A stretch of 64,000 bases of DNA, from contig JAZKBU010000005.1 of NCBI GenBank assembly GCA_040388375.1, positions 62,001 through 126,000 on the forward strand. Direction: 5' to 3'. This DNA comes from Bacteroidota bacterium (GTDB lineage Bacteria; Bacteroidota; Bacteroidia; UKL13-3). The first letter of the stretch is position 1; each line of letters begins with the position of its first letter. Below, one piece after another: positions 1 through 64,000 of the stretch. The position numbers and the translations under genes were made by a program. The notes below the pieces were generated by a model. The model did not search any database and was not told the DNA's origin. It saw only the letters and a list, made by a program, of their open reading frames with translations.

Positions 1-93
1 AACAGAATTAATATCTTTACCCTTTAAAGGCGGTAATATTTCAATGGAAAATAAAGTGCTTTTAGCGTTGTTGATGATATCGGTAACTCTCAT
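1..93 (-). CDS. metF: Methylenetetrahydrofolate reductase, N-terminal part (cut by window edge)
   Basis: Reading leftward from the ATG at 93, 31 codons stay open to the window edge. The peptide starts MRVTDIINNAKS and continues with SIEILPPLKGK. Bacteroidota MetF proteins begin the same way: a short helix, then a first TIM-barrel strand reading FSFEILPPLKGK. MetF reduces 5,10-methylene-THF to 5-methyl-THF with FAD, feeding methionine synthesis in the cytoplasm. Only the first strand is visible, so catalytic residues cannot be checked. The identification rests on this motif alone but the motif is distinctive. Confidence 0.82.
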   Translation of the reverse strand, partial: MRVTDIINNAKSTLFSIEILPPLKGKDINSV

Positions 94-347
94 GAAAGGG
101 GATTAATTGGACAAATGTATAATTACTTCACTTATATACCAGTAAATTTTATAGCAATAGGTTTTTTATATTGATAGATAGCTTGTTTTGTTATGAAAAG
201 GGGTGGGGAAGGGGGCTCGAACTCAAAGGTCAATTTGAGCGGAGTTGCTTTCCGTGGTAATGTCTTCTGAGCAAGGGCTGTGTTTGGTGTTGTTGAAGGC
301 CGTATTGTTTTCTATAATTACTACCAACTTTATGCTCGCGGACTTAT
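94..347. other. Non-coding stretch upstream of metF
   Basis: No convincing gene. Overlapping frames on both strands around 223-496 are open but run through the repeat at 348-454 and resemble no family. The part near 93-180 presumably holds the metF promoter, although no clear TAnnTTTG box was found. Confidence 0.5.
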
Positions 348-462
348 GCAGTTGCCAATTACGGAACGAAAATCTGTCAACCAAGATAAAAAATAATGCA
401 AAACTAAATGCTGAATTTAAGAGTGATAACGGCAACTGCGCAAGATTGCTGTTAGCTGCTGG
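348..462 (-). repeat. attC-like repeat, copy 1
   Basis: About 105 nt closely resembling 24862-24967 by eye. It contains a perfect 9-nt inverted pair, GCAGTTGCC (348-356) and GGCAACTGC (431-439), and a small hairpin, TAACGGCAA (427-435) with TTGCTGTTA (446-454). The core GTTAGCTGCT (451-460) supplies the Ser-Ser-stop end of the neighbouring minus-strand gene, exactly as a second copy does at 25849-25858. A stop codon inside the recombination core is usual for integron gene cassettes. The attC assignment is inferred. Confidence 0.55.
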
Positions 463-1084
463 TTTTTCTTTCAAATTTCAAGTCTGCCGCTTTTAATAAT
501 TGTAAAAAACGTCCAATTTCTGTTGATTCTACTGCGGTATTACTAGGGTCATTTTGTATGGTTGTAATTATAGTTTCTAATGTAAGAAATTCAATTTTTA
601 CTTTAAATCCTTCTTCTCCGCTCAAACTGTCAAGAAAAAGTTGGTTGTTACAAAAGTCATTTACATATCTGCTATTGTTTAATTTTGTCACAGCTATAAT
701 ATAGTTAAATTGTTTTTGTTTTGTCTCTTCGAATATTTTGTTTCTAAACGCTTTTGACCAAATAGGGTCAGTCAATTCACGAAAAGATTTCCAAACTTCT
801 CGCCCACTTACTTTTGTCGAGTGCTTCTCAGGGTCAGATAACCAATGCAAATGTTTCTCAACATTAAAACCACCCTGCCAAGATTTGCAAGTAACAACAT
901 TAGTTGTCTTTTTTTGTAAGTTGACCGAGAGAATGTCAATGTCTGAGTGAACACTATATTTGTTTTTTTCTTCTTTTTTTATTGAGCTTTGGTCAGGCCG
1001 ATATTTTACATTGTGTTTTGTAAAAGTTGCAACTTGTCTTAAAAAGTAGCCGTCAATTAATTGTTCTAATATGTCTTCTTTCAT
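452..1084 (-). CDS. Restriction-endonuclease-fold-like protein
   Basis: 210 residues, no signal peptide or membrane segment. Around residues 43-72 the pattern SDIDILSVN, a strand TNVVTCKSW and a glycine pair resembles the PD-(D/E)xK nuclease core: aspartates D48/D50, then a hydrophobic strand ending in xCK (K67). The usual Glu/Gln two residues before the lysine is a Thr here, so nuclease activity is uncertain. Proteins of this shape occur in defence and mobile contexts. The gene ends Ser-Ser-stop inside a cassette-like repeat and starts just after a large imperfect palindrome, so it may be a mobile cassette. The fold is inferred from motif spacing; a general unknown protein is the alternative. 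Confidence 0.5.
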   Translation of the reverse strand: MKEDILEQLIDGYFLRQVATFTKHNVKYRPDQSSIKKEEKNKYSVHSDIDILSVNLQKKTTNVVTCKSWQGGFNVEKHLHWLSDPEKHSTKVSGREVWKSFRELTDPIWSKAFRNKIFEETKQKQFNYIIAVTKLNNSRYVNDFCNNQLFLDSLSGEEGFKVKIEFLTLETIITTIQNDPSNTAVESTEIGRFLQLLKAADLKFERKTSS

Positions 1085-1116
1085 TTTTCGTGTCGTGTTT
1101 AAACTTGGAGCTGCAT

Positions 1117-1184
1117 CTACCCGAAGGGTGGGATTTATACCACAAAACTATCTTTGGAACACGAAACCCCACCTTTTTGGTAGG
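1117..1184. repeat. Imperfect palindrome with two paired box sets
   Basis: Outer boxes CTACCC (1117-1122) and GGTAGG (1179-1184) pair, and inner boxes GGGTGGG (1126-1132) and CCCCACC (1167-1173) pair, separated by unequal spacers (GAA on one side, TTTTT on the other). Two paired boxes with asymmetric spacers is the layout of a folded attC site, although these boxes lack GTTRRRY cores. It lies between two minus-strand genes. It may instead be a transcribed structure or a REP-type repeat. Confidence 0.45.
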
Positions 1185-1215
1185 CGCTGTTGCGCGTTCG
1201 TATTACTTTCACCTG

Positions 1216-1500
1216 CTAAGACTGTCGTTCCATTGATGCAGAAATATCATTTAAAATGTCTGACATTTCTTGAAGGCCTATTCTGTCTCTTTGTATGCAT
1301 GCACGAATTAACAATGTCATATCTTCAATTGGAATTTCGCTCGAACCATGAGGACTGAATTTGCCCTCTTCATTATAAACTGCTCTTCTAATAGATTCAG
1401 TTTGCTCGTCTACTGGATTATTTTCTGTCCAAGTAGAAACTCCTATTTGAATTTCGTGATTATCAAGACTAGGATGTGGAAATGCTTCTCTTACTTTCAT
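1216..1500 (-). CDS. Small conserved-looking protein of unknown function
   Basis: 94 residues, hydrophilic, no signal or membrane segment. The composition is protein-like and the frame has a proper ATG at 1500 after an AT-rich leader. The C-terminal half (from about residue 58) looks helical and contains two cysteines or none depending on alignment; only one Cys is clear. I do not recognise a family. It lies in the same orientation as the nuclease-fold-like gene and is separated from it by the palindrome at 1117-1184, so the two may be separate cassette-like units rather than one operon. A chance open frame is possible but less likely given the codon quality. Confidence 0.45.
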   Translation of the reverse strand: MKVREAFPHPSLDNHEIQIGVSTWTENNPVDEQTESIRRAVYNEEGKFSPHGSSEIPIEDMTLLIRACIQRDRIGLQEMSDILNDISASMERQS

Positions 1501-1660
1501 AGAATTTTATTTTTTAAATTAATATTGTTATTGCAATCTTTGTGTTCGTGTTACTTTGACTATAATGCGGTGCAGTGACAAGTCAGTACATCTTGTGTAT
1601 TATTTTAGCTTTGTGTAACTTCTATTGCAAATCTTGCATTATATGCTTTACAAATACAAG

Positions 1661-1701
1661 AGTATAAATACCCTTTTTTCGTAGTATAAATACTCTTTTT
1701 T
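1661..1701. repeat. Direct repeat pair in a 375-nt leader
   Basis: AGTATAAATACCC followed by a T run (1661-1679) recurs as AGTATAAATACTC plus T run (1683-1701), period 22 nt, i.e. about two helical turns. It lies in the 1501-1875 gap upstream of the + strand trio and could be an operator or promoter array for it. Nothing else was recognised in this gap, which is AT-rich. Confidence 0.35.
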
Positions 1702-1875
1702 TATACCCGTTGTTATGAAACAAATAGGTGTTTGACTTTTATCCTATTTGTTTTCAGTCATTTAAAGCCACATAGGTACAAGCAGTTCTATTTAGCCAGG
1801 CAAAGCGGGTTCTTGTTTAAATATATTTATATATATAGGTTTGGGGATAATTGTTCTATACAATCATTAGATATA

Positions 1876-3042
1876 ATGAAGAAAATAACTTTAATCTTAG
1901 TAGCAATAACTTTAACAGCCGCGTTTGGTATGGCGACTGTTTACCTGCGGACAAGCAATGCGAAACAATTGCAGAATGACCCAATTGAACAAATTGCAAC
2001 TGCAAGTTTTCAGGCAGTTGAACAAGACAACTCAACACTAGCAATTCCTGTAGACACAAGTAAGGTTGCACAATCAAGGAACTCTGATGATTGTTTTACT
2101 TACGAATGTGCCTATCAACAATACCTTGCTATGTTGGAAGGCAAGAAACCTTTAGACTTTAAACGTGCTGTTTTTATATACGAAAACACGTATTTGAAAG
2201 GAGCTTTAGATTATGCCGAGTTTTCAAATCATTTTACAACGGTTGCACAAAAACTAAACGATTACATCAATAAAAAAGGAATTGCTTCATACAAAACAGC
2301 AGCACAATATGCCATTTTTAGTTATATGTATGAGCCATCTTACCTCAATGATAGTCAGGTTTTCAAATACGATTTCAATGATTTTTTAGGTGATAAAGAC
2401 TGGACAAATATGTTTGTAAGCAAAGTAATGAAAACAAAAATGGGTAACTGTCACGGATTACCTTACTACTATAAGTTACTTTCAAACGAACTTAAAGCCG
2501 AATCATTTTTGGCTATTGCACCCAATCATATGTATATTAAACACATTGATGAAAATGGAAAATGGGTAAATATTGAACTTACAAACGGACACCTTTCAAG
2601 CGATGCTTGGATGATTTCCTCAATGGGAATTTCAGCAGAAGCAATAAAGAAAGGCATTTATATGGATGGCTTATCAGAAAAAGAATCTATTGCTTTATGC
2701 CTTTGGGATTTGGTGATGGGTTATGAAAAAGATAACGGCTATGACGATTTTGTTTTAAAGTGTTGTAATACCGTAATAAAATATTACCCAACATGTATTA
2801 CAGCACTAATGACAAAACAAAATTGCTTACAATTTATTGGCAAAAAGCAGCAAGCAGAAGCAAAGAAAAAAGGTATTAAGAAAAACACACCCAAAATGAT
2901 TGCAACATACAAACAATTCAAAGCATTAAACCAACAAATAAAAAAACTGGGCTACCGGGAAATGCCTCAGGACTTATATGAACAATGGATTAAGTCTGTT
3001 GAAAATGAAAAACAAAATACAACAACCAATAATAAAAACTAA
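1876..3042 (+). CDS. Exported transglutaminase-like protein
   Basis: 388 residues from the ATG at 1876, chosen because it begins MKK plus a hydrophobic stretch (a signal peptide or anchor, residues 4-22); an upstream in-frame ATG at 1732 would add a poor leader. Residues 188-240 carry a transglutaminase-like core: GNCHGLP with Cys192, then NHMYI with His218, then a W-VNIEL strand with an acidic residue (E234) where the third triad member is expected. Such domains act as cysteine peptidases or transferases in the envelope. The C-terminus is Lys/Gln-rich and helical. It is followed after 12 nt by an RHS-tip protein, suggesting an operon. The enzyme class is inferred; the substrate is unknown. 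Confidence 0.6.
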   Translation: MKKITLILVAITLTAAFGMATVYLRTSNAKQLQNDPIEQIATASFQAVEQDNSTLAIPVDTSKVAQSRNSDDCFTYECAYQQYLAMLEGKKPLDFKRAVFIYENTYLKGALDYAEFSNHFTTVAQKLNDYINKKGIASYKTAAQYAIFSYMYEPSYLNDSQVFKYDFNDFLGDKDWTNMFVSKVMKTKMGNCHGLPYYYKLLSNELKAESFLAIAPNHMYIKHIDENGKWVNIELTNGHLSSDAWMISSMGISAEAIKKGIYMDGLSEKESIALCLWDLVMGYEKDNGYDDFVLKCCNTVIKYYPTCITALMTKQNCLQFIGKKQQAEAKKKGIKKNTPKMIATYKQFKALNQQIKKLGYREMPQDLYEQWIKSVENEKQNTTTNNKN

Positions 3043-3054
3043 TAAATTAGCAAC

Positions 3055-4194
3055 ATGAAAAAGGCGATAATAATTTTAGTTTCATTAAGTTTTGGCTTCG
3101 CCAAAATTTATGCTCAAAATGATAACCCTTATTCTGTTTTCGGTTATCAGGGTAAAGTTTTAAAAACTCCGGAAGAAGAAAGCGGAAGGCAATATTTGTT
3201 TCTTAATACAAACGATACAACTCAAAAGTTAAAGACAATTGCTTTCAATACAAAAACACAGTCGATTGAATACATAGACCACAATAATGTTATTTACAAA
3301 ACTGATAGTTTACTACCAACCTTTGTGCTTCGTTTTTTAAGCACGGACCCACATGCAAACAAATATCCGGGAATGAGCCCGTATAACTTTGTTGGTAATA
3401 TGCCAACAAGAGCCATTGACCCAGACGGAAAGGATATTTATATATTGTTTTATACAAGTGGAAATAAAAGAGGAGATGAAATGTTTAGAGCATCAGCTTT
3501 AACTCGACAAAAAGACATTGAAAACAGCAAAGGATTTGACCCTTCAAAGGACAAAGTTGTAGTTTTAGCCGTTCAAGATATGGCTTCAATTCAAAAGCAA
3601 GTTAATAATACAGTAAAGACTTTTAGCTCTCAATACGGACAAACTCAGGAATTTAGTATTTGGTCACATGCAAGTCTTGACGGTCCAACGGGAACGGCAC
3701 CAACGAGTTCAAATGCACTTGATGGAAAGCAAATGACAACTACTGGTTGGGGTAATATTAACTTTAATTGGAAAAATAATGGTGCAGGAACAAATGCAAA
3801 TTTTTTCGGCTGTAGAACCGGAGTGAATGGAGAACAAGTCGTTGATTATGGTGCTGGATATGGTTCTGGAACACAAGCAACACCATCTTTTGCAAACAAA
3901 TTGTCTTCTCTTTCTAATTTTAATAATGTAAATGTTGCAGGTCAAACATCTTTTGCCTACCCTTCGGCTTTTACTAATTATAGACAAAATTCAGAAAATG
4001 GTGCAGACAATTTTATAAACAGTGAAAGTAATGGAATGGTTTATTTCCAAAGAACATATATGGTTGGAGGCAATCCCAGTTTTATGGGTCTTAACACTGA
4101 TGCAAGCCAAACAACTGCTTATCCCATGCAGACAAATGTAAATGGACAAACAACAGGAACAGCAACGCAACAAGGAACTACTAAAAAGCCATGA
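3055..4194 (+). CDS. Miniature RHS-core protein with possible caspase-like C-terminal domain
   Basis: 379 residues with a signal peptide (residues 1-21, ending YAQ). Residues 92-126 are the end of the RHS-repeat core: RFLSTDPHANKYPGMSPYNF, then a conserved VGN and DPDGKD. Full RHS proteins are far longer, so only the tip is kept. The remaining 250 residues show the layout of a caspase-like/DUF4347 domain: strand IYILFY, strand FSIWSHAS (His205), a Trp segment, NFFGCRTG (Cys253), and a later F-A-x-K-L-S-S-L helix followed by VNVAGQ. His and Cys sit where the catalytic dyad would be. In RHS proteins the part after the core is the variable effector. The domain call is inference from motif order. 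It overlaps the next gene by ATGA. Confidence 0.6.
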   Translation: MKKAIIILVSLSFGFAKIYAQNDNPYSVFGYQGKVLKTPEEESGRQYLFLNTNDTTQKLKTIAFNTKTQSIEYIDHNNVIYKTDSLLPTFVLRFLSTDPHANKYPGMSPYNFVGNMPTRAIDPDGKDIYILFYTSGNKRGDEMFRASALTRQKDIENSKGFDPSKDKVVVLAVQDMASIQKQVNNTVKTFSSQYGQTQEFSIWSHASLDGPTGTAPTSSNALDGKQMTTTGWGNINFNWKNNGAGTNANFFGCRTGVNGEQVVDYGAGYGSGTQATPSFANKLSSLSNFNNVNVAGQTSFAYPSAFTNYRQNSENGADNFINSESNGMVYFQRTYMVGGNPSFMGLNTDASQTTAYPMQTNVNGQTTGTATQQGTTKKP

Positions 4195-4493
4195 TAAAAA
4201 AAATATTCTTCACCCTTTTGATATTGATTGTAAGTTTTATTGTTTTTCAATTACTCAACCATTTAGTAATTGAAAAAATTATTATTGGAGACCCATGTGA
4301 ATACGATACAGAAGGAAATGAAACAGGTAAATTGTTTAACTTGTTTTATACCATATCATCCAATACAGGCTATCATCCGGAACCATCATTGTTTAATTTT
4401 TATTTTACTACTATATTGAGTACTGTAATAGGTTTACTCGTAGCATATAAACGACTTTGGAAACCGACAGGAAAAAGAAGTACGAATGCCTAG
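4191..4493 (+). CDS. Small two-helix membrane protein, possible partner of the RHS-tip protein
   Basis: 100 residues. One membrane helix at about residues 4-24, a loop of about 45 residues with acidic and aromatic residues, a second helix at about 68-88, then a basic tail. Its start overlaps the preceding stop (ATGA), so the two are translationally coupled. A small membrane protein directly after a possible effector is the position of an immunity protein, but nothing in the sequence proves that role. No family recognised. Confidence 0.55.
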   Translation: MIKKIFFTLLILIVSFIVFQLLNHLVIEKIIIGDPCEYDTEGNETGKLFNLFYTISSNTGYHPEPSLFNFYFTTILSTVIGLLVAYKRLWKPTGKRSTNA

Positions 4494-4535
4494 TGGAAGG
4501 AAGTTTCTTCTTAGAACAAAAGCATTGCAAAATTT

Positions 4536-4600
4536 AGTACCCGAAGCCAGAGTCGAACCAAGTATGTTTTTCTTAAGTCAATCATAAAACCAACCAATTT
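4536..4600 (-). repeat. Degenerate tRNA-T-arm-like repeat, left copy
   Basis: On the minus strand it contains GGTTCGACTC, the signature of a tRNA T-loop, inside a stretch alignable with 5683-5750. Stem pairing is poor (one Watson-Crick pair and wobbles), so it is not a functional tRNA. It and its partner bracket the OmpA-family gene. Confidence 0.35.
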
Positions 4601-4645
4601 GTGATGGCTTTGTGTTCTACTATTACATTACTATCGCTGCATTAA

Positions 4646-5659
4646 TTAGTTTGTACTTATTATAAACGCTACACGTCTATTCTTTTGTCTGCCGTCTTCG
4701 GTATCATTGGTTGCAATGGGTTTTAAACCGCCAAATCCGGTAAAGGTAATATGGCTTTGGTTTATTCCATTTTTAATTAAATAATCAGCCACAGATTTTG
4801 CCCTTGCCATAGAAAGATTTTTATTGTGATGCTCATTTCCAATATTGTCTGTATGTCCGCTTATTTCAATTTTATGAGTAGGGTTCAATTTTAAATATTT
4901 CACCAACCTATCTAATTCTGCATAAGATTGTGAAAGAAGTGTGCTTTTATCATTCTCAAATAGTATGTTTTTAAGGATTATATTTTCCCCAATTTTAGGT
5001 GTTAATGGCTCCGTTGTATTTTGCTGAAAGATATCTCCTCCCTTAATATCATCCATATGAACAAAACCATCTCCTCTAATAAATAATCCACCTGGCTTTA
5101 ACTCCGGAATATCAATCGTAATGGAGTTGATAAGTGTTTTACCATTTGAGCCATACAATTTACCAGTTACATTGGTAGCAGTATTGAATCTTATTTCAGC
5201 TCTATACCATACACCCATTCGGTATGATTGATTGACTGATTTTAAAATGGGGTTTGTATAATTAGGGCTACTAGCAAAGTGCATAGTATTGGTACTTGGA
5301 TCTATACATAAATAGAAAGCCTTTGAAGCATCGGCTCCAAAACCAAAGTGAACCCTTGATGGTATTTCAAAACGCTGCCACCAACTAATTATTTGTCCTT
5401 GTGTTCCTATTTTTATATCAGTACGAAACATCAGCTCACTTGAATTTCTAAGTCCAAATTTACCTGTATGTGCAGAAAGCGATGTTTTTTTAGAAATAAC
5501 ATTGTTTTTATTGCTTGCATTAACCCAAGGTGTCCAAGGCCATGAATCAGTAGTTTCAAAATTTTCTATAGTGGGAATATTCTCGTCACCTTGTCCGAAA
5601 GCTTTGCTACATAAACAAAATAGCAAAATCAGGATTAGTAAGTTTTTGTTCATTGTCAT
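4646..5659 (-). CDS. OmpA-family protein with N-terminal jelly-roll-like domain
   Basis: 337 residues with a signal peptide (to about residue 22, FGQ). Residues 25-215 form a beta-rich region similar in layout to polysaccharide-lyase/concanavalin-type domains (repeated Trp, then a VHFGF strand and a final MDDIKGG). Residues 228-337 are an OmpA domain: ILFENDKSTL, then ISGHTDNIG, then a helix with ARAKSVADYL, then GRQKNRRVAF. OmpA domains bind peptidoglycan non-covalently, anchoring the outer membrane. There is no beta-barrel region. The first ATG is followed two codons later by another ATG that is equally plausible. It stands alone between two tRNA-like repeats. Function of the N-terminal domain is unknown, possibly glycan binding. 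Confidence 0.8.
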   Translation of the reverse strand: MTMNKNLLILILLFCLCSKAFGQGDENIPTIENFETTDSWPWTPWVNASNKNNVISKKTSLSAHTGKFGLRNSSELMFRTDIKIGTQGQIISWWQRFEIPSRVHFGFGADASKAFYLCIDPSTNTMHFASSPNYTNPILKSVNQSYRMGVWYRAEIRFNTATNVTGKLYGSNGKTLINSITIDIPELKPGGLFIRGDGFVHMDDIKGGDIFQQNTTEPLTPKIGENIILKNILFENDKSTLLSQSYAELDRLVKYLKLNPTHKIEISGHTDNIGNEHHNKNLSMARAKSVADYLIKNGINQSHITFTGFGGLKPIATNDTEDGRQKNRRVAFIISTN

Positions 5660-5682
5660 GGGTATTTAGTACATACAGAAAA

Positions 5683-5760
5683 TGGTACTCGGAGTTGGAG
5701 TCGAACCATGCATATTCTCATCAAGTCGAACCTATTTATGGTCGGTGAGGACACCAACCA
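5683..5760 (-). repeat. Degenerate tRNA-T-arm-like repeat, right copy, with hairpin
   Basis: Contains GAGTCGAACC and a second AAGTCGAACC on the + strand (GGTTCGACTC type on minus), resembling 4536-4600. It also holds a strong hairpin GGTCGGTG (5740-5747), loop AGGA, CACCAACC (5752-5759), 14 nt beyond the porZ stop. Without a U run it is a weak terminator at best. Confidence 0.4.
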
Positions 5761-5773
5761 TGGGCAGTCAGTA

Positions 5774-8062
5774 TTATTGTATAAACAACAGCTTACCTAC
5801 TATCGATTTACTGCCATCTTTATTAGCGGCATAAACCACATACACACCTGTTTCTACTTTACTGCCTGCAAAGTTGCGTCCGTTCCATATAGCAAAGCCT
5901 CCGTTAGATGTTGTTTCCGCTACCAGGTTACCTGCCACATCGGTAATTTTTACATTTACATTCTCCGCCAATCCTTTAATAGAAATATTGCCGTCAAAAC
6001 CTGGCTTAATAGGGTTCGGGTAAATCTCTACCCCTTTAAAGCCTTTATCTGCTTCGGTAGCATCGCCCATATAGCTGATAATACCTTTGGCCGTACCAAA
6101 AAATACTTCGCCTGTATTGTCGTTAATGCCTATACTTATAATAGCATTATCCAGCAAGGGACTGTTTTTAATGGTAAAGTTTTGCAATACGGTATAACCA
6201 TCAGGCGATACCAGCCAAACACCATTGTTGGTACCTATCCATTTACGGTTGGCGCCATCTACTTTTATGCTGGTAATGTTTTCACCACCTAAAAAGTTGG
6301 CGTATACCAAACCTGCTTTTATCACTATTTGTCTGGAGTCGTACGACTGGCCGTTGTTTTCAAATATTAAATCAGGACTGCTGAAAATACACAAGCCATT
6401 GTTAGTACCTACCCACATTTCGCCTTTCCTGTCTTTGCTGATGCAGTTAACCTGGTTACTTGGCATTTCGCCATTGCCTTTTTCTTTGGTCAGTACTTTG
6501 TAGCTGTCGTCACCGGTGTTTAATAAATCTTGCCCGTGGTTATAAACCAACAAACCTCCGTCACGCGTATGGGCTATCCATTTATTGTTTAAATCGTCAA
6601 TGCTGATGGCGCTTACTGCATTGTTACCACCAAAGGCACTACCTACCGAAAAACATTTTAAAGTACCATCTGTGGTGAGCACACAAACAGGTTGTCCGCT
6701 TGAGTGGTTGGTTAACCATATATTATTGTCAACGTCCATAGCCAAACCGGCTACACGGCAACTACCTGCAAATACTTCCTGCAATGCACTGTTGCTTTTG
6801 TTGTAAACGGCTTCCACTTTCCCGGTCGGGTCCATTTTTACCAAACCGCCACCATACGATGCACCATATAACTTATTGTTATAAGCATCGTAAGTAAGGT
6901 TTAAAATATCCCGAATAGAATCAGGCGTAAGGGATAAAGCAGAATTATTGGGATTAACGGTATTGCTCCAAGTGGTGCCATCGTATATATATATGCCATT
7001 GTGGTTAAAACCTTCGTTAAAAGAGGGTGCGTAACCACCGGCTGCATACATCAATCCATTGATAAATTTAAAATCCGTAGCCAAACTTTTTAAAGGTCCG
7101 TTAGGGGCTATATAATCAATGCCGCCAAACTCGCCACCCGGAAAAAGCTGTAAGCCATAAGAATCGTCAATAGTGGCAAAGCGGTTGTTAGGTAAAACCA
7201 AAGCTGAGTTTTTATAGGGACTGCTTGTTTTATCCAATACATTATCAGTATTAATGGTGCTTACAAAGTTGGAGTCAGTAATAACCAACTTGCTGTTATA
7301 AACCTGTAAATCGTTTACCACTTTAATGGTTCCGCTGCTTACAGGGGTCCAGTTGTTGGTATCGTATTCCTGTAAAGTACTGTCTATTTCGGCATAAACT
7401 TTATTGTTAAAAGTTTCTATTTTATTGCTTTTGGTTGAAGCTTTAATTTTAGTCCAGAAAGTAAAGTCGCTTAAATTACCGGTGGTTAAGTTAGCTCTGT
7501 ATATTCCATCAATACAGCTTGCATAAATAAAATTATTTAAAATGGCTATATCCAGTATTTCTATAGTGCTGCCGTTAGGGCCAATGTTTTGGTACGAGTC
7601 AAATATCTGCGCTTTGTTAATATCAATAACGGTAATGCCAAAGCTACAAGCAAGGTAGGCTTTGCCATTGTAAAAAGTAACATCGTTAATGGCTTTTTTA
7701 CCAATAATATTGCGTTGGTATATTTGTGGCATATTGGTAACCTGTCCGTTTACCATTAAATCAATATTGCTGTTTTGGTACACAATAAACAGCATGCTGT
7801 TTATTGCATTGGCACGTAACAGGCGAACCTCCACATCAGAAAGTCCTTCGGTTTTTGAAATACGCTCCGTTTCGCGGGTGCTTTCATTGTAGCTGAACAA
7901 GCCGCTGGCTGAGCCACAATACACCGTACTGCCTAAGGCCGCCACCGCATTGTTTTTTAAATAAGGTAAATGTACGCGCCATGAGCCCAAACCGCCTTTG
8001 TTTTGAGCGGTAGTGAATAGGGGTAAGGCAAAAATTAAGTATATGAAAAATCTTTTTATCAT
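5774..8062 (-). CDS. porZ: T9SS component PorZ, beta-propeller protein
   Basis: 762 residues with a signal peptide (ending TTAQ). The mature N-terminus reads GSWRVHLPY and is followed by a propeller with GLFSYN, TEGLSD, NSNIDL, KAINDV and CSFGITVIDI, the order seen in PorZ. PorZ binds A-LPS at the outer-membrane surface and helps the PorU sortase attach T9SS cargo. A second propeller (about 400-660) has the NGLCIFS/GVWLVS repeats of two-component-regulator propellers. The last 85 residues (from YPNPIKPG) are a CTD-like beta-sandwich, also present in PorZ. Length matches the family. A TTTG/TAnnTTTG promoter candidate lies just upstream. A generic propeller protein is the alternative but less likely. 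Confidence 0.85.
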   Translation of the reverse strand: MIKRFFIYLIFALPLFTTAQNKGGLGSWRVHLPYLKNNAVAALGSTVYCGSASGLFSYNESTRETERISKTEGLSDVEVRLLRANAINSMLFIVYQNSNIDLMVNGQVTNMPQIYQRNIIGKKAINDVTFYNGKAYLACSFGITVIDINKAQIFDSYQNIGPNGSTIEILDIAILNNFIYASCIDGIYRANLTTGNLSDFTFWTKIKASTKSNKIETFNNKVYAEIDSTLQEYDTNNWTPVSSGTIKVVNDLQVYNSKLVITDSNFVSTINTDNVLDKTSSPYKNSALVLPNNRFATIDDSYGLQLFPGGEFGGIDYIAPNGPLKSLATDFKFINGLMYAAGGYAPSFNEGFNHNGIYIYDGTTWSNTVNPNNSALSLTPDSIRDILNLTYDAYNNKLYGASYGGGLVKMDPTGKVEAVYNKSNSALQEVFAGSCRVAGLAMDVDNNIWLTNHSSGQPVCVLTTDGTLKCFSVGSAFGGNNAVSAISIDDLNNKWIAHTRDGGLLVYNHGQDLLNTGDDSYKVLTKEKGNGEMPSNQVNCISKDRKGEMWVGTNNGLCIFSSPDLIFENNGQSYDSRQIVIKAGLVYANFLGGENITSIKVDGANRKWIGTNNGVWLVSPDGYTVLQNFTIKNSPLLDNAIISIGINDNTGEVFFGTAKGIISYMGDATEADKGFKGVEIYPNPIKPGFDGNISIKGLAENVNVKITDVAGNLVAETTSNGGFAIWNGRNFAGSKVETGVYVVYAANKDGSKSIVGKLLFIQ

Positions 8063-8090
8063 TCAGGTGCAATTACGGTAAAGTAGTTAG

Positions 8091-8122
8091 CAAACGTAAA
8101 TTCAATCAGTTTATTTTACAAT
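8091..8122 (-). promoter_or_regulatory. Candidate Bacteroidota promoter for porZ
   Basis: On the minus strand ATTG (8122-8119), a 20-nt spacer, then TACGTTTG (8098-8091), matching TTTG-N19-TAnnTTTG except for the first base and one extra spacer base. It ends 28 nt before the porZ ATG. Confidence 0.5.
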
Positions 8123-8181
8123 AATATAAAAGTAAACTGTAAGTGTATGGCAAAATTATTTGATTATTTTGCACCCGTTTT

Positions 8182-10527
8182 ATGTGGAGCAAATTAGCTG
8201 ATTTTATTCTTAAATATAGATGGCAAAGCCTTTTAGCCATTTTATTAACAACCGTTTTTTTCGGTTACTACGCAAGCAAAGTTCAACTGGCTTACGATTT
8301 TGCCAAAATTATTCCGGCCGATGACCCGGATTATATTGATTACATAAAATTTAAAAACACTTTTGGCGAAGATGGAAGCTTGCTGGTAATAGGAGTGCAG
8401 TCGGATAAAATATTTGAATACAACTTTTTTAAAGACTGGGCTGATTTAACCACCAAAATAGAAAACATTGAAGGGATAGAGAAGGTTGTTTCGCTAAGTA
8501 ATATCCAAACCATATACCGGAACGATACGACACAAACCTTGAGCTTAAGTCCGTTATTAACGACTAAAATAGCTAACCAAACGGAATTAGATAGTTTTAA
8601 AACCAAGGTGGCCGACCTTAAATTTTACAACGGCTTTTTATACAACCCTGAAAACAATGTAACCCTTTTAGCCATTACGCTTAAAAAAGATGTATTGGAT
8701 AGCAAAGGCAGAATTCCATTAGTACTTAGCATAGAAAAAGCTGCGGATGCATTTGGGGTAAAAAATAACTGCGAAATGCATTATTCGGGTTTGCCTTATA
8801 TAAGAACTTTAATGAGTAGTAAGGTAGCTGACGAAATAGAAATATTTATTTACCTTTCTATATTAATAACGGCTGTTTTTATTTTCGTATTCTTTAGGTT
8901 TTTAAGTGCCGTTATATTGTCGTTGCTGGTAGTTATTATAGGTGTTATATGCACCGTTGGTACCACTGCCTTGTTTGGTTATAAAATGAGTTTGCTTACG
9001 GGCATTATTCCTCCTTTAATGGTTATAGTAGGTGTGCAGAATTGTATTTACCTGCTAAACGTATACCACCAGGAGTTTTTAAAACACAACGATAAAATTA
9101 AAGCCATTAAAGAGTTGATTGCTAAAAATGGTTTGGCTTTGTTTTTAACCAATATTACTACCGCCATAGGCTTCTGTGTATTTAGTTTTTCGGGCAGTTC
9201 TATGCTTGACCAATTCTCTGTAGTATCTGGCATTAATATTATGCTTATTTACATTATCAGTTTGGTGTTAATTCCTATTGTGTACAGTTATTTACCGGCA
9301 CCAAAAATTAAGCATACCAAACATTTAAAAGCCAAACGATTAAATAAAGTATTGGCTTACTGTAATTACCTGGTGTACAAAAAACGCAAAGCCATTTATA
9401 TTGGAACCATTCTGTTGGTTTTGGTAAGTATAGGCGGAGCTTTGATGGTTGATGAAACAGGTTACGTGGTTGATGATTTACCACAAGACAATAAAGTATA
9501 CAAAGACTTAAAGTTTTTTGAAACCAATTTAAAGGGAATTTTACCTTACGAAATATCCATTGATACCAAGAAACCGAATGGCGTAAAAGACTATGTTACC
9601 CTACAAAAAATTAACAGGCTGGAAAAAGAATTGTCCAAAGTACCTGAGTTTAGCAGAGGTGTTTCCGTAGTCGATTTTTTAAAGTTTGCCAACCAGGGCA
9701 TGCACTATGGCGACCCTAAATATTACCAGGTACCGGATGTGTTGGATATAAGCGAAATAGTAAACTACCTGCCTAAGCAAACAGGGAAAGTAAATTTACT
9801 CAAATCAATGGTTGATAGTAATTTTCAAACGGCCCGTGTAAGTATTCAAATGGCTGATGTGGGTTCGCAAAAAATAAAAAACATTCATAAGCTGGTACAA
9901 CAAAAAGTTGATTCCATTTTTGATAAAACCAAGTACGATGTAAAGCTGACCGGTACCAGTGCTATATTTTTAAAAGGCAACGATTACCTCATCGATAATT
10001 TATTAAGTTCTGTATTTTGGGCTTTGTTGTTAAACTCGTTCATGATGATATTTTTATTTGCTTCGTGGCGCATGATGCTGATATCGCTTTTACCTAACAT
10101 CATTCCATTAATAGTTACCATTGGTATTATGGGCTTTTTCCATATACGCCTAAAACCTTCTACCATTATTATATTCAGTATTGCTTATGGTATTGTAGTT
10201 GACTTTACTATTCACTATTTAGCCAAATACCGCCATAGTTTAAAGAAAAACAACTGGGATATGAGTATAGCCATTCCTGAAAGTTTAAATGAGGCAGGTC
10301 CGAGTATTATTTATACTGCGGTAGCCTTGTTTGGTGGGTTTATTGTATTTGCTGCCAGCTCATTTGGTGGCACAGTAGCCTTGGGAATACTTACCTCTCT
10401 ATCGTTGGTATTTGGTATGCTGATGAATTTATTATTGCTGCCATCTTTGTTGTTATCGTTAGAAAAATCAATCAACAACAAAAAGGAATTTGATACCACT
10501 TTTGTAGAGGTAGAGCCGGAAGATTAA
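8182..10527 (+). CDS. RND/MMPL-family transporter
   Basis: 781 residues with the duplicated RND layout: a helix at about residues 15-33, a large extracytoplasmic loop (to about 220), five or six helices (225-385), a second N-terminal helix (about 408-428), a second loop (to about 610), then a second helix bundle (615-765). The repeated helix blocks carry the FxxxSxxxxxxF and GIVVDFTIH types of motif seen in MMPL/Patched-like permeases. These use the proton gradient to move lipids or hydrophobic compounds. No membrane-fusion protein or outer-membrane channel is adjacent, so it is a stand-alone MMPL type, not a multidrug AcrB type. Substrate unknown. Confidence 0.85.
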   Translation: MWSKLADFILKYRWQSLLAILLTTVFFGYYASKVQLAYDFAKIIPADDPDYIDYIKFKNTFGEDGSLLVIGVQSDKIFEYNFFKDWADLTTKIENIEGIEKVVSLSNIQTIYRNDTTQTLSLSPLLTTKIANQTELDSFKTKVADLKFYNGFLYNPENNVTLLAITLKKDVLDSKGRIPLVLSIEKAADAFGVKNNCEMHYSGLPYIRTLMSSKVADEIEIFIYLSILITAVFIFVFFRFLSAVILSLLVVIIGVICTVGTTALFGYKMSLLTGIIPPLMVIVGVQNCIYLLNVYHQEFLKHNDKIKAIKELIAKNGLALFLTNITTAIGFCVFSFSGSSMLDQFSVVSGINIMLIYIISLVLIPIVYSYLPAPKIKHTKHLKAKRLNKVLAYCNYLVYKKRKAIYIGTILLVLVSIGGALMVDETGYVVDDLPQDNKVYKDLKFFETNLKGILPYEISIDTKKPNGVKDYVTLQKINRLEKELSKVPEFSRGVSVVDFLKFANQGMHYGDPKYYQVPDVLDISEIVNYLPKQTGKVNLLKSMVDSNFQTARVSIQMADVGSQKIKNIHKLVQQKVDSIFDKTKYDVKLTGTSAIFLKGNDYLIDNLLSSVFWALLLNSFMMIFLFASWRMMLISLLPNIIPLIVTIGIMGFFHIRLKPSTIIIFSIAYGIVVDFTIHYLAKYRHSLKKNNWDMSIAIPESLNEAGPSIIYTAVALFGGFIVFAASSFGGTVALGILTSLSLVFGMLMNLLLLPSLLLSLEKSINNKKEFDTTFVEVEPED

Positions 10528-10534
10528 TGAAATA

Positions 10535-10566
10535 AAAGTTTATTAGCCCTTAAGCTAATAAACTTT
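10535..10566. terminator. Bidirectional hairpin between converging genes
   Basis: AAAGTTTATTAGC and GCTAATAAACTTT form a perfect 13-bp stem around CCTTAA. The gpmI stop codon lies in the loop, so the hairpin serves both converging genes. Confidence 0.7.
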
Positions 10567-12076
10567 CTCCATCCATTTCTTTTGGTTTATGAAGGCCAAT
10601 TAAAGCCAAAGTTGTTGGTGCTAAATCAGCCAACTTACCATCGTTTATTTTATCGGGAATATGATTGCCTACCAATATCAAAGGTACATCGTTGGTGGTA
10701 TGGGCTGTATTGGCTGAGCCATCCGGGTTCATCATAAACTCACCATTACCATGGTCAGCAGTAATTAAGAAAGTATAGTTGTGGGCTAAACCTGCTTCAA
10801 TAATCCGGCCTAAACATTCATCTACTTTTTCTACTGCTTTTATTTCAGCAGCAATAACGCCCGTATGTCCAACCATATCAGGATTGGCAAAGTTTACACA
10901 CATAAAATCAGCTTCGTTTTTAGCTATTTCGTCCAATGTAAATTGGCAAACACCTTCGGCATTCATTTCTGGTTTAAAATCGTAAGTAGGCACATCCTTT
11001 GGCGATGGTGCCATGTGGCGAACCTCTCCTTTAAATAAGCTTTCACGCCCACCACTAAAAAAGAAAGTTACATGCGGATACTTTTCTGTTTCGGCAATAC
11101 GTACTTGTTTTTTATGGTTGGTTTGTAATACTTCGCCTAACGTATTGTTCAGTTCAATATCGGCAAACATGACGTTTACATTTTCAAATGTTTTATCGTA
11201 ATTGGTGAGTGTAATATAGTGCAAAGGTATTTTAAACATACCATTGGCTACAAAATCGTGTTGGGTTAAAGCTTGGGTAATTTCCCTGCCTCGGTCTGTT
11301 CTAAAGTTAAAACAAATTACTACATCGTTAGGCTCCATGGTAGCCATTGCATGGTTGTTTTCATCCACACATAACAGTGGTTTTAAAAACTCATCCGTTT
11401 CGCCTTCGGCATATTTGTGTTTAATACTTGCCAGTACATCGTGTGTTTTTTCGCCTATACCATTTACCATTAAGTCATAGGCCAGCTTAATACGTTCCCA
11501 ACGGTTATCCCTGTCCATGGCATAGTAACGGCCAATAACACTGGCTAATTTACCATTGGTTTGTTCCAAATGGTTCATTATATCAGCTAGGTATTTTACC
11601 CCATTATTAGGATCCGTATCGCGTCCGTCAGTAAAGGCATGTAAATAAAAATTGTCGAAGTCGTTTTCTTTAAGTATAGAGCATAAGCCTTTTAAATGGT
11701 TAATGCTGCTGTGCACACCACCATCGCTTAACAAACCCATTAAATGTATTTTTTTATTGTTGCCTTTGGCATGTGCAATGGCATGTTTCAATACATTGTT
11801 ATCAGCTACTTTATGTTCACGGAACATTTTATCAATCAGCACCAGTTGTTGGTACACAACCCTGCCTGCTCCAATATTCATGTGGCCCACTTCACTGTTA
11901 CCCATTTGTCCATCGGGCAAACCAACCCATTCGCCACTGGTATGTAACAAACTGTTCGGGTACTTTTTTATCAAAGCATCAAAGTTTGGAGTATTGGCTA
12001 ATTCAATAGCATTACCGGGGTATTTGGTTCCCTGTCCCCAGCCATCAAGTATTAATAATATAACGCGGTTATTCAT
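10550..12076 (-). CDS. gpmI: 2,3-bisphosphoglycerate-independent phosphoglycerate mutase
   Basis: 508 residues, the usual iPGM length. It interconverts 3- and 2-phosphoglycerate in glycolysis and gluconeogenesis, using two metal ions. Visible motifs: LILDGWG (Asp11, metal ligand), GNSEVGHMNIGAGR with Ser61 as the phosphorylated nucleophile, HAFTDGRDTDP, FNFRTDRGREI, FFFSGGRE, NPDMVGHTG and the C-terminal TADHGNGE. All parts of the alkaline-phosphatase-like fold are present and in order. It is monocistronic, converging on the transporter gene. Confident call. Confidence 0.97.
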   Translation of the reverse strand: MNNRVILLILDGWGQGTKYPGNAIELANTPNFDALIKKYPNSLLHTSGEWVGLPDGQMGNSEVGHMNIGAGRVVYQQLVLIDKMFREHKVADNNVLKHAIAHAKGNNKKIHLMGLLSDGGVHSSINHLKGLCSILKENDFDNFYLHAFTDGRDTDPNNGVKYLADIMNHLEQTNGKLASVIGRYYAMDRDNRWERIKLAYDLMVNGIGEKTHDVLASIKHKYAEGETDEFLKPLLCVDENNHAMATMEPNDVVICFNFRTDRGREITQALTQHDFVANGMFKIPLHYITLTNYDKTFENVNVMFADIELNNTLGEVLQTNHKKQVRIAETEKYPHVTFFFSGGRESLFKGEVRHMAPSPKDVPTYDFKPEMNAEGVCQFTLDEIAKNEADFMCVNFANPDMVGHTGVIAAEIKAVEKVDECLGRIIEAGLAHNYTFLITADHGNGEFMMNPDGSANTAHTTNDVPLILVGNHIPDKINDGKLADLAPTTLALIGLHKPKEMDGESLLA

Positions 12077-12211
12077 AAATTGGAGTGCAAATAATTATAA
12101 ATTATTTAATAGCGCAAATGTATTATAAAAACACGTACAGAGCCCGTTTTTAATAGAAGTGAGTGTAATTTAATCTGCTTGAGTTTTAAGTCAAATTACC
12201 TTTATTGGTAG

Positions 12212-12266
12212 AGACGTTGCATGCAACGTCTTTACTAAATGGTTTTCAACTGCGCTCGAACTGACA
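12212..12266. repeat. Perfect palindrome plus half REP-like element
   Basis: GACGTTGCATGCAACGTC (12213-12230) is a perfect palindrome extended by A and T at the ends. Twenty nt later CTGCGCTCGAACTGACA (about 12250-12266) resembles one arm of the REP-like element at 58721-58813. Both are typical of short dispersed repeats in Bacteroidota genomes. Confidence 0.5.
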
Positions 12267-12280
12267 GTATTGATAGGGCA

Positions 12281-12316
12281 AAAAAAAGGAGTAAGTTATT
12301 AGCTTACTCCTTTTTT
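12281..12316. terminator. Rho-independent terminator of the M43 protease gene
   Basis: AAAAAAGGAGTAAG and CTTACTCCTTTTTT pair perfectly around TTATTAG, two bases after the protease stop codon. The A and T tracts at both ends make it bidirectional. Confidence 0.85.
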
Positions 12317-12317
12317 G

Positions 12318-14147
12318 TTATTCAACTAACCATTTCTGGTTAAATGATTTGTCGTTTTCCTGAAACTTAATAATGTATAAGCCTTTTGCAAATTCGCTTG
12401 CATTTAAGTCGAAAGTATGTTCGCCACTACTTAATTCATCGTTGCAAATATTTTTAACCAATTTACCGCTGATATCAAAAATACTGATGTTAATGTTTGA
12501 TTGGCTTTGAGTAGTAAATGATAATTTTGAAACGCTGTTACTAGGGTTTGGATTTAAGCTGAATTTAATATTTTCTTTTAATCCGTCAGCAACACCTACA
12601 GGAGTGCTAATAGAAACATTGTCAATATAAGTATTGTTGCCTCTGCGAGCTTGTAATTCAAATCTAACCCTGAAGTTAGTGTATGTTTTATAAGCAGCTA
12701 AATCTAAAGTAATGGTTTTCCATTGGCTGCTGGTAGGTACAAACTCAGTTGCAGTTACATCAGCTGTTTCTATATCTGTTACGGTGTATGTTTTAGCTAA
12801 TATTTCAGTTCTTCCGTAATTGTCAGAAACGTATACGTTCAATTGATCTGTTGAACCGGCTACTCTTCTGGCATGTGCCACTTTAAAAGTTAAAGTAGGG
12901 TTGGTTAACTGGCTAATATTATAGTTTCTGGTATGGAAAGCATCGCGTGTATTCAATGTGCTGGTAGCGCCATTTTTAAAAGTCGATATGCTCATACAGT
13001 TGTTGTCATCAAATCCAACCGAATTGTTTACTGCCCAACCATTGACAGGGTTATTAAAGTTTTCAATAAACCAAGTAGTAGTAGTTTCCTGGAAACTTGT
13101 ATTAAATGGTGCTGTAACTGTAGCCGGGGTTAATACTTTGTAGGTTCCGTCAGCATTTAAACCTGCGGCTGATATGTTAGACGCAGAATAAATAGTTGAA
13201 CGGTACTGACTCAGTAAGCTTTTCATACGTGTTACTTGTCCGGCAGTGTACATATTCATACAAGTACCGTCAGCATAATCCATATAGTTCTGTACATTAT
13301 CAGGTAAATCAGGTACATCGTTGGTACATGAGTTTTGACTGGTAGGGCAACCGCTTGTAGAGGTAGCAACCGGTGGCGTATCGCAAACCTGATCTCCGGA
13401 ACCTGCACAATTAGAAGCCGTTCCGCCTACGCAACCACCTTGGAAAGTATGGTATAAACCACACCAGTGGCCTGCTTCGTGCGTTACTGTTCTGCCCCAT
13501 TGGGTTTGTTGAAATTGGTAACCAATGGCTCCAATATTATCTGCTCTTACTATTATACCATCAGTACTGGCTGAACCTCCGTTAGGAAATTGCGCATAAC
13601 CCAGAGTTGTTCCTGCAGTGCTACCCGATGCTGCAATGGTATTAACAACCCAGATATTAAAATATTTTTTGCTATCCCAATAGCTTAATGCTTTGGCTGT
13701 ATTGTCTGCATTTACTGTTTTAGCTGCATTTAAAATTCTGTTTACCCCATCCATTGGGTTTCCGTTAGGGTCATATTGAGCCAATCTGAATTCAATTTCT
13801 GCATCAGCGGCACGTGTATTTGTCGATGCGCCCCCATTGGTTCCAACCATTTTTCTATAGTCTTCATTTAGAACCCTGATACAATCGTTTATTTGTGCTT
13901 GAGTAATGTTTTCTAAACCACTATTGTGTATGATATGAAAAACAACCGGTATATAAATAACAGTGCCTTTTTTGCCCATTTGTAACTTAGCCGCATAATC
14001 GCGGGCAATGGCATTGGCTTTTTCTTCCTCAATTTTAGCCTGAGGATTTTGTTTTACATACTCTTCGTATAATTCATCTGTTGCACAACGTTGTGCAAAT
14101 GTGCTGATACTTGAAAGGAGTAGTAGGGAACATAAAAATCTCTTCAT
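12318..14147 (-). CDS. Secreted M43 (pappalysin-like) zinc metalloprotease with T9SS sorting domain
   Basis: 609 residues. Signal peptide (residues 1-19, ending FAQ), then a propeptide-like segment. The zinc site HEAGHWCGLYH (223-233) fits HExxHxxGxxH, and the Met-turn NYMDY is at 287-291; six or more cysteines lie between, as in M43 enzymes. Residues about 360-515 form a jelly-roll-like domain. The last 80 residues (from LNPNPS) are a type A T9SS sorting domain with DISGKLVKN and the ending KGLYIIKF. It is thus exported through T9SS and attached to or released from the surface; it probably digests extracellular proteins. Terminator hairpin directly follows. Confidence 0.92.
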   Translation of the reverse strand: MKRFLCSLLLLSSISTFAQRCATDELYEEYVKQNPQAKIEEEKANAIARDYAAKLQMGKKGTVIYIPVVFHIIHNSGLENITQAQINDCIRVLNEDYRKMVGTNGGASTNTRAADAEIEFRLAQYDPNGNPMDGVNRILNAAKTVNADNTAKALSYWDSKKYFNIWVVNTIAASGSTAGTTLGYAQFPNGGSASTDGIIVRADNIGAIGYQFQQTQWGRTVTHEAGHWCGLYHTFQGGCVGGTASNCAGSGDQVCDTPPVATSTSGCPTSQNSCTNDVPDLPDNVQNYMDYADGTCMNMYTAGQVTRMKSLLSQYRSTIYSASNISAAGLNADGTYKVLTPATVTAPFNTSFQETTTTWFIENFNNPVNGWAVNNSVGFDDNNCMSISTFKNGATSTLNTRDAFHTRNYNISQLTNPTLTFKVAHARRVAGSTDQLNVYVSDNYGRTEILAKTYTVTDIETADVTATEFVPTSSQWKTITLDLAAYKTYTNFRVRFELQARRGNNTYIDNVSISTPVGVADGLKENIKFSLNPNPSNSVSKLSFTTQSQSNINISIFDISGKLVKNICNDELSSGEHTFDLNASEFAKGLYIIKFQENDKSFNQKWLVE

Positions 14148-14235
14148 TTTATAATTTTTTAATGCGGTAAATTAAGTAATAATTATTTAATAATGTTGTA
14201 TTTGCTTTGTTTGCCTTTAGTAAAAATAACATTAA

Positions 14236-15312
14236 CTAGCTATAAACTTTATTTAATAAATAATAATCAACCAGTACCAAAGCGGCCATTGCCTCTACAA
14301 TAGGAACGGCTCGGGGCACTACACAAGGGTCGTGGCGACCTTGGGCTGTAAATTGGGTGTTTTCAAAATGCGTGTTTACCGTATTTTGGTTTTGTTTAAT
14401 GGTAGAAACAGGTTTAAAAGCCGCTTTAAAAACTATATCCATTCCATTGCTTATGCCACCTTGAATACCTCCGCTGTGGTTACTTTGGGTGGTGAGCTGC
14501 CCGTCTTTCATTTCAAAAATATCGTTGTGCTCACTGCCTTTCATGGTAACGCTGTCAAAGCCATTTCCTAATTCAAACCCTTTGCAGGCATTAATGCTTA
14601 AAATAGCTTTACCTAGTTCAGCATGCAGTTTATTAAAAACAGGCTCACCTAAACCAACAGGTACTTTTTTGCAAACACAGGTAATAACTCCACCAACCGA
14701 ATCACCTTCCTGTTTCACCTGTTCTATCAAGGCTATCATTTTATCAGCCGTGTTGTTATCCGGGCATCGAACTATATTTGATTCAATAGCAGCAAAATCA
14801 AGGGCGTCAATATCCTTATCCAGTTTAATGGTATGGATTTGCGAAACAAAAGTGTGTATTTCAACACCAATGTTTTGAAGTATCATTTTGGCAACAGAAC
14901 CCGCCAATACACGCGCTACGGTTTCTCTGGCCGATTGACGGCCTCCACCTCTTACATCCCTGATACCATATTTTTGTTGGTGGGTATAATCGGCATGTGA
15001 GGGTCTGTATATATCTTTTAAATGCTCGTAGTCTTTCGATTCGTGGTTTTTGTTTTTAACTATAATAGTTAAAGGGGTACCTGTAGTTACTCCATCCAAT
15101 AAACCACTTAATACTTCAAAGCTTTCGTCTTCGTTTCTTTCCGTAGTTATTTTCGATTGGCCGGGTTTGCGTTTGTTTAAATCAGCCTGCACCAAATCGA
15201 AATCAAATTTTATTTTTGGTAAAACGCCATCAATAATTACACCCAATGCAGGGCCGTGGCTTTCGCCAAAAGTTGTTATTTTAAATAGATTACCAAAAGT
15301 ATTACCTGCCAT
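14236..15312 (-). CDS. aroC: Chorismate synthase
   Basis: 358 residues, normal length. Converts 5-enolpyruvylshikimate 3-phosphate to chorismate, the last common step in aromatic amino acid synthesis, with reduced FMN. Signatures in order: [14 protein letters not shown] near the N-terminus, RRKPGQS-type region (here [12 protein letters not shown]), [34 protein letters not shown] and [16 protein letters not shown]. All three PROSITE-type signatures are intact. Monocistronic here, no other aro genes nearby. Confidence 0.97.
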
Positions 15313-15757
15313 ACGTAAGCAAAAGTATGTTTTTATTGTAAATAATGCTTGTTAGTTGATAGGCGTTCAGTTTTGCAGAGATATTACTTTTGTAATAGTA
15401 CCTGCCAGTTGGAGAACAATGCAATTAAACCTTACGAAATATATTTTGAATTAAAGTTACAGTAAAATCGGGTATGACTTTTTGTTCTTTCTTACTTTTT
15501 TCATTGACAAAAAAGTAAGCAAAAAGTCTAGACAAAAAAATGCTTCCCCGCACAAGGCCTGATGCACGGCCCGCTTTTTTGTCGGGCTAACACACGCCTA
15601 CTAATTATAATAGTCAACACTCTTGTAAGGTACGAAGCAATAAAGTTTAATTCATTACCAACAATATAGCAATCCAACAATTTAACAGTCTAACCAATAA
15701 TTCAAAGCAACCAAAAACCAATTTAAATATTATTTTGCGCCACTTTAATAAAAGAAA
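15313..15757. other. 445-nt gap with a strong hairpin repeat
   Basis: No gene found. A hairpin CTTACTTTTTT / AAAAAAGTAAG (15491-15519, 7-nt loop) is followed by a further AAAAAGTC and a short GC-rich segment with CCCGC and GCGGGC-like pieces (15544-15585). This looks like a dispersed Bacteroidota repeat rather than a gene terminator, because no gene ends near it. Confidence 0.5.
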
Positions 15758-16657
15758 ATGCAAGCATTTAGTAAGCCTACTATTTTATTTAATCCGCAAC
15801 AAACAACAAATGCAGATGCTGTTTTTAGCATCGTTATTCCTTCGTGGAATAATTTAGCCATGCTGCAATTTTGCATAGCTGCCATTCATAAAAATTCGCA
15901 TTTCAAACATCAGATAGTTATACATGTAAATGAAGGTACCGATGGTACTTTGGAATGGGTAAAGCAACAAGGGTTTGATTATACCTATTCTGCCGAAAAC
16001 GCAGGCGTTTGTTATGCCATGAATGCCATGGCAACTTTAGCCAAGACTGATTATATATTGTTTTTAAACGATGATATGTATGTATGCCCTAACTGGGATT
16101 TACCTTTATGGAACGAAGTAAAGAAACAATCCGATAACTTATGGTATTTTAGCGGTACCATGATTGAGCCTACTTTTAGTGGTAATAAATGTGCTATTGC
16201 ACCTTTCGATTTTGGTAACAATCCAACCAATTTTAAAGAAAAGGAATTATTGGCTTTTATAGCTAAACTAAAACTAAGCGATTGGTTTGGTGCAAGCTGG
16301 CCACCAAGTTTGGTGCATAAAACATTGTTTAACCAAATAGGAGGCTATAGCGAAGAGTTTAGTCCCGGTATGTACAGCGACCCTGATTTTTCTATGAAAC
16401 TATGGAATGCTGGCGTACGTAATTTTAAAGGATTAGGCAATAGTTTGGTATACCATTTCCAAAGCAAAAGCACGGGTAGGGTAGTGCGCAACGATGGACG
16501 CAAACAATTTGCGGCCAAATGGGGAGTACCTTCTTCGTATTTCTATAAGCATGTATTATTGTTAGGCGAAAAATACAAATCAGACCAACTACTTACTATG
16601 CGTAAAAATGTATTTTATTATGTGGCTAAATTAAGAGCCTTATGGATTTCAAAATAA
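15758..16657 (+). CDS. Family 2 glycosyltransferase
   Basis: 299 residues, soluble. GT-A fold: residues 23-32 FSIVIPSWNN (first strand and nucleotide-binding loop), HVNEGTDGTLEWV, AENAGVCYAMN, and the metal-binding LFLNDDMYV at about 105-113. After it SPGMYSDPDFSMKLW (about 205-219) corresponds to the acceptor-side ED/DxD-like motif of rhamnosyl-type enzymes. It transfers a sugar from a nucleotide donor in the cytoplasm, probably to a surface glycan. Seven nt separate it from the next glycosyltransferase, so the two are likely one operon. Donor and acceptor cannot be told. Confidence 0.88.
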   Translation: MQAFSKPTILFNPQQTTNADAVFSIVIPSWNNLAMLQFCIAAIHKNSHFKHQIVIHVNEGTDGTLEWVKQQGFDYTYSAENAGVCYAMNAMATLAKTDYILFLNDDMYVCPNWDLPLWNEVKKQSDNLWYFSGTMIEPTFSGNKCAIAPFDFGNNPTNFKEKELLAFIAKLKLSDWFGASWPPSLVHKTLFNQIGGYSEEFSPGMYSDPDFSMKLWNAGVRNFKGLGNSLVYHFQSKSTGRVVRNDGRKQFAAKWGVPSSYFYKHVLLLGEKYKSDQLLTMRKNVFYYVAKLRALWISK

Positions 16658-16664
16658 GGAGTAC

Positions 16665-17417
16665 ATGGAATTAAGTATAGCTATTATTACGCATAATGAA
16701 TCGTTGAATATAGAGCGGTGTATTAATTCTGTTAAAGGTATTGCAGACGATATTATTGTAGTTGATTCTTACTCCACAGACAATACCGTTGCATTGGCTC
16801 AACAAATGGGTGCAAGAGTAGTATTACAAAAGTTCTTGGGTCATATAGAACAAAAAAACTTTGCTGTTTCACAAGCCAAATATCCTTTTATTCTTTCGCT
16901 TGATGCAGACGAAGCCATTGACGAAACTTTACTGAACGAAATAAAAGCCATTAAAAGCAATCCGATACATGCAGATGGTTATTTAATTAATCGGTTTAAT
17001 AACTATTGCGGCCAATGGATAAAACACGGTGCGTGGCAAAGCGATATAAAACTGCGTTTGTGGGATAGTACCAAAGGCAAATGGGCAGGGCTTAATCCGC
17101 ACGATAAATTTGAAATGATACCCGATGCCAATATTCAACTCTTAAGAGGCCAAATATTGCATTGGTCATATACTTCAGTGGAGGAGCATAAAGGTAAGGT
17201 GGAGTATTTTTCAACCATTGCTGCGCAAGCTTATTTTAACAGGGGTAAACAATCTTCGTATTTTAAAATTGTGTTCAGTCCGTTATTCCGTTTTGTACGC
17301 GATTATATTTTTAAGTTGGGTTTTTTAGATGGCAAATATGGATTGATTATAGCCCATTTAACAGCCAAAGAAGTAAGGCTCAAATACCAAAAGCTAATGG
17401 CTTTGAATGTCGGTTAG
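16665..17417 (+). CDS. Family 2 glycosyltransferase, WaaE/KdtX-like
   Basis: 250 residues. Starts ELSIAIITHNESLNIERCI, then DDIIVVDSYSTDNT and LSLDADEAID (metal-binding DAD). The N-terminal half closely fits the WaaE/KdtX subgroup of LPS-core glycosyltransferases, which add glucose to the inner core. The C-terminal part has RLWDS and a basic FVRDYIFKLGFLDG segment that probably contacts the membrane. Second gene of a two-gene unit, ending before the hairpin at 17450. The subgroup is recognised from the N-terminus; the exact sugar is not. Confidence 0.85.
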   Translation: MELSIAIITHNESLNIERCINSVKGIADDIIVVDSYSTDNTVALAQQMGARVVLQKFLGHIEQKNFAVSQAKYPFILSLDADEAIDETLLNEIKAIKSNPIHADGYLINRFNNYCGQWIKHGAWQSDIKLRLWDSTKGKWAGLNPHDKFEMIPDANIQLLRGQILHWSYTSVEEHKGKVEYFSTIAAQAYFNRGKQSSYFKIVFSPLFRFVRDYIFKLGFLDGKYGLIIAHLTAKEVRLKYQKLMALNVG

Positions 17418-17449
17418 TGTGTTGGATTTTCTTTTATCCTTTATAAAGC

Positions 17450-17481
17450 AAAAAAGACCACCTTTTCAGGTAGTCTTTTTT
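17450..17481. terminator. Bidirectional terminator between GT operon and efp
   Basis: AAAAAAGACCACCT / AGGTAGTCTTTTTT pair with one mismatch around TTTC, with A and T runs at both ends. It lies between converging genes. Confidence 0.8.
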
Positions 17482-17502
17482 ACTTATAATGTTTTATAAA
17501 TA

Positions 17503-18063
17503 TTATTTTACTCTTTCTGAGTAAGACTCTGTACGTAAATCAACTTTTACTTTTTCGCCTTGGTTTACAAACAATGGAACCATTATTTCTGCACCGGTAT
17601 CAATAGTAGCTGGTTTAAGCGTGTTAGTAGCAGTATCGCCTTTTACACCCGGCTCGGTATAAGTAATTTCGTAAATGCCAAAGTTAGGGGGCTCTACACC
17701 AATTACGGTATCGCTTTCAAAAGCTACTTTTAAAATCATTTCTTCTTTTAAAAATTTAGCGGTAGTACCCACGGTTGAATCTTCTACATAAATTTGTTCA
17801 AAGTTTTCTGGGTCCATTAATACCAGGCTGCTTCCGTCTTTATATAAAAATTGCATTTCGCGGTGTTCAACACGCATCATTTCTACACTTTCGCCTGCAC
17901 GCATGCGGTGCTCAACTTGTTTACCTGTTTTTACGTTACGCAATACTACCTGATAAAATGCTCTTAAATTACCCGGTGTGCGGTGCTGATATTCCATTAC
18001 CTGGCATAATTCGCCATTGAATTTTATAAAACAGCCTTTAAATAAATCGCCTGTACTTGCCAT
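17503..18063 (-). CDS. efp: Elongation factor P
   Basis: 186 residues, three-domain KOW-OB-OB layout. EF-P enters the ribosome E site and rescues stalling at polyproline. Domain I residues 8-40 include the tip loop HRTPGNLRAF, where the residue equivalent to E. coli Lys34 is Asn32. So lysylation, rhamnosylation or aminopentanolation cannot occur at that position. The end TYTEPGVKGDTATNTLKPAT and the final VDLRTESYSERVK are typical EF-P. An unmodifiable tip occurs in a Bacteroidota subfamily, to my knowledge. Monocistronic. Confidence 0.95.
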   Translation of the reverse strand: MASTGDLFKGCFIKFNGELCQVMEYQHRTPGNLRAFYQVVLRNVKTGKQVEHRMRAGESVEMMRVEHREMQFLYKDGSSLVLMDPENFEQIYVEDSTVGTTAKFLKEEMILKVAFESDTVIGVEPPNFGIYEITYTEPGVKGDTATNTLKPATIDTGAEIMVPLFVNQGEKVKVDLRTESYSERVK

Positions 18064-18168
18064 TATTGTCTATGTTTTGAGTTAACTATTAATTGTTATT
18101 TGGTGTGCGAAAATACATTTTAGTTTTTAGTTTACAACTAGGGTGTATTTTAAGTTAATTTATGGAGT

Positions 18169-19191
18169 TTAAAGCTCCGTAAAGTATTGTTTCTTTTCTA
18201 CAAAATGTTTCCAAACCACACTGTTAGCATATAAGCCATGTAGTTTTTTGTTTTTAATGGTAGCCTGTGTTTTTTTACGCAGTTTTAGCCAAGTAAAAAA
18301 ATGTTTGGCAAAATGGTAGTGTGCTTTGTGTATAGCCAAACTATGTTTAGGAAAACCGTTCAATAAGAAAAAACCGGAACTCATTAAGTCCAAAAAGTGC
18401 CTGAAAGGAACAAGCCACCATACTTTATGGGCGGGTAAATTTTTCAGTAACATAATAAGCGAGTTCCTGAAATTTAAATAGGTTTTTTTCTCGCTTTGCT
18501 TATTTAAAGTGCCGCCTCCTACGTGGTAAACAGTACTGGTAGGTACACTTATTATTTTGTAGCCTCTAAGCTGCAAACGCCAGCAAAGGTCTACCTCTTC
18601 CATGTGGGCAAAAAAGTGTGCATCAAATCCGTCCACTTCGTGAAAAGCTTTTGCTTTTATAAACAAGCAGGCACCTGTAGCCCAAAAAACCTGTTCAATG
18701 TCTTGGTATTGATTTTTATCCTCTTCGCATGTTTCAAATAACCGGCCTTTACAAAACACATAACCAAAACTGTCCATATAACCGCCTGCAGCACCTGCAT
18801 ATTCAAACAGCTTTTTATTATTGTATTGCAACATTTTGGGTTGAGCGGCTGCTATGGTTTCATCGGCCTGCATGGCTTCAATAACGGGTGCTATCCAATT
18901 ATCAGTTACTTCAATATCATTGTTTAAAAGTACATAATAATCAGCTTCTACATGTTTTAAAGCATGGTTGTAGCCACCCGCATAGCCATAATTATAGCCG
19001 TTTTGTACAATGGTTATTTGCGGGTAATTTTCTTTTACAAATGCAATAGATTCATCGCTTGAATGGTTATCGGCTAAAACTATTTCTAAGTTTGGATAAT
19101 CATTAGCAACTACTGAAGGAAGAAACTTTTGTAAGTATTCAACTTTATTCCAATGGATAATTACAACAGCTACCTTCGGGTAATTAATCAT
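18169..19191 (-). CDS. Family 2 glycosyltransferase, rhamnosyltransferase-like
   Basis: 340 residues from the ATG at 19191; this start gives the classic MINYPKVAVVIIHWN opening, whereas the next upstream ATG adds a basic leader that lies inside the preceding gene. Motifs: VVIIHWNK, VLADNHSSDES, NYGYAGGYNHAL, YVLLNNDIEVTDNW and the EEVDLCWRLQ acceptor motif (HMEEVDLCWR). That set is typical of GT2 rhamnosyltransferase-like enzymes of O-antigen or exopolysaccharide pathways. The C-terminal region (about 255-300) is hydrophobic and probably membrane-associated. It overlaps the upstream gene by 8 nt, so they are co-transcribed. Confidence 0.88.
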   Translation of the reverse strand: MINYPKVAVVIIHWNKVEYLQKFLPSVVANDYPNLEIVLADNHSSDESIAFVKENYPQITIVQNGYNYGYAGGYNHALKHVEADYYVLLNNDIEVTDNWIAPVIEAMQADETIAAAQPKMLQYNNKKLFEYAGAAGGYMDSFGYVFCKGRLFETCEEDKNQYQDIEQVFWATGACLFIKAKAFHEVDGFDAHFFAHMEEVDLCWRLQLRGYKIISVPTSTVYHVGGGTLNKQSEKKTYLNFRNSLIMLLKNLPAHKVWWLVPFRHFLDLMSSGFFLLNGFPKHSLAIHKAHYHFAKHFFTWLKLRKKTQATIKNKKLHGLYANSVVWKHFVEKKQYFTEL

Positions 19192-19567
19192 CAGGGTTTT
19201 CCTCCTTGCTGTTTTTTTTGTATGGAATATATACAAACTGGGCCGTTTGCGGTGTTAGCCACAATACGCAGCAAAATTTCTTGTAGTTTTTATAAGCTGT
19301 TTTAAACTCAGCTACTTTGTCTTCAGCAATTACTTTTCTTTCCACCAATTCTTCCAGTGTAGAGGCATAAATATCATTATCCCTCGCAAAGTCGCGCATT
19401 GATAAAATAAGCTCACCTATTTTTACCTCATGGGCCGAGGCCAAGAATATAGGAAATTGGGTAAAGTTTTCTTTTACCATTTCTATTGCTACTTCCTTCA
19501 CTGATTCGGTGTAAAAATCAATATCAGCCTTGAGTGCATTTAACTGCGTTTCGAATGTTGAATCCAT
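19184..19567 (-). CDS. Conserved-type protein of unknown function
   Basis: 127 residues, cytoplasmic, helical N-terminal half (LNALKADIDFYTESVKEV), a double Cys at FCCVLWL and a strand QFVYIPYKK near the C-terminus. No family recognised. Its end overlaps the glycosyltransferase start by 8 nt, so translation is coupled and the two are one unit; that gives no clear function. No hydrophobic segment. Confidence 0.7.
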   Translation of the reverse strand: MDSTFETQLNALKADIDFYTESVKEVAIEMVKENFTQFPIFLASAHEVKIGELILSMRDFARDNDIYASTLEELVERKVIAEDKVAEFKTAYKNYKKFCCVLWLTPQTAQFVYIPYKKNSKEENPDD

Positions 19568-19749
19568 TTTGGGATGGCGAAGATAGTAAAACCTTAAATA
19601 ATTGAAAATTTGCTTTGGCTATTTTCCAATTCTATTATTCAAAATACCAAAATATACCTTTTATCTTATACCAGACACGTTGGTATAAATAGTGTGCGTC
19701 ATTAGGCTTATTATAATTTATATTGCAACCATTATTAATCAAAATTTAT

Positions 19750-21519
19750 ATGAAACAATTTTTTAAATTCATGTTTGCCAGTATGCTAGGCTTTATTATA
19801 AGCGGAGTAGTATTGTTTTTTATCCTTGTTGGCTCCATAGCCGGTTTGGCCAGTAAAGGCGATAAAAAGGAAACAAAAGTGGCCAGCAATTCCATTCTGA
19901 AGTTAAATTTAAATTATGCTATTCCTGAAAGAAGCAGCAGTAATTTTTTTAAGAACTTTAATTTTTCGAGCATGGAAAATAAAGAAGAAATTGGTTTAGA
20001 CGATGTATTGAAAAATATTAGAAAAGCAGCTGGTGATGACAACATAAAAGGCATTTATCTGGAAATGGGTATTTCTATGAACAGTTTTGCCAATACGGAA
20101 GAAATAAGAAATGAGTTGATTGCTTTTAAAAAGTCAAAAAAATTCATTGTGGCTTATGGCGAGTTGGTTGATCAAAAATCATATTACTTATGTTCAGTAG
20201 CCGACAAAGTATATTTAAATCCGGCAGGGGAGCTTATTTTGAATGGTTTGTCAAGTAGTACACCATACTTAAAAAACATGTTCGATAAAATTGGTGTGAA
20301 CCCTGAGTTGATAAAACATGGTAAATTTAAATCGGCAGGAGAGCCGCTTATTTCAGATAAAATGAGCGATGCCAACAGAGAGCAAATCAGTGCATTTATG
20401 GGTAGTTTATATCATACCATGACAGGTAATATTGCCACAGCACGTAAAAAACAAGCGGTTGAAATAGAAAATATTATCAATGAATTAGCCGTTCAACATC
20501 CATCAGATGCAGTAACTTTAGGTTTAGCCGATGGTTTAAAATATGATGATGAAGTAGAAGCTGAATTGAAAAAATTAACCAATACAGAAGAAAGTGCGGA
20601 CTTGAAATTTATATCGTTAGGGAAATATAAAAACACACCTAACCCAAGTGTTTCCACAAGTGATGATAAAATTGCAATTATTTACTGCGATGGAGAAATA
20701 GTAAGTGGTGAAAGCAACAACGAAAACATGGGTAGCGAAACCATTTCTAAAGCCATTAAAAAAGTAAGGTTAGACGATAGCTATAAAGCCATTGTTTTAC
20801 GTATTAACTCACCAGGCGGAAGTGCTATGGCAAGCGATATTATTTGGAGAGAAGTAATATTGGCTAAAAAAGCCAAGCCAGTTGTAGTAAGCATGGGTAG
20901 CGTAGCAGCCAGTGGAGGTTATTATATAGCTGCTCCTGCTGATGTAATTGTAGCACAACCAAATACTATTACAGGTTCAATAGGTGTTTTTGGTGTGATG
21001 TTCAATGCCAAAGAATTAATCAATAACAAACTGGGTATTAAATTTGAAACCGTAAAGTTTGGTGAGTTTGCTGATTTAGGTTCGGTTGACAGACCTTTAA
21101 CCGAAGCAGAAAGAGCTATTATTCAAAAAGGTGTTGACAGAGTATATGATGAGTTTATTACCCGAGTAGCTGATGGCCGTAAGTTAAAAAAAGAACAAGT
21201 GGATAGTATTGCACAAGGAAGAGTTTGGGCTGCTAACGATGCGAAAAAAATTGGTTTAGTAGACGAAATAGGTGGATTGGATAAAGCTATTGAAATAGCT
21301 AAGAAAAAAGCAAAACTAAGCGATGCACGTACCGTAAACTTACCGGAACAAAAAGACCCGATAGAAAATTTCTTTAACGATATGGCAAATGAAACAAGTA
21401 TTTTCTTTACCAAAAGAAGCTTAACTCCTGAGCAATTTAAATTGTATAACGACATGAATAAAGTAATGCGTTACCAAGGCATTCAAGCCAGAATGAGCTT
21501 TGATTTAAATGTACAATAA
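19750..21519 (+). CDS. sppA: Signal peptide peptidase SppA, 67K type
   Basis: 589 residues from the ATG at 19750, which begins MKQFFKF with an immediate membrane helix (about 8-34); an upstream ATG adds nine residues with no advantage. This is the double-domain SppA that cleaves leftover signal peptides in the membrane. Catalytic Lys194 lies in GKFKSAGEPL and nucleophile Ser388 in GSVAASGGYYIAAPAD; PGGSAMAS precedes it. Both repeated S49 domains are present. Monocistronic, followed by a hairpin terminator at 21541. Confidence 0.95.
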   Translation: MKQFFKFMFASMLGFIISGVVLFFILVGSIAGLASKGDKKETKVASNSILKLNLNYAIPERSSSNFFKNFNFSSMENKEEIGLDDVLKNIRKAAGDDNIKGIYLEMGISMNSFANTEEIRNELIAFKKSKKFIVAYGELVDQKSYYLCSVADKVYLNPAGELILNGLSSSTPYLKNMFDKIGVNPELIKHGKFKSAGEPLISDKMSDANREQISAFMGSLYHTMTGNIATARKKQAVEIENIINELAVQHPSDAVTLGLADGLKYDDEVEAELKKLTNTEESADLKFISLGKYKNTPNPSVSTSDDKIAIIYCDGEIVSGESNNENMGSETISKAIKKVRLDDSYKAIVLRINSPGGSAMASDIIWREVILAKKAKPVVVSMGSVAASGGYYIAAPADVIVAQPNTITGSIGVFGVMFNAKELINNKLGIKFETVKFGEFADLGSVDRPLTEAERAIIQKGVDRVYDEFITRVADGRKLKKEQVDSIAQGRVWAANDAKKIGLVDEIGGLDKAIEIAKKKAKLSDARTVNLPEQKDPIENFFNDMANETSIFFTKRSLTPEQFKLYNDMNKVMRYQGIQARMSFDLNVQ

Positions 21520-21540
21520 GCATTGAATGCAATGAATATA

Positions 21541-21575
21541 AAAACAGCCTCAGAATAATCTTCTGAGGCTGTTTT
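21541..21575 (+). terminator. Terminator of sppA
   Basis: AAAACAGCCTCAGAA / TTCTGAGGCTGTTTT is a perfect 15-bp stem with loop TAATC, 21 nt after the sppA stop. It also faces the end of the acetyltransferase gene on the other strand. Confidence 0.85.
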
Positions 21576-21618
21576 GTTTTATGTAAAGTTGGTTCTATTT
21601 TGAGTTTGTTGAAGTTTG

Positions 21619-22239
21619 TTAGCTACCGACAAATTTTTCTGTTTGTTTTTTCAAATTTACTTTTACGTTTTCGTCCCATTCATTTTTCAAAATACTCAAT
21701 TTAATGGCATCAATTATATTTCCATCAGCATCTTTACCATATTGCCTTAATATTCCTTCTACTTTACAACCAATACTTTTCATTGCGTTAATGCTTCTCT
21801 CATTTTTGCTGTTTGCTCCAAATCCAACCCTTACCATTTGAAGTTTGTCAAAAGCAAATTCAAGTAGCAAATATTTACAGTTTTTGTTTAATCCTGTCCC
21901 TTGAAAGTTTTTTCCATACCAGGTAAACCCAATGTCAAGCCGCTTAGATTCATTGGAGATTTCGTATAATCTCGTCATGCCAACATACTTATTATTTCTT
22001 TTGTCAAATACGATAAAAGGATATTGATTTTTATCTCTGAACTGTTTGATTGCGGTATCAAAATAGTTCTCAAAATTTTCTTTTCCGTTTCCTCCGTTAG
22101 CGTTAAATTTCCAAATTTCAGGTTCATTTATCCCAAATTCTATCAGAACTTCTTTGTCCATAACTTCTAATGGTCGTAATAAAACAAAGTCATTCTCTAA
22201 AATATATTTTTCTGTAAAGTCCAAATTCATAATTGTCAA
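21619..22239 (-). CDS. GNAT-family acetyltransferase, RimJ/RimL type
   Basis: 206 residues (a start three codons later, MNLDFTEKY, is equally good). Residues 18-30 FVLLRPLEVMDKE and the later YVGMTRLYEIS, IGFTWYGKNFQGTGLNKNCKYLL (acetyl-CoA binding R/QxxGxG/A-like loop) and VGFGANSKNERSINAM match the RimL-like acetyltransferase_3 family. Such enzymes acetylate protein N-termini or small amines. It is 20 nt before the end of the small barrel gene, same strand, and may be the last gene of that operon. Substrate not determinable. Confidence 0.85.
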   Translation of the reverse strand: MTIMNLDFTEKYILENDFVLLRPLEVMDKEVLIEFGINEPEIWKFNANGGNGKENFENYFDTAIKQFRDKNQYPFIVFDKRNNKYVGMTRLYEISNESKRLDIGFTWYGKNFQGTGLNKNCKYLLLEFAFDKLQMVRVGFGANSKNERSINAMKSIGCKVEGILRQYGKDADGNIIDAIKLSILKNEWDENVKVNLKKQTEKFVGS

Positions 22240-22259
22240 TTTTGTTAAGTTTAAATAGT

Positions 22260-22550
22260 TTATTCTAAATTCATTAATCGGGTAAAACCAGTATAGGGCT
22301 GCAATGCCATTATTTCAAAAGCTATTATTTCTTTCTGAACCAATGGTAATTCGGCTAATAGTTGCTTGGCAGCAATTTTATCCTCACATTCAAGAATAAG
22401 TACGGCATGCTTGTTTTCAGTGAAGTATATTTCCCGTAAATTACCTGAAAGTATTAATTTATAAGCTGATTTTGCTTCTTCGATCAGTGTTTGCATTTCA
22501 TTTTCCCAATCAACGGTTTTCAACTCTTTTTCTATGGCTAATATTTTCAT
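22260..22550 (-). CDS. Small dimeric alpha/beta-barrel-like protein
   Basis: 96 residues. A ferredoxin-like pattern: strand MKILAIEKEL, helix, strand REIYFTENKHAVLILECED, helix KIAAKQLLAELPLV, strand IIAFEIMALQPYTGF. That is the YCII/muconolactone-isomerase-like layout, a small fold used in isomerases and monooxygenase-type proteins. It overlaps the decarboxylase stop (ATGA), so they are coupled and may work together. Function not known. Confidence 0.6.
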   Translation of the reverse strand: MKILAIEKELKTVDWENEMQTLIEEAKSAYKLILSGNLREIYFTENKHAVLILECEDKIAAKQLLAELPLVQKEIIAFEIMALQPYTGFTRLMNLE

Positions 22551-23947
22551 TTCTTTTTTACCTGCTTTCTTGCTTTTACAAATGATAAAACGGAACGTGT
22601 TACATCATCTTCTGTTGTTGCCCATGAACAAACACTTATTCTGATTACCTTTTTATTAAACCATACAGAACCACCACACCAACATTCTCTTAACTCTTGC
22701 AGGTTTTTCAAAATTTCTTCCGTCTCAGCATCACTATCACAAGCAACTAAAACCTGGTTAAATACCACCTCATTTAGTATTTGAAAGTTGTTTTCTTTGA
22801 GTGCTGCAGCAAACTGTTTAGCTCGTTCATGTAATCCATAAACTAACACATCAATACCCTCTTTACCTAAATATTTCATGGTTGCCCAAAGTTCAACAGC
22901 GCGAGCCCTTCTCGACATCTCAGGTGTGTAAAGCATTCCATCTCTATTTTCGCCATATACTATATATGAACCCGTTGCCTGAAGAGCAGAAACCAGTGCT
23001 TCTTTATCTTTGCATAATACAATACCACAATCGTATGGTGTATTCAACGTTTTGTGTCCATCAACAGACCATGAATCTGCTTTTTCAATTCCTGATGTTA
23101 AATGTTTGAGTTGCTCCGAACCAGCAGCCCATAAACCAAAAGCACCATCAATGTGGACCCATGTATTTGTTTTTTTTGCCTTATCGCAAATTTCATTAAA
23201 ATTATCAAATGAGCCGGAGCTTACATTGCCTGCCTGGAGAATAAGTATGGTGCTTTCATCCAGTTCCGGAATTTTATCTACAATCATTCTTCCTTCACTA
23301 TCCACATCAACCCATTCAATATTGTCATTTCCAAAACCTAGCAACGCTACGGATTTTAGAACAGTAGCATGTGCGTGTTGTCCAGCAACAATTCTAACTT
23401 TAGGAGCATTCATGAATCCTTTTGCATTAATATCCCAGTTTAATCTTTGATAAATCCTGAAACGTGCAGCAGCAAGTCCGCACAGAATTGACATGGACGT
23501 GCCACTTACAAAACCTGCAACAGTTGATTCTGGAAAGTTAAAAAGTTGTTTCAGCCAACCCTCAACCACGGTCTCCAATTTTGATGTTATCGGAGAAGTA
23601 ACATATAAAGGTGTATTCTGGTCCCAAAAATCATTTAGCCATTTAACCGCCAGAGCCGTTGGTATAATACCGCCATTAACTAACCCAAAGTATCTTCCTC
23701 CAATTTGAGTAACTGTTGCAGGAGAACCATATGTATGAAGTAATTCTATTATTCCTAAAGAATCACCGATGTTATCAGGTAATTGTTCATCGAAAATAGC
23801 CAGCTTTTCAAGTGCTTCATCAGTCGGATAAACATTTCTTTCCAATGCTTTATCTGCATAATCAAATGCATATTCTTTAGCTTGATTGAATATTTTTTTA
23901 TCAATCATTTCTTGTTGCATCTGTCTTTGTAAATTCTTCTCAGTCAT
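22547..23947 (-). CDS. PLP-dependent (group II-like) decarboxylase
   Basis: 466 residues. Fold type I PLP enzyme of the aromatic/glutamate decarboxylase family. The Schiff-base lysine is K299 in SWSVDGHKTLN, the PLP-nitrogen aspartate is D267 in VHIDGAFG, and GFVSGTSMSIL and AGQHAHATVLKS carry phosphate and ring contacts. It removes CO2 from an amino acid; the substrate (Trp, Tyr, Glu or Asp) cannot be read off. The gene is followed by a coupled small barrel protein and preceded by a decayed copy of its own 5' end at 24124-24216. Confidence 0.88.
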   Translation of the reverse strand: MTEKNLQRQMQQEMIDKKIFNQAKEYAFDYADKALERNVYPTDEALEKLAIFDEQLPDNIGDSLGIIELLHTYGSPATVTQIGGRYFGLVNGGIIPTALAVKWLNDFWDQNTPLYVTSPITSKLETVVEGWLKQLFNFPESTVAGFVSGTSMSILCGLAAARFRIYQRLNWDINAKGFMNAPKVRIVAGQHAHATVLKSVALLGFGNDNIEWVDVDSEGRMIVDKIPELDESTILILQAGNVSSGSFDNFNEICDKAKKTNTWVHIDGAFGLWAAGSEQLKHLTSGIEKADSWSVDGHKTLNTPYDCGIVLCKDKEALVSALQATGSYIVYGENRDGMLYTPEMSRRARAVELWATMKYLGKEGIDVLVYGLHERAKQFAAALKENNFQILNEVVFNQVLVACDSDAETEEILKNLQELRECWCGGSVWFNKKVIRISVCSWATTEDDVTRSVLSFVKARKQVKKK

Positions 23948-24123
23948 TTTATGCTATCGTATTCAGTTTTGTGTATTTGGTATTTACCTGATACAAAAAA
24001 CAACGAAATAATGCAATAAGTACAGATACAAATTTGATTATTTTAACCCGTACAGTTTCGTTTTACAGATGAATGAGAAAGGACGACCTTAATCAGGCAC
24101 ACAGCTCTGTTTAGTAGCTCATA

Positions 24124-24216
24124 GGTTGAATATTTTTTATGAATATTTCTTGCTTCATCTGTCTTTGTAAATTATTCTAGGTCATCTTATGCTATATTTG
24201 ATTTCAGTTTTGCATG
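24124..24216 (-). pseudogene. Decayed partial copy of the decarboxylase 5' end
   Basis: This stretch aligns with 23884-23975 over about 85-90 nt, including CATCTGTCTTTGTAAATT in both. On the minus strand it encodes ATG ACC TAG, then a shifted remnant LQRQMKQEIF-like peptide with an internal deletion, so the copy is stopped at codon 3. It overlaps the last few codons of the membrane-protein gene. Looks like a leftover from a tandem duplication or recombination event. Confidence 0.7.
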
Positions 24217-24803
24217 AATATTCCATAAGCCAATCCAGTTGTCATAATTAGTGTAAGTATAATCCATGCAATTCCGTTAAGATTATCAAGCAGGTAGAGT
24301 AAGAAATGTCGTTTTTGGTCTTTAATTTTTCCTTCTTCTCTTTTTAGTTTATTGAATGTCTGATGAAACTCTTCAAAGTCCAGATGCCCAATACTGTTGA
24401 GTTTAATAGTTCTGCTATCAGAAAGGGTTATTAAGGTTGTAATATCTGTGTAAATGTGACTTGATTTCCATAATGAACTACCCACAACAGCACTTACTTC
24501 TTTTTCCGTTTGTACCATACTTTTTATCTCCTGCAAATTATGGGTCTTTTTAATTGGTAAAAGCAAGTATGAAATTATTACATTGTCTTTTGTAAGTTTT
24601 ATTGTCTTAATAGATAAAAAATAGAACAAAGATGCCAGCGAAAGAGTTGCGAAAAACACCAATCCGGTCAGTGCAAATAAATCGTATTCACTTTGAGAAT
24701 AGAGTATAGTCAATAGAAATAGAAGTCCAAAAAATACAAACGCTAAAAAAGTCATACTAAGTATGAAAAGCCTTGGTTGGGTTTTATAGATTATTTTGTT
24801 CAT
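24204..24803 (-). CDS. Membrane protein with PH-like soluble part
   Basis: 199 residues. Two membrane helices near the N-terminus (about 12-35 and 42-63), a soluble beta-rich centre (about 65-150: strands IKLTKDNVIISYLLLP, IKSMVQTEKE, TTLITLSDSRTIKLNS), and a C-terminal helix (about 175-196). The shape resembles bacterial PH-domain (bPH) proteins. No conserved motif identified. Its stop overlaps the decayed duplicate and an attC-like repeat lies upstream, so it may be mobile. Confidence 0.6.
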   Translation of the reverse strand: MNKIIYKTQPRLFILSMTFLAFVFFGLLFLLTILYSQSEYDLFALTGLVFFATLSLASLFYFLSIKTIKLTKDNVIISYLLLPIKKTHNLQEIKSMVQTEKEVSAVVGSSLWKSSHIYTDITTLITLSDSRTIKLNSIGHLDFEEFHQTFNKLKREEGKIKDQKRHFLLYLLDNLNGIAWIILTLIMTTGLAYGIFMQN

Positions 24804-24861
24804 TTCTTGTCTGTATGGTTTGTTGTCTTAGTATTGGGAGTCACGTTCTCTGCCAAGAACT

Positions 24862-24967
24862 GTTGCCATTTGTGGAGCATTTGTTTGTCAAGCAAAGATA
24901 AAAATAAAAGCGGAATGAAATGCTGAAATTTAAGGAGGATAACGGCAATTGTGCGAGTTTGCTGTTA
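24862..24967 (-). repeat. attC-like repeat, copy 2
   Basis: About 105 nt alignable with 348-454, ending TAACGGCAA (24940-24948) and TTGCTGTTA (24959-24967) around a 10-nt loop, and sharing AGATAAAAA and AATGCTGAA stretches. It lies right after the stop of the minus-strand gene at 24984, in the same relative position as copy 1. Inferred recombination or transcription-ending element. Confidence 0.55.
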
Positions 24968-24983
24968 ATGGTAGTTTACTGGT

Positions 24984-25709
24984 TTATCCAAATTCCCATA
25001 GAACACTTTTTCCTGCCTTAATTGCTGAGTCCAAAAAGTCGTAACATTTCTTAAATTCATCTTTGAACTCTTCGGCCTTGGTTATTGATTTGGTAAAATA
25101 TCTTTTGTTAGCGATTTCTACTTCGGGTTTTACTTCTACGAAAAAGTCAACTTTTCCATAATCTTCATTGTAACTTTTCACATGAATTTTATTTTTGACA
25201 TTATCATAATTGTCATAGAAAAATAAATCACCCTCAAGGTGGGCTTTAATACCTTCAATTTGAACGTAGCCTATTTCATCTTTTAGTTCTGAATCCGTAT
25301 ACACAAAATGAACTAACGGTAATTCTGAACTTTTATCTGTCAAATATTTTTCAACTCGTTTAAGAGCGTTTTTCAAACTCTCAGGGTTTCTTTCTCTATC
25401 ATTTACTTTTTGGCTTCTTACAACCAGTTCATCTCTCATTTTATTTATTTCATCTACTGTAATTGTACCTTGTAGTGCTTTATACATTATGATTGGAAGT
25501 TTGGCCTTTTCTAAAAAGGTAGCATCTCGTTTTTTGCCAAGAACTATTTCACCATAGGAATTTGGTGCAACTATGGCAGATTCATCTTTGGAGAGAAAGT
25601 CACTGAACTTTATATACCCTTCAAAAATAATTTCATCCTTGAACTTTCTTGATATATAGGGGCTTTCGATGCTTTCATCATCAACATATAAACTTATATT
25701 CTGTCCCAT
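24984..25709 (-). CDS. Unknown cytoplasmic protein, cassette-like gene
   Basis: 241 residues from the ATG at 25709. An upstream in-frame ATG at 25823 would run the reading frame through the GCTAAC repeat and give a low-quality leader, so it is rejected. The ATG is 16 nt after GTTAGC, the spacing seen in integron cassettes. Residues about 1-60 are beta-rich (QNISLYVDDES, IIFEGYIKF), the middle is helical and basic (VNDRERNPESLKNALKRVEKYLT), and the end is a beta strand plus helix (KVDFFVEVKP, EFKKCYDFLDSAIKAGKSVLWEFG). No family recognised. No signal or membrane segment. Confidence 0.6.
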   Translation of the reverse strand: MGQNISLYVDDESIESPYISRKFKDEIIFEGYIKFSDFLSKDESAIVAPNSYGEIVLGKKRDATFLEKAKLPIIMYKALQGTITVDEINKMRDELVVRSQKVNDRERNPESLKNALKRVEKYLTDKSSELPLVHFVYTDSELKDEIGYVQIEGIKAHLEGDLFFYDNYDNVKNKIHVKSYNEDYGKVDFFVEVKPEVEIANKRYFTKSITKAEEFKDEFKKCYDFLDSAIKAGKSVLWEFG

Positions 25710-25723
25710 ATTGTTCTTTATTA

Positions 25724-25858
25724 CCGCTAACGTTCCCGCGCCTGCCACTGGTGGCGATTGCGAGGAATAATTTATCAAGCTAAGATATACAAAATACGTA
25801 AACGAAAAACTCGAACTTACCATATTGGCTCCATTGCGGCAATATCTTGTTAGCTGCT
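25724..25858 (-). repeat. Best attC-like site
   Basis: On the minus strand AGCAGCTAAC (25858-25849) opens it and GTTAGCGG closes it (25731-25724). The outer cores GCTAAC and GTTAGC pair exactly; inside them TTGCCGC and GCGGGAA pair 6 of 7. It contains the stop codon of the gene to its right and lies 16 nt upstream of the start of the gene to its left. Order, core and stop-codon position fit an attC; the core differs from GTTRRRY by one base. Confidence 0.55.
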
Positions 25859-26863
25859 GTAATTTTCAATTATTATTTCTTCTGTCATTTTCAATTCAAA
25901 TATTTTCTGGTATTCATAAGCTTTGCTCTCCATCTCAATAAGTCTTGCCATGTCTATTAAATTGTTTGAAGAGTCAGGATTCTCCCAACTGAAAAATGTC
26001 TTGTATAATGTTTTGAAATTTTCAAAATCATCATTTTCATAGTCAGATATTCTACAGTCAAACAAACTAAATAGCACTTGAAGAGCATATGAAATTTCCC
26101 TTTTTTCTTTCAGTTGTTTAATTTCATTATAAAGTTCCGAAAATTTGATATTCAAATTTTTAAGCCCCTCATAAGTAAATCTAACTGTTCCTGTAGAACC
26201 AGAATAAGTTTCCCAATTTGGATTGAATAAAGCTTTCTTGAAATATTTTTTCCCTTCTTCACCACATAATGAAAAACCCAATATTATACCTGCATTACAA
26301 TCAGTTGAGGCAATTTTGTCACCTGATTCGTATAATTTTTCAAGCATTTGTTTTTTGTCTGACAATTTACAAACCAATGCAGGAATAAATTCCGGGAACA
26401 GATTTTTATTTAAACAGTTCTCAATATTTGCTTTGATAGTGTCTTTGTATTCGTTACAATCATAGTTTAACAACCCTAAAATTGAAGCTTTTTGAAATTG
26501 GTAGTCAGACTCAATATTTGAAAATGCATAGTTAAAAAGAATCTTCTTTATTGGTTCATAATTTAATTCAGCCAGTAATGTTAATATATCAGGGTCGGCA
26601 TTTTCATTTAACTTTTCGTCAGCTATAACTATATTAAAGATTTTATCTGCAAATGTTTTATCACCAAACTTTCTAAACAGAATAAGTAAATAACTATGGG
26701 CAAAATCGAAATGTTGCTTTAAATAACTATCCAACAACAGACTTGCATCTTCTTTTGAACCAAGTTTAAATATTGCCTCCACATATGATTGAACTAGTGA
26801 AGTCTCTCTTTTGTCCTTGTCAACTTTTAAATATTCTATAAGTTCGGCTGTTGATTTTATCAT
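25850..26863 (-). CDS. Unknown HEAT-like helical protein, cassette-like gene
   Basis: 337 residues, almost wholly helical with short repeats of about 35-40 residues, e.g. LLDSYLKQHFDFAHSYLLIL, KIFNIVIADEKL, and LLAELNYEPIKKILFNYAF, suggestive of HEAT-type solenoid folding. No catalytic motif seen. It ends Asn-Tyr-Ser-Ser-stop with the last codons provided by AGCAGCTAACA, as does the gene at 452. Inverted 10-nt cores, GTTAGCTGCT at 25849 and AGCAGCTAAC at 26885, flank the gene closely. I infer a mobile cassette; function unknown. Confidence 0.6.
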   Translation of the reverse strand: MIKSTAELIEYLKVDKDKRETSLVQSYVEAIFKLGSKEDASLLLDSYLKQHFDFAHSYLLILFRKFGDKTFADKIFNIVIADEKLNENADPDILTLLAELNYEPIKKILFNYAFSNIESDYQFQKASILGLLNYDCNEYKDTIKANIENCLNKNLFPEFIPALVCKLSDKKQMLEKLYESGDKIASTDCNAGIILGFSLCGEEGKKYFKKALFNPNWETYSGSTGTVRFTYEGLKNLNIKFSELYNEIKQLKEKREISYALQVLFSLFDCRISDYENDDFENFKTLYKTFFSWENPDSSNNLIDMARLIEMESKAYEYQKIFELKMTEEIIIENYSS

Positions 26864-26884
26864 TTGTAGAGTCTGTTATTATAT

Positions 26885-26894
26885 AGCAGCTAAC
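26885..26894 (-). repeat. Recombination-core-like site upstream of the HEAT-like gene
   Basis: AGCAGCTAAC (+ strand), i.e. GTTAGCTGCT on minus, 21 nt ahead of the gene's ATG. It is the exact complement-orientation partner of the core at 25849-25858. Confidence 0.5.
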
Positions 26895-26928
26895 TACCAT
26901 ATGCAAGAACTTTCTTCCTTATAAGTTT

Positions 26929-26959
26929 CCTAGTATCATATCTCTTGGTTAATACTAGG
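26929..26959. terminator. Possible hairpin downstream of the PKD protein gene
   Basis: CCTAGTAT and ATACTAGG form an 8-bp stem with a 15-nt loop, about 105 nt beyond the stop at 27066. No strong T run follows, so a terminator role is tentative. Confidence 0.35.
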
Positions 26960-27065
26960 ATTCTTTCGCAGAATAGTTAGTGCTGGGTATTGCTCATTTT
27001 TTTATTTTATCAAAAGGGCTAAATTTTACCCAATTGTTCCTGCCTCTCCAACTCTAGCTAATTTC

Positions 27066-30000
27066 CTAAGGCCTTATCAATGTAATAGAACCACGTACTA
27101 CCGTTTCTTTGTCTTGTGGGTTAAACTTATATTTAAATATATAATAGTAAACCCCGTCAGGGCAAATATTTCCTTCGTTATCTGTTTTACCATTCCAGTT
27201 GTTACCATCGTTGGCTACACCGTCTTTGGTACCTTCAAATACTTTACCACCCCAACGGTTAAATATTTGTATGTTATAGTTCGTTTGCCCTAGTATTTCT
27301 ATGTCAAACGCATCGTTTTTATTGTCGTTATCAGGCGTAAATACATTTGGAATATTGATTAAACGGGCCACAGGAATGATGGTTTTGCATAAGGTATCGT
27401 AACAGTCGTTTTTGCTTTTAGCTATTAAACATACTTTAAAACTATCGTTTAAATTGTTATAGTTATGTGTAGGGTTTTGTAAGATCGACTCGTTAGCACT
27501 ACCAGAACTAGGCTGCCCAAAATCCCACTGATATGAAACCGCATTAACAGATTTATTGGTAAATGTATAAATAGGTGAATTAGCGGCATCAATATCAAAA
27601 TCAGCTTTAATGCTTCTTACATATATTGGATGCACAGCGGTATCAATACAAGTGATAGGAGCAGTAGTTGAGGGCGTTAGTTTAATATAGTAACTACCGG
27701 AGTCACTAAAACTATATTTAAAAATAGAATCAGAACTAGGACTTAATGGTTTGGTAAATCCGGTACTGGTTTGCCATAAAAATTGTTTATATATAGTATC
27801 GGCATTATTGGTCTTAACAGTAAACTCTACATTCGGGCAAATGGTATCAGGCCCCGATAAATTAACCAATGGTTTATCGTATACCGTTACGTAAACCGGT
27901 CGCACATTAGGGTTCAATGTGTCCGGGTAAACAGAAGTACAGAAAATAATTCCACCCGTAACATTATCTGTAATAGAGTCGGTTCCCAATAGCAATATTC
28001 TATAACGGCCTGCTTTTACTAAAGTAAAATCGGTAGCCGTATCTTTTTTGGTAGATATGACAAAATCAAGCGGCCCATTTACAGTCCATTGCCAGCTTTG
28101 CAGTTGGCTGCCTGTTGTATTGTTTAATTTAATTTTTACAGGGCTACAACCTATTGTATCGCCACTGGCAACATTGTATTTAGGTTTAGGTCCTTTTATG
28201 GTTAACGGAGTAGTAATAGAATCTCTACACCCGGCTTGTGTTATAACGGTGTGCTTCAGTAAAAACGTACCGTTTTCCGTAAAGTCATGCAATGGGTCCT
28301 TTGCTTGGCTTGTACTCTTTAAATCACCAAAATCCCATTCGTACGAAATAATAGAATCGTATGGAGTACTGCCATATAACAACGATGAATCTATTTGTAA
28401 TGATTGGTCTTTTAATGGAATAATTTTAGGTGCACAAATTAAGTTGGCACTAATAGGGGCAATACCGGCTTTTACATCCACTATTTTAATTTGGTCAGTA
28501 TAGGTAAATGTATCACGACAACCTAAACTATCCTGAACAGCTATTCTTATAGTATAATTACCCGGTCTGCTGTATTTATGTTTGGGCGAATAACCTACCG
28601 GTACAAAAATATTGGTATCGCCAAAGTTATACCATATACGTTCTTTGTTTGCAGCCGCCCTAGCGGGTTTGTTCCAGTTGCCCGTGGCCAGTTTATAGTA
28701 ATCTATATCATCTAAAAACTGCACACTATCCGACACACACCGTATTGAACTGTTTACTTTAGAATTTATCCTAAAGCCCAAATAAAGAATGGTATCATAC
28801 GTTTCGGTACAGCCTTTGGTATTTAGTAAGGTGACGGAAATATGCTTAATACCCATGGTGCCAATGGTACTCGTTTGTTCATGAATAACAGAATCAGTGA
28901 GGGCAAAATTTTGTGTCTTTATAACACTTTCAAAACCAAAAGTGGCCTTTTTTAAACTGTCTTGTATGGAATCAACCATATTTAAAGTTATTTTATAGGG
29001 TGCACAAGTACCCTCTACCTTTAATCTGAATACGGGATTAAGAGGTAAAATTTGAAACATATTATGGTACCAGGCAGTATCATAACAATCACCATTTTTT
29101 ACAATTAAGCCAACGGTAACAAATCCCTTTGGGTCAATAGTATTATTGTAAACAGTAGGATAGAACTTTTTATCGGTGGGCACACTGTCCCATCGGCCTG
29201 ATAGGGAGTCAGTCATTATCCAAATTCTTTCGGGCTTACAGGTTGGTAATAGCTGATCGATTTTAAATATAAAAGCACTTGAAAAACAGAGTAGTGGCGG
29301 ACCAAGTTCACCGGGTGGAATGGTATAAAAATACAAGCCTTTTCGGGTAGGCAAATCAGGCCCTGCATCGGGCGGTGATAAGCTAAGGGTTAAAGTATCT
29401 TCGTCACTACAATTCCGAATAGGGTCGCTAATAATTAATTTTACTTTATAACAACCGGGTTTGGTTGGGTCGTACTTATGTTTAATATAAGTACTATCCT
29501 TACTGTAACGGCAGTTTACACCAACGTTTTGCCCATTTTTAGTATAGGTAGTACATGGTGGCGCAAAGCCATCGCCAAAATCCCAAAGCCAATCGGGTAC
29601 GTTTTGGTAAAAGCATGATAATTCAGGACGGGGTACCCTGAAAAATACAGTATCGTTTGGATTACACTGCGCTGCATTTAATGGTTTGGAGGTGTCGTTT
29701 GCTAAAATAGTATTAGGCCCGTAAATGTCTACAAAAGTATCAACTACTGAGTTACAGGTACCGAGTGAAGCACGCATGCGCACTTTGTATCTGCCGCAAC
29801 TAAAACGTTTGTATATTTGGTAATAAATGTCAGTAACTACGCTATCAAATAAATCATTCTTTGGGTCAAATATAATCCATGAAATATTGGCTCCTACAGC
29901 ACCCGGTACACTAAACGTATAGTTCTGGTCGCTGAAACATTTGCTGGTGTAATCAATTTGTAACTGATCGCTGAATTTAATGTTTCTGGCCCCGTTCACA

Positions 30001-30842
30001 AGTGTAAAGCTGTCTACACAATTGTTAAAATCAGTTACAATTAACTTGGGCGAAAAAAAGCCACCCTTGGTATAGTTGTGTACAAAGTTATTCCAGTTGA
30101 TTCCGCTTGAGTCAATAGTTCCATCGTCAAAATCCCATTTGAACTTTTTTATTTTACTCAGTGGCATAATACTGGTATTTAAAAAAGTAACGGGGGTGGT
30201 ATTACATTGTATAGTATATTGGGTGGTAAAACTAATTGGATCCATAGCCGGAAAAATCCTTACGGCATTGTTTCTTTCTAATCGGGTTAAGCAATTATTG
30301 GCATCGGTTACTTCTATAACCAATGAGAATAATCCGCCAAATTTTGAAGTATAGTTATGACAGAAATTTTTTGTTGCCAAAGGTGAGGGTTCAAAATTAC
30401 CATCACCCCATAAAAAAGTACGGTCAATAATGGCTGCTCCACTGCTTCCCGGTGTAGATAAATCCTGCACACAAATAGCATTGCCTTTAAAACACTGGCT
30501 GTCGCTGCTTGTTATGTTAAAAGCGGCTATAGGTTTTGCTAATACCGTCATAAGCGGACCATTAACAATACATTGGGAGTTATTGGTAAATGTAATTTTT
30601 ATGCTGGGTGTAAAAGTCCCCGTTACCGGGTAATTGTAGGTTGGATTGGCCTGTGTATTTAAAACGCCATTTCCAAAGTTCCATTCGTAAGTATTGGCCG
30701 TAAGTGTATTGTCAAAAGTTACGCTAAAGCTAACTGCATTGCCCAAACATACACTGGTAGAGGTAACAGCTATAACGCAGTTTTGTGCTTTAACACTTAA
30801 GCTAAGTAGGAATAAGGATAATAGTAAGAGGTTTTTTACCAT
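27066..30842 (-). CDS. PKD-domain surface protein with gliding-motility-type (T9SS type B) C-terminus
   Basis: 1258 residues from the ATG at 30842 (MVKNLLLLSLF, a clean signal peptide ending KAQ); an ATG five codons upstream is possible. The chain is a string of PKD/Ig-like domains with the repeated YEWNFGNG, FKWDFDDG, WLWDFGDG, YEWDFGDL and YQWDFGQP strands, each followed by HNY or HKY. The last 85 residues (IPNVFTPDNDNKNDAF, then IQIFNRWGGKVFEG, then CPDGVYYYIFKY) are the CHU_C/type B sorting domain, used for T9SS export without the type A cleavage pattern. It is probably a large adhesin. Alone on its strand. Confidence 0.93.
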   Translation of the reverse strand: MVKNLLLLSLFLLSLSVKAQNCVIAVTSTSVCLGNAVSFSVTFDNTLTANTYEWNFGNGVLNTQANPTYNYPVTGTFTPSIKITFTNNSQCIVNGPLMTVLAKPIAAFNITSSDSQCFKGNAICVQDLSTPGSSGAAIIDRTFLWGDGNFEPSPLATKNFCHNYTSKFGGLFSLVIEVTDANNCLTRLERNNAVRIFPAMDPISFTTQYTIQCNTTPVTFLNTSIMPLSKIKKFKWDFDDGTIDSSGINWNNFVHNYTKGGFFSPKLIVTDFNNCVDSFTLVNGARNIKFSDQLQIDYTSKCFSDQNYTFSVPGAVGANISWIIFDPKNDLFDSVVTDIYYQIYKRFSCGRYKVRMRASLGTCNSVVDTFVDIYGPNTILANDTSKPLNAAQCNPNDTVFFRVPRPELSCFYQNVPDWLWDFGDGFAPPCTTYTKNGQNVGVNCRYSKDSTYIKHKYDPTKPGCYKVKLIISDPIRNCSDEDTLTLSLSPPDAGPDLPTRKGLYFYTIPPGELGPPLLCFSSAFIFKIDQLLPTCKPERIWIMTDSLSGRWDSVPTDKKFYPTVYNNTIDPKGFVTVGLIVKNGDCYDTAWYHNMFQILPLNPVFRLKVEGTCAPYKITLNMVDSIQDSLKKATFGFESVIKTQNFALTDSVIHEQTSTIGTMGIKHISVTLLNTKGCTETYDTILYLGFRINSKVNSSIRCVSDSVQFLDDIDYYKLATGNWNKPARAAANKERIWYNFGDTNIFVPVGYSPKHKYSRPGNYTIRIAVQDSLGCRDTFTYTDQIKIVDVKAGIAPISANLICAPKIIPLKDQSLQIDSSLLYGSTPYDSIISYEWDFGDLKSTSQAKDPLHDFTENGTFLLKHTVITQAGCRDSITTPLTIKGPKPKYNVASGDTIGCSPVKIKLNNTTGSQLQSWQWTVNGPLDFVISTKKDTATDFTLVKAGRYRILLLGTDSITDNVTGGIIFCTSVYPDTLNPNVRPVYVTVYDKPLVNLSGPDTICPNVEFTVKTNNADTIYKQFLWQTSTGFTKPLSPSSDSIFKYSFSDSGSYYIKLTPSTTAPITCIDTAVHPIYVRSIKADFDIDAANSPIYTFTNKSVNAVSYQWDFGQPSSGSANESILQNPTHNYNNLNDSFKVCLIAKSKNDCYDTLCKTIIPVARLINIPNVFTPDNDNKNDAFDIEILGQTNYNIQIFNRWGGKVFEGTKDGVANDGNNWNGKTDNEGNICPDGVYYYIFKYKFNPQDKETVVRGSITLIRP

Positions 30843-30996
30843 ATTGTATATGTTCAAAAATGCACCTATTAGGTTGCATCGCTATTGTTTTTTATAAGCC
30901 AAAACGAATATAACCATGTTTTATATTACCTTATATGCCTATTTATGTAATTTTTTCTTAATTGTTTAAATATGTTTTACTTATGAGATAATCTGT

Positions 30997-31497
30997 TTAC
31001 ATTAAGTGCAGTAAATTAGCTATGTCCTCTTCGAGTGTATTTTTAGCTTTTTCAATAATACGTCCTTGCTCTTTACCATCTTTAAAAAATATAAAAGTAG
31101 GTACATTGGTCACTTGCAAAACACTAACATTAAGCGCATTTGTTTCCTTTTGCTCGTTTACCATTATCAGCTCAATATTTTTATTCGGAATGCCAATGGC
31201 ATCGGCTAATTTGTAAAAATGAGGCAATTCTCTTTGTGTATCACCACACCAGGTACCAGCAATTACCAGTATTTTTAAATCTTCTTTTAAAGGTTTTAGT
31301 TGGTTTACAATTTCTGGGTTTGGTTTATAGTTTGTGTAACCTTCATCAAACCATTTAAAGTTTTTGTTATTGCTTAAATCACTTTTTGAAACACGTCCGT
31401 TTAAAATCATATTGCCATTTTGGTTTTGAGAAGTAAAGTTTTTACAAGTAGTGCAAGCACCTATTGTAAACAATAAAAAGATATAAAAATATTTCAT
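30997..31497 (-). CDS. Thioredoxin-like lipoprotein with single active-site cysteine
   Basis: 166 residues. The lipobox TIGAC (Cys15) gives a lipoprotein signal. Residues 70-100 LVIAGTWCGDTQRELPHFYKLAD carry a thioredoxin active site in which CxxC is replaced by Cys-Gly-Asp-Thr, so only the first Cys remains. Later NVPTFIFFKDGKEQGRI has the usual cis-Pro (TNVPTF). It is periplasmic or outer-membrane facing. A single-Cys thioredoxin cannot do a normal dithiol reaction; it may act through mixed disulphides or as a binding domain. Monocistronic. Confidence 0.85.
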   Translation of the reverse strand: MKYFYIFLLFTIGACTTCKNFTSQNQNGNMILNGRVSKSDLSNNKNFKWFDEGYTNYKPNPEIVNQLKPLKEDLKILVIAGTWCGDTQRELPHFYKLADAIGIPNKNIELIMVNEQKETNALNVSVLQVTNVPTFIFFKDGKEQGRIIEKAKNTLEEDIANLLHLM

Positions 31498-31611
31498 GTA
31501 TTAGTTGGAATAAATAATAACAATAATACTAATAATAGTTTGATAAATGAGTATTTAACCACAGCCGTTTATTCAGGCTTTTAACGGGTAAAAAAAGTAG
31601 GGACAACAGCA

Positions 31612-31971
31612 CTAAATGGTACTGATAAAATTGAAAATGCGCTGAGGTAAATGGGTTAAATCGGCTGTTTTATCTAGGCAAATAGAAATATGTCCGTTGT
31701 CAATTTCTTTGATTAGTTGAAAGAAGTTGCCATAGGCTATAATCATAAAATTTAAACCGCCACAATCAACATTGCCTCTTTGCCTTGCCAAAGTTAATAA
31801 AGCTGGATTGACAAACAACTCTTCGTATTTATCACTTTCGCCCGAAGAGTTATCAGGATGTTGTTGTTTTTGCTTAGCCGTTAAATGCTGATTTCTGTAA
31901 ATAGCAACGTACCTTATTTGCTCAGAAAATTGAAATAAGGATGCTATTATTTTATCATCTTCCTGTTGCAT
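31612..31971 (-). CDS. Small protein co-encoded with dnaX, unknown function
   Basis: 119 residues. Helical N-terminus, a QKQQHPDNSSGES linker, then NVDCGGLNFMIIAYGNFFQLIKEIDNGH-type strands and a final helix LTHLPQRIFNFI. The second half could be a roadblock-like or small alpha/beta fold. It starts 1 nt after the dnaX long-form stop, so the two form an operon. No family recognised with certainty. Confidence 0.65.
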   Translation of the reverse strand: MQQEDDKIIASLFQFSEQIRYVAIYRNQHLTAKQKQQHPDNSSGESDKYEELFVNPALLTLARQRGNVDCGGLNFMIIAYGNFFQLIKEIDNGHISICLDKTADLTHLPQRIFNFISTI

Positions 31972-31972
31972 A

Positions 31973-32665
31973 TTAGTAGTCTAATTCCAATTCAAGTAAT
32001 TGCCTTAAAGTAGCCAGGTTAGGGTTTTGCTCCGTCATTTTATTAAACTTATCTTCTACCGAAAGCGATTTAGTTTCAGGAATCAGTGTAGGGTCAATGG
32101 TGAACTCAACATCTATAGTCGTATTTTTAAGTTGCGTTCTTAAAAATTGAATAATATTTAAACGCTGGTCTTCAAACAAACTTTTTTCATGGTTACTGCC
32201 TAGTACAATGCTAACCATGTTGGTTTCAGATAACTTGAGTGTACGTTCTTTTATAAAGCTTAAACTGGCTTTTTCAATTTGCCTCACGTAGTCTTTCCAG
32301 GTTTTAACCAAATCGTCATAAGTAAAAGATTCATCAACGTTTGTTATTACGATGCTTTCCTTCTTTTCCTCGTCTTCTGTTTGGCTGGTGAGTATGGCTG
32401 TTTTAAGTCTTTCTGCCATCTCCTCCTTTTTCTGCGATAGCAAATCATCAGCTCTTTTGCCAAACAAACTTCCGCCTGTATTGCCGGTAAAAGAAGGTTT
32501 TTCAGTAACAGGCTTTGGTGTAGTTTCCGTATTGGCAGCAACTACATTTGGCAGCGGTTCTGCAATTGGTTTTACTTCCTCTTGTATGGTGGTATTGGTT
32601 AAAGTAGCAGTAGTACTGGTGTTATCCGGCATATTGATGCCAGTATTTTCAGTAGTATCAGTTAT
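31973..32665 (-). CDS. dnaX: dnaX tau-specific C-terminal part, reached by frameshift
   Basis: The frame open from 32665 encodes 11 codons (ITDTTENTGIN) before an ATG at 32632 and then 219 residues. It is in the -1 frame relative to the upstream gene. Residues up to about 75 are a low-complexity Thr/Pro/Glu linker, then FGKRADDLLSQKKEEMAERL and a helical/beta domain (residues 105-219) like the tau domain that binds the polymerase alpha subunit. Together with the first part it would give a tau of about 608 residues (378 + 11 + 219). It is not a separate gene: an ATG-initiated independent product is the less likely alternative. Confidence 0.75.
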   Translation of the reverse strand: MTDTTENTGINMPDNTSTTATLTNTTIQEEVKPIAEPLPNVVAANTETTPKPVTEKPSFTGNTGGSLFGKRADDLLSQKKEEMAERLKTAILTSQTEDEEKKESIVITNVDESFTYDDLVKTWKDYVRQIEKASLSFIKERTLKLSETNMVSIVLGSNHEKSLFEDQRLNIIQFLRTQLKNTTIDVEFTIDPTLIPETKSLSVEDKFNKMTEQNPNLATLRQLLELELDY

Positions 32666-32676
32666 TTTTTTTTTAG
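32626..32676 (-). promoter_or_regulatory. dnaX slip site: ten A residues, stop, and downstream hairpin
   Basis: On the minus strand GAA CTA AAA AAA AAA TAA ends the 0 frame; the run of ten A residues is at 32674-32665. A -1 shift or one extra A in the transcript opens the tau frame (ATA ACT GAT). About 21 nt later CTGGCAT and ATGCCGG (32643-32626, loop CAAT) form a 7-bp stem. The layout fits transcript slippage as in Thermus dnaX; a hairpin could also support ribosomal shifting. Confidence 0.65.
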
Positions 32677-33798
32677 TTCAACATTGCCATTTTGCAAGTT
32701 GATATAAGATTGTAGGTGGCAAAGTTTCATTAAGCAAAGCTCTACATGAAGCCTTTGGTTTTTGGCCGCTTTGTAATCAAGTTCACATTTGTTTAATACA
32801 TTTAATGCATTAATGAGTAATCCTGAACTGGCTGCAGCGCCTTGCTCCATAAACTTTTTAGCCACACTTTGTGATACTTCAAGTAGTTTAACCGTATCTG
32901 GGTGTTTACATACCAATAAGTTTCTGATATGCTCGCTAAAGCCTCCTAAAAAATGAAGTGAATCAAATCCATTGGTTAATATATCATCAAACAGCAATAA
33001 CATACCTGCTAAATCTTCGTTTAACAGTAAGTTTACGGCTTTAAAGTAATAGTCGTAATCAAGTATGTTTAAGTTATTTATTACATCTTGGTACTTAATA
33101 TTATTACCGCTAAAACTAACAATCCTGTCAAAAATAGAAAGAGCATCACGCATAGCGCCATCAGCTTTTTGCGCTATAATATGTAGTGCATCTTCATCGG
33201 CAGTAATGTTTTCTTTTTCACAAATTTGTTTAAGCTGCTTTACTGCATCGTCAATTTTTATTCTGTGAAAATCAAAAACCTGGCAACGGGAAATAATAGT
33301 CGGTAAAATTTTATGTTTTTCTGTAGTAGCTAAAATAAACTTAGCGTATGGAGGTGGTTCTTCTAATGTTTTTAAAAAGGCATTGAACGCTTGCGCACTC
33401 AACATGTGAACCTCATCAATAATATATATTTTATAAGTAGCTCCTTGTGGTGCATACCTAACTTGTTCTACCAAAGCCCTTATATCGTCAACCGAGTTAT
33501 TGCTGGCAGCATCTAATTCATATATGTTAAACGAAGCATTGTTGTTAAAAGCATTGCAACTATCACAGTTATTACAGGCTTCTAATTCAGGTGTAAGATT
33601 GGTACAGTTAATGGTTTTTGCTAAAAGTCTGGCCGATGTAGTTTTACCTACACCACGTGGTCCACAAAATAAAAAGGCGTGCGCTAAATGTCTGTTTTTA
33701 ATAGCATTTTTTAAAGTTTGTACAACATGGCCTTGGCCAATTACTGTATCGAAACTAGCCGGACGATATTTACGGGCAGACACCACAAAATTTTCCAT
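32662..33798 (-). CDS. dnaX: DNA polymerase III gamma subunit (clamp loader), short product
   Basis: 378 residues from the ATG at 33798 (MENFVVSARKYRP, the standard dnaX opening; an upstream ATG at 33825 gives an unusual leader). Walker A GPRGVGKTTSARLL, zinc cysteines in CTNLTPELEACNNCDSCNAF, DExx-type IIDEVHML, sensor 1 ILATTEKHKI and the SRC motif ISRCQVFDF are intact. The DNA clamp loader loads the beta clamp during replication. The normal tau tail is missing because of the A10 run before TAA; see the downstream part. Gamma made by frameshift or slippage is well known in E. coli and Thermus. Confidence 0.93.
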   Translation of the reverse strand: MENFVVSARKYRPASFDTVIGQGHVVQTLKNAIKNRHLAHAFLFCGPRGVGKTTSARLLAKTINCTNLTPELEACNNCDSCNAFNNNASFNIYELDAASNNSVDDIRALVEQVRYAPQGATYKIYIIDEVHMLSAQAFNAFLKTLEEPPPYAKFILATTEKHKILPTIISRCQVFDFHRIKIDDAVKQLKQICEKENITADEDALHIIAQKADGAMRDALSIFDRIVSFSGNNIKYQDVINNLNILDYDYYFKAVNLLLNEDLAGMLLLFDDILTNGFDSLHFLGGFSEHIRNLLVCKHPDTVKLLEVSQSVAKKFMEQGAAASSGLLINALNVLNKCELDYKAAKNQRLHVELCLMKLCHLQSYINLQNGNVELKKK

Positions 33799-33969
33799 GC
33801 CCGCAATTAATTTCATTTTTTGCATAAAATAAAACTTTTTGTGCTTTGTTGATATATTGTTGGTGGTACCCAGCGGTCAACTGTTTTATGAGCAGACTTT
33901 TAGCTATAAATGTAATCTGTTAGCTAAAGTCTGTTATGAAAATAACGGGAAGCATTATTTGGGAAAAAA

Positions 33970-34001
33970 TTTGTGCTTCAAACCATATTAGTTTAATTTC
34001 G
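33970..34001 (+). promoter_or_regulatory. Candidate promoter for truB
   Basis: TTTG (33970-33973), 20-nt spacer, TAATTTCG (33994-34001), one mismatch from TAnnTTTG. It ends 18 nt before the truB ATG. Confidence 0.4.
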
Positions 34002-34019
34002 AAGCCAAGAAAGGTATAA

Positions 34020-34751
34020 ATGAAAAAAGCGCATGTTTCGCAAATAAATGCATTGCAGGATGTTATTCTGGTAAACAAACCATTGGGATGGACAAGTTTT
34101 CAGGTGGTAAATAAATTGCGCTATGCCATTACCCGGTTTCACAAAGAAAGTTTATTGGAAAACAATGGGCAAAAACGCAGAATAAAAGTAGGACATGCAG
34201 GCACACTCGATCCTTTAGCTACCGGTTTATTAATTATTTGTGTGGGAAAAGAAACCAAAAATATAGACCAATACATGGCTACTGAAAAGGAATATACGGG
34301 GAGTTTTTGTTTAGGTGCTACCAGACCCAGTTACGATAAAGAAACAGAAATTAACCAGCACTTTGAAACAAGCCATATTACCAATGAATTGATAATGGAA
34401 GTAGCTGCCGGTTTTGTAGGAGAGCAAATGCAAATGCCACCCATATTTTCAGCCATAAAAAAAGATGGACAAAGGGCATACAACGCAGCGCGTAGTGGCA
34501 CTGAAATAGTTTTAGATAAGCGATTGATTAATATACTATCGTTTGAGATTACAAAAATTGAAATGCCTTTGGTTTACTTTAAAATAGTATGTAGCAAAGG
34601 AACTTATATACGCAGTATTGCAAACGATTTTGGCGAAAAATTAAGCAGCGGTGCTTACCTTGATTCACTGTGCAGAACAGCTAGTGGAAACTATCTTTTA
34701 ACCGATGCGGTAACCATTGAAGAATTTTTGCAGGTAGAAAATAAAGAATAA
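34020..34751 (+). CDS. truB: tRNA pseudouridine-55 synthase
   Basis: 243 residues. Converts U55 of the T-loop in tRNA to pseudouridine. The catalytic Asp64 is in GHAGTLDPLATGLL; the N-terminal VNKPLGWTSFQVV and the later MQMPPIFSAIKKDGQRAYNAAR and KIVCSKGTYIRSIANDFGE (TruB motif III) are present. The length is near that of TruB without an extended PUA domain, as in other Bacteroidota. It precedes the hydrolase gene by 22 nt in the same direction. Confidence 0.96.
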   Translation: MKKAHVSQINALQDVILVNKPLGWTSFQVVNKLRYAITRFHKESLLENNGQKRRIKVGHAGTLDPLATGLLIICVGKETKNIDQYMATEKEYTGSFCLGATRPSYDKETEINQHFETSHITNELIMEVAAGFVGEQMQMPPIFSAIKKDGQRAYNAARSGTEIVLDKRLINILSFEITKIEMPLVYFKIVCSKGTYIRSIANDFGEKLSSGAYLDSLCRTASGNYLLTDAVTIEEFLQVENKE

Positions 34752-34773
34752 GTAGTTTTAAATTGATAAAAAT

Positions 34774-35607
34774 ATGAAATCATATAGCATAGAAACAGGA
34801 CGGTTTAAATTAGATGGTGGAGCCATGTTTGGTGTAGTTCCTAAATCAATCTGGAACAAGTTAAATCCGGCCGATGATAACAATATGATTAGTTTGGCTA
34901 TGCGTTGTTTATTAATTGAAGATGGAAACAGGTTGATGTTAATAGACAATGGAATGGGCGATAAACAAGATGCTAAATTTTTTGGACATTATTATATGCA
35001 TGGCGATTTTACATTGGAGAAATCGCTGGCAGCACATGGCTTTACAACTGATGATATAACAGATATGGTTTTAACACATTTGCATTTTGACCATTGTGGT
35101 GGCAGCATAAAATGGAACAGTGACAGAACCAAATATGAAACAGCTTTTAAAAATGCTACTTACTGGATTGCTGATGCACACTGGCAAGAAGCTATAGCAC
35201 CCAACCCAAGAGAAAAGGCTAGTTTTTTAAAAGAAAATATTTTACCGATTGAAGAAAGCGGACAATTAAAATTATTGAAACAAAACGAAAAATTCCATTC
35301 AGAAATTGATTTACTTTTTACCGTTGGGCATACCAATAACATGATGCATCCCATTGTACCTTATAACAATACTAAATTGATTTATTTGGCTGATGTAATA
35401 CCAACTATGGCGCATATTCCTACCCCTTATGTAATGGGCTATGATGTGCGTCCGCTTGATACGATGAAAGAAAAAACTAATATTTTAAAGCAAGCTGCCG
35501 ATAACAATTATTTACTCTATTTTGAACACGACCCATTCAACGAAATGTGTTCGGTGCACGAAACAGAAAAAGGCATCAGGGTAAAAGATATTTTAAAAAT
35601 GGAGTAA
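34774..35607 (+). CDS. Metallo-beta-lactamase-fold hydrolase
   Basis: 277 residues. The zinc-binding THLHFDHCGG has H102, H104, D106 and H107; the third ligand group is at GHTNNMMHP and the bridging aspartate at YLADVIP, with the final histidine in YFEHDP. This is the quorum-quenching-lactonase/hydrolase branch of the MBL fold: a cytoplasmic hydrolase of an unknown ester, lactone or thioester. No signal peptide. It follows truB closely, ending at a strong bidirectional terminator. Confidence 0.9.
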   Translation: MKSYSIETGRFKLDGGAMFGVVPKSIWNKLNPADDNNMISLAMRCLLIEDGNRLMLIDNGMGDKQDAKFFGHYYMHGDFTLEKSLAAHGFTTDDITDMVLTHLHFDHCGGSIKWNSDRTKYETAFKNATYWIADAHWQEAIAPNPREKASFLKENILPIEESGQLKLLKQNEKFHSEIDLLFTVGHTNNMMHPIVPYNNTKLIYLADVIPTMAHIPTPYVMGYDVRPLDTMKEKTNILKQAADNNYLLYFEHDPFNEMCSVHETEKGIRVKDILKME

Positions 35608-35608
35608 T

Positions 35609-35641
35609 AAAAAAAGTGGTATTTATTGTACCACTTTTTTT
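35609..35641. terminator. Bidirectional terminator between hydrolase and DUF4175 gene
   Basis: AAAAAAAGTGGTA / TACCACTTTTTTT stem with loop TTTATTG, and A/T runs at both ends. Confidence 0.85.
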
Positions 35642-35645
35642 ATGC

Positions 35646-38600
35646 TTATCCGGCTTTTTTCAAATACTCGTTAGCCTTGTCTTTATAATAAGGTTTTAGT
35701 TCCGTTGGAACGGTTTTAAGTATTTCTATTTGTTTGTTTTTCTCATCCAGGTATTTATCAAAAATAGGAGGAGGGGCAGTCTTTTCTTTTTCCTTACTTT
35801 GTTCTGCTTCCCTTTTTTTATCCTGTTCCTGTTTCTTTTCTGCTTTCTCGCTTTCAAGCATACGTGTCAGTATTTCTTCTTGGCGGTTTATTGTTTCCTG
35901 ACTCAAACGTTTGTTAAACAATTCCCGTTCGGTTTGTTCCATTTGTTTTTGCAGTTGTTGCAATTTACCGGCACCACCCAATCCTTCTTTTTCTTTGGCA
36001 TCCATTTGGCTTAGCATTTTTTGTAATTGCTGGCGAATAGCCATTTGTTGTGCGGCCATTCTTGCAAATTGTTCACTGCCTGTACCTCCTGGTTTATCTC
36101 CATTTTTGCCACTGCCATTGTTGTTTTGGCCTTCGCGCAATTGTTTGTTCAGCTCCTCTTGCATTTTTTTAAGTTGACTCATGCTTTTGTTGCCCTTGCC
36201 TTTTCCGCTGCCTTTGCCTTGTCCCTTACCTTCACCTTTTCCTTTTTGCGGCTTACCACTTTTTTTGCCTTTACCTTCACCACTACTTTGCAAGTCGTTT
36301 TGCATTTGTTTTAATACATCGCTCAGCATTACGGCAAGGTTATTCATATGCGTCATAGCCGTTTGTTGGTCAACTCTTATTTGAGGGATGTTACGTACTG
36401 TAAATCCTTGATTAGCCTTGTTCATGTGGCTATTCATTTTGGTCATTTCTTTATTAATAAATGAGCTTATTTCTGGTACCCTTTTACTTAATGCATCCAA
36501 GCTGTCTTCTATTATTTTAGCATTGTCTTTTAAGTTTTTTTGCTCCTGACCCATTTGCACAAATTGAGGATTGTATCCATTTACCTCTCTGAATTTTTGC
36601 ATAAGCCCTTCTTGCTGCTTACTTAACTCTACCAAGTTTTCAATAACTTCCCTTATTGCCTGCACATCTATTTCAGCCTCTTTGGCTTCCTGCTCTTCTT
36701 TGTTTTTCTTCATTTTCTCAGCCATTTCTTTCATTTTTTCGGCTGCTTTCTTTTGTTTTTTTTGCGCCTGACTTTCTTTGCCATCATTTAAGTCATCGCT
36801 GCTTTTTTTCATTTCTTCTTCTATACTTTTTTCTTCCTCTTTGGTATCAGTCAGTTCTTTTTTATCTTCAAGCGACTCGTTTTGTTTTTCAATGTCTTTC
36901 AGGTCTTTTTTTAACTCGTCAAACTCTTTATTCAGTTTGTCTTGTTCCTTTTTCAACTCTTCGCTCGAAGCCTTTTTTTGCTCTGTTTTTTGTTGTAAGT
37001 CTTCTTGTTTCTGCGCTAAATTCTCCAAGTCTTTGGTGGCATTATCCAGTTTTTTTTCTAACTCTAATTCCTTGTACATTTCCAGCATTTTATCCAGCTC
37101 TTTTTCTACATCCTTATTGTTCAGTTGCAGGTTTTCCATTTCTTGTTTCAACTGATTTTTGTTTTGCTGTTTCATCATGTCCTCCACCTTTTTCATCAGT
37201 TGTTTCATTTCATCATTCATCAACTCATTGTACATTTTTTCAATTTGTTGTTGCTTTTCTAAAATGTTTTCAGCCTCTTTTTTATATTCTTGTTCACGCT
37301 GGTTATTCAGTTTAAATTCTTTGTTGAGCTGTTCAATTTTTTTATTGAGTTCCTGTTGTTGTTTTAAAATGCTTTCAGCTTTGCGTTTCTCTTCCCACGT
37401 TAGTTCTCTTTTCTCCTGCATTTTTTGTTGTAATAGTTTTAATTCCTGTTGCAACTCTTTTGCTTCTTTAAGCGCTTCTTCCATTTTACTTTGAGTAGCC
37501 TCTGCATTTTTACTGCTTTGTTCTTTTAACTCCTGTTGGCTGGCCGCTTTAAATAACATGGTTTTCGATTTGGCTGATTTGGCGCCAAACACACCATCAT
37601 TATCCCATATTTCAAAGTAATATTCTAACTCATCACCCGATTCAATATTGGTTTCATTCAAATCGATATAGTAGTTAAAACGAATAGGGTTTTGTTTCCT
37701 GTCAATAGCAATTAAACGGGTACTTGTTTTGTTTAATTTTGCTTTGTTTTCACTATTTACAAAACGATAATTAAAAGTTAGTTTAGTTAATCCGTAATCA
37801 TCATTTCCATCGCCAATAAAGTAAACCTGTTTGCCAGTAACCGAATCACGTTTTTCTTCTACATTAATAATAGGTAATGCATCGGGAATAACGGTTAAAG
37901 CATAGTACATGGAGTCGCCTTTTGCTTTGGTTAAATTACTGTTTTTTATAAAATAATTTTGACTGACAAATACTTTTTTATGGAAAGAAAAATGGCTTTC
38001 ATCACTAGCCGAAGCTTCTACTGTTTTATTGTCAAATCCAAGTTCAATTTTAGTTGTTTGTTTACTGGTAAAGTTCCATGTTAAATTAGTTCCTGCCGGA
38101 ACCGAAAAATCAGTTGGGTTATTTATTACCTCTTCTTTTTTACCTAAATAACTAGGGTACACACATTTTACTTGGTAGCCTAAAATAATAGGCTTAGCCA
38201 CTACATTTAAAGTATATGCCTGGCTATTAAATTCATCAGCTTGTAAGTTAAATAAAGTACTTTTTTGTACGTTTTTAAAACTGTATAAAAAATGGGTTTT
38301 ATCCTTTTGTTGTAGTTTGTATAAGTTGCCATCTACATTAATGAAAACCTCGCTGGGTATTTGCTTACCCGATACTTTAACCTGTAAATCAAAATCAGTG
38401 AACTGTTCGCTATTTAAGTCAGTGTTTTCAATAGTAAAATTAAAAGGGGCAATAGGGGCAAAAGTTTTATCGTATTGTAATATACGTTTACTTCCATCGC
38501 TCAATAAATCAGGCTTTACAAAACTTAATAAAACAATAGCAATAATGGGCAGTATAGCATATTTGGCGTATTTTAAGTTTTCTTTAAAATTAACAGCGAG

Positions 38601-39038
38601 TTGAAAAGGAATAGGATTTAGCAAAGCCGTTTTTTGTTCAATAGCTGCTATTAATAAACTATTGTCTTGCTGCAAAGCATCGGCTGTATGTTTCAGTTGT
38701 AATGTATTTAGTAAGCTATCGTTTACGTTGCTAAAATGCTTGCCAATAATAGTAGAAGCCTGTTCGTAATTAATGGTTTTTCTTAGCTTTAAAATACCGG
38801 TTAATGGAATAACAATATACTTAACAATACCAAAAATGGTAAAAGCCAAGAAAGTGAAAAATATGCAGGCCCTTATTGTTGAATTATACCTGCCAAAATA
38901 TTCCAAAGTAGCAATTAAAATAAAAGTAGAAATGGTAGCAATGAAAAAAAATATAGACCCTTTTATTAATTGATTTTTGTAATATTTGCGTATAAACGCA
39001 TCTAATTTTTGTGTTAGTATTTGATAATGGCTGCTCAT
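35646..39038 (-). CDS. DUF4175-type membrane coiled-coil protein
   Basis: 1130 residues. N-terminal membrane helices at about residues 27-49, 55-78 and 155-172, then an Ig-like beta region (to about 490), then an unbroken Glu/Lys/Gln-rich coiled coil (about 500-800), then a Gly/Lys-rich linker (about 916-953) and a final coiled coil. This is the Bacteroidota DUF4175 family; its function is not established but it sits in the inner membrane with the long part in the periplasm. The A/G-rich coding sequence creates long antisense frames that are not genes. Start chosen at the first ATG, before MSSHYQILT. Confidence 0.88.
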   Translation of the reverse strand: MSSHYQILTQKLDAFIRKYYKNQLIKGSIFFFIATISTFILIATLEYFGRYNSTIRACIFFTFLAFTIFGIVKYIVIPLTGILKLRKTINYEQASTIIGKHFSNVNDSLLNTLQLKHTADALQQDNSLLIAAIEQKTALLNPIPFQLAVNFKENLKYAKYAILPIIAIVLLSFVKPDLLSDGSKRILQYDKTFAPIAPFNFTIENTDLNSEQFTDFDLQVKVSGKQIPSEVFINVDGNLYKLQQKDKTHFLYSFKNVQKSTLFNLQADEFNSQAYTLNVVAKPIILGYQVKCVYPSYLGKKEEVINNPTDFSVPAGTNLTWNFTSKQTTKIELGFDNKTVEASASDESHFSFHKKVFVSQNYFIKNSNLTKAKGDSMYYALTVIPDALPIINVEEKRDSVTGKQVYFIGDGNDDYGLTKLTFNYRFVNSENKAKLNKTSTRLIAIDRKQNPIRFNYYIDLNETNIESGDELEYYFEIWDNDGVFGAKSAKSKTMLFKAASQQELKEQSSKNAEATQSKMEEALKEAKELQQELKLLQQKMQEKRELTWEEKRKAESILKQQQELNKKIEQLNKEFKLNNQREQEYKKEAENILEKQQQIEKMYNELMNDEMKQLMKKVEDMMKQQNKNQLKQEMENLQLNNKDVEKELDKMLEMYKELELEKKLDNATKDLENLAQKQEDLQQKTEQKKASSEELKKEQDKLNKEFDELKKDLKDIEKQNESLEDKKELTDTKEEEKSIEEEMKKSSDDLNDGKESQAQKKQKKAAEKMKEMAEKMKKNKEEQEAKEAEIDVQAIREVIENLVELSKQQEGLMQKFREVNGYNPQFVQMGQEQKNLKDNAKIIEDSLDALSKRVPEISSFINKEMTKMNSHMNKANQGFTVRNIPQIRVDQQTAMTHMNNLAVMLSDVLKQMQNDLQSSGEGKGKKSGKPQKGKGEGKGQGKGSGKGKGNKSMSQLKKMQEELNKQLREGQNNNGSGKNGDKPGGTGSEQFARMAAQQMAIRQQLQKMLSQMDAKEKEGLGGAGKLQQLQKQMEQTERELFNKRLSQETINRQEEILTRMLESEKAEKKQEQDKKREAEQSKEKEKTAPPPIFDKYLDEKNKQIEILKTVPTELKPYYKDKANEYLKKAG

Positions 39039-39362
39039 GGTTACTCAAAAGCGAATTTATAGTTTAATAACGAAGGAAAAAGTAAAAATTTTTAAATGGA
39101 AAACGACCCTATTTAGGCGAAAATTACCTGAAATGGTTAAAGTCAGTAACTTATGTCTTGGTTTGGAAAATATAGCCATTTTTACCCTACAACAGCGCCC
39201 TTACCAATGCCAAATAGTTTTTACCGGAATACAACCAATTACTAAATTATGTTTACTTATTGTTTTATAAAAGCAAAGTTTATATTTGCTAACTAGCTTA
39301 ATTAAACATAAACAGATGTTATTGAGAGCTAAAATTTTTGTAAAATATTTTAAATCAAATAA
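39039..39362 (+). promoter_or_regulatory. Divergent intergenic region with candidate promoter
   Basis: TTG (39260-39262), 18-nt spacer, TATATTTG (39281-39288) fits the Bacteroidota promoter consensus and lies about 75 nt before the DUF4397 ATG. The rest of the 324-nt region shows nothing else recognisable; a + strand frame at 39037-39270 is unlikely to be a gene. Confidence 0.5.
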
Positions 39363-41858
39363 ATGAAACACTTTAACGCATTAAAAAAAGGTTTATTTCT
39401 GTTAAGTGCCAGTGCATTTTTGTTAACAGCAAAAGCGCAAACGGCCCGTTTTCAAATCATTCATAATGCAGCCGATCCGGTTTTAGATACGGTTGACGTT
39501 TATGTAAATGGAACTAAATGGGATAACATAGCTTTCAGACAAGCCTCTTCTCTAATTACAGTAAATGCAGGAACAGTATTAATCAATATAAACGATAAGT
39601 CAAGTGTTGATAGTAGTGATCAGGTATTGACCAGGTTCTCAAAAGCATTAACTGCTAACTCAAATACTATATTAATGGTTGCAGGTGTAAGTAATACAAG
39701 CAATTTTGCTGCTAACCCCAATAGTGTAAATACAGCTATCCAGTTAGTTTCAAAAGCAGTAACCACTTTGGCTGCAGGCAGCGGAAAAGTACAAATCAGC
39801 TTTATGCATGGAGTAACAGATGCTCCATCTGTTGATATTTTCTCTCGTCCTTCACCTACATCAGGTGCATTACCAACGGGTTTATTATACGGACAAGCAA
39901 GTGGTACAACACCTGTTTTCTTCGATAATGGTACCATTTACGCTGAAATCCGTTTAGCCGGAACAAAAAACGTATTGAAATCATATACAACCAGTTTAAG
40001 TGCATTTAACCAACAAGCCATTACTGTTTTTGCTTCAGGATTTGTTGATCCTTTAGCCAATCAAAATGGCTATGGAATGGGTTTATTTGCGGTAGATACT
40101 AACGGAAATGTAGTGGTGTTAAAAGAAGCTGCAAGAGTTCAGTTAATTCATAATGCACCCGATACAGCAATAAAAAATGTAGATATTTACTTTAATGATG
40201 ATAAACTGGTATCGAATTTAGCTTTTAGAAAAGCAACTGCTTTTTTTACTGCTGAAGCAGGTGCACACAGAATAAGAGTAGCGAATGCTAACCAAACCGA
40301 TACTATTTTTTATATACCATCGGTAACTTTATTTACAGGTAAATCATACGTGGCTATAGCTACAGGTGTAAAAGATACTACAACTTATGCTGCAAATCCT
40401 GAAGGACACGACAGAGGATTTACCATTAATGGTTTTGACAGTTTATCAGAAGGTTCAACAGTAACCGGTAACTTTCAGTATGTAGTTTATAATGGTACGC
40501 CAGATGCAGTAGATTTATCATTCAACAGAATTTCAAATAACACTACAATTATCAGTAATTTAGCTTATGGCAAATTCTCTAATTTATTAAACGCCAATGC
40601 AAACTTTATTTTTAATGTAAGTAACAGTACGCAAACTGCCTATAACGGAGCTTATACTTTAACCGCTACAGGTACTAACTTAAACCAATCAGGTGTTATA
40701 TTTACTTCAGGTTTTTATAGCGAAACTGGAAACCCTGTTAATTCACCATCGTTTAAAATTTATGTTGCTTATAACAATGGTACTGTAGCTGAGTTAATTC
40801 GTTTAAAAAACAAATTACAAATTATACATAACTCGCCTGATACAACCATTAAAACTATTGATGTATATGCAAACGGAGTAAAATTTGTAAATGGATTAGG
40901 CTTTAGAAAAACAACAGGTATTGCAGCTACTGATGCATATGTGCCGGTTAGGTTAAACTTAACTAATGGTGGTTCGGTTGATACAAGTAATTCATTATGG
41001 GCAGTTAGTTTATTACCTGATTCAAACTTTAATATTGCTATCACTCACGGATTTACCGGAACTGCATATAGAGCTAACCCTGAAAGTATTTCAACTAACT
41101 TTGGTGTAACCGTAATAAGCCCTGCCAAACAAGTTGCTACTTTACCTAAACCAACCAATGAGGTTACGTTTTTCCATGGTGCGGTTAATCTAGGGAAAAT
41201 TACTATACAAGGTGAGCAAGAAGGTTTGTTTGTAGCAAAATCAAACTCATATAAAACTACTTACAAATACTCTCCAACAAAAGGTAATGCAGCAGCTACT
41301 TACAATATTACTGATGCTAATTCTGGTGCAGGTATATCAACTTACAAAGCGAATTTCGTGGGAAGAACAGGTAATACAGGTGTGTTATTAGCTTCGGGTG
41401 TTGCTTTGGATTTAAGAACAGTAAAAGTACAGTATAAATTAGATTCATTACATACAGCTCTTAAGGACTCTGCTTTAAACTACGCTGATTCATTATTGTA
41501 TACACAAAATAAAGATATACTATTAGGTTATTATATTGTTTGGACTGATGGCTCAGTAGATACTTTAGAAAGAGTAAGAGGAGTTGGTATTGCTGAGGTA
41601 ACTAAACAAAACGAATTACTTTTATATCCAAACCCGGTTAAAGAAACTTTAAATGTAGTATTCACAAGTAAATCAAACCAGGAAGCAGCTATCAATATTA
41701 TTGATTTACGAGGAGCGATTGTAAAATCGGAAAAAGTAAATTTGAGAAACAGCTTAAATGAAATAAGCTTAAATGTAAGCAACCTGAATGCAGGCATCTA
41801 TTTTGTTCAACTAACCACCAATGAAGGTGTAGTAACAAAAAAATTAATTGTTGAATAA
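39363..41858 (+). CDS. Secreted DUF4397-repeat protein with T9SS sorting domain
   Basis: 831 residues, signal peptide (residues 1-25, ending TAKAQ). The DUF4397 unit recurs: FQIIHNAADPVLDTVDVYVN, VQLIHNAPDTAIKNVDIYF, VVYNGTPDAVDLSF and LQIIHNSPDTTIKTIDVYA, each followed by an NLAF/GLGFRK strand. These are beta-sandwich repeats of unknown ligand. The last 85 residues (LLYPNPVKETLNV, then IIDLRGAIVKSEK, ending NAGIYFVQLTTNEG) are a type A T9SS domain. A clear terminator follows. Probably a surface protein. Confidence 0.93.
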   Translation: MKHFNALKKGLFLLSASAFLLTAKAQTARFQIIHNAADPVLDTVDVYVNGTKWDNIAFRQASSLITVNAGTVLININDKSSVDSSDQVLTRFSKALTANSNTILMVAGVSNTSNFAANPNSVNTAIQLVSKAVTTLAAGSGKVQISFMHGVTDAPSVDIFSRPSPTSGALPTGLLYGQASGTTPVFFDNGTIYAEIRLAGTKNVLKSYTTSLSAFNQQAITVFASGFVDPLANQNGYGMGLFAVDTNGNVVVLKEAARVQLIHNAPDTAIKNVDIYFNDDKLVSNLAFRKATAFFTAEAGAHRIRVANANQTDTIFYIPSVTLFTGKSYVAIATGVKDTTTYAANPEGHDRGFTINGFDSLSEGSTVTGNFQYVVYNGTPDAVDLSFNRISNNTTIISNLAYGKFSNLLNANANFIFNVSNSTQTAYNGAYTLTATGTNLNQSGVIFTSGFYSETGNPVNSPSFKIYVAYNNGTVAELIRLKNKLQIIHNSPDTTIKTIDVYANGVKFVNGLGFRKTTGIAATDAYVPVRLNLTNGGSVDTSNSLWAVSLLPDSNFNIAITHGFTGTAYRANPESISTNFGVTVISPAKQVATLPKPTNEVTFFHGAVNLGKITIQGEQEGLFVAKSNSYKTTYKYSPTKGNAAATYNITDANSGAGISTYKANFVGRTGNTGVLLASGVALDLRTVKVQYKLDSLHTALKDSALNYADSLLYTQNKDILLGYYIVWTDGSVDTLERVRGVGIAEVTKQNELLLYPNPVKETLNVVFTSKSNQEAAINIIDLRGAIVKSEKVNLRNSLNEISLNVSNLNAGIYFVQLTTNEGVVTKKLIVE

Positions 41859-41886
41859 ATAAGAGAATTAATACAATTGAAAATAG

Positions 41887-41919
41887 AAAAGCGGGCATTG
41901 TTACAATGCCCGCTTTTTT
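41887..41919 (+). terminator. Terminator of DUF4397 gene
   Basis: AAAAGCGGGCATTG / CAATGCCCGCTTTT stem, loop TTA, T run. Confidence 0.9.
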
Positions 41920-41966
41920 AATGCAAATACCTTATAAAAATATTATTTACTTAAGGTGTTTGCAAT

Positions 41967-41974
41967 TATATTTG
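41967..41974 (+). promoter_or_regulatory. Candidate -7 box for the DHS-like gene
   Basis: TATATTTG matches TAnnTTTG and is 22 nt before the ATG; no clear TTTG -33 box is seen. Confidence 0.3.
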
Positions 41975-41996
41975 CTGCCTTATTTAAAAAAGCAAT

Positions 41997-42971
41997 ATGA
42001 GCAAAGGACCTATTTCAAATTTCATTGAAACACATTATAAACACTTTAATGCAGCCGCTTTAGTTGATGCTGCTAAAGGTTATGAAACACACCTTACCGA
42101 AGGTGGTAAAATGATGGTAACATTAGCAGGTGCTATGAGTACCGCTGAGTTAGGTAAATCATTAGCTGAAATGATTCGCCAGGGTAAAGTTGATATTATT
42201 AGCTGTACAGGTGCAAACTTAGAAGAGGATATTATGAATCTGGTAGCTCATAGTCATTACAAACGCGTACCTAATTACCGTGATTTAAGTCCGCAGGATG
42301 AATGGGATTTATTAGAAAACCATTACAACCGTGTAACCGATACTTGTATTCCTGAAGAGGAAGCTTTCCGCAGATTACAAAAACATATTTATAAAATTTG
42401 GAAAGATGCAGATACAGCAGGCGAACGCTTTTTTCCGCATGAATACATGTATAAAATATTGTTAAGTGGCGAGTTAAAACAATACTACGAAATTGATCCT
42501 AAAAACTCGTGGATGTTAGCTGCTGCTGAACGTAATTTGCCAATGGTAGTTCCGGGTTGGGAAGACTCAACAATGGGAAATATTTTTGCTTCATACGTTA
42601 TTAAAAATGAAATAAAAGCCACTACAATGAAGTCAGGTATTGAATACATGGCTTGGTTAGCTGACTGGTATGTGAAAAACAGCGAAGGAAAAGGAATTGG
42701 TTTCTTTCAGATAGGTGGCGGTATTGCCGGTGATTTTCCTATTTGCGTAGTACCAATGTTATACCAAGATATGGAGATGGAAAACATTCCGTTTTGGAGT
42801 TATTTCTGCCAAATCAGCGATTCAACAACCAGTTATGGTTCGTATTCAGGAGCTGTACCAAACGAAAAAATTACTTGGGGTAAATTAGATATTCATACAC
42901 CTAAGTTTATAGTAGAAAGTGATGCTACTATTGTGGCACCGCTTATGTTTGCCTGGATATTGGGTTGGTAA
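41997..42971 (+). CDS. Deoxyhypusine synthase-like protein
   Basis: 324 residues. It matches the DHS family in SCTGANLEEDIM (nucleotide-loop region), IGFFQIGGGIAGDFP (Gly-rich NAD site) and ITWGKLD, whose Lys296 corresponds to the catalytic lysine of DHS. The end VESDATIVAPLMFAWILGW also fits. In eukaryotes and archaea DHS modifies eIF5A; bacterial homologues may instead make homospermidine or another NAD/spermidine-linked product. The target here is not known: the genome's EF-P has no lysine at the loop tip. Single gene with its own promoter-like box and terminator. Confidence 0.85.
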   Translation: MSKGPISNFIETHYKHFNAAALVDAAKGYETHLTEGGKMMVTLAGAMSTAELGKSLAEMIRQGKVDIISCTGANLEEDIMNLVAHSHYKRVPNYRDLSPQDEWDLLENHYNRVTDTCIPEEEAFRRLQKHIYKIWKDADTAGERFFPHEYMYKILLSGELKQYYEIDPKNSWMLAAAERNLPMVVPGWEDSTMGNIFASYVIKNEIKATTMKSGIEYMAWLADWYVKNSEGKGIGFFQIGGGIAGDFPICVVPMLYQDMEMENIPFWSYFCQISDSTTSYGSYSGAVPNEKITWGKLDIHTPKFIVESDATIVAPLMFAWILGW

Positions 42972-42994
42972 GATTAAAACTTATCTATACATAA

Positions 42995-43028
42995 AAAAGC
43001 CCTGCATGTTTTCATGCAGGGCTTTTTA
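42995..43028. terminator. Bidirectional terminator
   Basis: AAAAAGCCCTGCATG / CATGCAGGGCTTTTT stem, loop TTTT, between converging genes. Confidence 0.9.
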
Positions 43029-43043
43029 TTTTATGTCTTATTA

Positions 43044-45167
43044 TTATTTCTTACTGGTTAATTCATTTACCAGATTATCGGCTTTGGCTACTTTTTGCAG
43101 TATCCATAAAACGTAGCGAATATCAACAGCTACACTTCTGCTATAGCTTTCGTTCCAGGCATAATCATTTATAGTAGCTGTGTAAGCCCTGTCAAAGTTT
43201 ACACCTACCAGTTCGCCTTTTGCGTTCATAACAGGGCTACCGCTGTTACCACCTGTAGTATCTAAATTATATAAAAAATTAATAGGCAAATCATTAATGC
43301 TTGGTTTCAATAAATCGCCATAATCTTTGGCTGCATATAACTCTTTAATAACAGGTAGTAATTCATAATCCACACCATCTTCTTTTTGTATAATTCCGCT
43401 TAACGAAGTAAAAGGTGCATGGTATTCTGCATCGTTAGGGCTATAACCTTTTACATAACCGTAAGTAAAACGCAGTGTTGAGTTGGCATCCGGTACAAAG
43501 CTTTTGTTTTGATATACCGTTTTGGCATCTACATATTTTGCCATCAATAAATTTAACTCCGCGTCTCTTTTTTTATCCTCTTCATCAAAATAATTTATTT
43601 CAGTATTTAACTCATGTGCAAAGTTTAATAATGGGTCGTTAAGGGCAAACAGTTTTTCAATATCTTCATTGGCAAGCTTGTCAATAGCTTTGGCATCTTT
43701 AAAAATAGTGGTATTATAGAGTACATTTATATCGCCTAAACTACCTATTGCTTTAACCGTATTTTCTTTATTAAATGCTGCGGCATCGTCCGCCATTTTT
43801 GCTATGGCTACGCGCTCAAAAGTTTCATCGTATTTGTAGAATGTAGTATTGAGTAATTGTTTTAGTTTAACACCTTGCTTTAGTTTAAATTCAGTCCTTT
43901 CTGCATCGGTTTTTAAATTTTGAAAAGCTACTTTATAATTATCAACGGCCGCAGCAACTGATAGGATAGGGGCTATACTATAAATTTGATCGTACCATAA
44001 GTTACGTGGAGCATATTTAATAATATCATCATATAATACATTGATACGTGGAATAACCTGGCTGTAGGTAGCCTTTAAGGTTTCATCTTTTGATAGAAAA
44101 TCTTGCAACAATTTTTCATCAGCATATTTTTTATCTGTTAATTTAACACGTTTAAAACCTTGTAATTTTCCTTTGAAATTTTTAGTTGTATTGGCTAATT
44201 GTTTTATACGTGTAGCATATTTTATTTCTAATGCTTTATTGCCTTTACCCAATTTTTCCATTTCATTTATTTGCCAATCGTAAATATTGCTGATGTATTG
44301 GAGCATGTATTGTTCGTGGTATTTATAAAATGCAGCAGGTTGGTGGCGGTAAGTTCTGCCGGGGTAACCCAGTATAAAAACAAAATCATTTTCATTTACA
44401 CCTTTAGGGTTAATGGGTAAATACTTAGCTGGTTTATAAGGTATATTGTTGGGGCTATAATCAGCCGCACTTCCGTCAGGAGCTACATAAGCTCTTAAAA
44501 AAGCAAAGTCGCCACTGTGGCGAGGCCAAACCCAATTGTCTTTTTCTCCTCCGTATTCACCAATACTACGTGCCGGTACATAAACCAGTCGTACATCTTT
44601 TAATAACTTGTACCTGAATAAAACATAAGTCCTGCCGGTAAACATTTCCGATATTTCACAGCTCAATCCTTGGTTGGCTTTGTTTTCAGCCTCGGTTACA
44701 GTTTTTATATTATTGGCAATTATTTTTAAGCGTTCAGCCGCATCGCTGGTGCTTTGTGTACCTTGCAGTATTTTGCCCGATACATCTTCGTAGCTGGCTG
44801 TAATTTTGCATACCAGTCCTTTTGCCTGCGCTTCTTCATTTTTTGTTTTAGCTAAATAGCCATTTTTTATATAATCATGTGCGGTATCACTAATAGCAGC
44901 AACAAAGCTAAATGCACAGTGGTGGTTGGTTACTATTAAACCATCGTTACTTACAAAACTTCCTGTACATCCGCCAACACGTACTATAGCATCCATTATG
45001 CTAATACCATTAGGGTTATACAATTCAATTGGTTTTATTTTTAATCCAATCTTTTTAAGATCAATTTTTTTAATTTCAGATAAAGGAAACATGCCTTCGT
45101 CAGCTTTAAAGCTTTGGCTAATCCCAATAATAGCAAGGGTTAGTACAACTACAATATATTTTTTCAT
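43044..45167 (-). CDS. S46 family dipeptidyl-peptidase, DPP11-type
   Basis: 707 residues, signal peptide (residues 1-19, ending SQSF or nearby). S46 serine peptidases remove dipeptides from oligopeptides in the periplasm. The histidine is in TNHHCAF (81-84) and the serine is Ser642 in TTGGNSGSPVMN. Eighteen residues after it is Arg660 in NFDR, the position of Arg673 relative to Ser655 in Porphyromonas DPP11, which gives Asp/Glu specificity (DPP7 has Gly). So Asp/Glu preference is inferred. Length and helical middle match the family. Terminator hairpin follows. Confidence 0.92.
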   Translation of the reverse strand: MKKYIVVVLTLAIIGISQSFKADEGMFPLSEIKKIDLKKIGLKIKPIELYNPNGISIMDAIVRVGGCTGSFVSNDGLIVTNHHCAFSFVAAISDTAHDYIKNGYLAKTKNEEAQAKGLVCKITASYEDVSGKILQGTQSTSDAAERLKIIANNIKTVTEAENKANQGLSCEISEMFTGRTYVLFRYKLLKDVRLVYVPARSIGEYGGEKDNWVWPRHSGDFAFLRAYVAPDGSAADYSPNNIPYKPAKYLPINPKGVNENDFVFILGYPGRTYRHQPAAFYKYHEQYMLQYISNIYDWQINEMEKLGKGNKALEIKYATRIKQLANTTKNFKGKLQGFKRVKLTDKKYADEKLLQDFLSKDETLKATYSQVIPRINVLYDDIIKYAPRNLWYDQIYSIAPILSVAAAVDNYKVAFQNLKTDAERTEFKLKQGVKLKQLLNTTFYKYDETFERVAIAKMADDAAAFNKENTVKAIGSLGDINVLYNTTIFKDAKAIDKLANEDIEKLFALNDPLLNFAHELNTEINYFDEEDKKRDAELNLLMAKYVDAKTVYQNKSFVPDANSTLRFTYGYVKGYSPNDAEYHAPFTSLSGIIQKEDGVDYELLPVIKELYAAKDYGDLLKPSINDLPINFLYNLDTTGGNSGSPVMNAKGELVGVNFDRAYTATINDYAWNESYSRSVAVDIRYVLWILQKVAKADNLVNELTSKK

Positions 45168-45634
45168 AACGTATAAAAGGCAGGCAATATAAATTATTTG
45201 TTAAGCATAATATATAAATATTGGTTTATGTAATAATGGAAATAATGCGACATTTTTCTTGAAGGTATTGTAACAAGCTTTTACCCCCCTTGCTTTTTGT
45301 TGTGTTTTTAATAAGTCCAATTTTTTTAAAATACGCACTATTGTATAATGTTTTGACAGTTAAATATTTGTAAGTTTAACTCGTGACAAATAAGTATTAA
45401 AATTTGAGTTTTCTGAAAGTTTTTATTGTAAAATTTTTGACAGCCGTAAATAAAATGACAAGGTGCTACTCCTTACCGCTACTCATTTTTCTTAATTTTT
45501 AGTAAATTTTAAGTTATTAAATAAACAATAATCTGGATTAAATGTAGAAGAGGCTGCTTTTTTATGCTAAATAAAACGGATAAATAGCAATAACAAAATT
45601 CACAAAAATCAAACAAAATAAATCAAAAGAATGT
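45168..45634. other. 467-nt divergent intergenic region
   Basis: No gene. AT-rich leader between the S46 peptidase (minus) and the giant adhesin (+). A TATAAT-like and several TATTTG-like sequences occur at 45340-45420, but no box pair fits the consensus well. The adhesin leader from about 45500 is likely untranslated. Confidence 0.5.
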
Positions 45635-48600
45635 ATGAAAAACAACTACAAAAACAAAGTCTTTAACCCTTTTATTTGGCTGTTAGCCATTGCAGTGAAC
45701 TTGGTTTCATGGAGCAATATCAGTGCACAGACCTGTACTACGGTTTTAGCAACTCAAAATTTTGAGACTGGTTCTACTACTATGCCTTCCGGCTGGACTT
45801 CTTTATTAACGAGTGGTAGTGGTGCTCAATGGCAAAATGCTACAGCATCTAGTTACGTTTATGTTGGAACAAGTGGAGTAATGACTGCTAAATCGGGTAC
45901 TCAAGCTGCTTGGTTTAATGGTTATGCTTACAACACCGGAAACAATGCTGCTTTAGTTTCTCCATCTTTTAGTTTAAGTAGCAGAGCTGCGAGCGACTCT
46001 GTAACTGTTTCTTTCTGGGTGTATCGCCATAATGCATATACTGCTTATGCGGGTTCTCCTATTACTGTGTATGTGAATACAACAAACAGCTTATCTGGTG
46101 CAACTGCAATTTCACCGGCAATGCCTTGTTTCACAGCATCTGCACCATCAGTACCTTCTGTAGGATGGTATTTAATGAGATTTAATATCCCTGCTTCTTT
46201 TGTAGGTGCAACTAATTATGTATTGATTAATTGTGCTTCTGATTACTGGAATGATGTATTAGTTGATGATATTTCTATTGTACGTTATAATACTACTCAA
46301 AGCTATGTTGGTTCTAGAGCATTTCAACCAACTACAGCCGGAGCTTCTGCCGGTATTCCTAATCAACAAATTTTAAGTTTAGGTATTGCTACTGCTGCTT
46401 ATGATACAGCAGGTTTATTAGCTACTCAATTTGATTTCAATACTGCTAATACTTTAAACGTTGCGGGCATTACTGCTGCTAAATTATATTACACAGGTGC
46501 TAATAAAGTATTTTCAACTGCCAATTTATTTGGTACTGCAACTTCTCCAAGTGGTGCTTTTACTATTACCGGTTCACGATCGTTAAAAGATTTAGCGGGT
46601 TTATGTGTGGGCGATACGGCTTGGTTTTGGTTAGTTTACGATTTAGCTTCAACAGCCAGTGATACTGTTAATGCTTCATGGACAAGTGCTGTTCTTGCTT
46701 CTTCTACTATTACTCCTTCAGTTTCAATGCCGGGAAGAGGCCGTTTAGTGGCTAATCCATTAAGTGGTGCTTATACTATTGGTGGTTCAGGTGCAAGAAA
46801 CTATACCACATTTGCGGCAGCATTTTCTGATTTAACAAATTTAGGTGTGAGTGGCCCTGTAACATTCACAGTTGCTGCCGGTACTTATACTGGTCAGTTA
46901 ACAGTTCCACAAAATATGTTGAATGTGAGTGCTACCAATAACGTAGTATTTGATGGTGTTAACCCTGCTACCCGTATTATTACTTCTTCAACTTCTGGAG
47001 GGTCTACTTTATTACTTAACAAATGTAGATATGTAACTTTCCGTAACTTTACTATTGCTAATACTGTTTCAGGTGCTGGTACAGCTGTTGCTATTGTAAG
47101 TACTACTACTGGTTATGAAGGTACAGGTTGCCAGTTAATTGGTAATATTATTAATTTACCAAACGTAGGTACTAATACAAGTTATGCAATCAGTATTACA
47201 GGTACTGCTAATGGTCATGGACAAGCTACATTCTCTGCCGATTCAATTATAATTGATAGCAACACAATTAATGGAGGTTACTACGGTATCAGTGCATACA
47301 ACTGCTGTACTGCTTCTTCATTATATGTACGTGGTATGAAAATAAGAGGTAATACCATTAACAATGTTTTTTACATGGGTATGTATTTATATTATATTTA
47401 TAATGCTATAGATGTATTAAACAATACAGTAACAATGCTTCCTACTTCTACTTCAAGTTATGGTATTTACTATTACTATAACCAAAACAGTAGTTCAATA
47501 CCAACACAAATTATAGGTAATAAAGTATATAATGGTTACTACTATGGTATGTATATTTACTATCCGGTTTCTAATGCAAGTACTACTTTAAAAGTGTATA
47601 ACAACTTAGTAACTAACTTAACTACAGCTACTGCTACTGCTTATCCTGTTTATGTATATATGGGAACCGGTATAACTGAAATTTACCATAACACATTTAT
47701 TCAAAATGCAGCAGCTTCAAGCAATACTTATTCTGCTTTGTATTATTCAGGTACTACTACTAACGTAAACATTAAAAACAATGTTTTAGCTAATAGAAAT
47801 ACTTCTAGTGCTGGTTTAGGTTTATATTGTGGTGTTAATCCATCAGGAAATACCATTAACTATAATATTTACCACAATGCGGCTAATACTAATTTATTAT
47901 ACAGAGGTTCTCTTTATAATACTACTAGTTATAGAACAGCTACAGCAGGTGGTGATAGCTCATACTATTCTACTTCAAATCCATTTGTAAGTACAACTAA
48001 CTTTAATTTGGTGAATGGTTGTATAGGAAAAGGTGTTAACATGCCTAATATTCCTTTAGATTTAGTGGGTAATACCAGAAATACATTACCTGATCCGGGT
48101 GCTTATGAGTTTACTGGTGGTACTGCAAACGACTTAGCTCTTGATGCTTTATTAACTCCGGTTGCTCCAGTAACATTAGGTAGCCAGGATTTGGTATTCA
48201 GAGTACGTAACGTAGGTAATGCAACTGTTTATAATTTTAATGCTTCTTATACATTAAATAGTGGTACTCCTGTTACTCAATTTTGGTCGGGTACTTTAAA
48301 TACTTGCGATACTGCATCTGTTTCATTTACAAGTTCAAATCAAATTACTTTAGGTGCATCAAATGCTATTAAAGTATTTACTGATTCTCCTAACTCATCA
48401 ACTGATCCAAATAGAACAAATGATACTATTTCAGTAACTTATTTAGCTCCATTAAGTGGTAATTTTACCATTAACCCTGCTTTGCCTTCAAGTGCTACTA
48501 ACTTTAGATCGTTTGGTGCTGCTGATACAGCTTTACAAGCTGGTATAGTTGGTCCGGTTTATATTACAGTTGCTGCCGGTACTTATACAGGTAAAATTAA

Positions 48601-51600
48601 TATCAGAGGTGGTGTTATAGGAGCTTCGGCTATCAATAATATCGTTTTTGATGGTGTAAGTGCTGCTTCTTGTATCCTTACATCTTCATCTTCAGCTGCA
48701 TCAACAGTATTGTTGAACAAATGTAATTATGTAACTTTCCGTAACTTTACTATCAATAACACTGTTTCAGGTAATGGAACAGCTATTGCTATTTTAAGTA
48801 CTACTACGGGTTATGAAGGTACAGGTTGTGCTATTAAAAACAACATCATTAACTTACCGAATGTGAGTAGCAATACAAGTTATGCTATCAATCTTACGGG
48901 TAGTGCTGATGGATACGGACAAGCTACATTCTCAGCTGACTCTGTATTAATTGATAGTAATGTTATTAATGGTGGTTATTACGGTATCAATGCATACAAC
49001 TGCTGTACTGCTTCTCCATTGTATGTACGTGGATTAAAAATAAGAAACAATACCATTAATAATGCTTATTACATGGGTATGTATATCTATTATATCTACA
49101 ATGCTATTGATGTATTAAATAACACAGTAACCATGTCAACTGTTTCTACCTCAGGTTACGGTATTTATTTCTACTATAACCAAAACAGTGGAACTACGCC
49201 AACTCAAATTATTGGAAATAAAATTTACAATGGTTTCACCTCTGGTTTATATGTTTACTATCCTATTAATGGTTCAGGTACTTTACGTATGTACAATAAC
49301 GTATCACGTAATACCCGCTCAACTACAGGTTACGGTGCTTATGTATATATGGCATCAGGAGTAACAGAAGTATTTAACAATACATTTGTTCAGGATGCTG
49401 CTACTACATCGGCTACCTACTCAGCTTTATATTATTCAGGTACTACCAGTAACGTAAATATTAAAAATAATATTTTAGCTAATAGAAATGCTTCAGGTTC
49501 AGGTTTAGCATTGTATTGTGCTGTAAATCCGGGTGGAAATACAATTAACTACAATACTTACATGAATGCTGCTAATACTAACTTATTATACAGAGGTACT
49601 ACTTATACTGCTGCTAACTATAATACTACTACTGCAGGTGGTGATTCATCATTCTACAAAACTACTTCGCCATTTGTAAGCACTACTAACTTAGCTATAA
49701 CTAATGGTTGTGGCGGAAAAGGTGTTACTAACCCTAATATTACTACTGACGTTGACGGAACCGTAAGAAATTCTCCTCCGGATATAGGAGCCTATGAATT
49801 TGCCGGTGGTGCTTCTGATGATATTGCTGTTGATGCAATACTAAGCCCTGTTTTCCCGGTAGCTTCTGGTTCAACTTATGTTGTTGCAAGAGTTAGAAAC
49901 GTAGGTCTTAATCCTGTTTATTCATTTGATTTATCATACTCTGTAAATGGTGGAGCTCCGACTTCAACAACATGGTTTGGTACTTTAAATGCTTGTGATA
50001 CATCAAGCGTAAGTATTCCTACTCCTTTTACCGTTGTAGGTAATGTTCAGTATACTTTAAAAGTATTTACTTCTAACCCTAACTCAACTACTGACCCTAA
50101 CAGAGGTAATGATACCATGACTTCTACGGTAGCTACACCATTAAATGGAACTTACACCATTGGTGCAACTGCTTCTGATTATACTTCGTTTACTGCAGCT
50201 AATACTGCATTACAATTACGTGGAGTTGATGGTCCTGTTACTTTCAATGTTAAAACCGGAACTTACAATGAGTCAATTAACTTAGTTGCTGCTCCTGGTC
50301 TTTCTGCTACCAATACAGTTACATTTACTTCATTAGCTAACCATGTTGATTCGGTAAAATTAACTTGGAACTCTACTAGTGGTAATAATTATGTATTAAG
50401 TTTTACAGGTAACTACTATAAAGTAAACAAAATAAGCATTATTCAAGCAGGTACTACTGTTAGTGCTTATGGTGTAAACGTAAATGGTTATGCTTCTTAC
50501 GATACATTGAGTAGCTGTAAAGTAAGAGTGCCTTACTACTATTTATATTTCTATACAACTGCTGCTTTATATGCAAATAACGTAAGTGGTACAGGTATGG
50601 CTTATGTTAATAATTCATTCGCTGGTTCGTATTATGGAGTATACTATAATGGTGTAAGCACTGCACGTCCTAGTAGAACTTATTTTGCAGGTAATACTTT
50701 TGATAGTTCATACTACTCACCATTCTATTACTTGTATTATACAAACTATACTAAGATTGATAATAATACATTTAACTTATCAAGCCCTACAGCTACTACT
50801 ACAGGTTATACATACTGGTATTACAATGATTCAGCTTTTACATTTACTAATAACAGAGCAAACTTTGCTTCGGGTATAACTACCTACTGGTATAACTACT
50901 ACCGTGCAAATACAGTTGCTGCAAGAGGTTTAGTTGCTAACAACAGTATTGCCAGCGCTGGTACATTATATTACTATTGGGGTAATGCTACCACTTCAAA
51001 TATTGATTTCTACCAAAATAGTTACAATATGGGTGGTGGATATTTCTATATCTCTAACTCAGGTTTAACTGATATTAGATTCAGAAATAACATTTTCTCT
51101 GGAACAGGTTCATACAGTTTATATTGGACTTCATTACCAAGTATTGCTACTGCAAACTCTAACTATAACTTAATTACATCTACAGGTAGCAGTACTCCAA
51201 TCTATGCGGGAACTGGCTATACATTAGATGGATTTAGAGCTGCTGCTGCTGGCTTTGAACGTAACTCAATCAGTTACCGTGCTCCATATACTTCAACTAC
51301 TAATTTAGTTCCAAATGCGGCAGATACTGCAGTATGGGCAATTAATGGTCGTGGTATTCACTTAGCTGAGGTTACTACTGATAAAAACAATGCAGTTCGC
51401 CCTGCAACTATTGTTGAAGGTGCTCCTGATTTAGGTGCATTTGAAGTAACTCCAACTGCTTTACCTCCTAGAGCTGTTGCAACTCCTGCAACTCCTGCTG
51501 CCGGTACTACTCAGTTATTTACTTTTGGTAATGATACAGTAGCTTCTATCACTTGGGATGCATTTACAACTCCTCCTGCTTCTATTGCTGTTCGTCAATA

Positions 51601-52483
51601 TAGTGGAAAACTACCTTTTAATCCAGGTTCAGGTACTCCAGGTTTAATGTATTTCTACACAGATATTTCAGTACCTACCGGTACTTACTTATACAACGTT
51701 AACATATACTATAAAAACCAATGGTTTGGAACAATGTTCAGTAACAATGCTTTCTTTGCTAAAACCGATTTAAAATTAGCTAAGAAAAATGCTTCAAGCA
51801 CTTGGGTTGCAGGTTTAGACTATGCAAGTGTGGTTGATACTACAAGATGTATTTTATCTGGAAGCGGTTACACAGACTTCTCTCAATTTACAGGTTTTGA
51901 TAACTCTAATCCATTACCGGTTAAAATTACTCAGTTTAACGGCAGCTTAAATGCTAACGATGCTAAATTGAAATGGATAACTGCAAGTGAATTAAACGCT
52001 AACCAATTTGTTGTTGAGCGCTCATTAGATGCTATCAAATTTGTTGAGGCAGGTAAAGTAAAAGCTGCAGGTAACTCAACTAGCTTAGTTTCTTACGATT
52101 TTGTTGACAGAGGTGCTGCTTTATTAGCAAAACAATCTGCTTCAATATTCTACAGATTAAGAACTGTTGACAATGATGGTAGCTACGAATATTCAAAAAC
52201 AATTGAATTAAGAGCTGATGGTTCTATTAATGAAGAAGTAGTTGTTGCTCCAAATCCATTTACCAATAACTTAAGCATTAACATAAATGCAGCTAACAGC
52301 GGAACGGCTAAAGCGGAGTTAATGGATTTAAGTGGTAAAGTTTTAGGAACTCAAAACTTAAACGTTGATAAAGGAACTAACGCTATCTCTGTTCAAAATA
52401 TCGAACAATTGAATCAAGGTATCTACTTATTACGTGTTATCACTAATACTGGAACTCAAGTATTCAGAATCGTTAAAAACTAA
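45635..52483 (+). CDS. Giant T9SS beta-helix adhesin
   Basis: 2282 residues. Signal peptide (residues about 1-33, ending ISAQ). An N-terminal jelly-roll domain (about 35-215) precedes a BNR-like region (to 375). From 377 on are three tandem units of parallel beta-helix plus CARDB-like domain; right-handed beta-helix repeats are seen as VTFRNFTI, IIDSNTINGGYYGI, IRGNTINN and NVNIKNNVLANRN, with unusually many Tyr, Asn, Thr and Ser. Residues about 2110-2185 form an Ig/fibronectin-like region (VKITQFNGSL, WITASELNANQFVVERS), and the last 75 (APNPFTNNLSI, MDLSGKVLG, NQGIYLLRV) are a type A T9SS domain. Probably a surface fibre or adhesin. Units 1 and 2 are closely alike at DNA level. Confidence 0.93.
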   Translation: MKNNYKNKVFNPFIWLLAIAVNLVSWSNISAQTCTTVLATQNFETGSTTMPSGWTSLLTSGSGAQWQNATASSYVYVGTSGVMTAKSGTQAAWFNGYAYNTGNNAALVSPSFSLSSRAASDSVTVSFWVYRHNAYTAYAGSPITVYVNTTNSLSGATAISPAMPCFTASAPSVPSVGWYLMRFNIPASFVGATNYVLINCASDYWNDVLVDDISIVRYNTTQSYVGSRAFQPTTAGASAGIPNQQILSLGIATAAYDTAGLLATQFDFNTANTLNVAGITAAKLYYTGANKVFSTANLFGTATSPSGAFTITGSRSLKDLAGLCVGDTAWFWLVYDLASTASDTVNASWTSAVLASSTITPSVSMPGRGRLVANPLSGAYTIGGSGARNYTTFAAAFSDLTNLGVSGPVTFTVAAGTYTGQLTVPQNMLNVSATNNVVFDGVNPATRIITSSTSGGSTLLLNKCRYVTFRNFTIANTVSGAGTAVAIVSTTTGYEGTGCQLIGNIINLPNVGTNTSYAISITGTANGHGQATFSADSIIIDSNTINGGYYGISAYNCCTASSLYVRGMKIRGNTINNVFYMGMYLYYIYNAIDVLNNTVTMLPTSTSSYGIYYYYNQNSSSIPTQIIGNKVYNGYYYGMYIYYPVSNASTTLKVYNNLVTNLTTATATAYPVYVYMGTGITEIYHNTFIQNAAASSNTYSALYYSGTTTNVNIKNNVLANRNTSSAGLGLYCGVNPSGNTINYNIYHNAANTNLLYRGSLYNTTSYRTATAGGDSSYYSTSNPFVSTTNFNLVNGCIGKGVNMPNIPLDLVGNTRNTLPDPGAYEFTGGTANDLALDALLTPVAPVTLGSQDLVFRVRNVGNATVYNFNASYTLNSGTPVTQFWSGTLNTCDTASVSFTSSNQITLGASNAIKVFTDSPNSSTDPNRTNDTISVTYLAPLSGNFTINPALPSSATNFRSFGAADTALQAGIVGPVYITVAAGTYTGKINIRGGVIGASAINNIVFDGVSAASCILTSSSSAASTVLLNKCNYVTFRNFTINNTVSGNGTAIAILSTTTGYEGTGCAIKNNIINLPNVSSNTSYAINLTGSADGYGQATFSADSVLIDSNVINGGYYGINAYNCCTASPLYVRGLKIRNNTINNAYYMGMYIYYIYNAIDVLNNTVTMSTVSTSGYGIYFYYNQNSGTTPTQIIGNKIYNGFTSGLYVYYPINGSGTLRMYNNVSRNTRSTTGYGAYVYMASGVTEVFNNTFVQDAATTSATYSALYYSGTTSNVNIKNNILANRNASGSGLALYCAVNPGGNTINYNTYMNAANTNLLYRGTTYTAANYNTTTAGGDSSFYKTTSPFVSTTNLAITNGCGGKGVTNPNITTDVDGTVRNSPPDIGAYEFAGGASDDIAVDAILSPVFPVASGSTYVVARVRNVGLNPVYSFDLSYSVNGGAPTSTTWFGTLNACDTSSVSIPTPFTVVGNVQYTLKVFTSNPNSTTDPNRGNDTMTSTVATPLNGTYTIGATASDYTSFTAANTALQLRGVDGPVTFNVKTGTYNESINLVAAPGLSATNTVTFTSLANHVDSVKLTWNSTSGNNYVLSFTGNYYKVNKISIIQAGTTVSAYGVNVNGYASYDTLSSCKVRVPYYYLYFYTTAALYANNVSGTGMAYVNNSFAGSYYGVYYNGVSTARPSRTYFAGNTFDSSYYSPFYYLYYTNYTKIDNNTFNLSSPTATTTGYTYWYYNDSAFTFTNNRANFASGITTYWYNYYRANTVAARGLVANNSIASAGTLYYYWGNATTSNIDFYQNSYNMGGGYFYISNSGLTDIRFRNNIFSGTGSYSLYWTSLPSIATANSNYNLITSTGSSTPIYAGTGYTLDGFRAAAAGFERNSISYRAPYTSTTNLVPNAADTAVWAINGRGIHLAEVTTDKNNAVRPATIVEGAPDLGAFEVTPTALPPRAVATPATPAAGTTQLFTFGNDTVASITWDAFTTPPASIAVRQYSGKLPFNPGSGTPGLMYFYTDISVPTGTYLYNVNIYYKNQWFGTMFSNNAFFAKTDLKLAKKNASSTWVAGLDYASVVDTTRCILSGSGYTDFSQFTGFDNSNPLPVKITQFNGSLNANDAKLKWITASELNANQFVVERSLDAIKFVEAGKVKAAGNSTSLVSYDFVDRGAALLAKQSASIFYRLRTVDNDGSYEYSKTIELRADGSINEEVVVAPNPFTNNLSININAANSGTAKAELMDLSGKVLGTQNLNVDKGTNAISVQNIEQLNQGIYLLRVITNTGTQVFRIVKN
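46766..50140 (+). repeat. Two near-identical tandem units (about 1.69 kb each) in the giant adhesin
   Basis: Units begin SGAYTIGG (46766), SGNFTINP (about 48452) and the more divergent NGTYTIGA (about 50142), period about 1690 nt. Units 1 and 2 share long near-identical stretches (for instance TTTCCGTAACTTTACTAT). Such a repeat invites recombination that changes unit number. Confidence 0.75.
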
Positions 52484-52507
52484 TTTTTAGTTTAAAATAA
52501 AAGAGAA

Positions 52508-52536
52508 GCTGCCCCGAAAGGGGCAGCTTTTTTTAT
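52508..52536 (+). terminator. Terminator of giant adhesin
   Basis: AAGCTGCCCC / GGGGCAGCTT stem, GAAA tetraloop, seven T residues; 25 nt after the stop. Confidence 0.92.
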
Positions 52537-52599
52537 GCACGTAATTCTGGCACTTCTTAAGCTGTAAACCCTGTAAAAAAGCATTACCCATGCAAATAG

Positions 52600-52630
52600 T
52601 TTGATAATACATCATAATTACATACTTTCG
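52600..52630 (+). promoter_or_regulatory. Candidate promoter for the dihydroorotase-like operon
   Basis: TTTG (52600-52603), 19-nt spacer, TACTTTCG (52623-52630), one mismatch from the consensus, 17 nt before the ATG. Confidence 0.55.
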
Positions 52631-52647
52631 CCAAGCTTTCAACAATA

Positions 52648-53931
52648 ATGGAAACTCTTATACTAAATGCCACTGTTTGCTTCCCTGCAAGCCCTTTTAA
52701 TAGCAAAGTTTGCGATATTTTAATAGTTGATAATCAGATTGAAACTATTGTGTTGAGCAGTAAAAAGGTGTTTGATAAAACATCGAAAAAACAACTGGTA
52801 TTTGATGCCCAAAAAGCCATTATAGCCCCTTCCTTTGTTGATTTGCGTTCACACGGAACCGACCCCGGTAATGAGCAAAAGGAAACACTGGAAACTTTAG
52901 CCAAAACGGCTATTGCAGGCGGTTTTACTACCGTTTGCGTATTGCCTGACAGTGAACCCACCACAACCAACAAAGCACAGGTAGAATATATTGTTAACCA
53001 GTCAAATAAATTAGCTGCCGAGGTATTACCATACGGTACTTTAAGCCATAAAATGCAGGGAGAGCAGTTAAGCGAAATGTACGATATGCATTTGGCCGGA
53101 GCTGTTGGTTTCAGCGATGCCAACCATGCCATTAAAGAAAGTGGCTTAATGATGCGCGCTTTGCAATACAGCCAGATATTTGGTGCTAAATTATTTATAC
53201 ATGCCGAAGATTTGAGTTTAAGTACCGCAGGCAGAATGCACGAAGGTAAAACAAGCGTTGTTTTAGGCTTAAAAGGCATTCCGGCTATAGCCGAAGAAAT
53301 GGCTGTAAAACGCGATATTGAATTGGCTAAATATTGTAATGCACCTATTCATTTTTCGCACATATCAAGCAAAGGTTCAGTTGAAATTATAAAAAGAGCA
53401 AAAGCAAAAGGAATACCCGTAACCTGTGATGTGGCAGTAGCCAACTTGTGTTATATTGATGAAGATTTAATGCAGTACAATGCCAACCTGAAACTCAATC
53501 CGCCTTTGCGTGGCCGTGATGACAGGAAGGCTTTATGGAACGGTTTACTGGATGGTACTATTGATGCAATTGTTACCGACCATTTACCACAAAATTTAGA
53601 ACTGAAAGAAGTGGAGTTTGAGTATGCCAGCGAAGGAATGATTATGCTGCAAACAGCCTTACCATTATTATTGGCCAATGCTCCTAAAAATTTAGACTTA
53701 ACCATACTTATTGAAAAACTAAGTATCAACCCCCGAAAAATTATTAATAAAGCAGTGCCTGCTTTTGAAAAAGGTGCACAGGCAGAGTTTGTTATTTTCA
53801 ATACACAAACAACCTGGTTATTTAATAGCACCAGCAACCAATCCAAATCAAAAAACTCATTTGTTTTCAATAAAGAGTTAACCGGAAAAGTATTGGCTGT
53901 TTTCAATAAACAAAAATTAACTATCCTATAA
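52648..53931 (+). CDS. Dihydroorotase-like protein with altered metal motif
   Basis: 427 residues. Amidohydrolase fold of the pyrimidine pathway. In active enzymes the first zinc motif is DxHxH; here D65-L66-R67-S68-H69, so the first His is Arg and the metal site is incomplete. Other landmarks are kept in part: GAVGFSDANH, FIHAEDLSLS, IHFSHISSKGS, NLKLNPPLRGRDDR, and TDHLP. The protein is likely a non-catalytic subunit, as the inactive DHOase-like partners of ATCase are known in other bacteria, or a very weak enzyme. Followed by two coupled genes. Confidence 0.8.
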   Translation: METLILNATVCFPASPFNSKVCDILIVDNQIETIVLSSKKVFDKTSKKQLVFDAQKAIIAPSFVDLRSHGTDPGNEQKETLETLAKTAIAGGFTTVCVLPDSEPTTTNKAQVEYIVNQSNKLAAEVLPYGTLSHKMQGEQLSEMYDMHLAGAVGFSDANHAIKESGLMMRALQYSQIFGAKLFIHAEDLSLSTAGRMHEGKTSVVLGLKGIPAIAEEMAVKRDIELAKYCNAPIHFSHISSKGSVEIIKRAKAKGIPVTCDVAVANLCYIDEDLMQYNANLKLNPPLRGRDDRKALWNGLLDGTIDAIVTDHLPQNLELKEVEFEYASEGMIMLQTALPLLLANAPKNLDLTILIEKLSINPRKIINKAVPAFEKGAQAEFVIFNTQTTWLFNSTSNQSKSKNSFVFNKELTGKVLAVFNKQKLTIL

Positions 53932-53938
53932 ATTTATT

Positions 53939-54601
53939 ATGATCATAGAACATCAATCAAAATTAGTTTTAAGCGCTTTAGAATCATTACTGTCAACTTA
54001 TGCTGCGGGTAAAGAGTTAAAAAGCATCTATAATGAATGTAAGGACATTTTTTTATCAAGCGATGATTTTTCCAGCAAGTTAAAAAGTTTAGATGCATTA
54101 ATTGGCAAAGCAGGTTACGCAGAGTTGGAAGATGTAATTTTCGACTTAGTGTTGGTTCATTTCTTATCAGCTATAGAGCATGACGAAGAATATTTTGACA
54201 GTGACGAGTGGCTGGATATTGAAGAGCAAACAGTAAACAGGGGAACAGAGTTATTGAATGTGTTTTTATACATCAATGAGGCTACCGATACCGATGCTGA
54301 AATATCATTAGATGATTTTTTAAATGAGTTCCTGTTAACCGATATGGATGAATTCCAGGACGAGTTTAAAATTTACGAACCGCTTATCGAAAATGACTTG
54401 GAAGAAGCAGAGGTTGATGACTTAATTGCATTAAAAACAAAACTGGCCGATGATTCAGCTATCAAAGAATTTTTAGTGCCAATGGTTATGTTTTTCCAAA
54501 CACCGGCCGATACCCGAATGTTAGAACAATATAAATCAAAAACCAATTTGTTTGAACAAAGTGTATTAGCTTCGCTTTTAGCTTTTAATAATCAAATTTA
54601 A
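53939..54601 (+). CDS. Acidic helical protein of unknown function
   Basis: 220 residues, markedly acidic (many Glu/Asp, e.g. EHDEEYFDSDEWLDIEEQ), all-helical prediction, no signal. It starts 8 nt after the DHOase-like stop and ends 2 nt before the next gene, so it belongs to that operon. I do not recognise a family. Confidence 0.7.
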   Translation: MIIEHQSKLVLSALESLLSTYAAGKELKSIYNECKDIFLSSDDFSSKLKSLDALIGKAGYAELEDVIFDLVLVHFLSAIEHDEEYFDSDEWLDIEEQTVNRGTELLNVFLYINEATDTDAEISLDDFLNEFLLTDMDEFQDEFKIYEPLIENDLEEAEVDDLIALKTKLADDSAIKEFLVPMVMFFQTPADTRMLEQYKSKTNLFEQSVLASLLAFNNQI

Positions 54602-54602
54602 C

Positions 54603-55157
54603 ATGATACAGGACACAACACAATCAACCCATTGGCAACTGGTAATAAAGTATGCCATTGCTTATGCATTATCGTTTATAGGTTTTCAATTGTTGTTGTT
54701 TATAGCATCTGTTGAACAGGATAAAATTAAGTGGATTGTTTTTATTATTAATATGGCCATATCGTTTGCCGTATTATTCATCAGCTTACGAAGCAGGCGT
54801 AACGAGCAATTAGGAGGCTACATCAGTTATGGTAAAGCCTTGGCAACAGGTTCACTTATATTGTTATTAGCCTCTGCAGTAATGGCAGTATGGACTTATA
54901 TATTTTCAGCCTTTATTGATGCGGATGGTATCAAAGCATCCATGGAGTTAGCCAAGCGCCAAATGATAGAGAATGGGGCAAGTGAGGAGCAAATAGCGAT
55001 GGGTAAAAAAATGGCTGATATTTTCAGCTCTCCATCAGCATTAGCTGTTACTTCATTTTTCGGCACTTTTATTATAGGTTTTATAGTCCTTTTAATTACA
55101 GGCATTTTTGTTCAAAAAGTGAATCCGGATGAGGCGTACAATCAGCTTGAACAATAA
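54603..55157 (+). CDS. DUF4199 membrane protein
   Basis: 184 residues with four membrane helices (about residues 13-33, 37-55, 75-103, 145-169) and a helical loop with KMADIFSS. This pattern and the YISYGKALATG segment fit DUF4199, a Bacteroidota family of unknown role. It is followed by the glycosyltransferase gene after 22 nt, so it may belong to a glycan export/modification operon. Confidence 0.82.
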   Translation: MIQDTTQSTHWQLVIKYAIAYALSFIGFQLLLFIASVEQDKIKWIVFIINMAISFAVLFISLRSRRNEQLGGYISYGKALATGSLILLLASAVMAVWTYIFSAFIDADGIKASMELAKRQMIENGASEEQIAMGKKMADIFSSPSALAVTSFFGTFIIGFIVLLITGIFVQKVNPDEAYNQLEQ

Positions 55158-55179
55158 TTAAATTACAGACGATTAATTA

Positions 55180-56151
55180 ATGAAAGAAATAAATATTTCG
55201 GTAGTTATACCATTTTTAAATGAAGAAGAATCGTTGCCAGAATTATTGGCTTGGATTGAGCGTGTAATGTTAGCAAACCAATTTAGCTACGAAATTATTT
55301 TGGTTGACGATGGCAGTACCGATAATAGTTGGGCAGTAGTGGAGCAACATGCACAAATAAACACAAACATAAAAGGCATAAAATTCAGACGCAATTATGG
55401 TAAATCAGCTGCGCTGAATGTAGCATTTCACAAAGCTGTTGGCACTGTAGTTATTACCATGGATGCCGATATGCAGGATAGCCCGGATGAAATACCTGAG
55501 CTATACCGCATGATTGTAGAAGAAAACTACGACTTAGTAAGCGGTTGGAAAAAAAAGCGTTACGACCCTATTTCTAAAACCATTCCTACCAAAATATTTA
55601 ACTGGGCTACCCAACGCATGAGTGGCATTAAGTTGAACGACTTTAACTGTGGCTTAAAATCATATAAGCTGGAAGTAGTAAAAGCCATTGAAGTATATAA
55701 CGAAATGCATCGCTACATACCGGTACTGGCCAAATGGAACGGGTATAGAAAAATAGGGGAGAAAGTAGTAGAGCACAGAGCCCGGAAATACGGAACTACC
55801 AAGTTTGGTTTAGAAAGATTTATCAATGGCTTTTTAGATTTATTAACCATATTTTTTGTTTCCAAGTTTGGCAAAAAGCCCATGCACTTTTTTGGTGTAT
55901 TAGGTACCCTGTCATTTCTTTTTGGTTTTGGTGTTACCGCCTTTTTAGTATTCCAAAAAATATATTACGCTATACAAAACTGGCCGTATGGCCGCAATAT
56001 AACCGATCAACCTTTGTTTTATATAGCCCTTGTAGCAGCTATTATTGGCGTACAATTGTTTTTAGCCGGATTTATTGGCGAGCTTATCAGCCGCAATTCA
56101 TCAGACAGGAACCAATATGGTATAACCAAAACTTTAGGGTATAATGACTAA
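55180..56151 (+). CDS. Membrane-anchored family 2 glycosyltransferase, DPM1/ArnC-like
   Basis: 323 residues. N-terminal NISVVIPFLNEEESLPEL, then IILVDDGSTDNSW, FRRNYGKSAALNVAF and ITMDADMQDSPDEIPEL (DxD metal-binding) and NCGLKSYKLEV. Two C-terminal membrane helices (about 235-260 and 278-300). The closest known relatives use polyprenyl-phosphate as acceptor and make lipid-linked sugars. It overlaps the next gene by 8 nt. Donor sugar is unknown. Confidence 0.9.
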   Translation: MKEINISVVIPFLNEEESLPELLAWIERVMLANQFSYEIILVDDGSTDNSWAVVEQHAQINTNIKGIKFRRNYGKSAALNVAFHKAVGTVVITMDADMQDSPDEIPELYRMIVEENYDLVSGWKKKRYDPISKTIPTKIFNWATQRMSGIKLNDFNCGLKSYKLEVVKAIEVYNEMHRYIPVLAKWNGYRKIGEKVVEHRARKYGTTKFGLERFINGFLDLLTIFFVSKFGKKPMHFFGVLGTLSFLFGFGVTAFLVFQKIYYAIQNWPYGRNITDQPLFYIALVAAIIGVQLFLAGFIGELISRNSSDRNQYGITKTLGYND

Positions 56152-57271
56152 AAAAAAAGTTTTAATTATTGGTCCGGCCTGGCCTTTAAGAGGGGGCTTG
56201 GCTACCTACGATGAACGTTTGTGCAGGGAGTTTTTAAACGAAGGGCACGAATGCGAAATAGCCAGTTTCTCTTTACAATATCCTGAAATTTTATTTCCCG
56301 GCAAAACACAATTGAGTGACGATGCACAGCCAACGGATATAACCATATTACCCATTATTAATTCCATTAACCCGTTTAACTGGTTAAGCGTAGGTAATAA
56401 ATTAAAAAACAAACAGTACGACTTAGTTATTATCAGGTATTGGATGAGCTTTATGGCACCCGCTTTGGGTACTATTGCCCGTATTATTAAATCCAACGGC
56501 AAAACAAAAATTATTGCCATAACCGATAATATAATTCCGCACGAGCAACAGTTTTTCGATACCGCTTTTACCCAATATTTTATTGATGCCTGCGATGGTT
56601 TTTTAGCCATGAGCAGAGAGGTTTCAACCCATGTAGATTTGTTTACCAATGGCAAGCCCAAAACCTATGTGGCACATCCCATGTACGATATGTTTGGGCC
56701 CTTGCTGGATAAAACAGCAGCCAAACAACAATTGGGTTTAGATGTAAACTATAATTACCTGTTGTTTTTTGGGTTTATAAGAAAATACAAAGGCTTGAGC
56801 TTATTGCTCGATAGCTTAAAAGAGCTGAAACAAATAGTACCCAATATAAAATTAATAGTAGCAGGTGAGTTTTACGAAAACAGCGAACCCTATTTGAACC
56901 AGATAAAAAATTTAGGATTAGAAGACGATGTAATTTTACGCACCGATTTTATTCCCAATCAACAAGTAGGCGTTTATTTTTCGGCAGCCGATATAGTAGT
57001 GCAAACCTATTTAAACGCTACCCAGAGTGGCGTTACCCAAATAGCCTATTATTATAACAAACCCATGCTGGTAACCGATGTGGGAGGTCTGGCAGAGCTG
57101 GTTCCACATGAAGTAGTAGGTTATGTAGTACCGCGCGATTCAAATATTATAGCCAATGCTTTGCATGGGTTTTATACGGAGCAAAAAGAAGAACAATTCA
57201 GGGCAAACATTGAAATAGAAAAACAAAAGTTTACTTGGAAATATTTAACCGAACAATTGTTATCTCTGTGA
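56144..57271 (+). CDS. Family 4 glycosyltransferase
   Basis: 375 residues, GT-B fold. N-terminal LIIGPAWPLRGGLATYDERL (acceptor domain), then FFGFIRKYKGLSLLLDSL, LIVAGEFYENSEPYL, RTDFIPNQQVGVYFSAADIVVQTYLNATQSGVTQIAYYYNKPMLVTDVGGLAELV, which carries the E-x7-E-like donor-binding region (here with changed first Glu). It uses a nucleotide sugar to extend a glycan or glycolipid. Start overlaps the upstream gene by 8 nt, so both are one operon. Confidence 0.9.
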   Translation: MTKKKVLIIGPAWPLRGGLATYDERLCREFLNEGHECEIASFSLQYPEILFPGKTQLSDDAQPTDITILPIINSINPFNWLSVGNKLKNKQYDLVIIRYWMSFMAPALGTIARIIKSNGKTKIIAITDNIIPHEQQFFDTAFTQYFIDACDGFLAMSREVSTHVDLFTNGKPKTYVAHPMYDMFGPLLDKTAAKQQLGLDVNYNYLLFFGFIRKYKGLSLLLDSLKELKQIVPNIKLIVAGEFYENSEPYLNQIKNLGLEDDVILRTDFIPNQQVGVYFSAADIVVQTYLNATQSGVTQIAYYYNKPMLVTDVGGLAELVPHEVVGYVVPRDSNIIANALHGFYTEQKEEQFRANIEIEKQKFTWKYLTEQLLSL

Positions 57272-57298
57272 TTTTTTTGTAGCATTGAATGAATTTAT

Positions 57299-58687
57299 AT
57301 GCTACAAAAACTACGGCAAATACTACGCAATCTTCCCTCAAAATACCTCAAAGCATTTCAGTTTGATTTGCGGGCATTTGCTCTGTTTCGCATAGCATTA
57401 GGCTTTACCATGTTGCTTGACATTTGTATAAGGTTAGCCGATATAGAAGCCTTTTATACAGCAACAGGTGTTTTACCTGTAAGCCTTTTAAAACAACATT
57501 TAAGTACCTTTTATTACTTACCTATTTACTCGCTGGTCGATAGCCTTCCGTTCGTATCGTTGTGTTTTGGTATACATTTACTATGCGTTGTTTTATTTAC
57601 ACTAGGCTATAAAACCAAAATAGTACAAACACTCTGCTTGTTGTTTTACATAAGCCTGCACATGCGCAATCCTTACATACTGCAAGGGGGCGATGATTTG
57701 TTACGATGCCTGCTTTTTTTTAGTTTGTTTTTACCTTTAAATGCCGTTTGGGCAGTAAGCAAAACAAAAGTAAGGGTGAGTTATACTTTGGCGGCTATGC
57801 TTTTTATGTTTCAGGTAATGCTGGTGTATTTTGTTTCCGTTACCATGAAAGGCGAAAACGAATGGTGGTTTGATGGAACCGCTTTATACTATGCCTTTAA
57901 CCTTGACTTTATGCAATGGCCTTTGGCCAAATATTTGTTAAACTATCCAACAGCATTGCAATTTGCAACCCGCTTAACATCATTAGTAGAATTTATAGTA
58001 CCCATGCTTTTTTTTATTCCGTATAAGAACAAAAAGATGCGCATGGTGGGTATAGTTATTTTAGTGCTGTTTCAATTGGCTATAGCCTCTACGCTATTTG
58101 TAGGCTTGTTTTTTCTGGTTAACATAGTAGCGCTTATTCCGCTGCTGCCGGGCAACTTTTTTCAATACCTGAATATAAAAGATTATTCCTTCCCCAGTAT
58201 TTATAAAAGTTCCTATCGTAAAAATATAATAATAGGCATACTGGCTGTTTATTTGTTTTTATGGAATATGAATTACATGCCATTTTTTAAATTTGGCTTG
58301 TCGTCAAAAATTACCCCTTATGCCTATGCTATAGGTATAAACCAAAACTGGGGTATGTTTGCGCCTTGTGTGTTTAAAGAAGATGGTTGGTATATATACG
58401 AAGCAGTAACCAATAATGGCGATACCATAGATTTAAACAATGGAGGTTTGCCTGTAAATTATAATAAGCCTGCCAATGTATTGGCTACCTATAAAAACGA
58501 CAGGTGGCGTAAGTTCAGCGAGTTTTTAATGTTAAACAGCAGCTACTGGTTAAGAGAACCAACCATTAATTATTTAAAGCATGTTTATAGCGCACAGCCT
58601 ATAAAAAACATACGGTTATTGTATATGTTAGAGCTGACACCCAAGCCCGGTGAAAAAGGAATTATAGAAAAAAAGTATTTAGACTAA
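57299..58687 (+). CDS. HTTM-domain (vitamin K gamma-carboxylase-like) membrane protein
   Basis: 462 residues. The N-terminal FDLRAFALFRIALGFTMLLDI, with LADIEAFYTATGVLP, is the HTTM domain signature related to gamma-glutamyl carboxylase. Several membrane helices follow (about 24-45, 80-110, 120-150, 155-190, 240-300). The bacterial function of stand-alone HTTM proteins is not known; bacteria are not expected to gamma-carboxylate. It is 28 nt after the glycosyltransferase and in the same direction, so it may share its operon. C-terminal soluble tail (about 300-462) is Asn/Tyr-rich. Confidence 0.85.
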   Translation: MLQKLRQILRNLPSKYLKAFQFDLRAFALFRIALGFTMLLDICIRLADIEAFYTATGVLPVSLLKQHLSTFYYLPIYSLVDSLPFVSLCFGIHLLCVVLFTLGYKTKIVQTLCLLFYISLHMRNPYILQGGDDLLRCLLFFSLFLPLNAVWAVSKTKVRVSYTLAAMLFMFQVMLVYFVSVTMKGENEWWFDGTALYYAFNLDFMQWPLAKYLLNYPTALQFATRLTSLVEFIVPMLFFIPYKNKKMRMVGIVILVLFQLAIASTLFVGLFFLVNIVALIPLLPGNFFQYLNIKDYSFPSIYKSSYRKNIIIGILAVYLFLWNMNYMPFFKFGLSSKITPYAYAIGINQNWGMFAPCVFKEDGWYIYEAVTNNGDTIDLNNGGLPVNYNKPANVLATYKNDRWRKFSEFLMLNSSYWLREPTINYLKHVYSAQPIKNIRLLYMLELTPKPGEKGIIEKKYLD

Positions 58688-58720
58688 AAGGACTATTCGT
58701 TTTTAAGGAAGGTATCTGAA

Positions 58721-58813
58721 TTGTCAGTTTGAGCGAAGGAGAGTTTGAACGGATCAGGCCGGAGTTTGAGCGTAGCCGAAAACTCGAGCTATCGGACCAC
58801 GCTCGACATGACA
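58721..58813. repeat. REP-like composite repeat
   Basis: TTGTCAGTTTGAGCG (58721-58735) and CGCTCGACATGACA (58800-58813) form an imperfect inverted pair; inside it GAGTTT and AAACTC flank GAGCGTAGCCGA. Similar half-copies occur at 12250-12266. Such elements are dispersed repeats in Bacteroidota genomes. Confidence 0.6.
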
Positions 58814-58835
58814 TTAATCCCGATAGCTATAGATA

Positions 58836-59255
58836 CTACGACTCAAACCTATCGCGTATGGCCGTTTTCAGTACCTCCATATTAATATCCTTCAGCTTTT
58901 TAAACTTAATACAATACCCTGTTACGCTAGCCTTGCCCAGTTCTTTTCCATACGTTTCTGCTAAGTATGTTTTATCATCAATACCCATAATATAAACAGA
59001 TATACCACTGGTGTTACCACTCAAACCAACCCGGTAAAACTCCCTTGTTGATCCATCAGTATATTTCATGGTGTAAGCACCATAGCCTATATTAGGATTA
59101 GAAACAACTTTGCCTTCACTGTTTTTACCATCCAAAAACCATAATTTACACGCAGGGTCTACTTCCATAATCATGCGGTGCAACGTTTCCATGTCGCTGC
59201 GTTTGGCTTCCGGTTGACTGCTAATATAGGTTTCTATTTCTTCTTGTACGTTCAT
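58836..59255 (-). CDS. DUF1801 protein
   Basis: 139 residues. MNVQEEIETYISSQPEAKRSDMETLH opening and the later MKYTDGSTREFYRVGLSGNTSG and KDINMEVLKTAI fit the DUF1801 (YdhG-like) fold, a small alpha/beta protein of unknown function. Soluble, no signal. Confidence 0.8.
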   Translation of the reverse strand: MNVQEEIETYISSQPEAKRSDMETLHRMIMEVDPACKLWFLDGKNSEGKVVSNPNIGYGAYTMKYTDGSTREFYRVGLSGNTSGISVYIMGIDDKTYLAETYGKELGKASVTGYCIKFKKLKDINMEVLKTAIRDRFES

Positions 59256-59365
59256 GTATAATTATAGGTTGTTTTGTTAGTGTTATAAACTTGTTACTGT
59301 TGCAAATCATTTGTTAGCAGTTCATGTTTCTCTGTTCGTATTTATCAGTTGTTGCATGTGAGCAG

Positions 59366-60175
59366 TTAAAATTTATATGGTGAATATGGGTTCCATGATT
59401 TTCGTTTAAGTGCGTAGTTGGGTTCAACTCTAAAGGTTGTGAAGAACTCATGTAATGCTATGTTTGTTTGTGATTGGTAGCTTTGGTTTATTTGTAATTC
59501 GCAAAGGGCTTTAATAATCATAAAGGTAAAATACTGTCCGTATTTCTGCTTTGTCTCTGCATGTAAACCATTTTTTGTCAATTGATTATAGTCAGTTATA
59601 TCATTGTCACTCTCAGATGTATGTCTAACAATTGAGTTTTCTGCAACAACTGATGCTAAAGCCGTCATAACTCTATCGTTTTTTGTTGGTCGGTAATATC
59701 TATTAACTATTACAGCACCTATTTCAGTTTCCCACCTAATTAAAGGGTCGTCTGTTGTGTTATTACCAGTTAGCTGATTAAGGTGTGAGTATCTGTTCTG
59801 TTTTGCAAAGTCAGATAGGTTTTGCAAGATGGTTATGCAAAGGTCCTGTTCGTCAATACTGTTGAAGTGTCTGTCAGCAGAATACTTAGTTGAAAGTTCT
59901 CTCACTTTTAAAAACAACTGTGTTAAGTTGTGTCCAAAATTTTTTATGTTCTCTTGTTTTGGATAAGTGTCGTTTACATAAATATGCTCATACACAAGTA
60001 TAAGTTTCATCAATCTCTCAAGTCCGACACTTAGCGAGAAAAATGATTGGTAAATGAACCCGATTTGGGTAAAATTATGCCTACGAAGAAATGTCAAGCC
60101 AACACCCAAGTTCATACTGCTTAGTGCTGCCTCTTTCGATAGAAGTCTTTTTGTTGTCTTGTCAAGCAGTTTCAT
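59366..60175 (-). CDS. Unknown protein, possible HEPN-like helical domain
   Basis: 269 residues. The stretch FFSLSVGLERLMKLILVYEHIY followed by FGHNLTQLFLKVREL resembles HEPN helices (a leading helix pair, then GHxL). The C-terminal half is helical with several His and Trp. No R-x4-6-H nuclease motif was confirmed. No signal or membrane segment. The family call is a guess from shape; it lies among accessory genes. Confidence 0.4.
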   Translation of the reverse strand: MKLLDKTTKRLLSKEAALSSMNLGVGLTFLRRHNFTQIGFIYQSFFSLSVGLERLMKLILVYEHIYVNDTYPKQENIKNFGHNLTQLFLKVRELSTKYSADRHFNSIDEQDLCITILQNLSDFAKQNRYSHLNQLTGNNTTDDPLIRWETEIGAVIVNRYYRPTKNDRVMTALASVVAENSIVRHTSESDNDITDYNQLTKNGLHAETKQKYGQYFTFMIIKALCELQINQSYQSQTNIALHEFFTTFRVEPNYALKRKSWNPYSPYKF

Positions 60176-60223
60176 TTTTGTCTGTTGGTATTTAACTGTT
60201 CACTTGCTCTTTGCAAAAGTAAT

Positions 60224-61339
60224 TTATTCTGAAAAACGGGTAAAGGTTTTTCCATCGTAACGGCATAAGTCAGTATTCCTGCTGCCTATCCAAAGGTTAC
60301 CTGCAGTATCTTCCACAATGGAGTATACACCATTGTGACACAAACCCTCTTGTCTTGTAAACCGCGTAAATGATTTGCCATCGTAACGCCATAGTCCACC
60401 GGGCTCATTAAGCTCTCCACTGCCTAACTCAGTTCCAAACCAAAGGTTTCCTGCTTTATCTTCAAAGGCCACATTAATAGAGCCATTTTGAATGCCTCCT
60501 TTTGCTGTAAAGTTGATAAAATTTTTGCCATCAAAACGACATACACCGTAGTGTCTGCTTACAATGAGCAAGGTGCCATTTTTATCCTCCATGATAGAAC
60601 GAACCCATCCCTCTCCATAAGGTTTGTATTGGGTTATTGATTTTCCGTCATAACAGCAAATACCCTCATTGGCAAGTACCCAGGAGCCAAACCAAATATT
60701 TCCTGCTTTATCTTCAAAAATACATTGTGTCCATTTGAGAGAAACGTTGTTTGTATTTAGTATGTTTTTGTTATCTAAAAAGCGGGTAAATGTTTTTCCA
60801 TCAAAGCAATAAATACCATCAGTGGTGCCTAACCAAATTTTACCGCTTCTATCCTGCATCATACTCCATAGCTCATTTTTTGTTGATGGGGTATTATGGA
60901 AAGAATTATTAGGTAGAGAGCTGCTTCCAACAGAGCCGGGTATTGATATGTTTGTAAATTTTTTTCCATCAAAACGGGATATTGCCTCTTTTGTGCCGAA
61001 CCAGATGTCGCCAGATATATCCTCTAGTATGAAAAAGATACCCGTTCCACACAAGCCGTCCTTTTTGGTAAACTGCGTAAATACTTTTCCATCATATCGG
61101 TAAACACCTTCGCCTGTGGTACCAAACCAAATATTACCCGATTTGTCCCTTAAACTACAACCTATCTGCTGGTATTCGTTTGAGCCTTGAGTTTTGCTCA
61201 GCTTTGTATGTTTGCTGGTGAACGATAGTTGTTCCGAAACAGTTTCATTTGATTGTTCAGTTATTGTCTGCCCGTTACATGATGTAAAAAATACCAATAC
61301 AAACAGTAAAGAGAAGATGGAGTTTTTAAATTTAGTCAT
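60224..61339 (-). CDS. Propeller lipoprotein, paralogue 1
   Basis: 371 residues. Lipobox FFTSC at about 17-21 marks an outer-membrane-facing lipoprotein. About seven repeats of the two-component-regulator propeller unit: DKSGNIWFGTTGEGVYRYDGK, DISGDIWFGTKEAISRFDGK, DRSGKIWLGTTDGIYCFDGK, DKAGNIWFGSWVLANEG, etc. These blades usually form the sensor part of hybrid histidine kinases; here there is no kinase, so it is a free ligand-binding protein. It is a close paralogue of the next gene and lies in tandem with it. Confidence 0.88.
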   Translation of the reverse strand: MTKFKNSIFSLLFVLVFFTSCNGQTITEQSNETVSEQLSFTSKHTKLSKTQGSNEYQQIGCSLRDKSGNIWFGTTGEGVYRYDGKVFTQFTKKDGLCGTGIFFILEDISGDIWFGTKEAISRFDGKKFTNISIPGSVGSSSLPNNSFHNTPSTKNELWSMMQDRSGKIWLGTTDGIYCFDGKTFTRFLDNKNILNTNNVSLKWTQCIFEDKAGNIWFGSWVLANEGICCYDGKSITQYKPYGEGWVRSIMEDKNGTLLIVSRHYGVCRFDGKNFINFTAKGGIQNGSINVAFEDKAGNLWFGTELGSGELNEPGGLWRYDGKSFTRFTRQEGLCHNGVYSIVEDTAGNLWIGSRNTDLCRYDGKTFTRFSE

Positions 61340-61487
61340 TGTTATAGTTACTTTATTACTGTTGTTTTTAGGTTGTTTTCAAGGTTACATACTAACACCC
61401 ATTTTTGCCGCTAACTTATTTATAAGAATGATTTTATCATCTTGTTTCCCGCATATCAACAAGCACAATATTTTCAACTCGTTTTCA

Positions 61488-62573
61488 TTATTCTGAAAAT
61501 GTTTCAAATGTTTGGCCGTTGTATCGATACAGGCCGCAGTTTCGTGTTCCAATCCAAATTTTGCCGTTTTTGTCTTCAAACATATTCCAAACGGAATTTT
61601 TCCCCATACCGTCTTTAGTTGAAAAGTTTTTAAAAGTATTTCCATCGTAACGCCATAAACCACCAATGCTTTCTATCGAGTTTACTTTTTCACCTCCGTC
61701 AAACCAAATATTTCCGGTATTGTCCTTAAAAATAGCAGAACCAATATTTACTTTTTCAGTAAAAATTTTAAATGTTTGGCCATCGTAACGGAATACTCCG
61801 TTGTGTCTTCCACTAAACCATATATGTCCGTTTTTATCTTCTACTATATATCTTATCCATCCGTCACCATTGGGTTTAGCACCGGTTACAGATTTTCCGT
61901 CAAAACGCAAAACCCCTTCTTCTGCAATGGGTCCTGAACCAAGCCATATAATACCCTTACTATCTTGTAAAATAGACTGAATCCATTTAAGTTGAAGATT
62001 TTGTTTGTTTGTAATGTTAGTCTTATCTAAAAACCGGCTGAAAGATTTTCCATCATAGCAATACAAATCTTGTGTAGTACCAAACCAAATAATGCCGCTT
62101 TTATCCTGCATAATAGCCCATACCGCATTGCCTGATTGTAATGTTGTTGTTCCCAATGCACCGGGGCTAGATAGCATCATCGGAATTTTTGAAATTGTTT
62201 TGCCATCGTATCTACTCAATCCATTGTCCGTACCAAACCAAATATTGCCCTCTTTATCTTCTAAAATGGACCAGACTTTATTATCACTTAAACCATCTTT
62301 TTTTGTAAACTGGGTAAATTCTTTTCCATCGTATTTATAAACACCTTCACCAGTTGTACCAAACCAAATATTACCATCTTTGTCCTGCAGGCTACAATGT
62401 ACGTTTTGATGTTCGGTTGTGCCTTGTGTTTTGGTTAGCTTTATATGGTTGCTGGTAAACGATAGTTGTTGCGCAACCGTTTCATTTGATTGTTCTGTGG
62501 TTGTTTGTCCGTTACACGATGATGTAAAAAACACAAACAGTAAAAATAAGAGGAAGTTTTTAAATGGAGTCAT
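61488..62573 (-). CDS. Propeller lipoprotein, paralogue 2
   Basis: 361 residues, same order as paralogue 1: lipobox FTSSC, linker TTEQSNETVAQQL, then seven blades such as DKDGNIWFGTTGEGVYKYDGK and DKEGNIWFGTDNGLSRYDGK. Opening residues match paralogue 1 almost exactly while the blades diverge, which indicates tandem duplication followed by divergence. The blade order is kept. The 148-nt gap between them has no gene. Confidence 0.88.
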   Translation of the reverse strand: MTPFKNFLLFLLFVFFTSSCNGQTTTEQSNETVAQQLSFTSNHIKLTKTQGTTEHQNVHCSLQDKDGNIWFGTTGEGVYKYDGKEFTQFTKKDGLSDNKVWSILEDKEGNIWFGTDNGLSRYDGKTISKIPMMLSSPGALGTTTLQSGNAVWAIMQDKSGIIWFGTTQDLYCYDGKSFSRFLDKTNITNKQNLQLKWIQSILQDSKGIIWLGSGPIAEEGVLRFDGKSVTGAKPNGDGWIRYIVEDKNGHIWFSGRHNGVFRYDGQTFKIFTEKVNIGSAIFKDNTGNIWFDGGEKVNSIESIGGLWRYDGNTFKNFSTKDGMGKNSVWNMFEDKNGKIWIGTRNCGLYRYNGQTFETFSE

Positions 62574-62696
62574 TGTTATAGTTACTTTGTTACAGTTGTT
62601 TTTAAGTTACACCAATACCTGTCAGTGTTTATTAGCAAACTTTGCTAAAACAAATATCTGTATAAATATCCTGTTTTAAGTAGCCAGCCTGCCCCT

Positions 62697-63395
62697 TTAA
62701 CAGATCAATAACAAGCGGTGCTGCCCTGTTTTTTCATTGGGTGCCCGGTGAATACAAGGAAGCACGTGACTTTCCGGATGGTCAACCGCCAGGCGGCATA
62801 AGTGACCAATACCTAAGCTAACAGGGCTTGCGTTAGGTTTGGCTTGGTAGTGTAAATCCAGGAAATGTTCTGTTAAAAACAATTCAAAGGCTGCATCTGC
62901 TCCACCATATTCTTTTTTAAGCGCCTCCCGAATGGCCGGAACAAGCACTTTCTGTTCCGCTTGTGAATTGGGTACTACTTCACTTGGCTCACCATAATAC
63001 GTGCATAAAAAAGTATCCGTTGGTACAGGCGAGCGGTCCACATGAAATGAATATACATCCGTTGGAAAAAACGGGTTTTCATCATCCCGCTCATAGCACT
63101 TAATTATATTCAGGCTGGGTGAGGCACCATGCGCTTTCAATAGCTTCATATCGTTTAACAGCACTTCGCGGGCAAGTTGTCCCTGCTCACTCAGCTTCAT
63201 GTCCAAAAGTGCCTCTTCATCCAATTCCGTTATATTTCCGTTTAGTGTTACCTGCTTAACAATCTCCGCAAAATCACCCGCTAGTTGACGTGTCCAGCAA
63301 ATGGCATTCCTGTCGCCCTCAAAAGGCGTAGCAACAAGCTCTTCAAAATTAGAGACAGTTTGAATGGTTTGCATAGCAGAGGAGAGGTCTTTCAT
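62697..63395 (-). CDS. DUF1826-like protein
   Basis: 232 residues. FHVDRSPVPTDTFLCTYYGEPSE (His-Asp and a following basic/strand region) and the closing PCIHRAPNE recall DUF1826 proteins, which may be Fe(II)/2OG-type enzymes (HxD...H). The metal set would be H, D and the late H. No signal peptide. It starts 11 nt after the TPR gene stop on the same strand, so the two may be coupled. Tentative. Confidence 0.5.
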   Translation of the reverse strand: MKDLSSAMQTIQTVSNFEELVATPFEGDRNAICWTRQLAGDFAEIVKQVTLNGNITELDEEALLDMKLSEQGQLAREVLLNDMKLLKAHGASPSLNIIKCYERDDENPFFPTDVYSFHVDRSPVPTDTFLCTYYGEPSEVVPNSQAEQKVLVPAIREALKKEYGGADAAFELFLTEHFLDLHYQAKPNASPVSLGIGHLCRLAVDHPESHVLPCIHRAPNEKTGQHRLLLIC

Positions 63396-63405
63396 AGTGG
63401 GTAAT

Positions 63406-64000
63406 TTAGGTATAACGGTTTTGCGCTTGTTTAATTAGTTCGTCAATCATGTGTGTTGTACTATCAAGTTCTTTTGCTTTTCTAAATAATTCAAGTGCCT
63501 TCGAATATTCTCCTTTGTCAAGATGATAAATACCCAGGTTACGATAACTGTATGAATTATTATTGTCAAGCTTGAATGAATAGTTTATATCTTCAAGTCC
63601 TTCTTCTTCTTTTCCAATTTTTATTTTTGCAAGGCCTCTGTTGTTGTAAGAATAAGCAAATGTGTTATCAATTTCTATCGCTCTGTCAAAAAGCATAATA
63701 GCTTCTTGAAATTTATGGAGTAAGTTCAATGTAAATCCTTTATTATTTAATGAATATTTATTATCAGGATCTAACTGTAATGACTTTTCATAAAACTCTA
63801 ATGCTTTATTATGTTGGTCAAATTGGGAGTATAAAACACCCAGGTTTGCATAGTCATCAGAATTGGGCTTGCAATGGACTATAAACTCATCAGATAATTC
63901 TTTCGCTTGCTTATAGTTATTTACTTTAAGCAAAGAATCAATTGCTAATCTGTAAATGTATTCGTCTTTTATTCCATTTCTTAGTATGTTTTTAAATTGA
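63406..64000 (-). CDS. TPR protein, N-terminus beyond the window
   Basis: The frame stays open to the window edge. Visible part: at least four TPR-type repeats (NLGVLYSQFDQHNKALEFYEK, YSLNNKGFTLNLLHKFQEAIMLFDRAI, YNNRGLAKIKIGKEEEGLEDI, YRNLGIYHLDKGEYSKALELF), the usual 34-residue TPR spacing. The upstream extension (codons to 64000) reads FKNILRNGIKDEYIYRLAIDSLLKVNN, still helix-like. Real start is outside. TPRs mediate protein-protein contact; role unknown. Confidence 0.85.
   Translation of the reverse strand, partial: QFKNILRNGIKDEYIYRLAIDSLLKVNNYKQAKELSDEFIVHCKPNSDDYANLGVLYSQFDQHNKALEFYEKSLQLDPDNKYSLNNKGFTLNLLHKFQEAIMLFDRAIEIDNTFAYSYNNRGLAKIKIGKEEEGLEDINYSFKLDNNNSYSYRNLGIYHLDKGEYSKALELFRKAKELDSTTHMIDELIKQAQNRYT

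What the first reader, a model, noticed from the sequence alone, without database searches (positions are those of the whole stretch)
24840..26900. Gene-cassette-like array with attC-like repeats and no visible integrase
Seen: two genes end in Ser-Ser-stop, both by AGCAGCTAACA; a 135-nt element between two genes has GCTAAC/GTTAGC and TTGCCGC/GCGGGAA pairs; a start codon lies 16 nt after GTTAGC. Known: integron cassettes have stop codons in attC and a start right after the core. Inference: cassettes, perhaps of an integron-derived or CALIN-like type. Core differs from GTTRRRY by one base.
Basis: partly seen in the sequence, partly recalled or inferred. Interest (0 to 1): 0.7.

Follow-up and report, generated by a model that had tools for sequence, protein, structure and literature searches.

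The report
Integron cassettes of a new type
The window holds worn gene cassettes of a widespread but apparently undescribed kind of integron, a natural gene-collecting machine, whose recombinase lacks the protein domain thought essential for collecting cassettes.

Summary
The window carries four attC-like sites by profile and one by eye, all on the - strand, just after ORFs. The site family occurs in 54 of 58 genomes, the window's own and relatives. Its arms change but stay complementary. Arrays follow a tyrosine recombinase, on its strand, with an attI-like site about 100 bp past its stop codon. The bases opening a cassette match the end of the same cassette: 34 of 47 neighbour pairs perfect and, in other genomes, 41 of 55; shuffles average about 3. 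Near-identical cassettes sit in different arrays, identity starting exactly at GTT. That is integron recombination. Yet all 43 aligned recombinases lack the insertion of about 41 residues present in all 29 canonical IntI aligned, a region the literature calls necessary for cassette capture. Canonical IntI passes its cut-off in 0 of 58 genomes. Ten paper searches listed no such system. That this recombinase acts, and on folded single strands, is inferred, not shown. The window's clusters look partly decayed.

The parts
26888..26982 (-). Putative divergent attC-like site; its GTTAGCT (26888-26894) opens the next cassette
   Evidence: Seen by eye; the model does not hit it; fold z -2.5 top and -1.7 bottom strand. 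GTTAGCT is the exact complement of the AGCTAAC that closes the cassette at 25849-25855.
25850..26863 (-). Cassette gene, 337 aa, ends ...NYSS*, stop codon inside the R'' box; function unknown
   Evidence: no Pfam match, no PADLOC match; in 1 of 64 family genomes, its own.
25725..25855 (-). attC-like site, both ends intact (R'' AGCTAAC, R' GTTAGCG)
   Evidence: 67.8 bits; one of the model's own sequences.
24984..25709 (-). Cassette gene, ATG 16 nt after GTTAGC; function unknown
   Evidence: no Pfam match, no PADLOC match, both run from the next codon after the ATG.
24838..24970 (-). attC-like site with decayed R' core (reads GTGACTC); its R'' (CATTAAC) does not match the preceding GTTAGCG
   Evidence: E 1e-8 with a model that did not contain it.
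1216..1500 (-). 94-aa ORF just before the short site; possible cassette gene
   Evidence: no Pfam match.
1109..1195 (-). Shortened, decayed attC-like site; the core is missing but AGCT, predicted by the cassette rule from the AGCTAAC at 451-457, is kept
   Evidence: E 2.6e-4 with a model that did not contain it.
452..1084 (-). Cassette gene, 210 aa, ends ...KTSS*; the second Ser-Ser-stop gene
   Evidence: no Pfam or PADLOC match.
322..457 (-). attC-like site, R'' AGCTAAC, R' end degenerate
   Evidence: 77.1 bits; one of the model's own sequences.

Best explanation
The window holds two small clusters of integron gene cassettes whose integrase lies elsewhere in the genome. They belong to a form of integron that is common among the relatives examined. 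A tyrosine recombinase without the IntI-specific insertion is transcribed towards an attI-like site about 100 bp past its stop codon. Circular cassettes are inserted there, cut at the GTT core, so that the array grows downstream of the recombinase and in its direction. Shown from sequence: gene-site arrays in one direction, the attI-like site, the cassette rule (a cassette's opening bases match its own closing R'' box), near-identical cassettes in different arrays with identity starting at GTT, and covariation in the arms. Inferred: that this recombinase does the work, that the sites act as folded single strands, where exactly the cut lies within GTT, and that it still happens today. The window clusters are partly decayed.
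For: 70 distinct full sites in 52 stretches. 46 of 46 sites in 16 stretches with a recombinase are on its strand and downstream (the stretches were cut to reach further downstream than upstream, so the position is biased by choice, the strand is not). Cassette rule: 34 of 47 neighbour pairs perfect, 20,000 shuffles mean 3.3 and maximum 12; within the same site 5 of 68. Other genomes: 41 of 55 perfect, shuffles mean 3.2 and maximum 13; within site 3 of 64. attI bases match the first site in 15 of 18 loci where both could be read. One cassette at attI of one array and inside another array of the same genome (99.4% over 989 nt), one shared between two genera (92.9% over 1313 nt), identity beginning at GTT in both. 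Arm covariation 0.737 against 0.204 shuffled and at most 0.117 slid. In 9 stretches around canonical IntI the model gives one weak hit, E 0.0033. Recombinase contigs end within 400 bp downstream in 14 of 41 copies and upstream in 0 of 41, five of the 14 at the core itself. Canonical IntI over cut-off: 0 of 58 genomes. Catalytic R, R, H, Y kept in 43 of 43 aligned and the first H in 42 of 43.
Against: 13 of 47 and 14 of 55 neighbour pairs break the rule. Some probably hide a missed site, but the GTTCAAC sites of UKL13-3 and the window's 24838 site do not fit and are unexplained. Sites are in 54 of 58 genomes but the recombinase at E 1e-50 in only 34 of 58. Distant recombinases (L101-L103, L109) showed neither an attI-like end that my pattern recognises nor a site at E 0.001 nearby. 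Recombinases beside such arrays are not one clade: L106, with four sites and matching junctions, falls outside the main clade and nearer to IntI, with weak support. No recombination was observed, and in IntI1 deleting the I2 part abolishes function (PMC7790495, passages).
Confidence: 0.9

Rival explanations
1. The cassettes are real, but the sites are recombined as ordinary double-stranded DNA (Xer-like), not as folded single strands; the hairpin arms are only two recombinase-binding arms.
For: The recombinase lacks the region that in IntI docks the protruding bases of folded attC (PMC7790495 passages); its spacing is closer to Xer (64-65 residues against 69-74).
Against: The arm sequences change widely while pairing is kept (91.8% of cells paired), which fits recognition of structure rather than sequence; the bottom strand folds better (33 of 40 below z -2 against 23 of 40), as recalled for known attC.
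Confidence: 0.2
2. Ordinary canonical integrons whose IntI was lost or lies elsewhere; the nearby recombinase is a bystander.
For: Canonical IntI exists in the wider GTDB phylum (84 of 296 genomes), and some of those genomes also have sites of this family on other contigs (not followed up).
Against: 0 of 58 genomes have one over cut-off and only 1 of the 84 is in the window's class. One weak hit of the site model in 9 canonical IntI neighbourhoods. attI-like cores lie about 100 bp from this recombinase's stop and match the first cassette in 15 of 18 loci.
Confidence: 0.05
3. The repeats are a miniature transposable element or transcription terminator scattered between genes, and the cassette look is accidental.
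For: Inverted-repeat ends, median 132 bp, intergenic position; partly conserved centre.
Against: The cassette rule, one direction within each stretch, shared cassettes that begin at GTT, adjacency to recombinase and attI-like site; no Rfam family in the window.
Confidence: 0.02

Closest known systems
Canonical integrons (IntI with additional domain, attI, attC cassette arrays)
   Same: Gene cassettes with closing site, junctions at GTT, attI-like site next to the recombinase, imperfect hairpin sites, same-direction genes; about positions 2-179 and 238-315 of the integron-integrase model TIGR02249 are matched.
   Different: The IntI-specific insertion is missing in 43 of 43 aligned; R boxes mostly not GTTRRRY/RYYYAAC; a loop beside the core of one A on one side and five bases (mostly AAAAC, GGAAC or AAACC) on the other; recombinase transcribed towards attI.
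Treponema chromosomal integrons
   Same: intI transcribed towards attI and in the direction of the cassettes (PMC3607928, passages).
   Different: Described there as integron integrases; I did not test their domain. The recombinases here lack it.
CALIN (attC clusters without integrase)
   Same: The window clusters have sites and cassette genes without a recombinase beside them.
   Different: Sites belong to another site family; IntegronFinder was not run.
'Integron-like subgroup' of tyrosine recombinases (Smyshlyaev 2021, PMC8138268) and NCBIfam NF040815
   Same: [quoted passage not shown] the window genome's two recombinases pass the NF040815 cut-off, a family named 'site-specific tyrosine recombinase/integron integrase'.
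   Different: The passages I saw describe no cassettes, attI or attC for members without the insertion and call it essential for integron function.
XerC/XerD and XerA
   Same: Same family of tyrosine recombinases; 4a8e, named XerC-like in the file, is the best solved relative and 5hxy (XerA) the second.
   Different: The three Xer proteins form a separate clade in the tree (100/99); here there are cassette arrays and an attI-like site.

Membership tests
Integron (canonical definition) | Integrase carries the IntI-specific additional domain | tested here: not met
   64-65 residues between the KGKKDR and HxLRHS motifs in 43 of 43, against 106 in 29 of 29 canonical IntI; 0 of 58 genomes over the TIGR02249 cut-off.
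Integron (canonical definition) | Tandem cassettes, each a gene plus a closing site, one direction | tested here: met
   46 of 46 sites on the recombinase's strand; longest ORF in cassette direction in 38 of 40 cassettes under 3.5 kb.
Integron (canonical definition) | Cassettes behave as circles cut at the GTT core | tested here: met
   the exact phosphodiester is not resolved because GTT is constant. No circle was seen.
Integron (canonical definition) | attI site next to the integrase gene | tested here: met
   Core 66-188 nt after the stop, mostly 84-104, matching the first site's R'' in 15 of 18 loci. Not found for several distant recombinases.
Integron (canonical definition) | attC with conserved structure but not sequence | tested here: met
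   15 of 16 pairs with compensatory changes; covariation score far above both controls (two of the five measures there do not exceed the shuffles).
Integron (canonical definition) | attC R boxes GTTRRRY / RYYYAAC (recalled consensus; GTTRRRY also quoted in the finding) | tested here: not met
   3 of 68 and 7 of 70; both in 0 of 70.
Integron (canonical definition) | Recombination of the folded bottom strand of attC | not testable with these tools
   Only folding bias.
CALIN | At least two attC less than 4 kb apart (definition in PMC9668308, passage) and no integrase beside them | tested here: met
   24838-24970 and 25725-25855, and 322-457 and 1109-1195, with this report's own model; IntegronFinder not run.
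Xer/dif chromosome dimer resolution | Recombinase groups with XerC/XerD | tested here: not met
   Tree, (three Xer rows only); separate XerD- and XerC-like genes exist in the genome.

The most novel reading that the evidence does not exclude
A whole lineage of integrons, widespread in Bacteroidia and also on plasmids, captures cassettes through folded single-strand sites with recombinases that never had the I2/additional domain. It is the missing intermediate, or an independent solution, to the origin of integrons, and it is invisible to tools that require that domain. A remnant of it carries tet(X3) in Acinetobacter.
Probability: 0.55. Interest if true: 0.95.

Novelty: new variant of a known kind. 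Interest (0 to 1): 0.88.

Why it matters
Integrons are defined and searched for by the additional domain of IntI. Its I2 part is described as necessary for cassette capture, as conferring single-strand recombination and as found in no other protein, and the same authors speak of a lack of intermediates (PMC7790495, passages). PMC4792948 calls its origin a chicken-egg paradox: which came first, the domain or the attC sites (passages). A working cassette system with hairpin sites but without this region would make that question testable: the sites could have come first. (That the missing stretch is the one holding I2 is inferred from its place in the alignment to 2a3v.) It would also add a gene-shuffling platform to a group in which IntegronFinder 2.0 reported, in Bacteroidetes proper, In0 and then a complete integron of Salinibacter ruber M1 (PMC9024848, passages), with a gene pool of mostly unknown function and a possible route by which tet(X) left that phylum.

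Tried and rejected
A DNA search with the 181-bp window element found only itself in the genome plus two short weak matches: single sites are too diverged for that, and a short arm motif was the way in. The exact arm motif in viral contigs gave nothing. Contig-end distances used rough placeholder distances for the one-contig genome G029, which do not affect the counts. The decarboxylase beside the window cluster is in 1 of 10 genus genomes, so I could not compare an empty site there. A first regular-expression measure of the domain gap misread or failed on many IntI and was replaced by the alignment count. Rows dropped before counts: 13 partial or core-less sites before (listed), 2 of the 73 hits (the canonical-IntI stretch L199 and one cut off by a stretch end) and 7 of 62 neighbour pairs without a readable core; in the alignment and tree three fragmentary recombinases (L090, L108, L117) and one oversized IntI frame (L162). 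The 11 site-bearing stretches had been picked for having model hits, so only the hit count in the 9 canonical-IntI stretches is informative; whether those nine hold canonical attC sites was not tested. I considered an RNA element (no Rfam family in the window), a miniature transposon and canonical integron remnants, and rejected them for the reasons given under rivals. AlphaFold was not run: I judged the sequence alignment enough, and most recombinase loci came from sources not on that tool's list. IntegronFinder and HattCI are not available here.

Full report
What was checked first. The 131-bp element at window 25725-25855 (-) lies between two genes, begins AGCTAAC and ends GTTAGCG, and the next gene starts 16 nt after GTTAGC. 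Two genes end in Ser-Ser-stop through AGCAGCTAACA, one of them at window 452-1084, outside the stated interval. A DNA search with the element found no real second copy, but an arm motif first seen at two other window places occurs three times in the genome (window about 431 and 24944, and contig C1:160030), in 7 of 58 genomes, the window's own included, and in four named records, among them the complete genome CP012155, Bacteroidetes bacterium UKL13-3. Locus L028 of that record is identical to G029 over 8000 bases.

The arrays. In UKL13-3 a recombinase gene is followed, on the same strand, by genes separated by sites of about 130 bp. I fetched 12 stretches around motif hits, the window genome's recombinases and the window's left side and 39 around recombinase copies and one further place. 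A profile built by iteration finds 70 distinct full and 13 partial or core-less sites in these plus the window (52 stretches, 627,563 bases); in the reversed sequences the best hit has E 0.22. Of the 70, 46 lie in 16 stretches that also hold a recombinase: 46 of 46 are on its strand and downstream. The stretches were cut to reach further downstream than upstream, so the position, not the strand, is biased by choice. In 40 cassettes under 3.5 kb the median length between sites is 880 nt and the longest ORF runs in cassette direction in 38. Cassette proteins are mostly without Pfam match (window: 0 of 4 scanned; other arrays: a match at E 0.001 in 6 of 18 scanned, two of these below the curated cut-off). 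One is a KAP ATPase matching a PADLOC candidate defence family; 9 others scanned there matched nothing.

The decisive test. In an integron the bases that follow GTT at the start of a cassette belong to that cassette, and so pair with the R'' box at its far end, not with the R'' box of the site in which they stand (established knowledge, recalled). For 47 neighbouring site pairs, all four variable bases match in 34; 20,000 shuffles give mean 3.3 and maximum 12. Within the same site 5 of 68 match, and against the previous R'' 3 of 46. In 11 further stretches from six other genomes, with sites located by the covariance model, 41 of 55 match (shuffles mean 3.2, maximum 13; within site 3 of 64; 7 of 62 pairs had no readable core and were set aside). 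In the window the cassette between 25849 and 26894 obeys it (GTTAGCT...AGCTAAC). The short site at 1109-1195 has lost its core but kept the predicted AGCT. The window's 24838 site does not obey it.

Direct evidence of movement. In UKL13-3 the first cassette of array c, at attI (L044:6298), is 99.4% identical over 989 nt to an internal cassette of array a (L088:6827). Identity starts at GTT and breaks again after GTTA. A cassette next to attI in genome G001 (genus g1) recurs inside an array of G026 (g7) at 92.9% over 1313 nt, again starting at GTT; its end also appears to break after GTTA, read by eye because that printout was out of register. Recombinase contigs end within 400 bp downstream in 14 of 41 copies and upstream in 0 of 41. 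Five of these ends are at the core itself (G013, G014, G017, G030, G048), as expected if first cassettes differ within a population (inference).

attI. A stretch ending roughly TATAANCNA|GTTA lies +66 to +188 nt after the recombinase stop, mostly +84 to +104. Its GTT bases match the first site's R'' in 15 of the 18 loci where both could be read. Three do not match, and for several more distant recombinases no such stretch was recognised.

The site. An alignment of 66 of the 70 sites has 16 predicted pairs, 15 with compensatory changes. 91.8% of cells are paired (shuffled 60.5%) and the covariation score is 0.737 (shuffled 0.204; partners slid by 1-3 columns 0.054-0.117). Two of the five measures, pairs with a double change and further pair types, do not exceed the shuffles (147 and 110 of 500 as high), and the structure came from the same alignment, which favours it over the slid versions. 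Beside the core the loop is asymmetric: a single A on one side and five bases, mostly AAAAC, GGAAC or AAACC, on the other. With DNA energies, in the 40 best-scoring sites under 140 nt, the bottom strand is below z -2 in 33 and the top in 23. Only 3 of 68 R' boxes fit GTTRRRY.

The recombinase. Eight tyrosine recombinases match PF00589 in the window's genome. Two (C1:172505-173539, C1:232326-233360) match the integron integrase model below its cut-off and in two pieces. Against the solved integron integrase 2a3v the first aligns to residues 8-183 and 243-318. On an alignment of 43 such proteins (distant ones without arrays included), 29 canonical IntI from the wider phylum and 3 Xer proteins, the stretch between two shared motifs is 64-65 residues in 43 of 43, 106 in 29 of 29 and 69-74 in 3 of 3. 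The catalytic residues are kept. Many have 70 or more extra N-terminal residues; in the four proteins scanned these have no Pfam match. In the tree the canonical IntI are one clade (100/100, stem 2.08), joined with the domain-less proteins and apart from the three Xer rows (100/99); 33 domain-less rows form a main clade (96/99). The branching order near IntI is weakly supported (91/66, 86/75), the domain-less group is not one clade in this tree, and the program warns of long branches.

Distribution. Over 58 genomes (own and relatives): recombinase at E 1e-50 in 34, sites at E 0.01 in 54, canonical IntI over cut-off in 0. Over 296 genomes of the GTDB phylum: sites at E 1e-5 in 130, canonical IntI in 84, of which one is in the window's class. 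In 9 stretches around canonical IntI the site model gives one weak hit (E 0.0033), so the two site families look distinct there. Of 11 stretches picked for model hits, three hold a domain-less recombinase, in each case with the sites downstream on its strand. Two Chryseobacterium plasmids carry the recombinase at 63.7% identity. In one, five sites at E below 1e-4 lie downstream and the first junctions obey the rule (GTTATAC...GTATAAC, GTTACCT...AGGTAAC), while two further sites have no readable R'' box; in the other the attI-like end is present but the model finds no site. So the system can be plasmid-borne.

A side result. In the Acinetobacter indicus plasmid p80-1-2-tetX3 the recombinase gene just before tet(X3) is the 3' part of a domain-less relative. 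A GTTATGT core lies between it and tet(X3), and right after tet(X3) stands the first part of a site (nhmmer E 6e-8; only 9 bits with the covariance model). Its R'' does not match GTTATGT, which is against a simple intact cassette. The xerD-tet(X3)-resolvase arrangement is known (PMC7758954, passages); 'integron' has no occurrence in that text.

Literature. Seen as search listings, starts of abstracts or passages only. IntegronFinder 2.0 reports In0 and then a complete integron (Salinibacter ruber M1) in Bacteroidetes (PMC9024848). Integrase detection uses the IntI-specific domain (PMC9668308; PMC2426708; PMC8352920). The I2 part is described as necessary and unique (PMC7790495; PMC4792948). 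[quoted passage not shown] Treponema integrons have the same transcription direction (PMC3607928). The UKL13-3 genome paper has no occurrence of integron, integrase or recombinase (PMC5248499). Ten paper searches listed nothing that I recognised as describing cassette arrays with a domain-less recombinase; preprints and most subscription papers are not in that library.

Verdict. The cassette mechanism is firmly supported by sequence. That the domain-less recombinase drives it is very likely from position and attI. Single-strand folding is likely. The window itself shows partly decayed clusters of this system.

Noticed in passing
L208 (NZ_CP041297.1) 6043-8173: xerD-tet(X3) in an Acinetobacter plasmid: 3' part of a domain-less integron-type recombinase, a GTTATGT core, tet(X3), then the first part of an attC-like site; the R'' does not obey the cassette rule.
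   Followed up: partly
L207 (NZ_CP041688.1) 13149-13321, 15244-15416: A 172-bp ORF-less unit running from core to core (GTTGGGA...TCCCAAC, then a long palindrome) occurs twice in the stretch read, and its first bases again at 17625 and 20694: perhaps an ORF-less mini-cassette.
   Followed up: no
L043, L044, L089, L090 (UKL13-3): Six sites begin with GTTCAAC instead of NNNTAAC and break the cassette rule; near-identical blocks end within 1-2 nt of some of these boxes, so another mobile element may use this end.
   Followed up: no
L044:8204-9601: Cassette-borne KAP ATPase matching PADLOC candidate defence family PDC-S20 at E 2e-166.
   Followed up: no
window 60200-62550: Two neighbouring stretches that look like near duplicates of each other, with repeated propeller-like units (seen by eye, name recalled, not tested).
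   Followed up: no
G000:C1:160001-172505: About 12 kb with many same-direction genes between attI and the first profile-detected site; the attI GTTATAG matches that site's CTATAAC, as if it were one very long cassette.
   Followed up: partly
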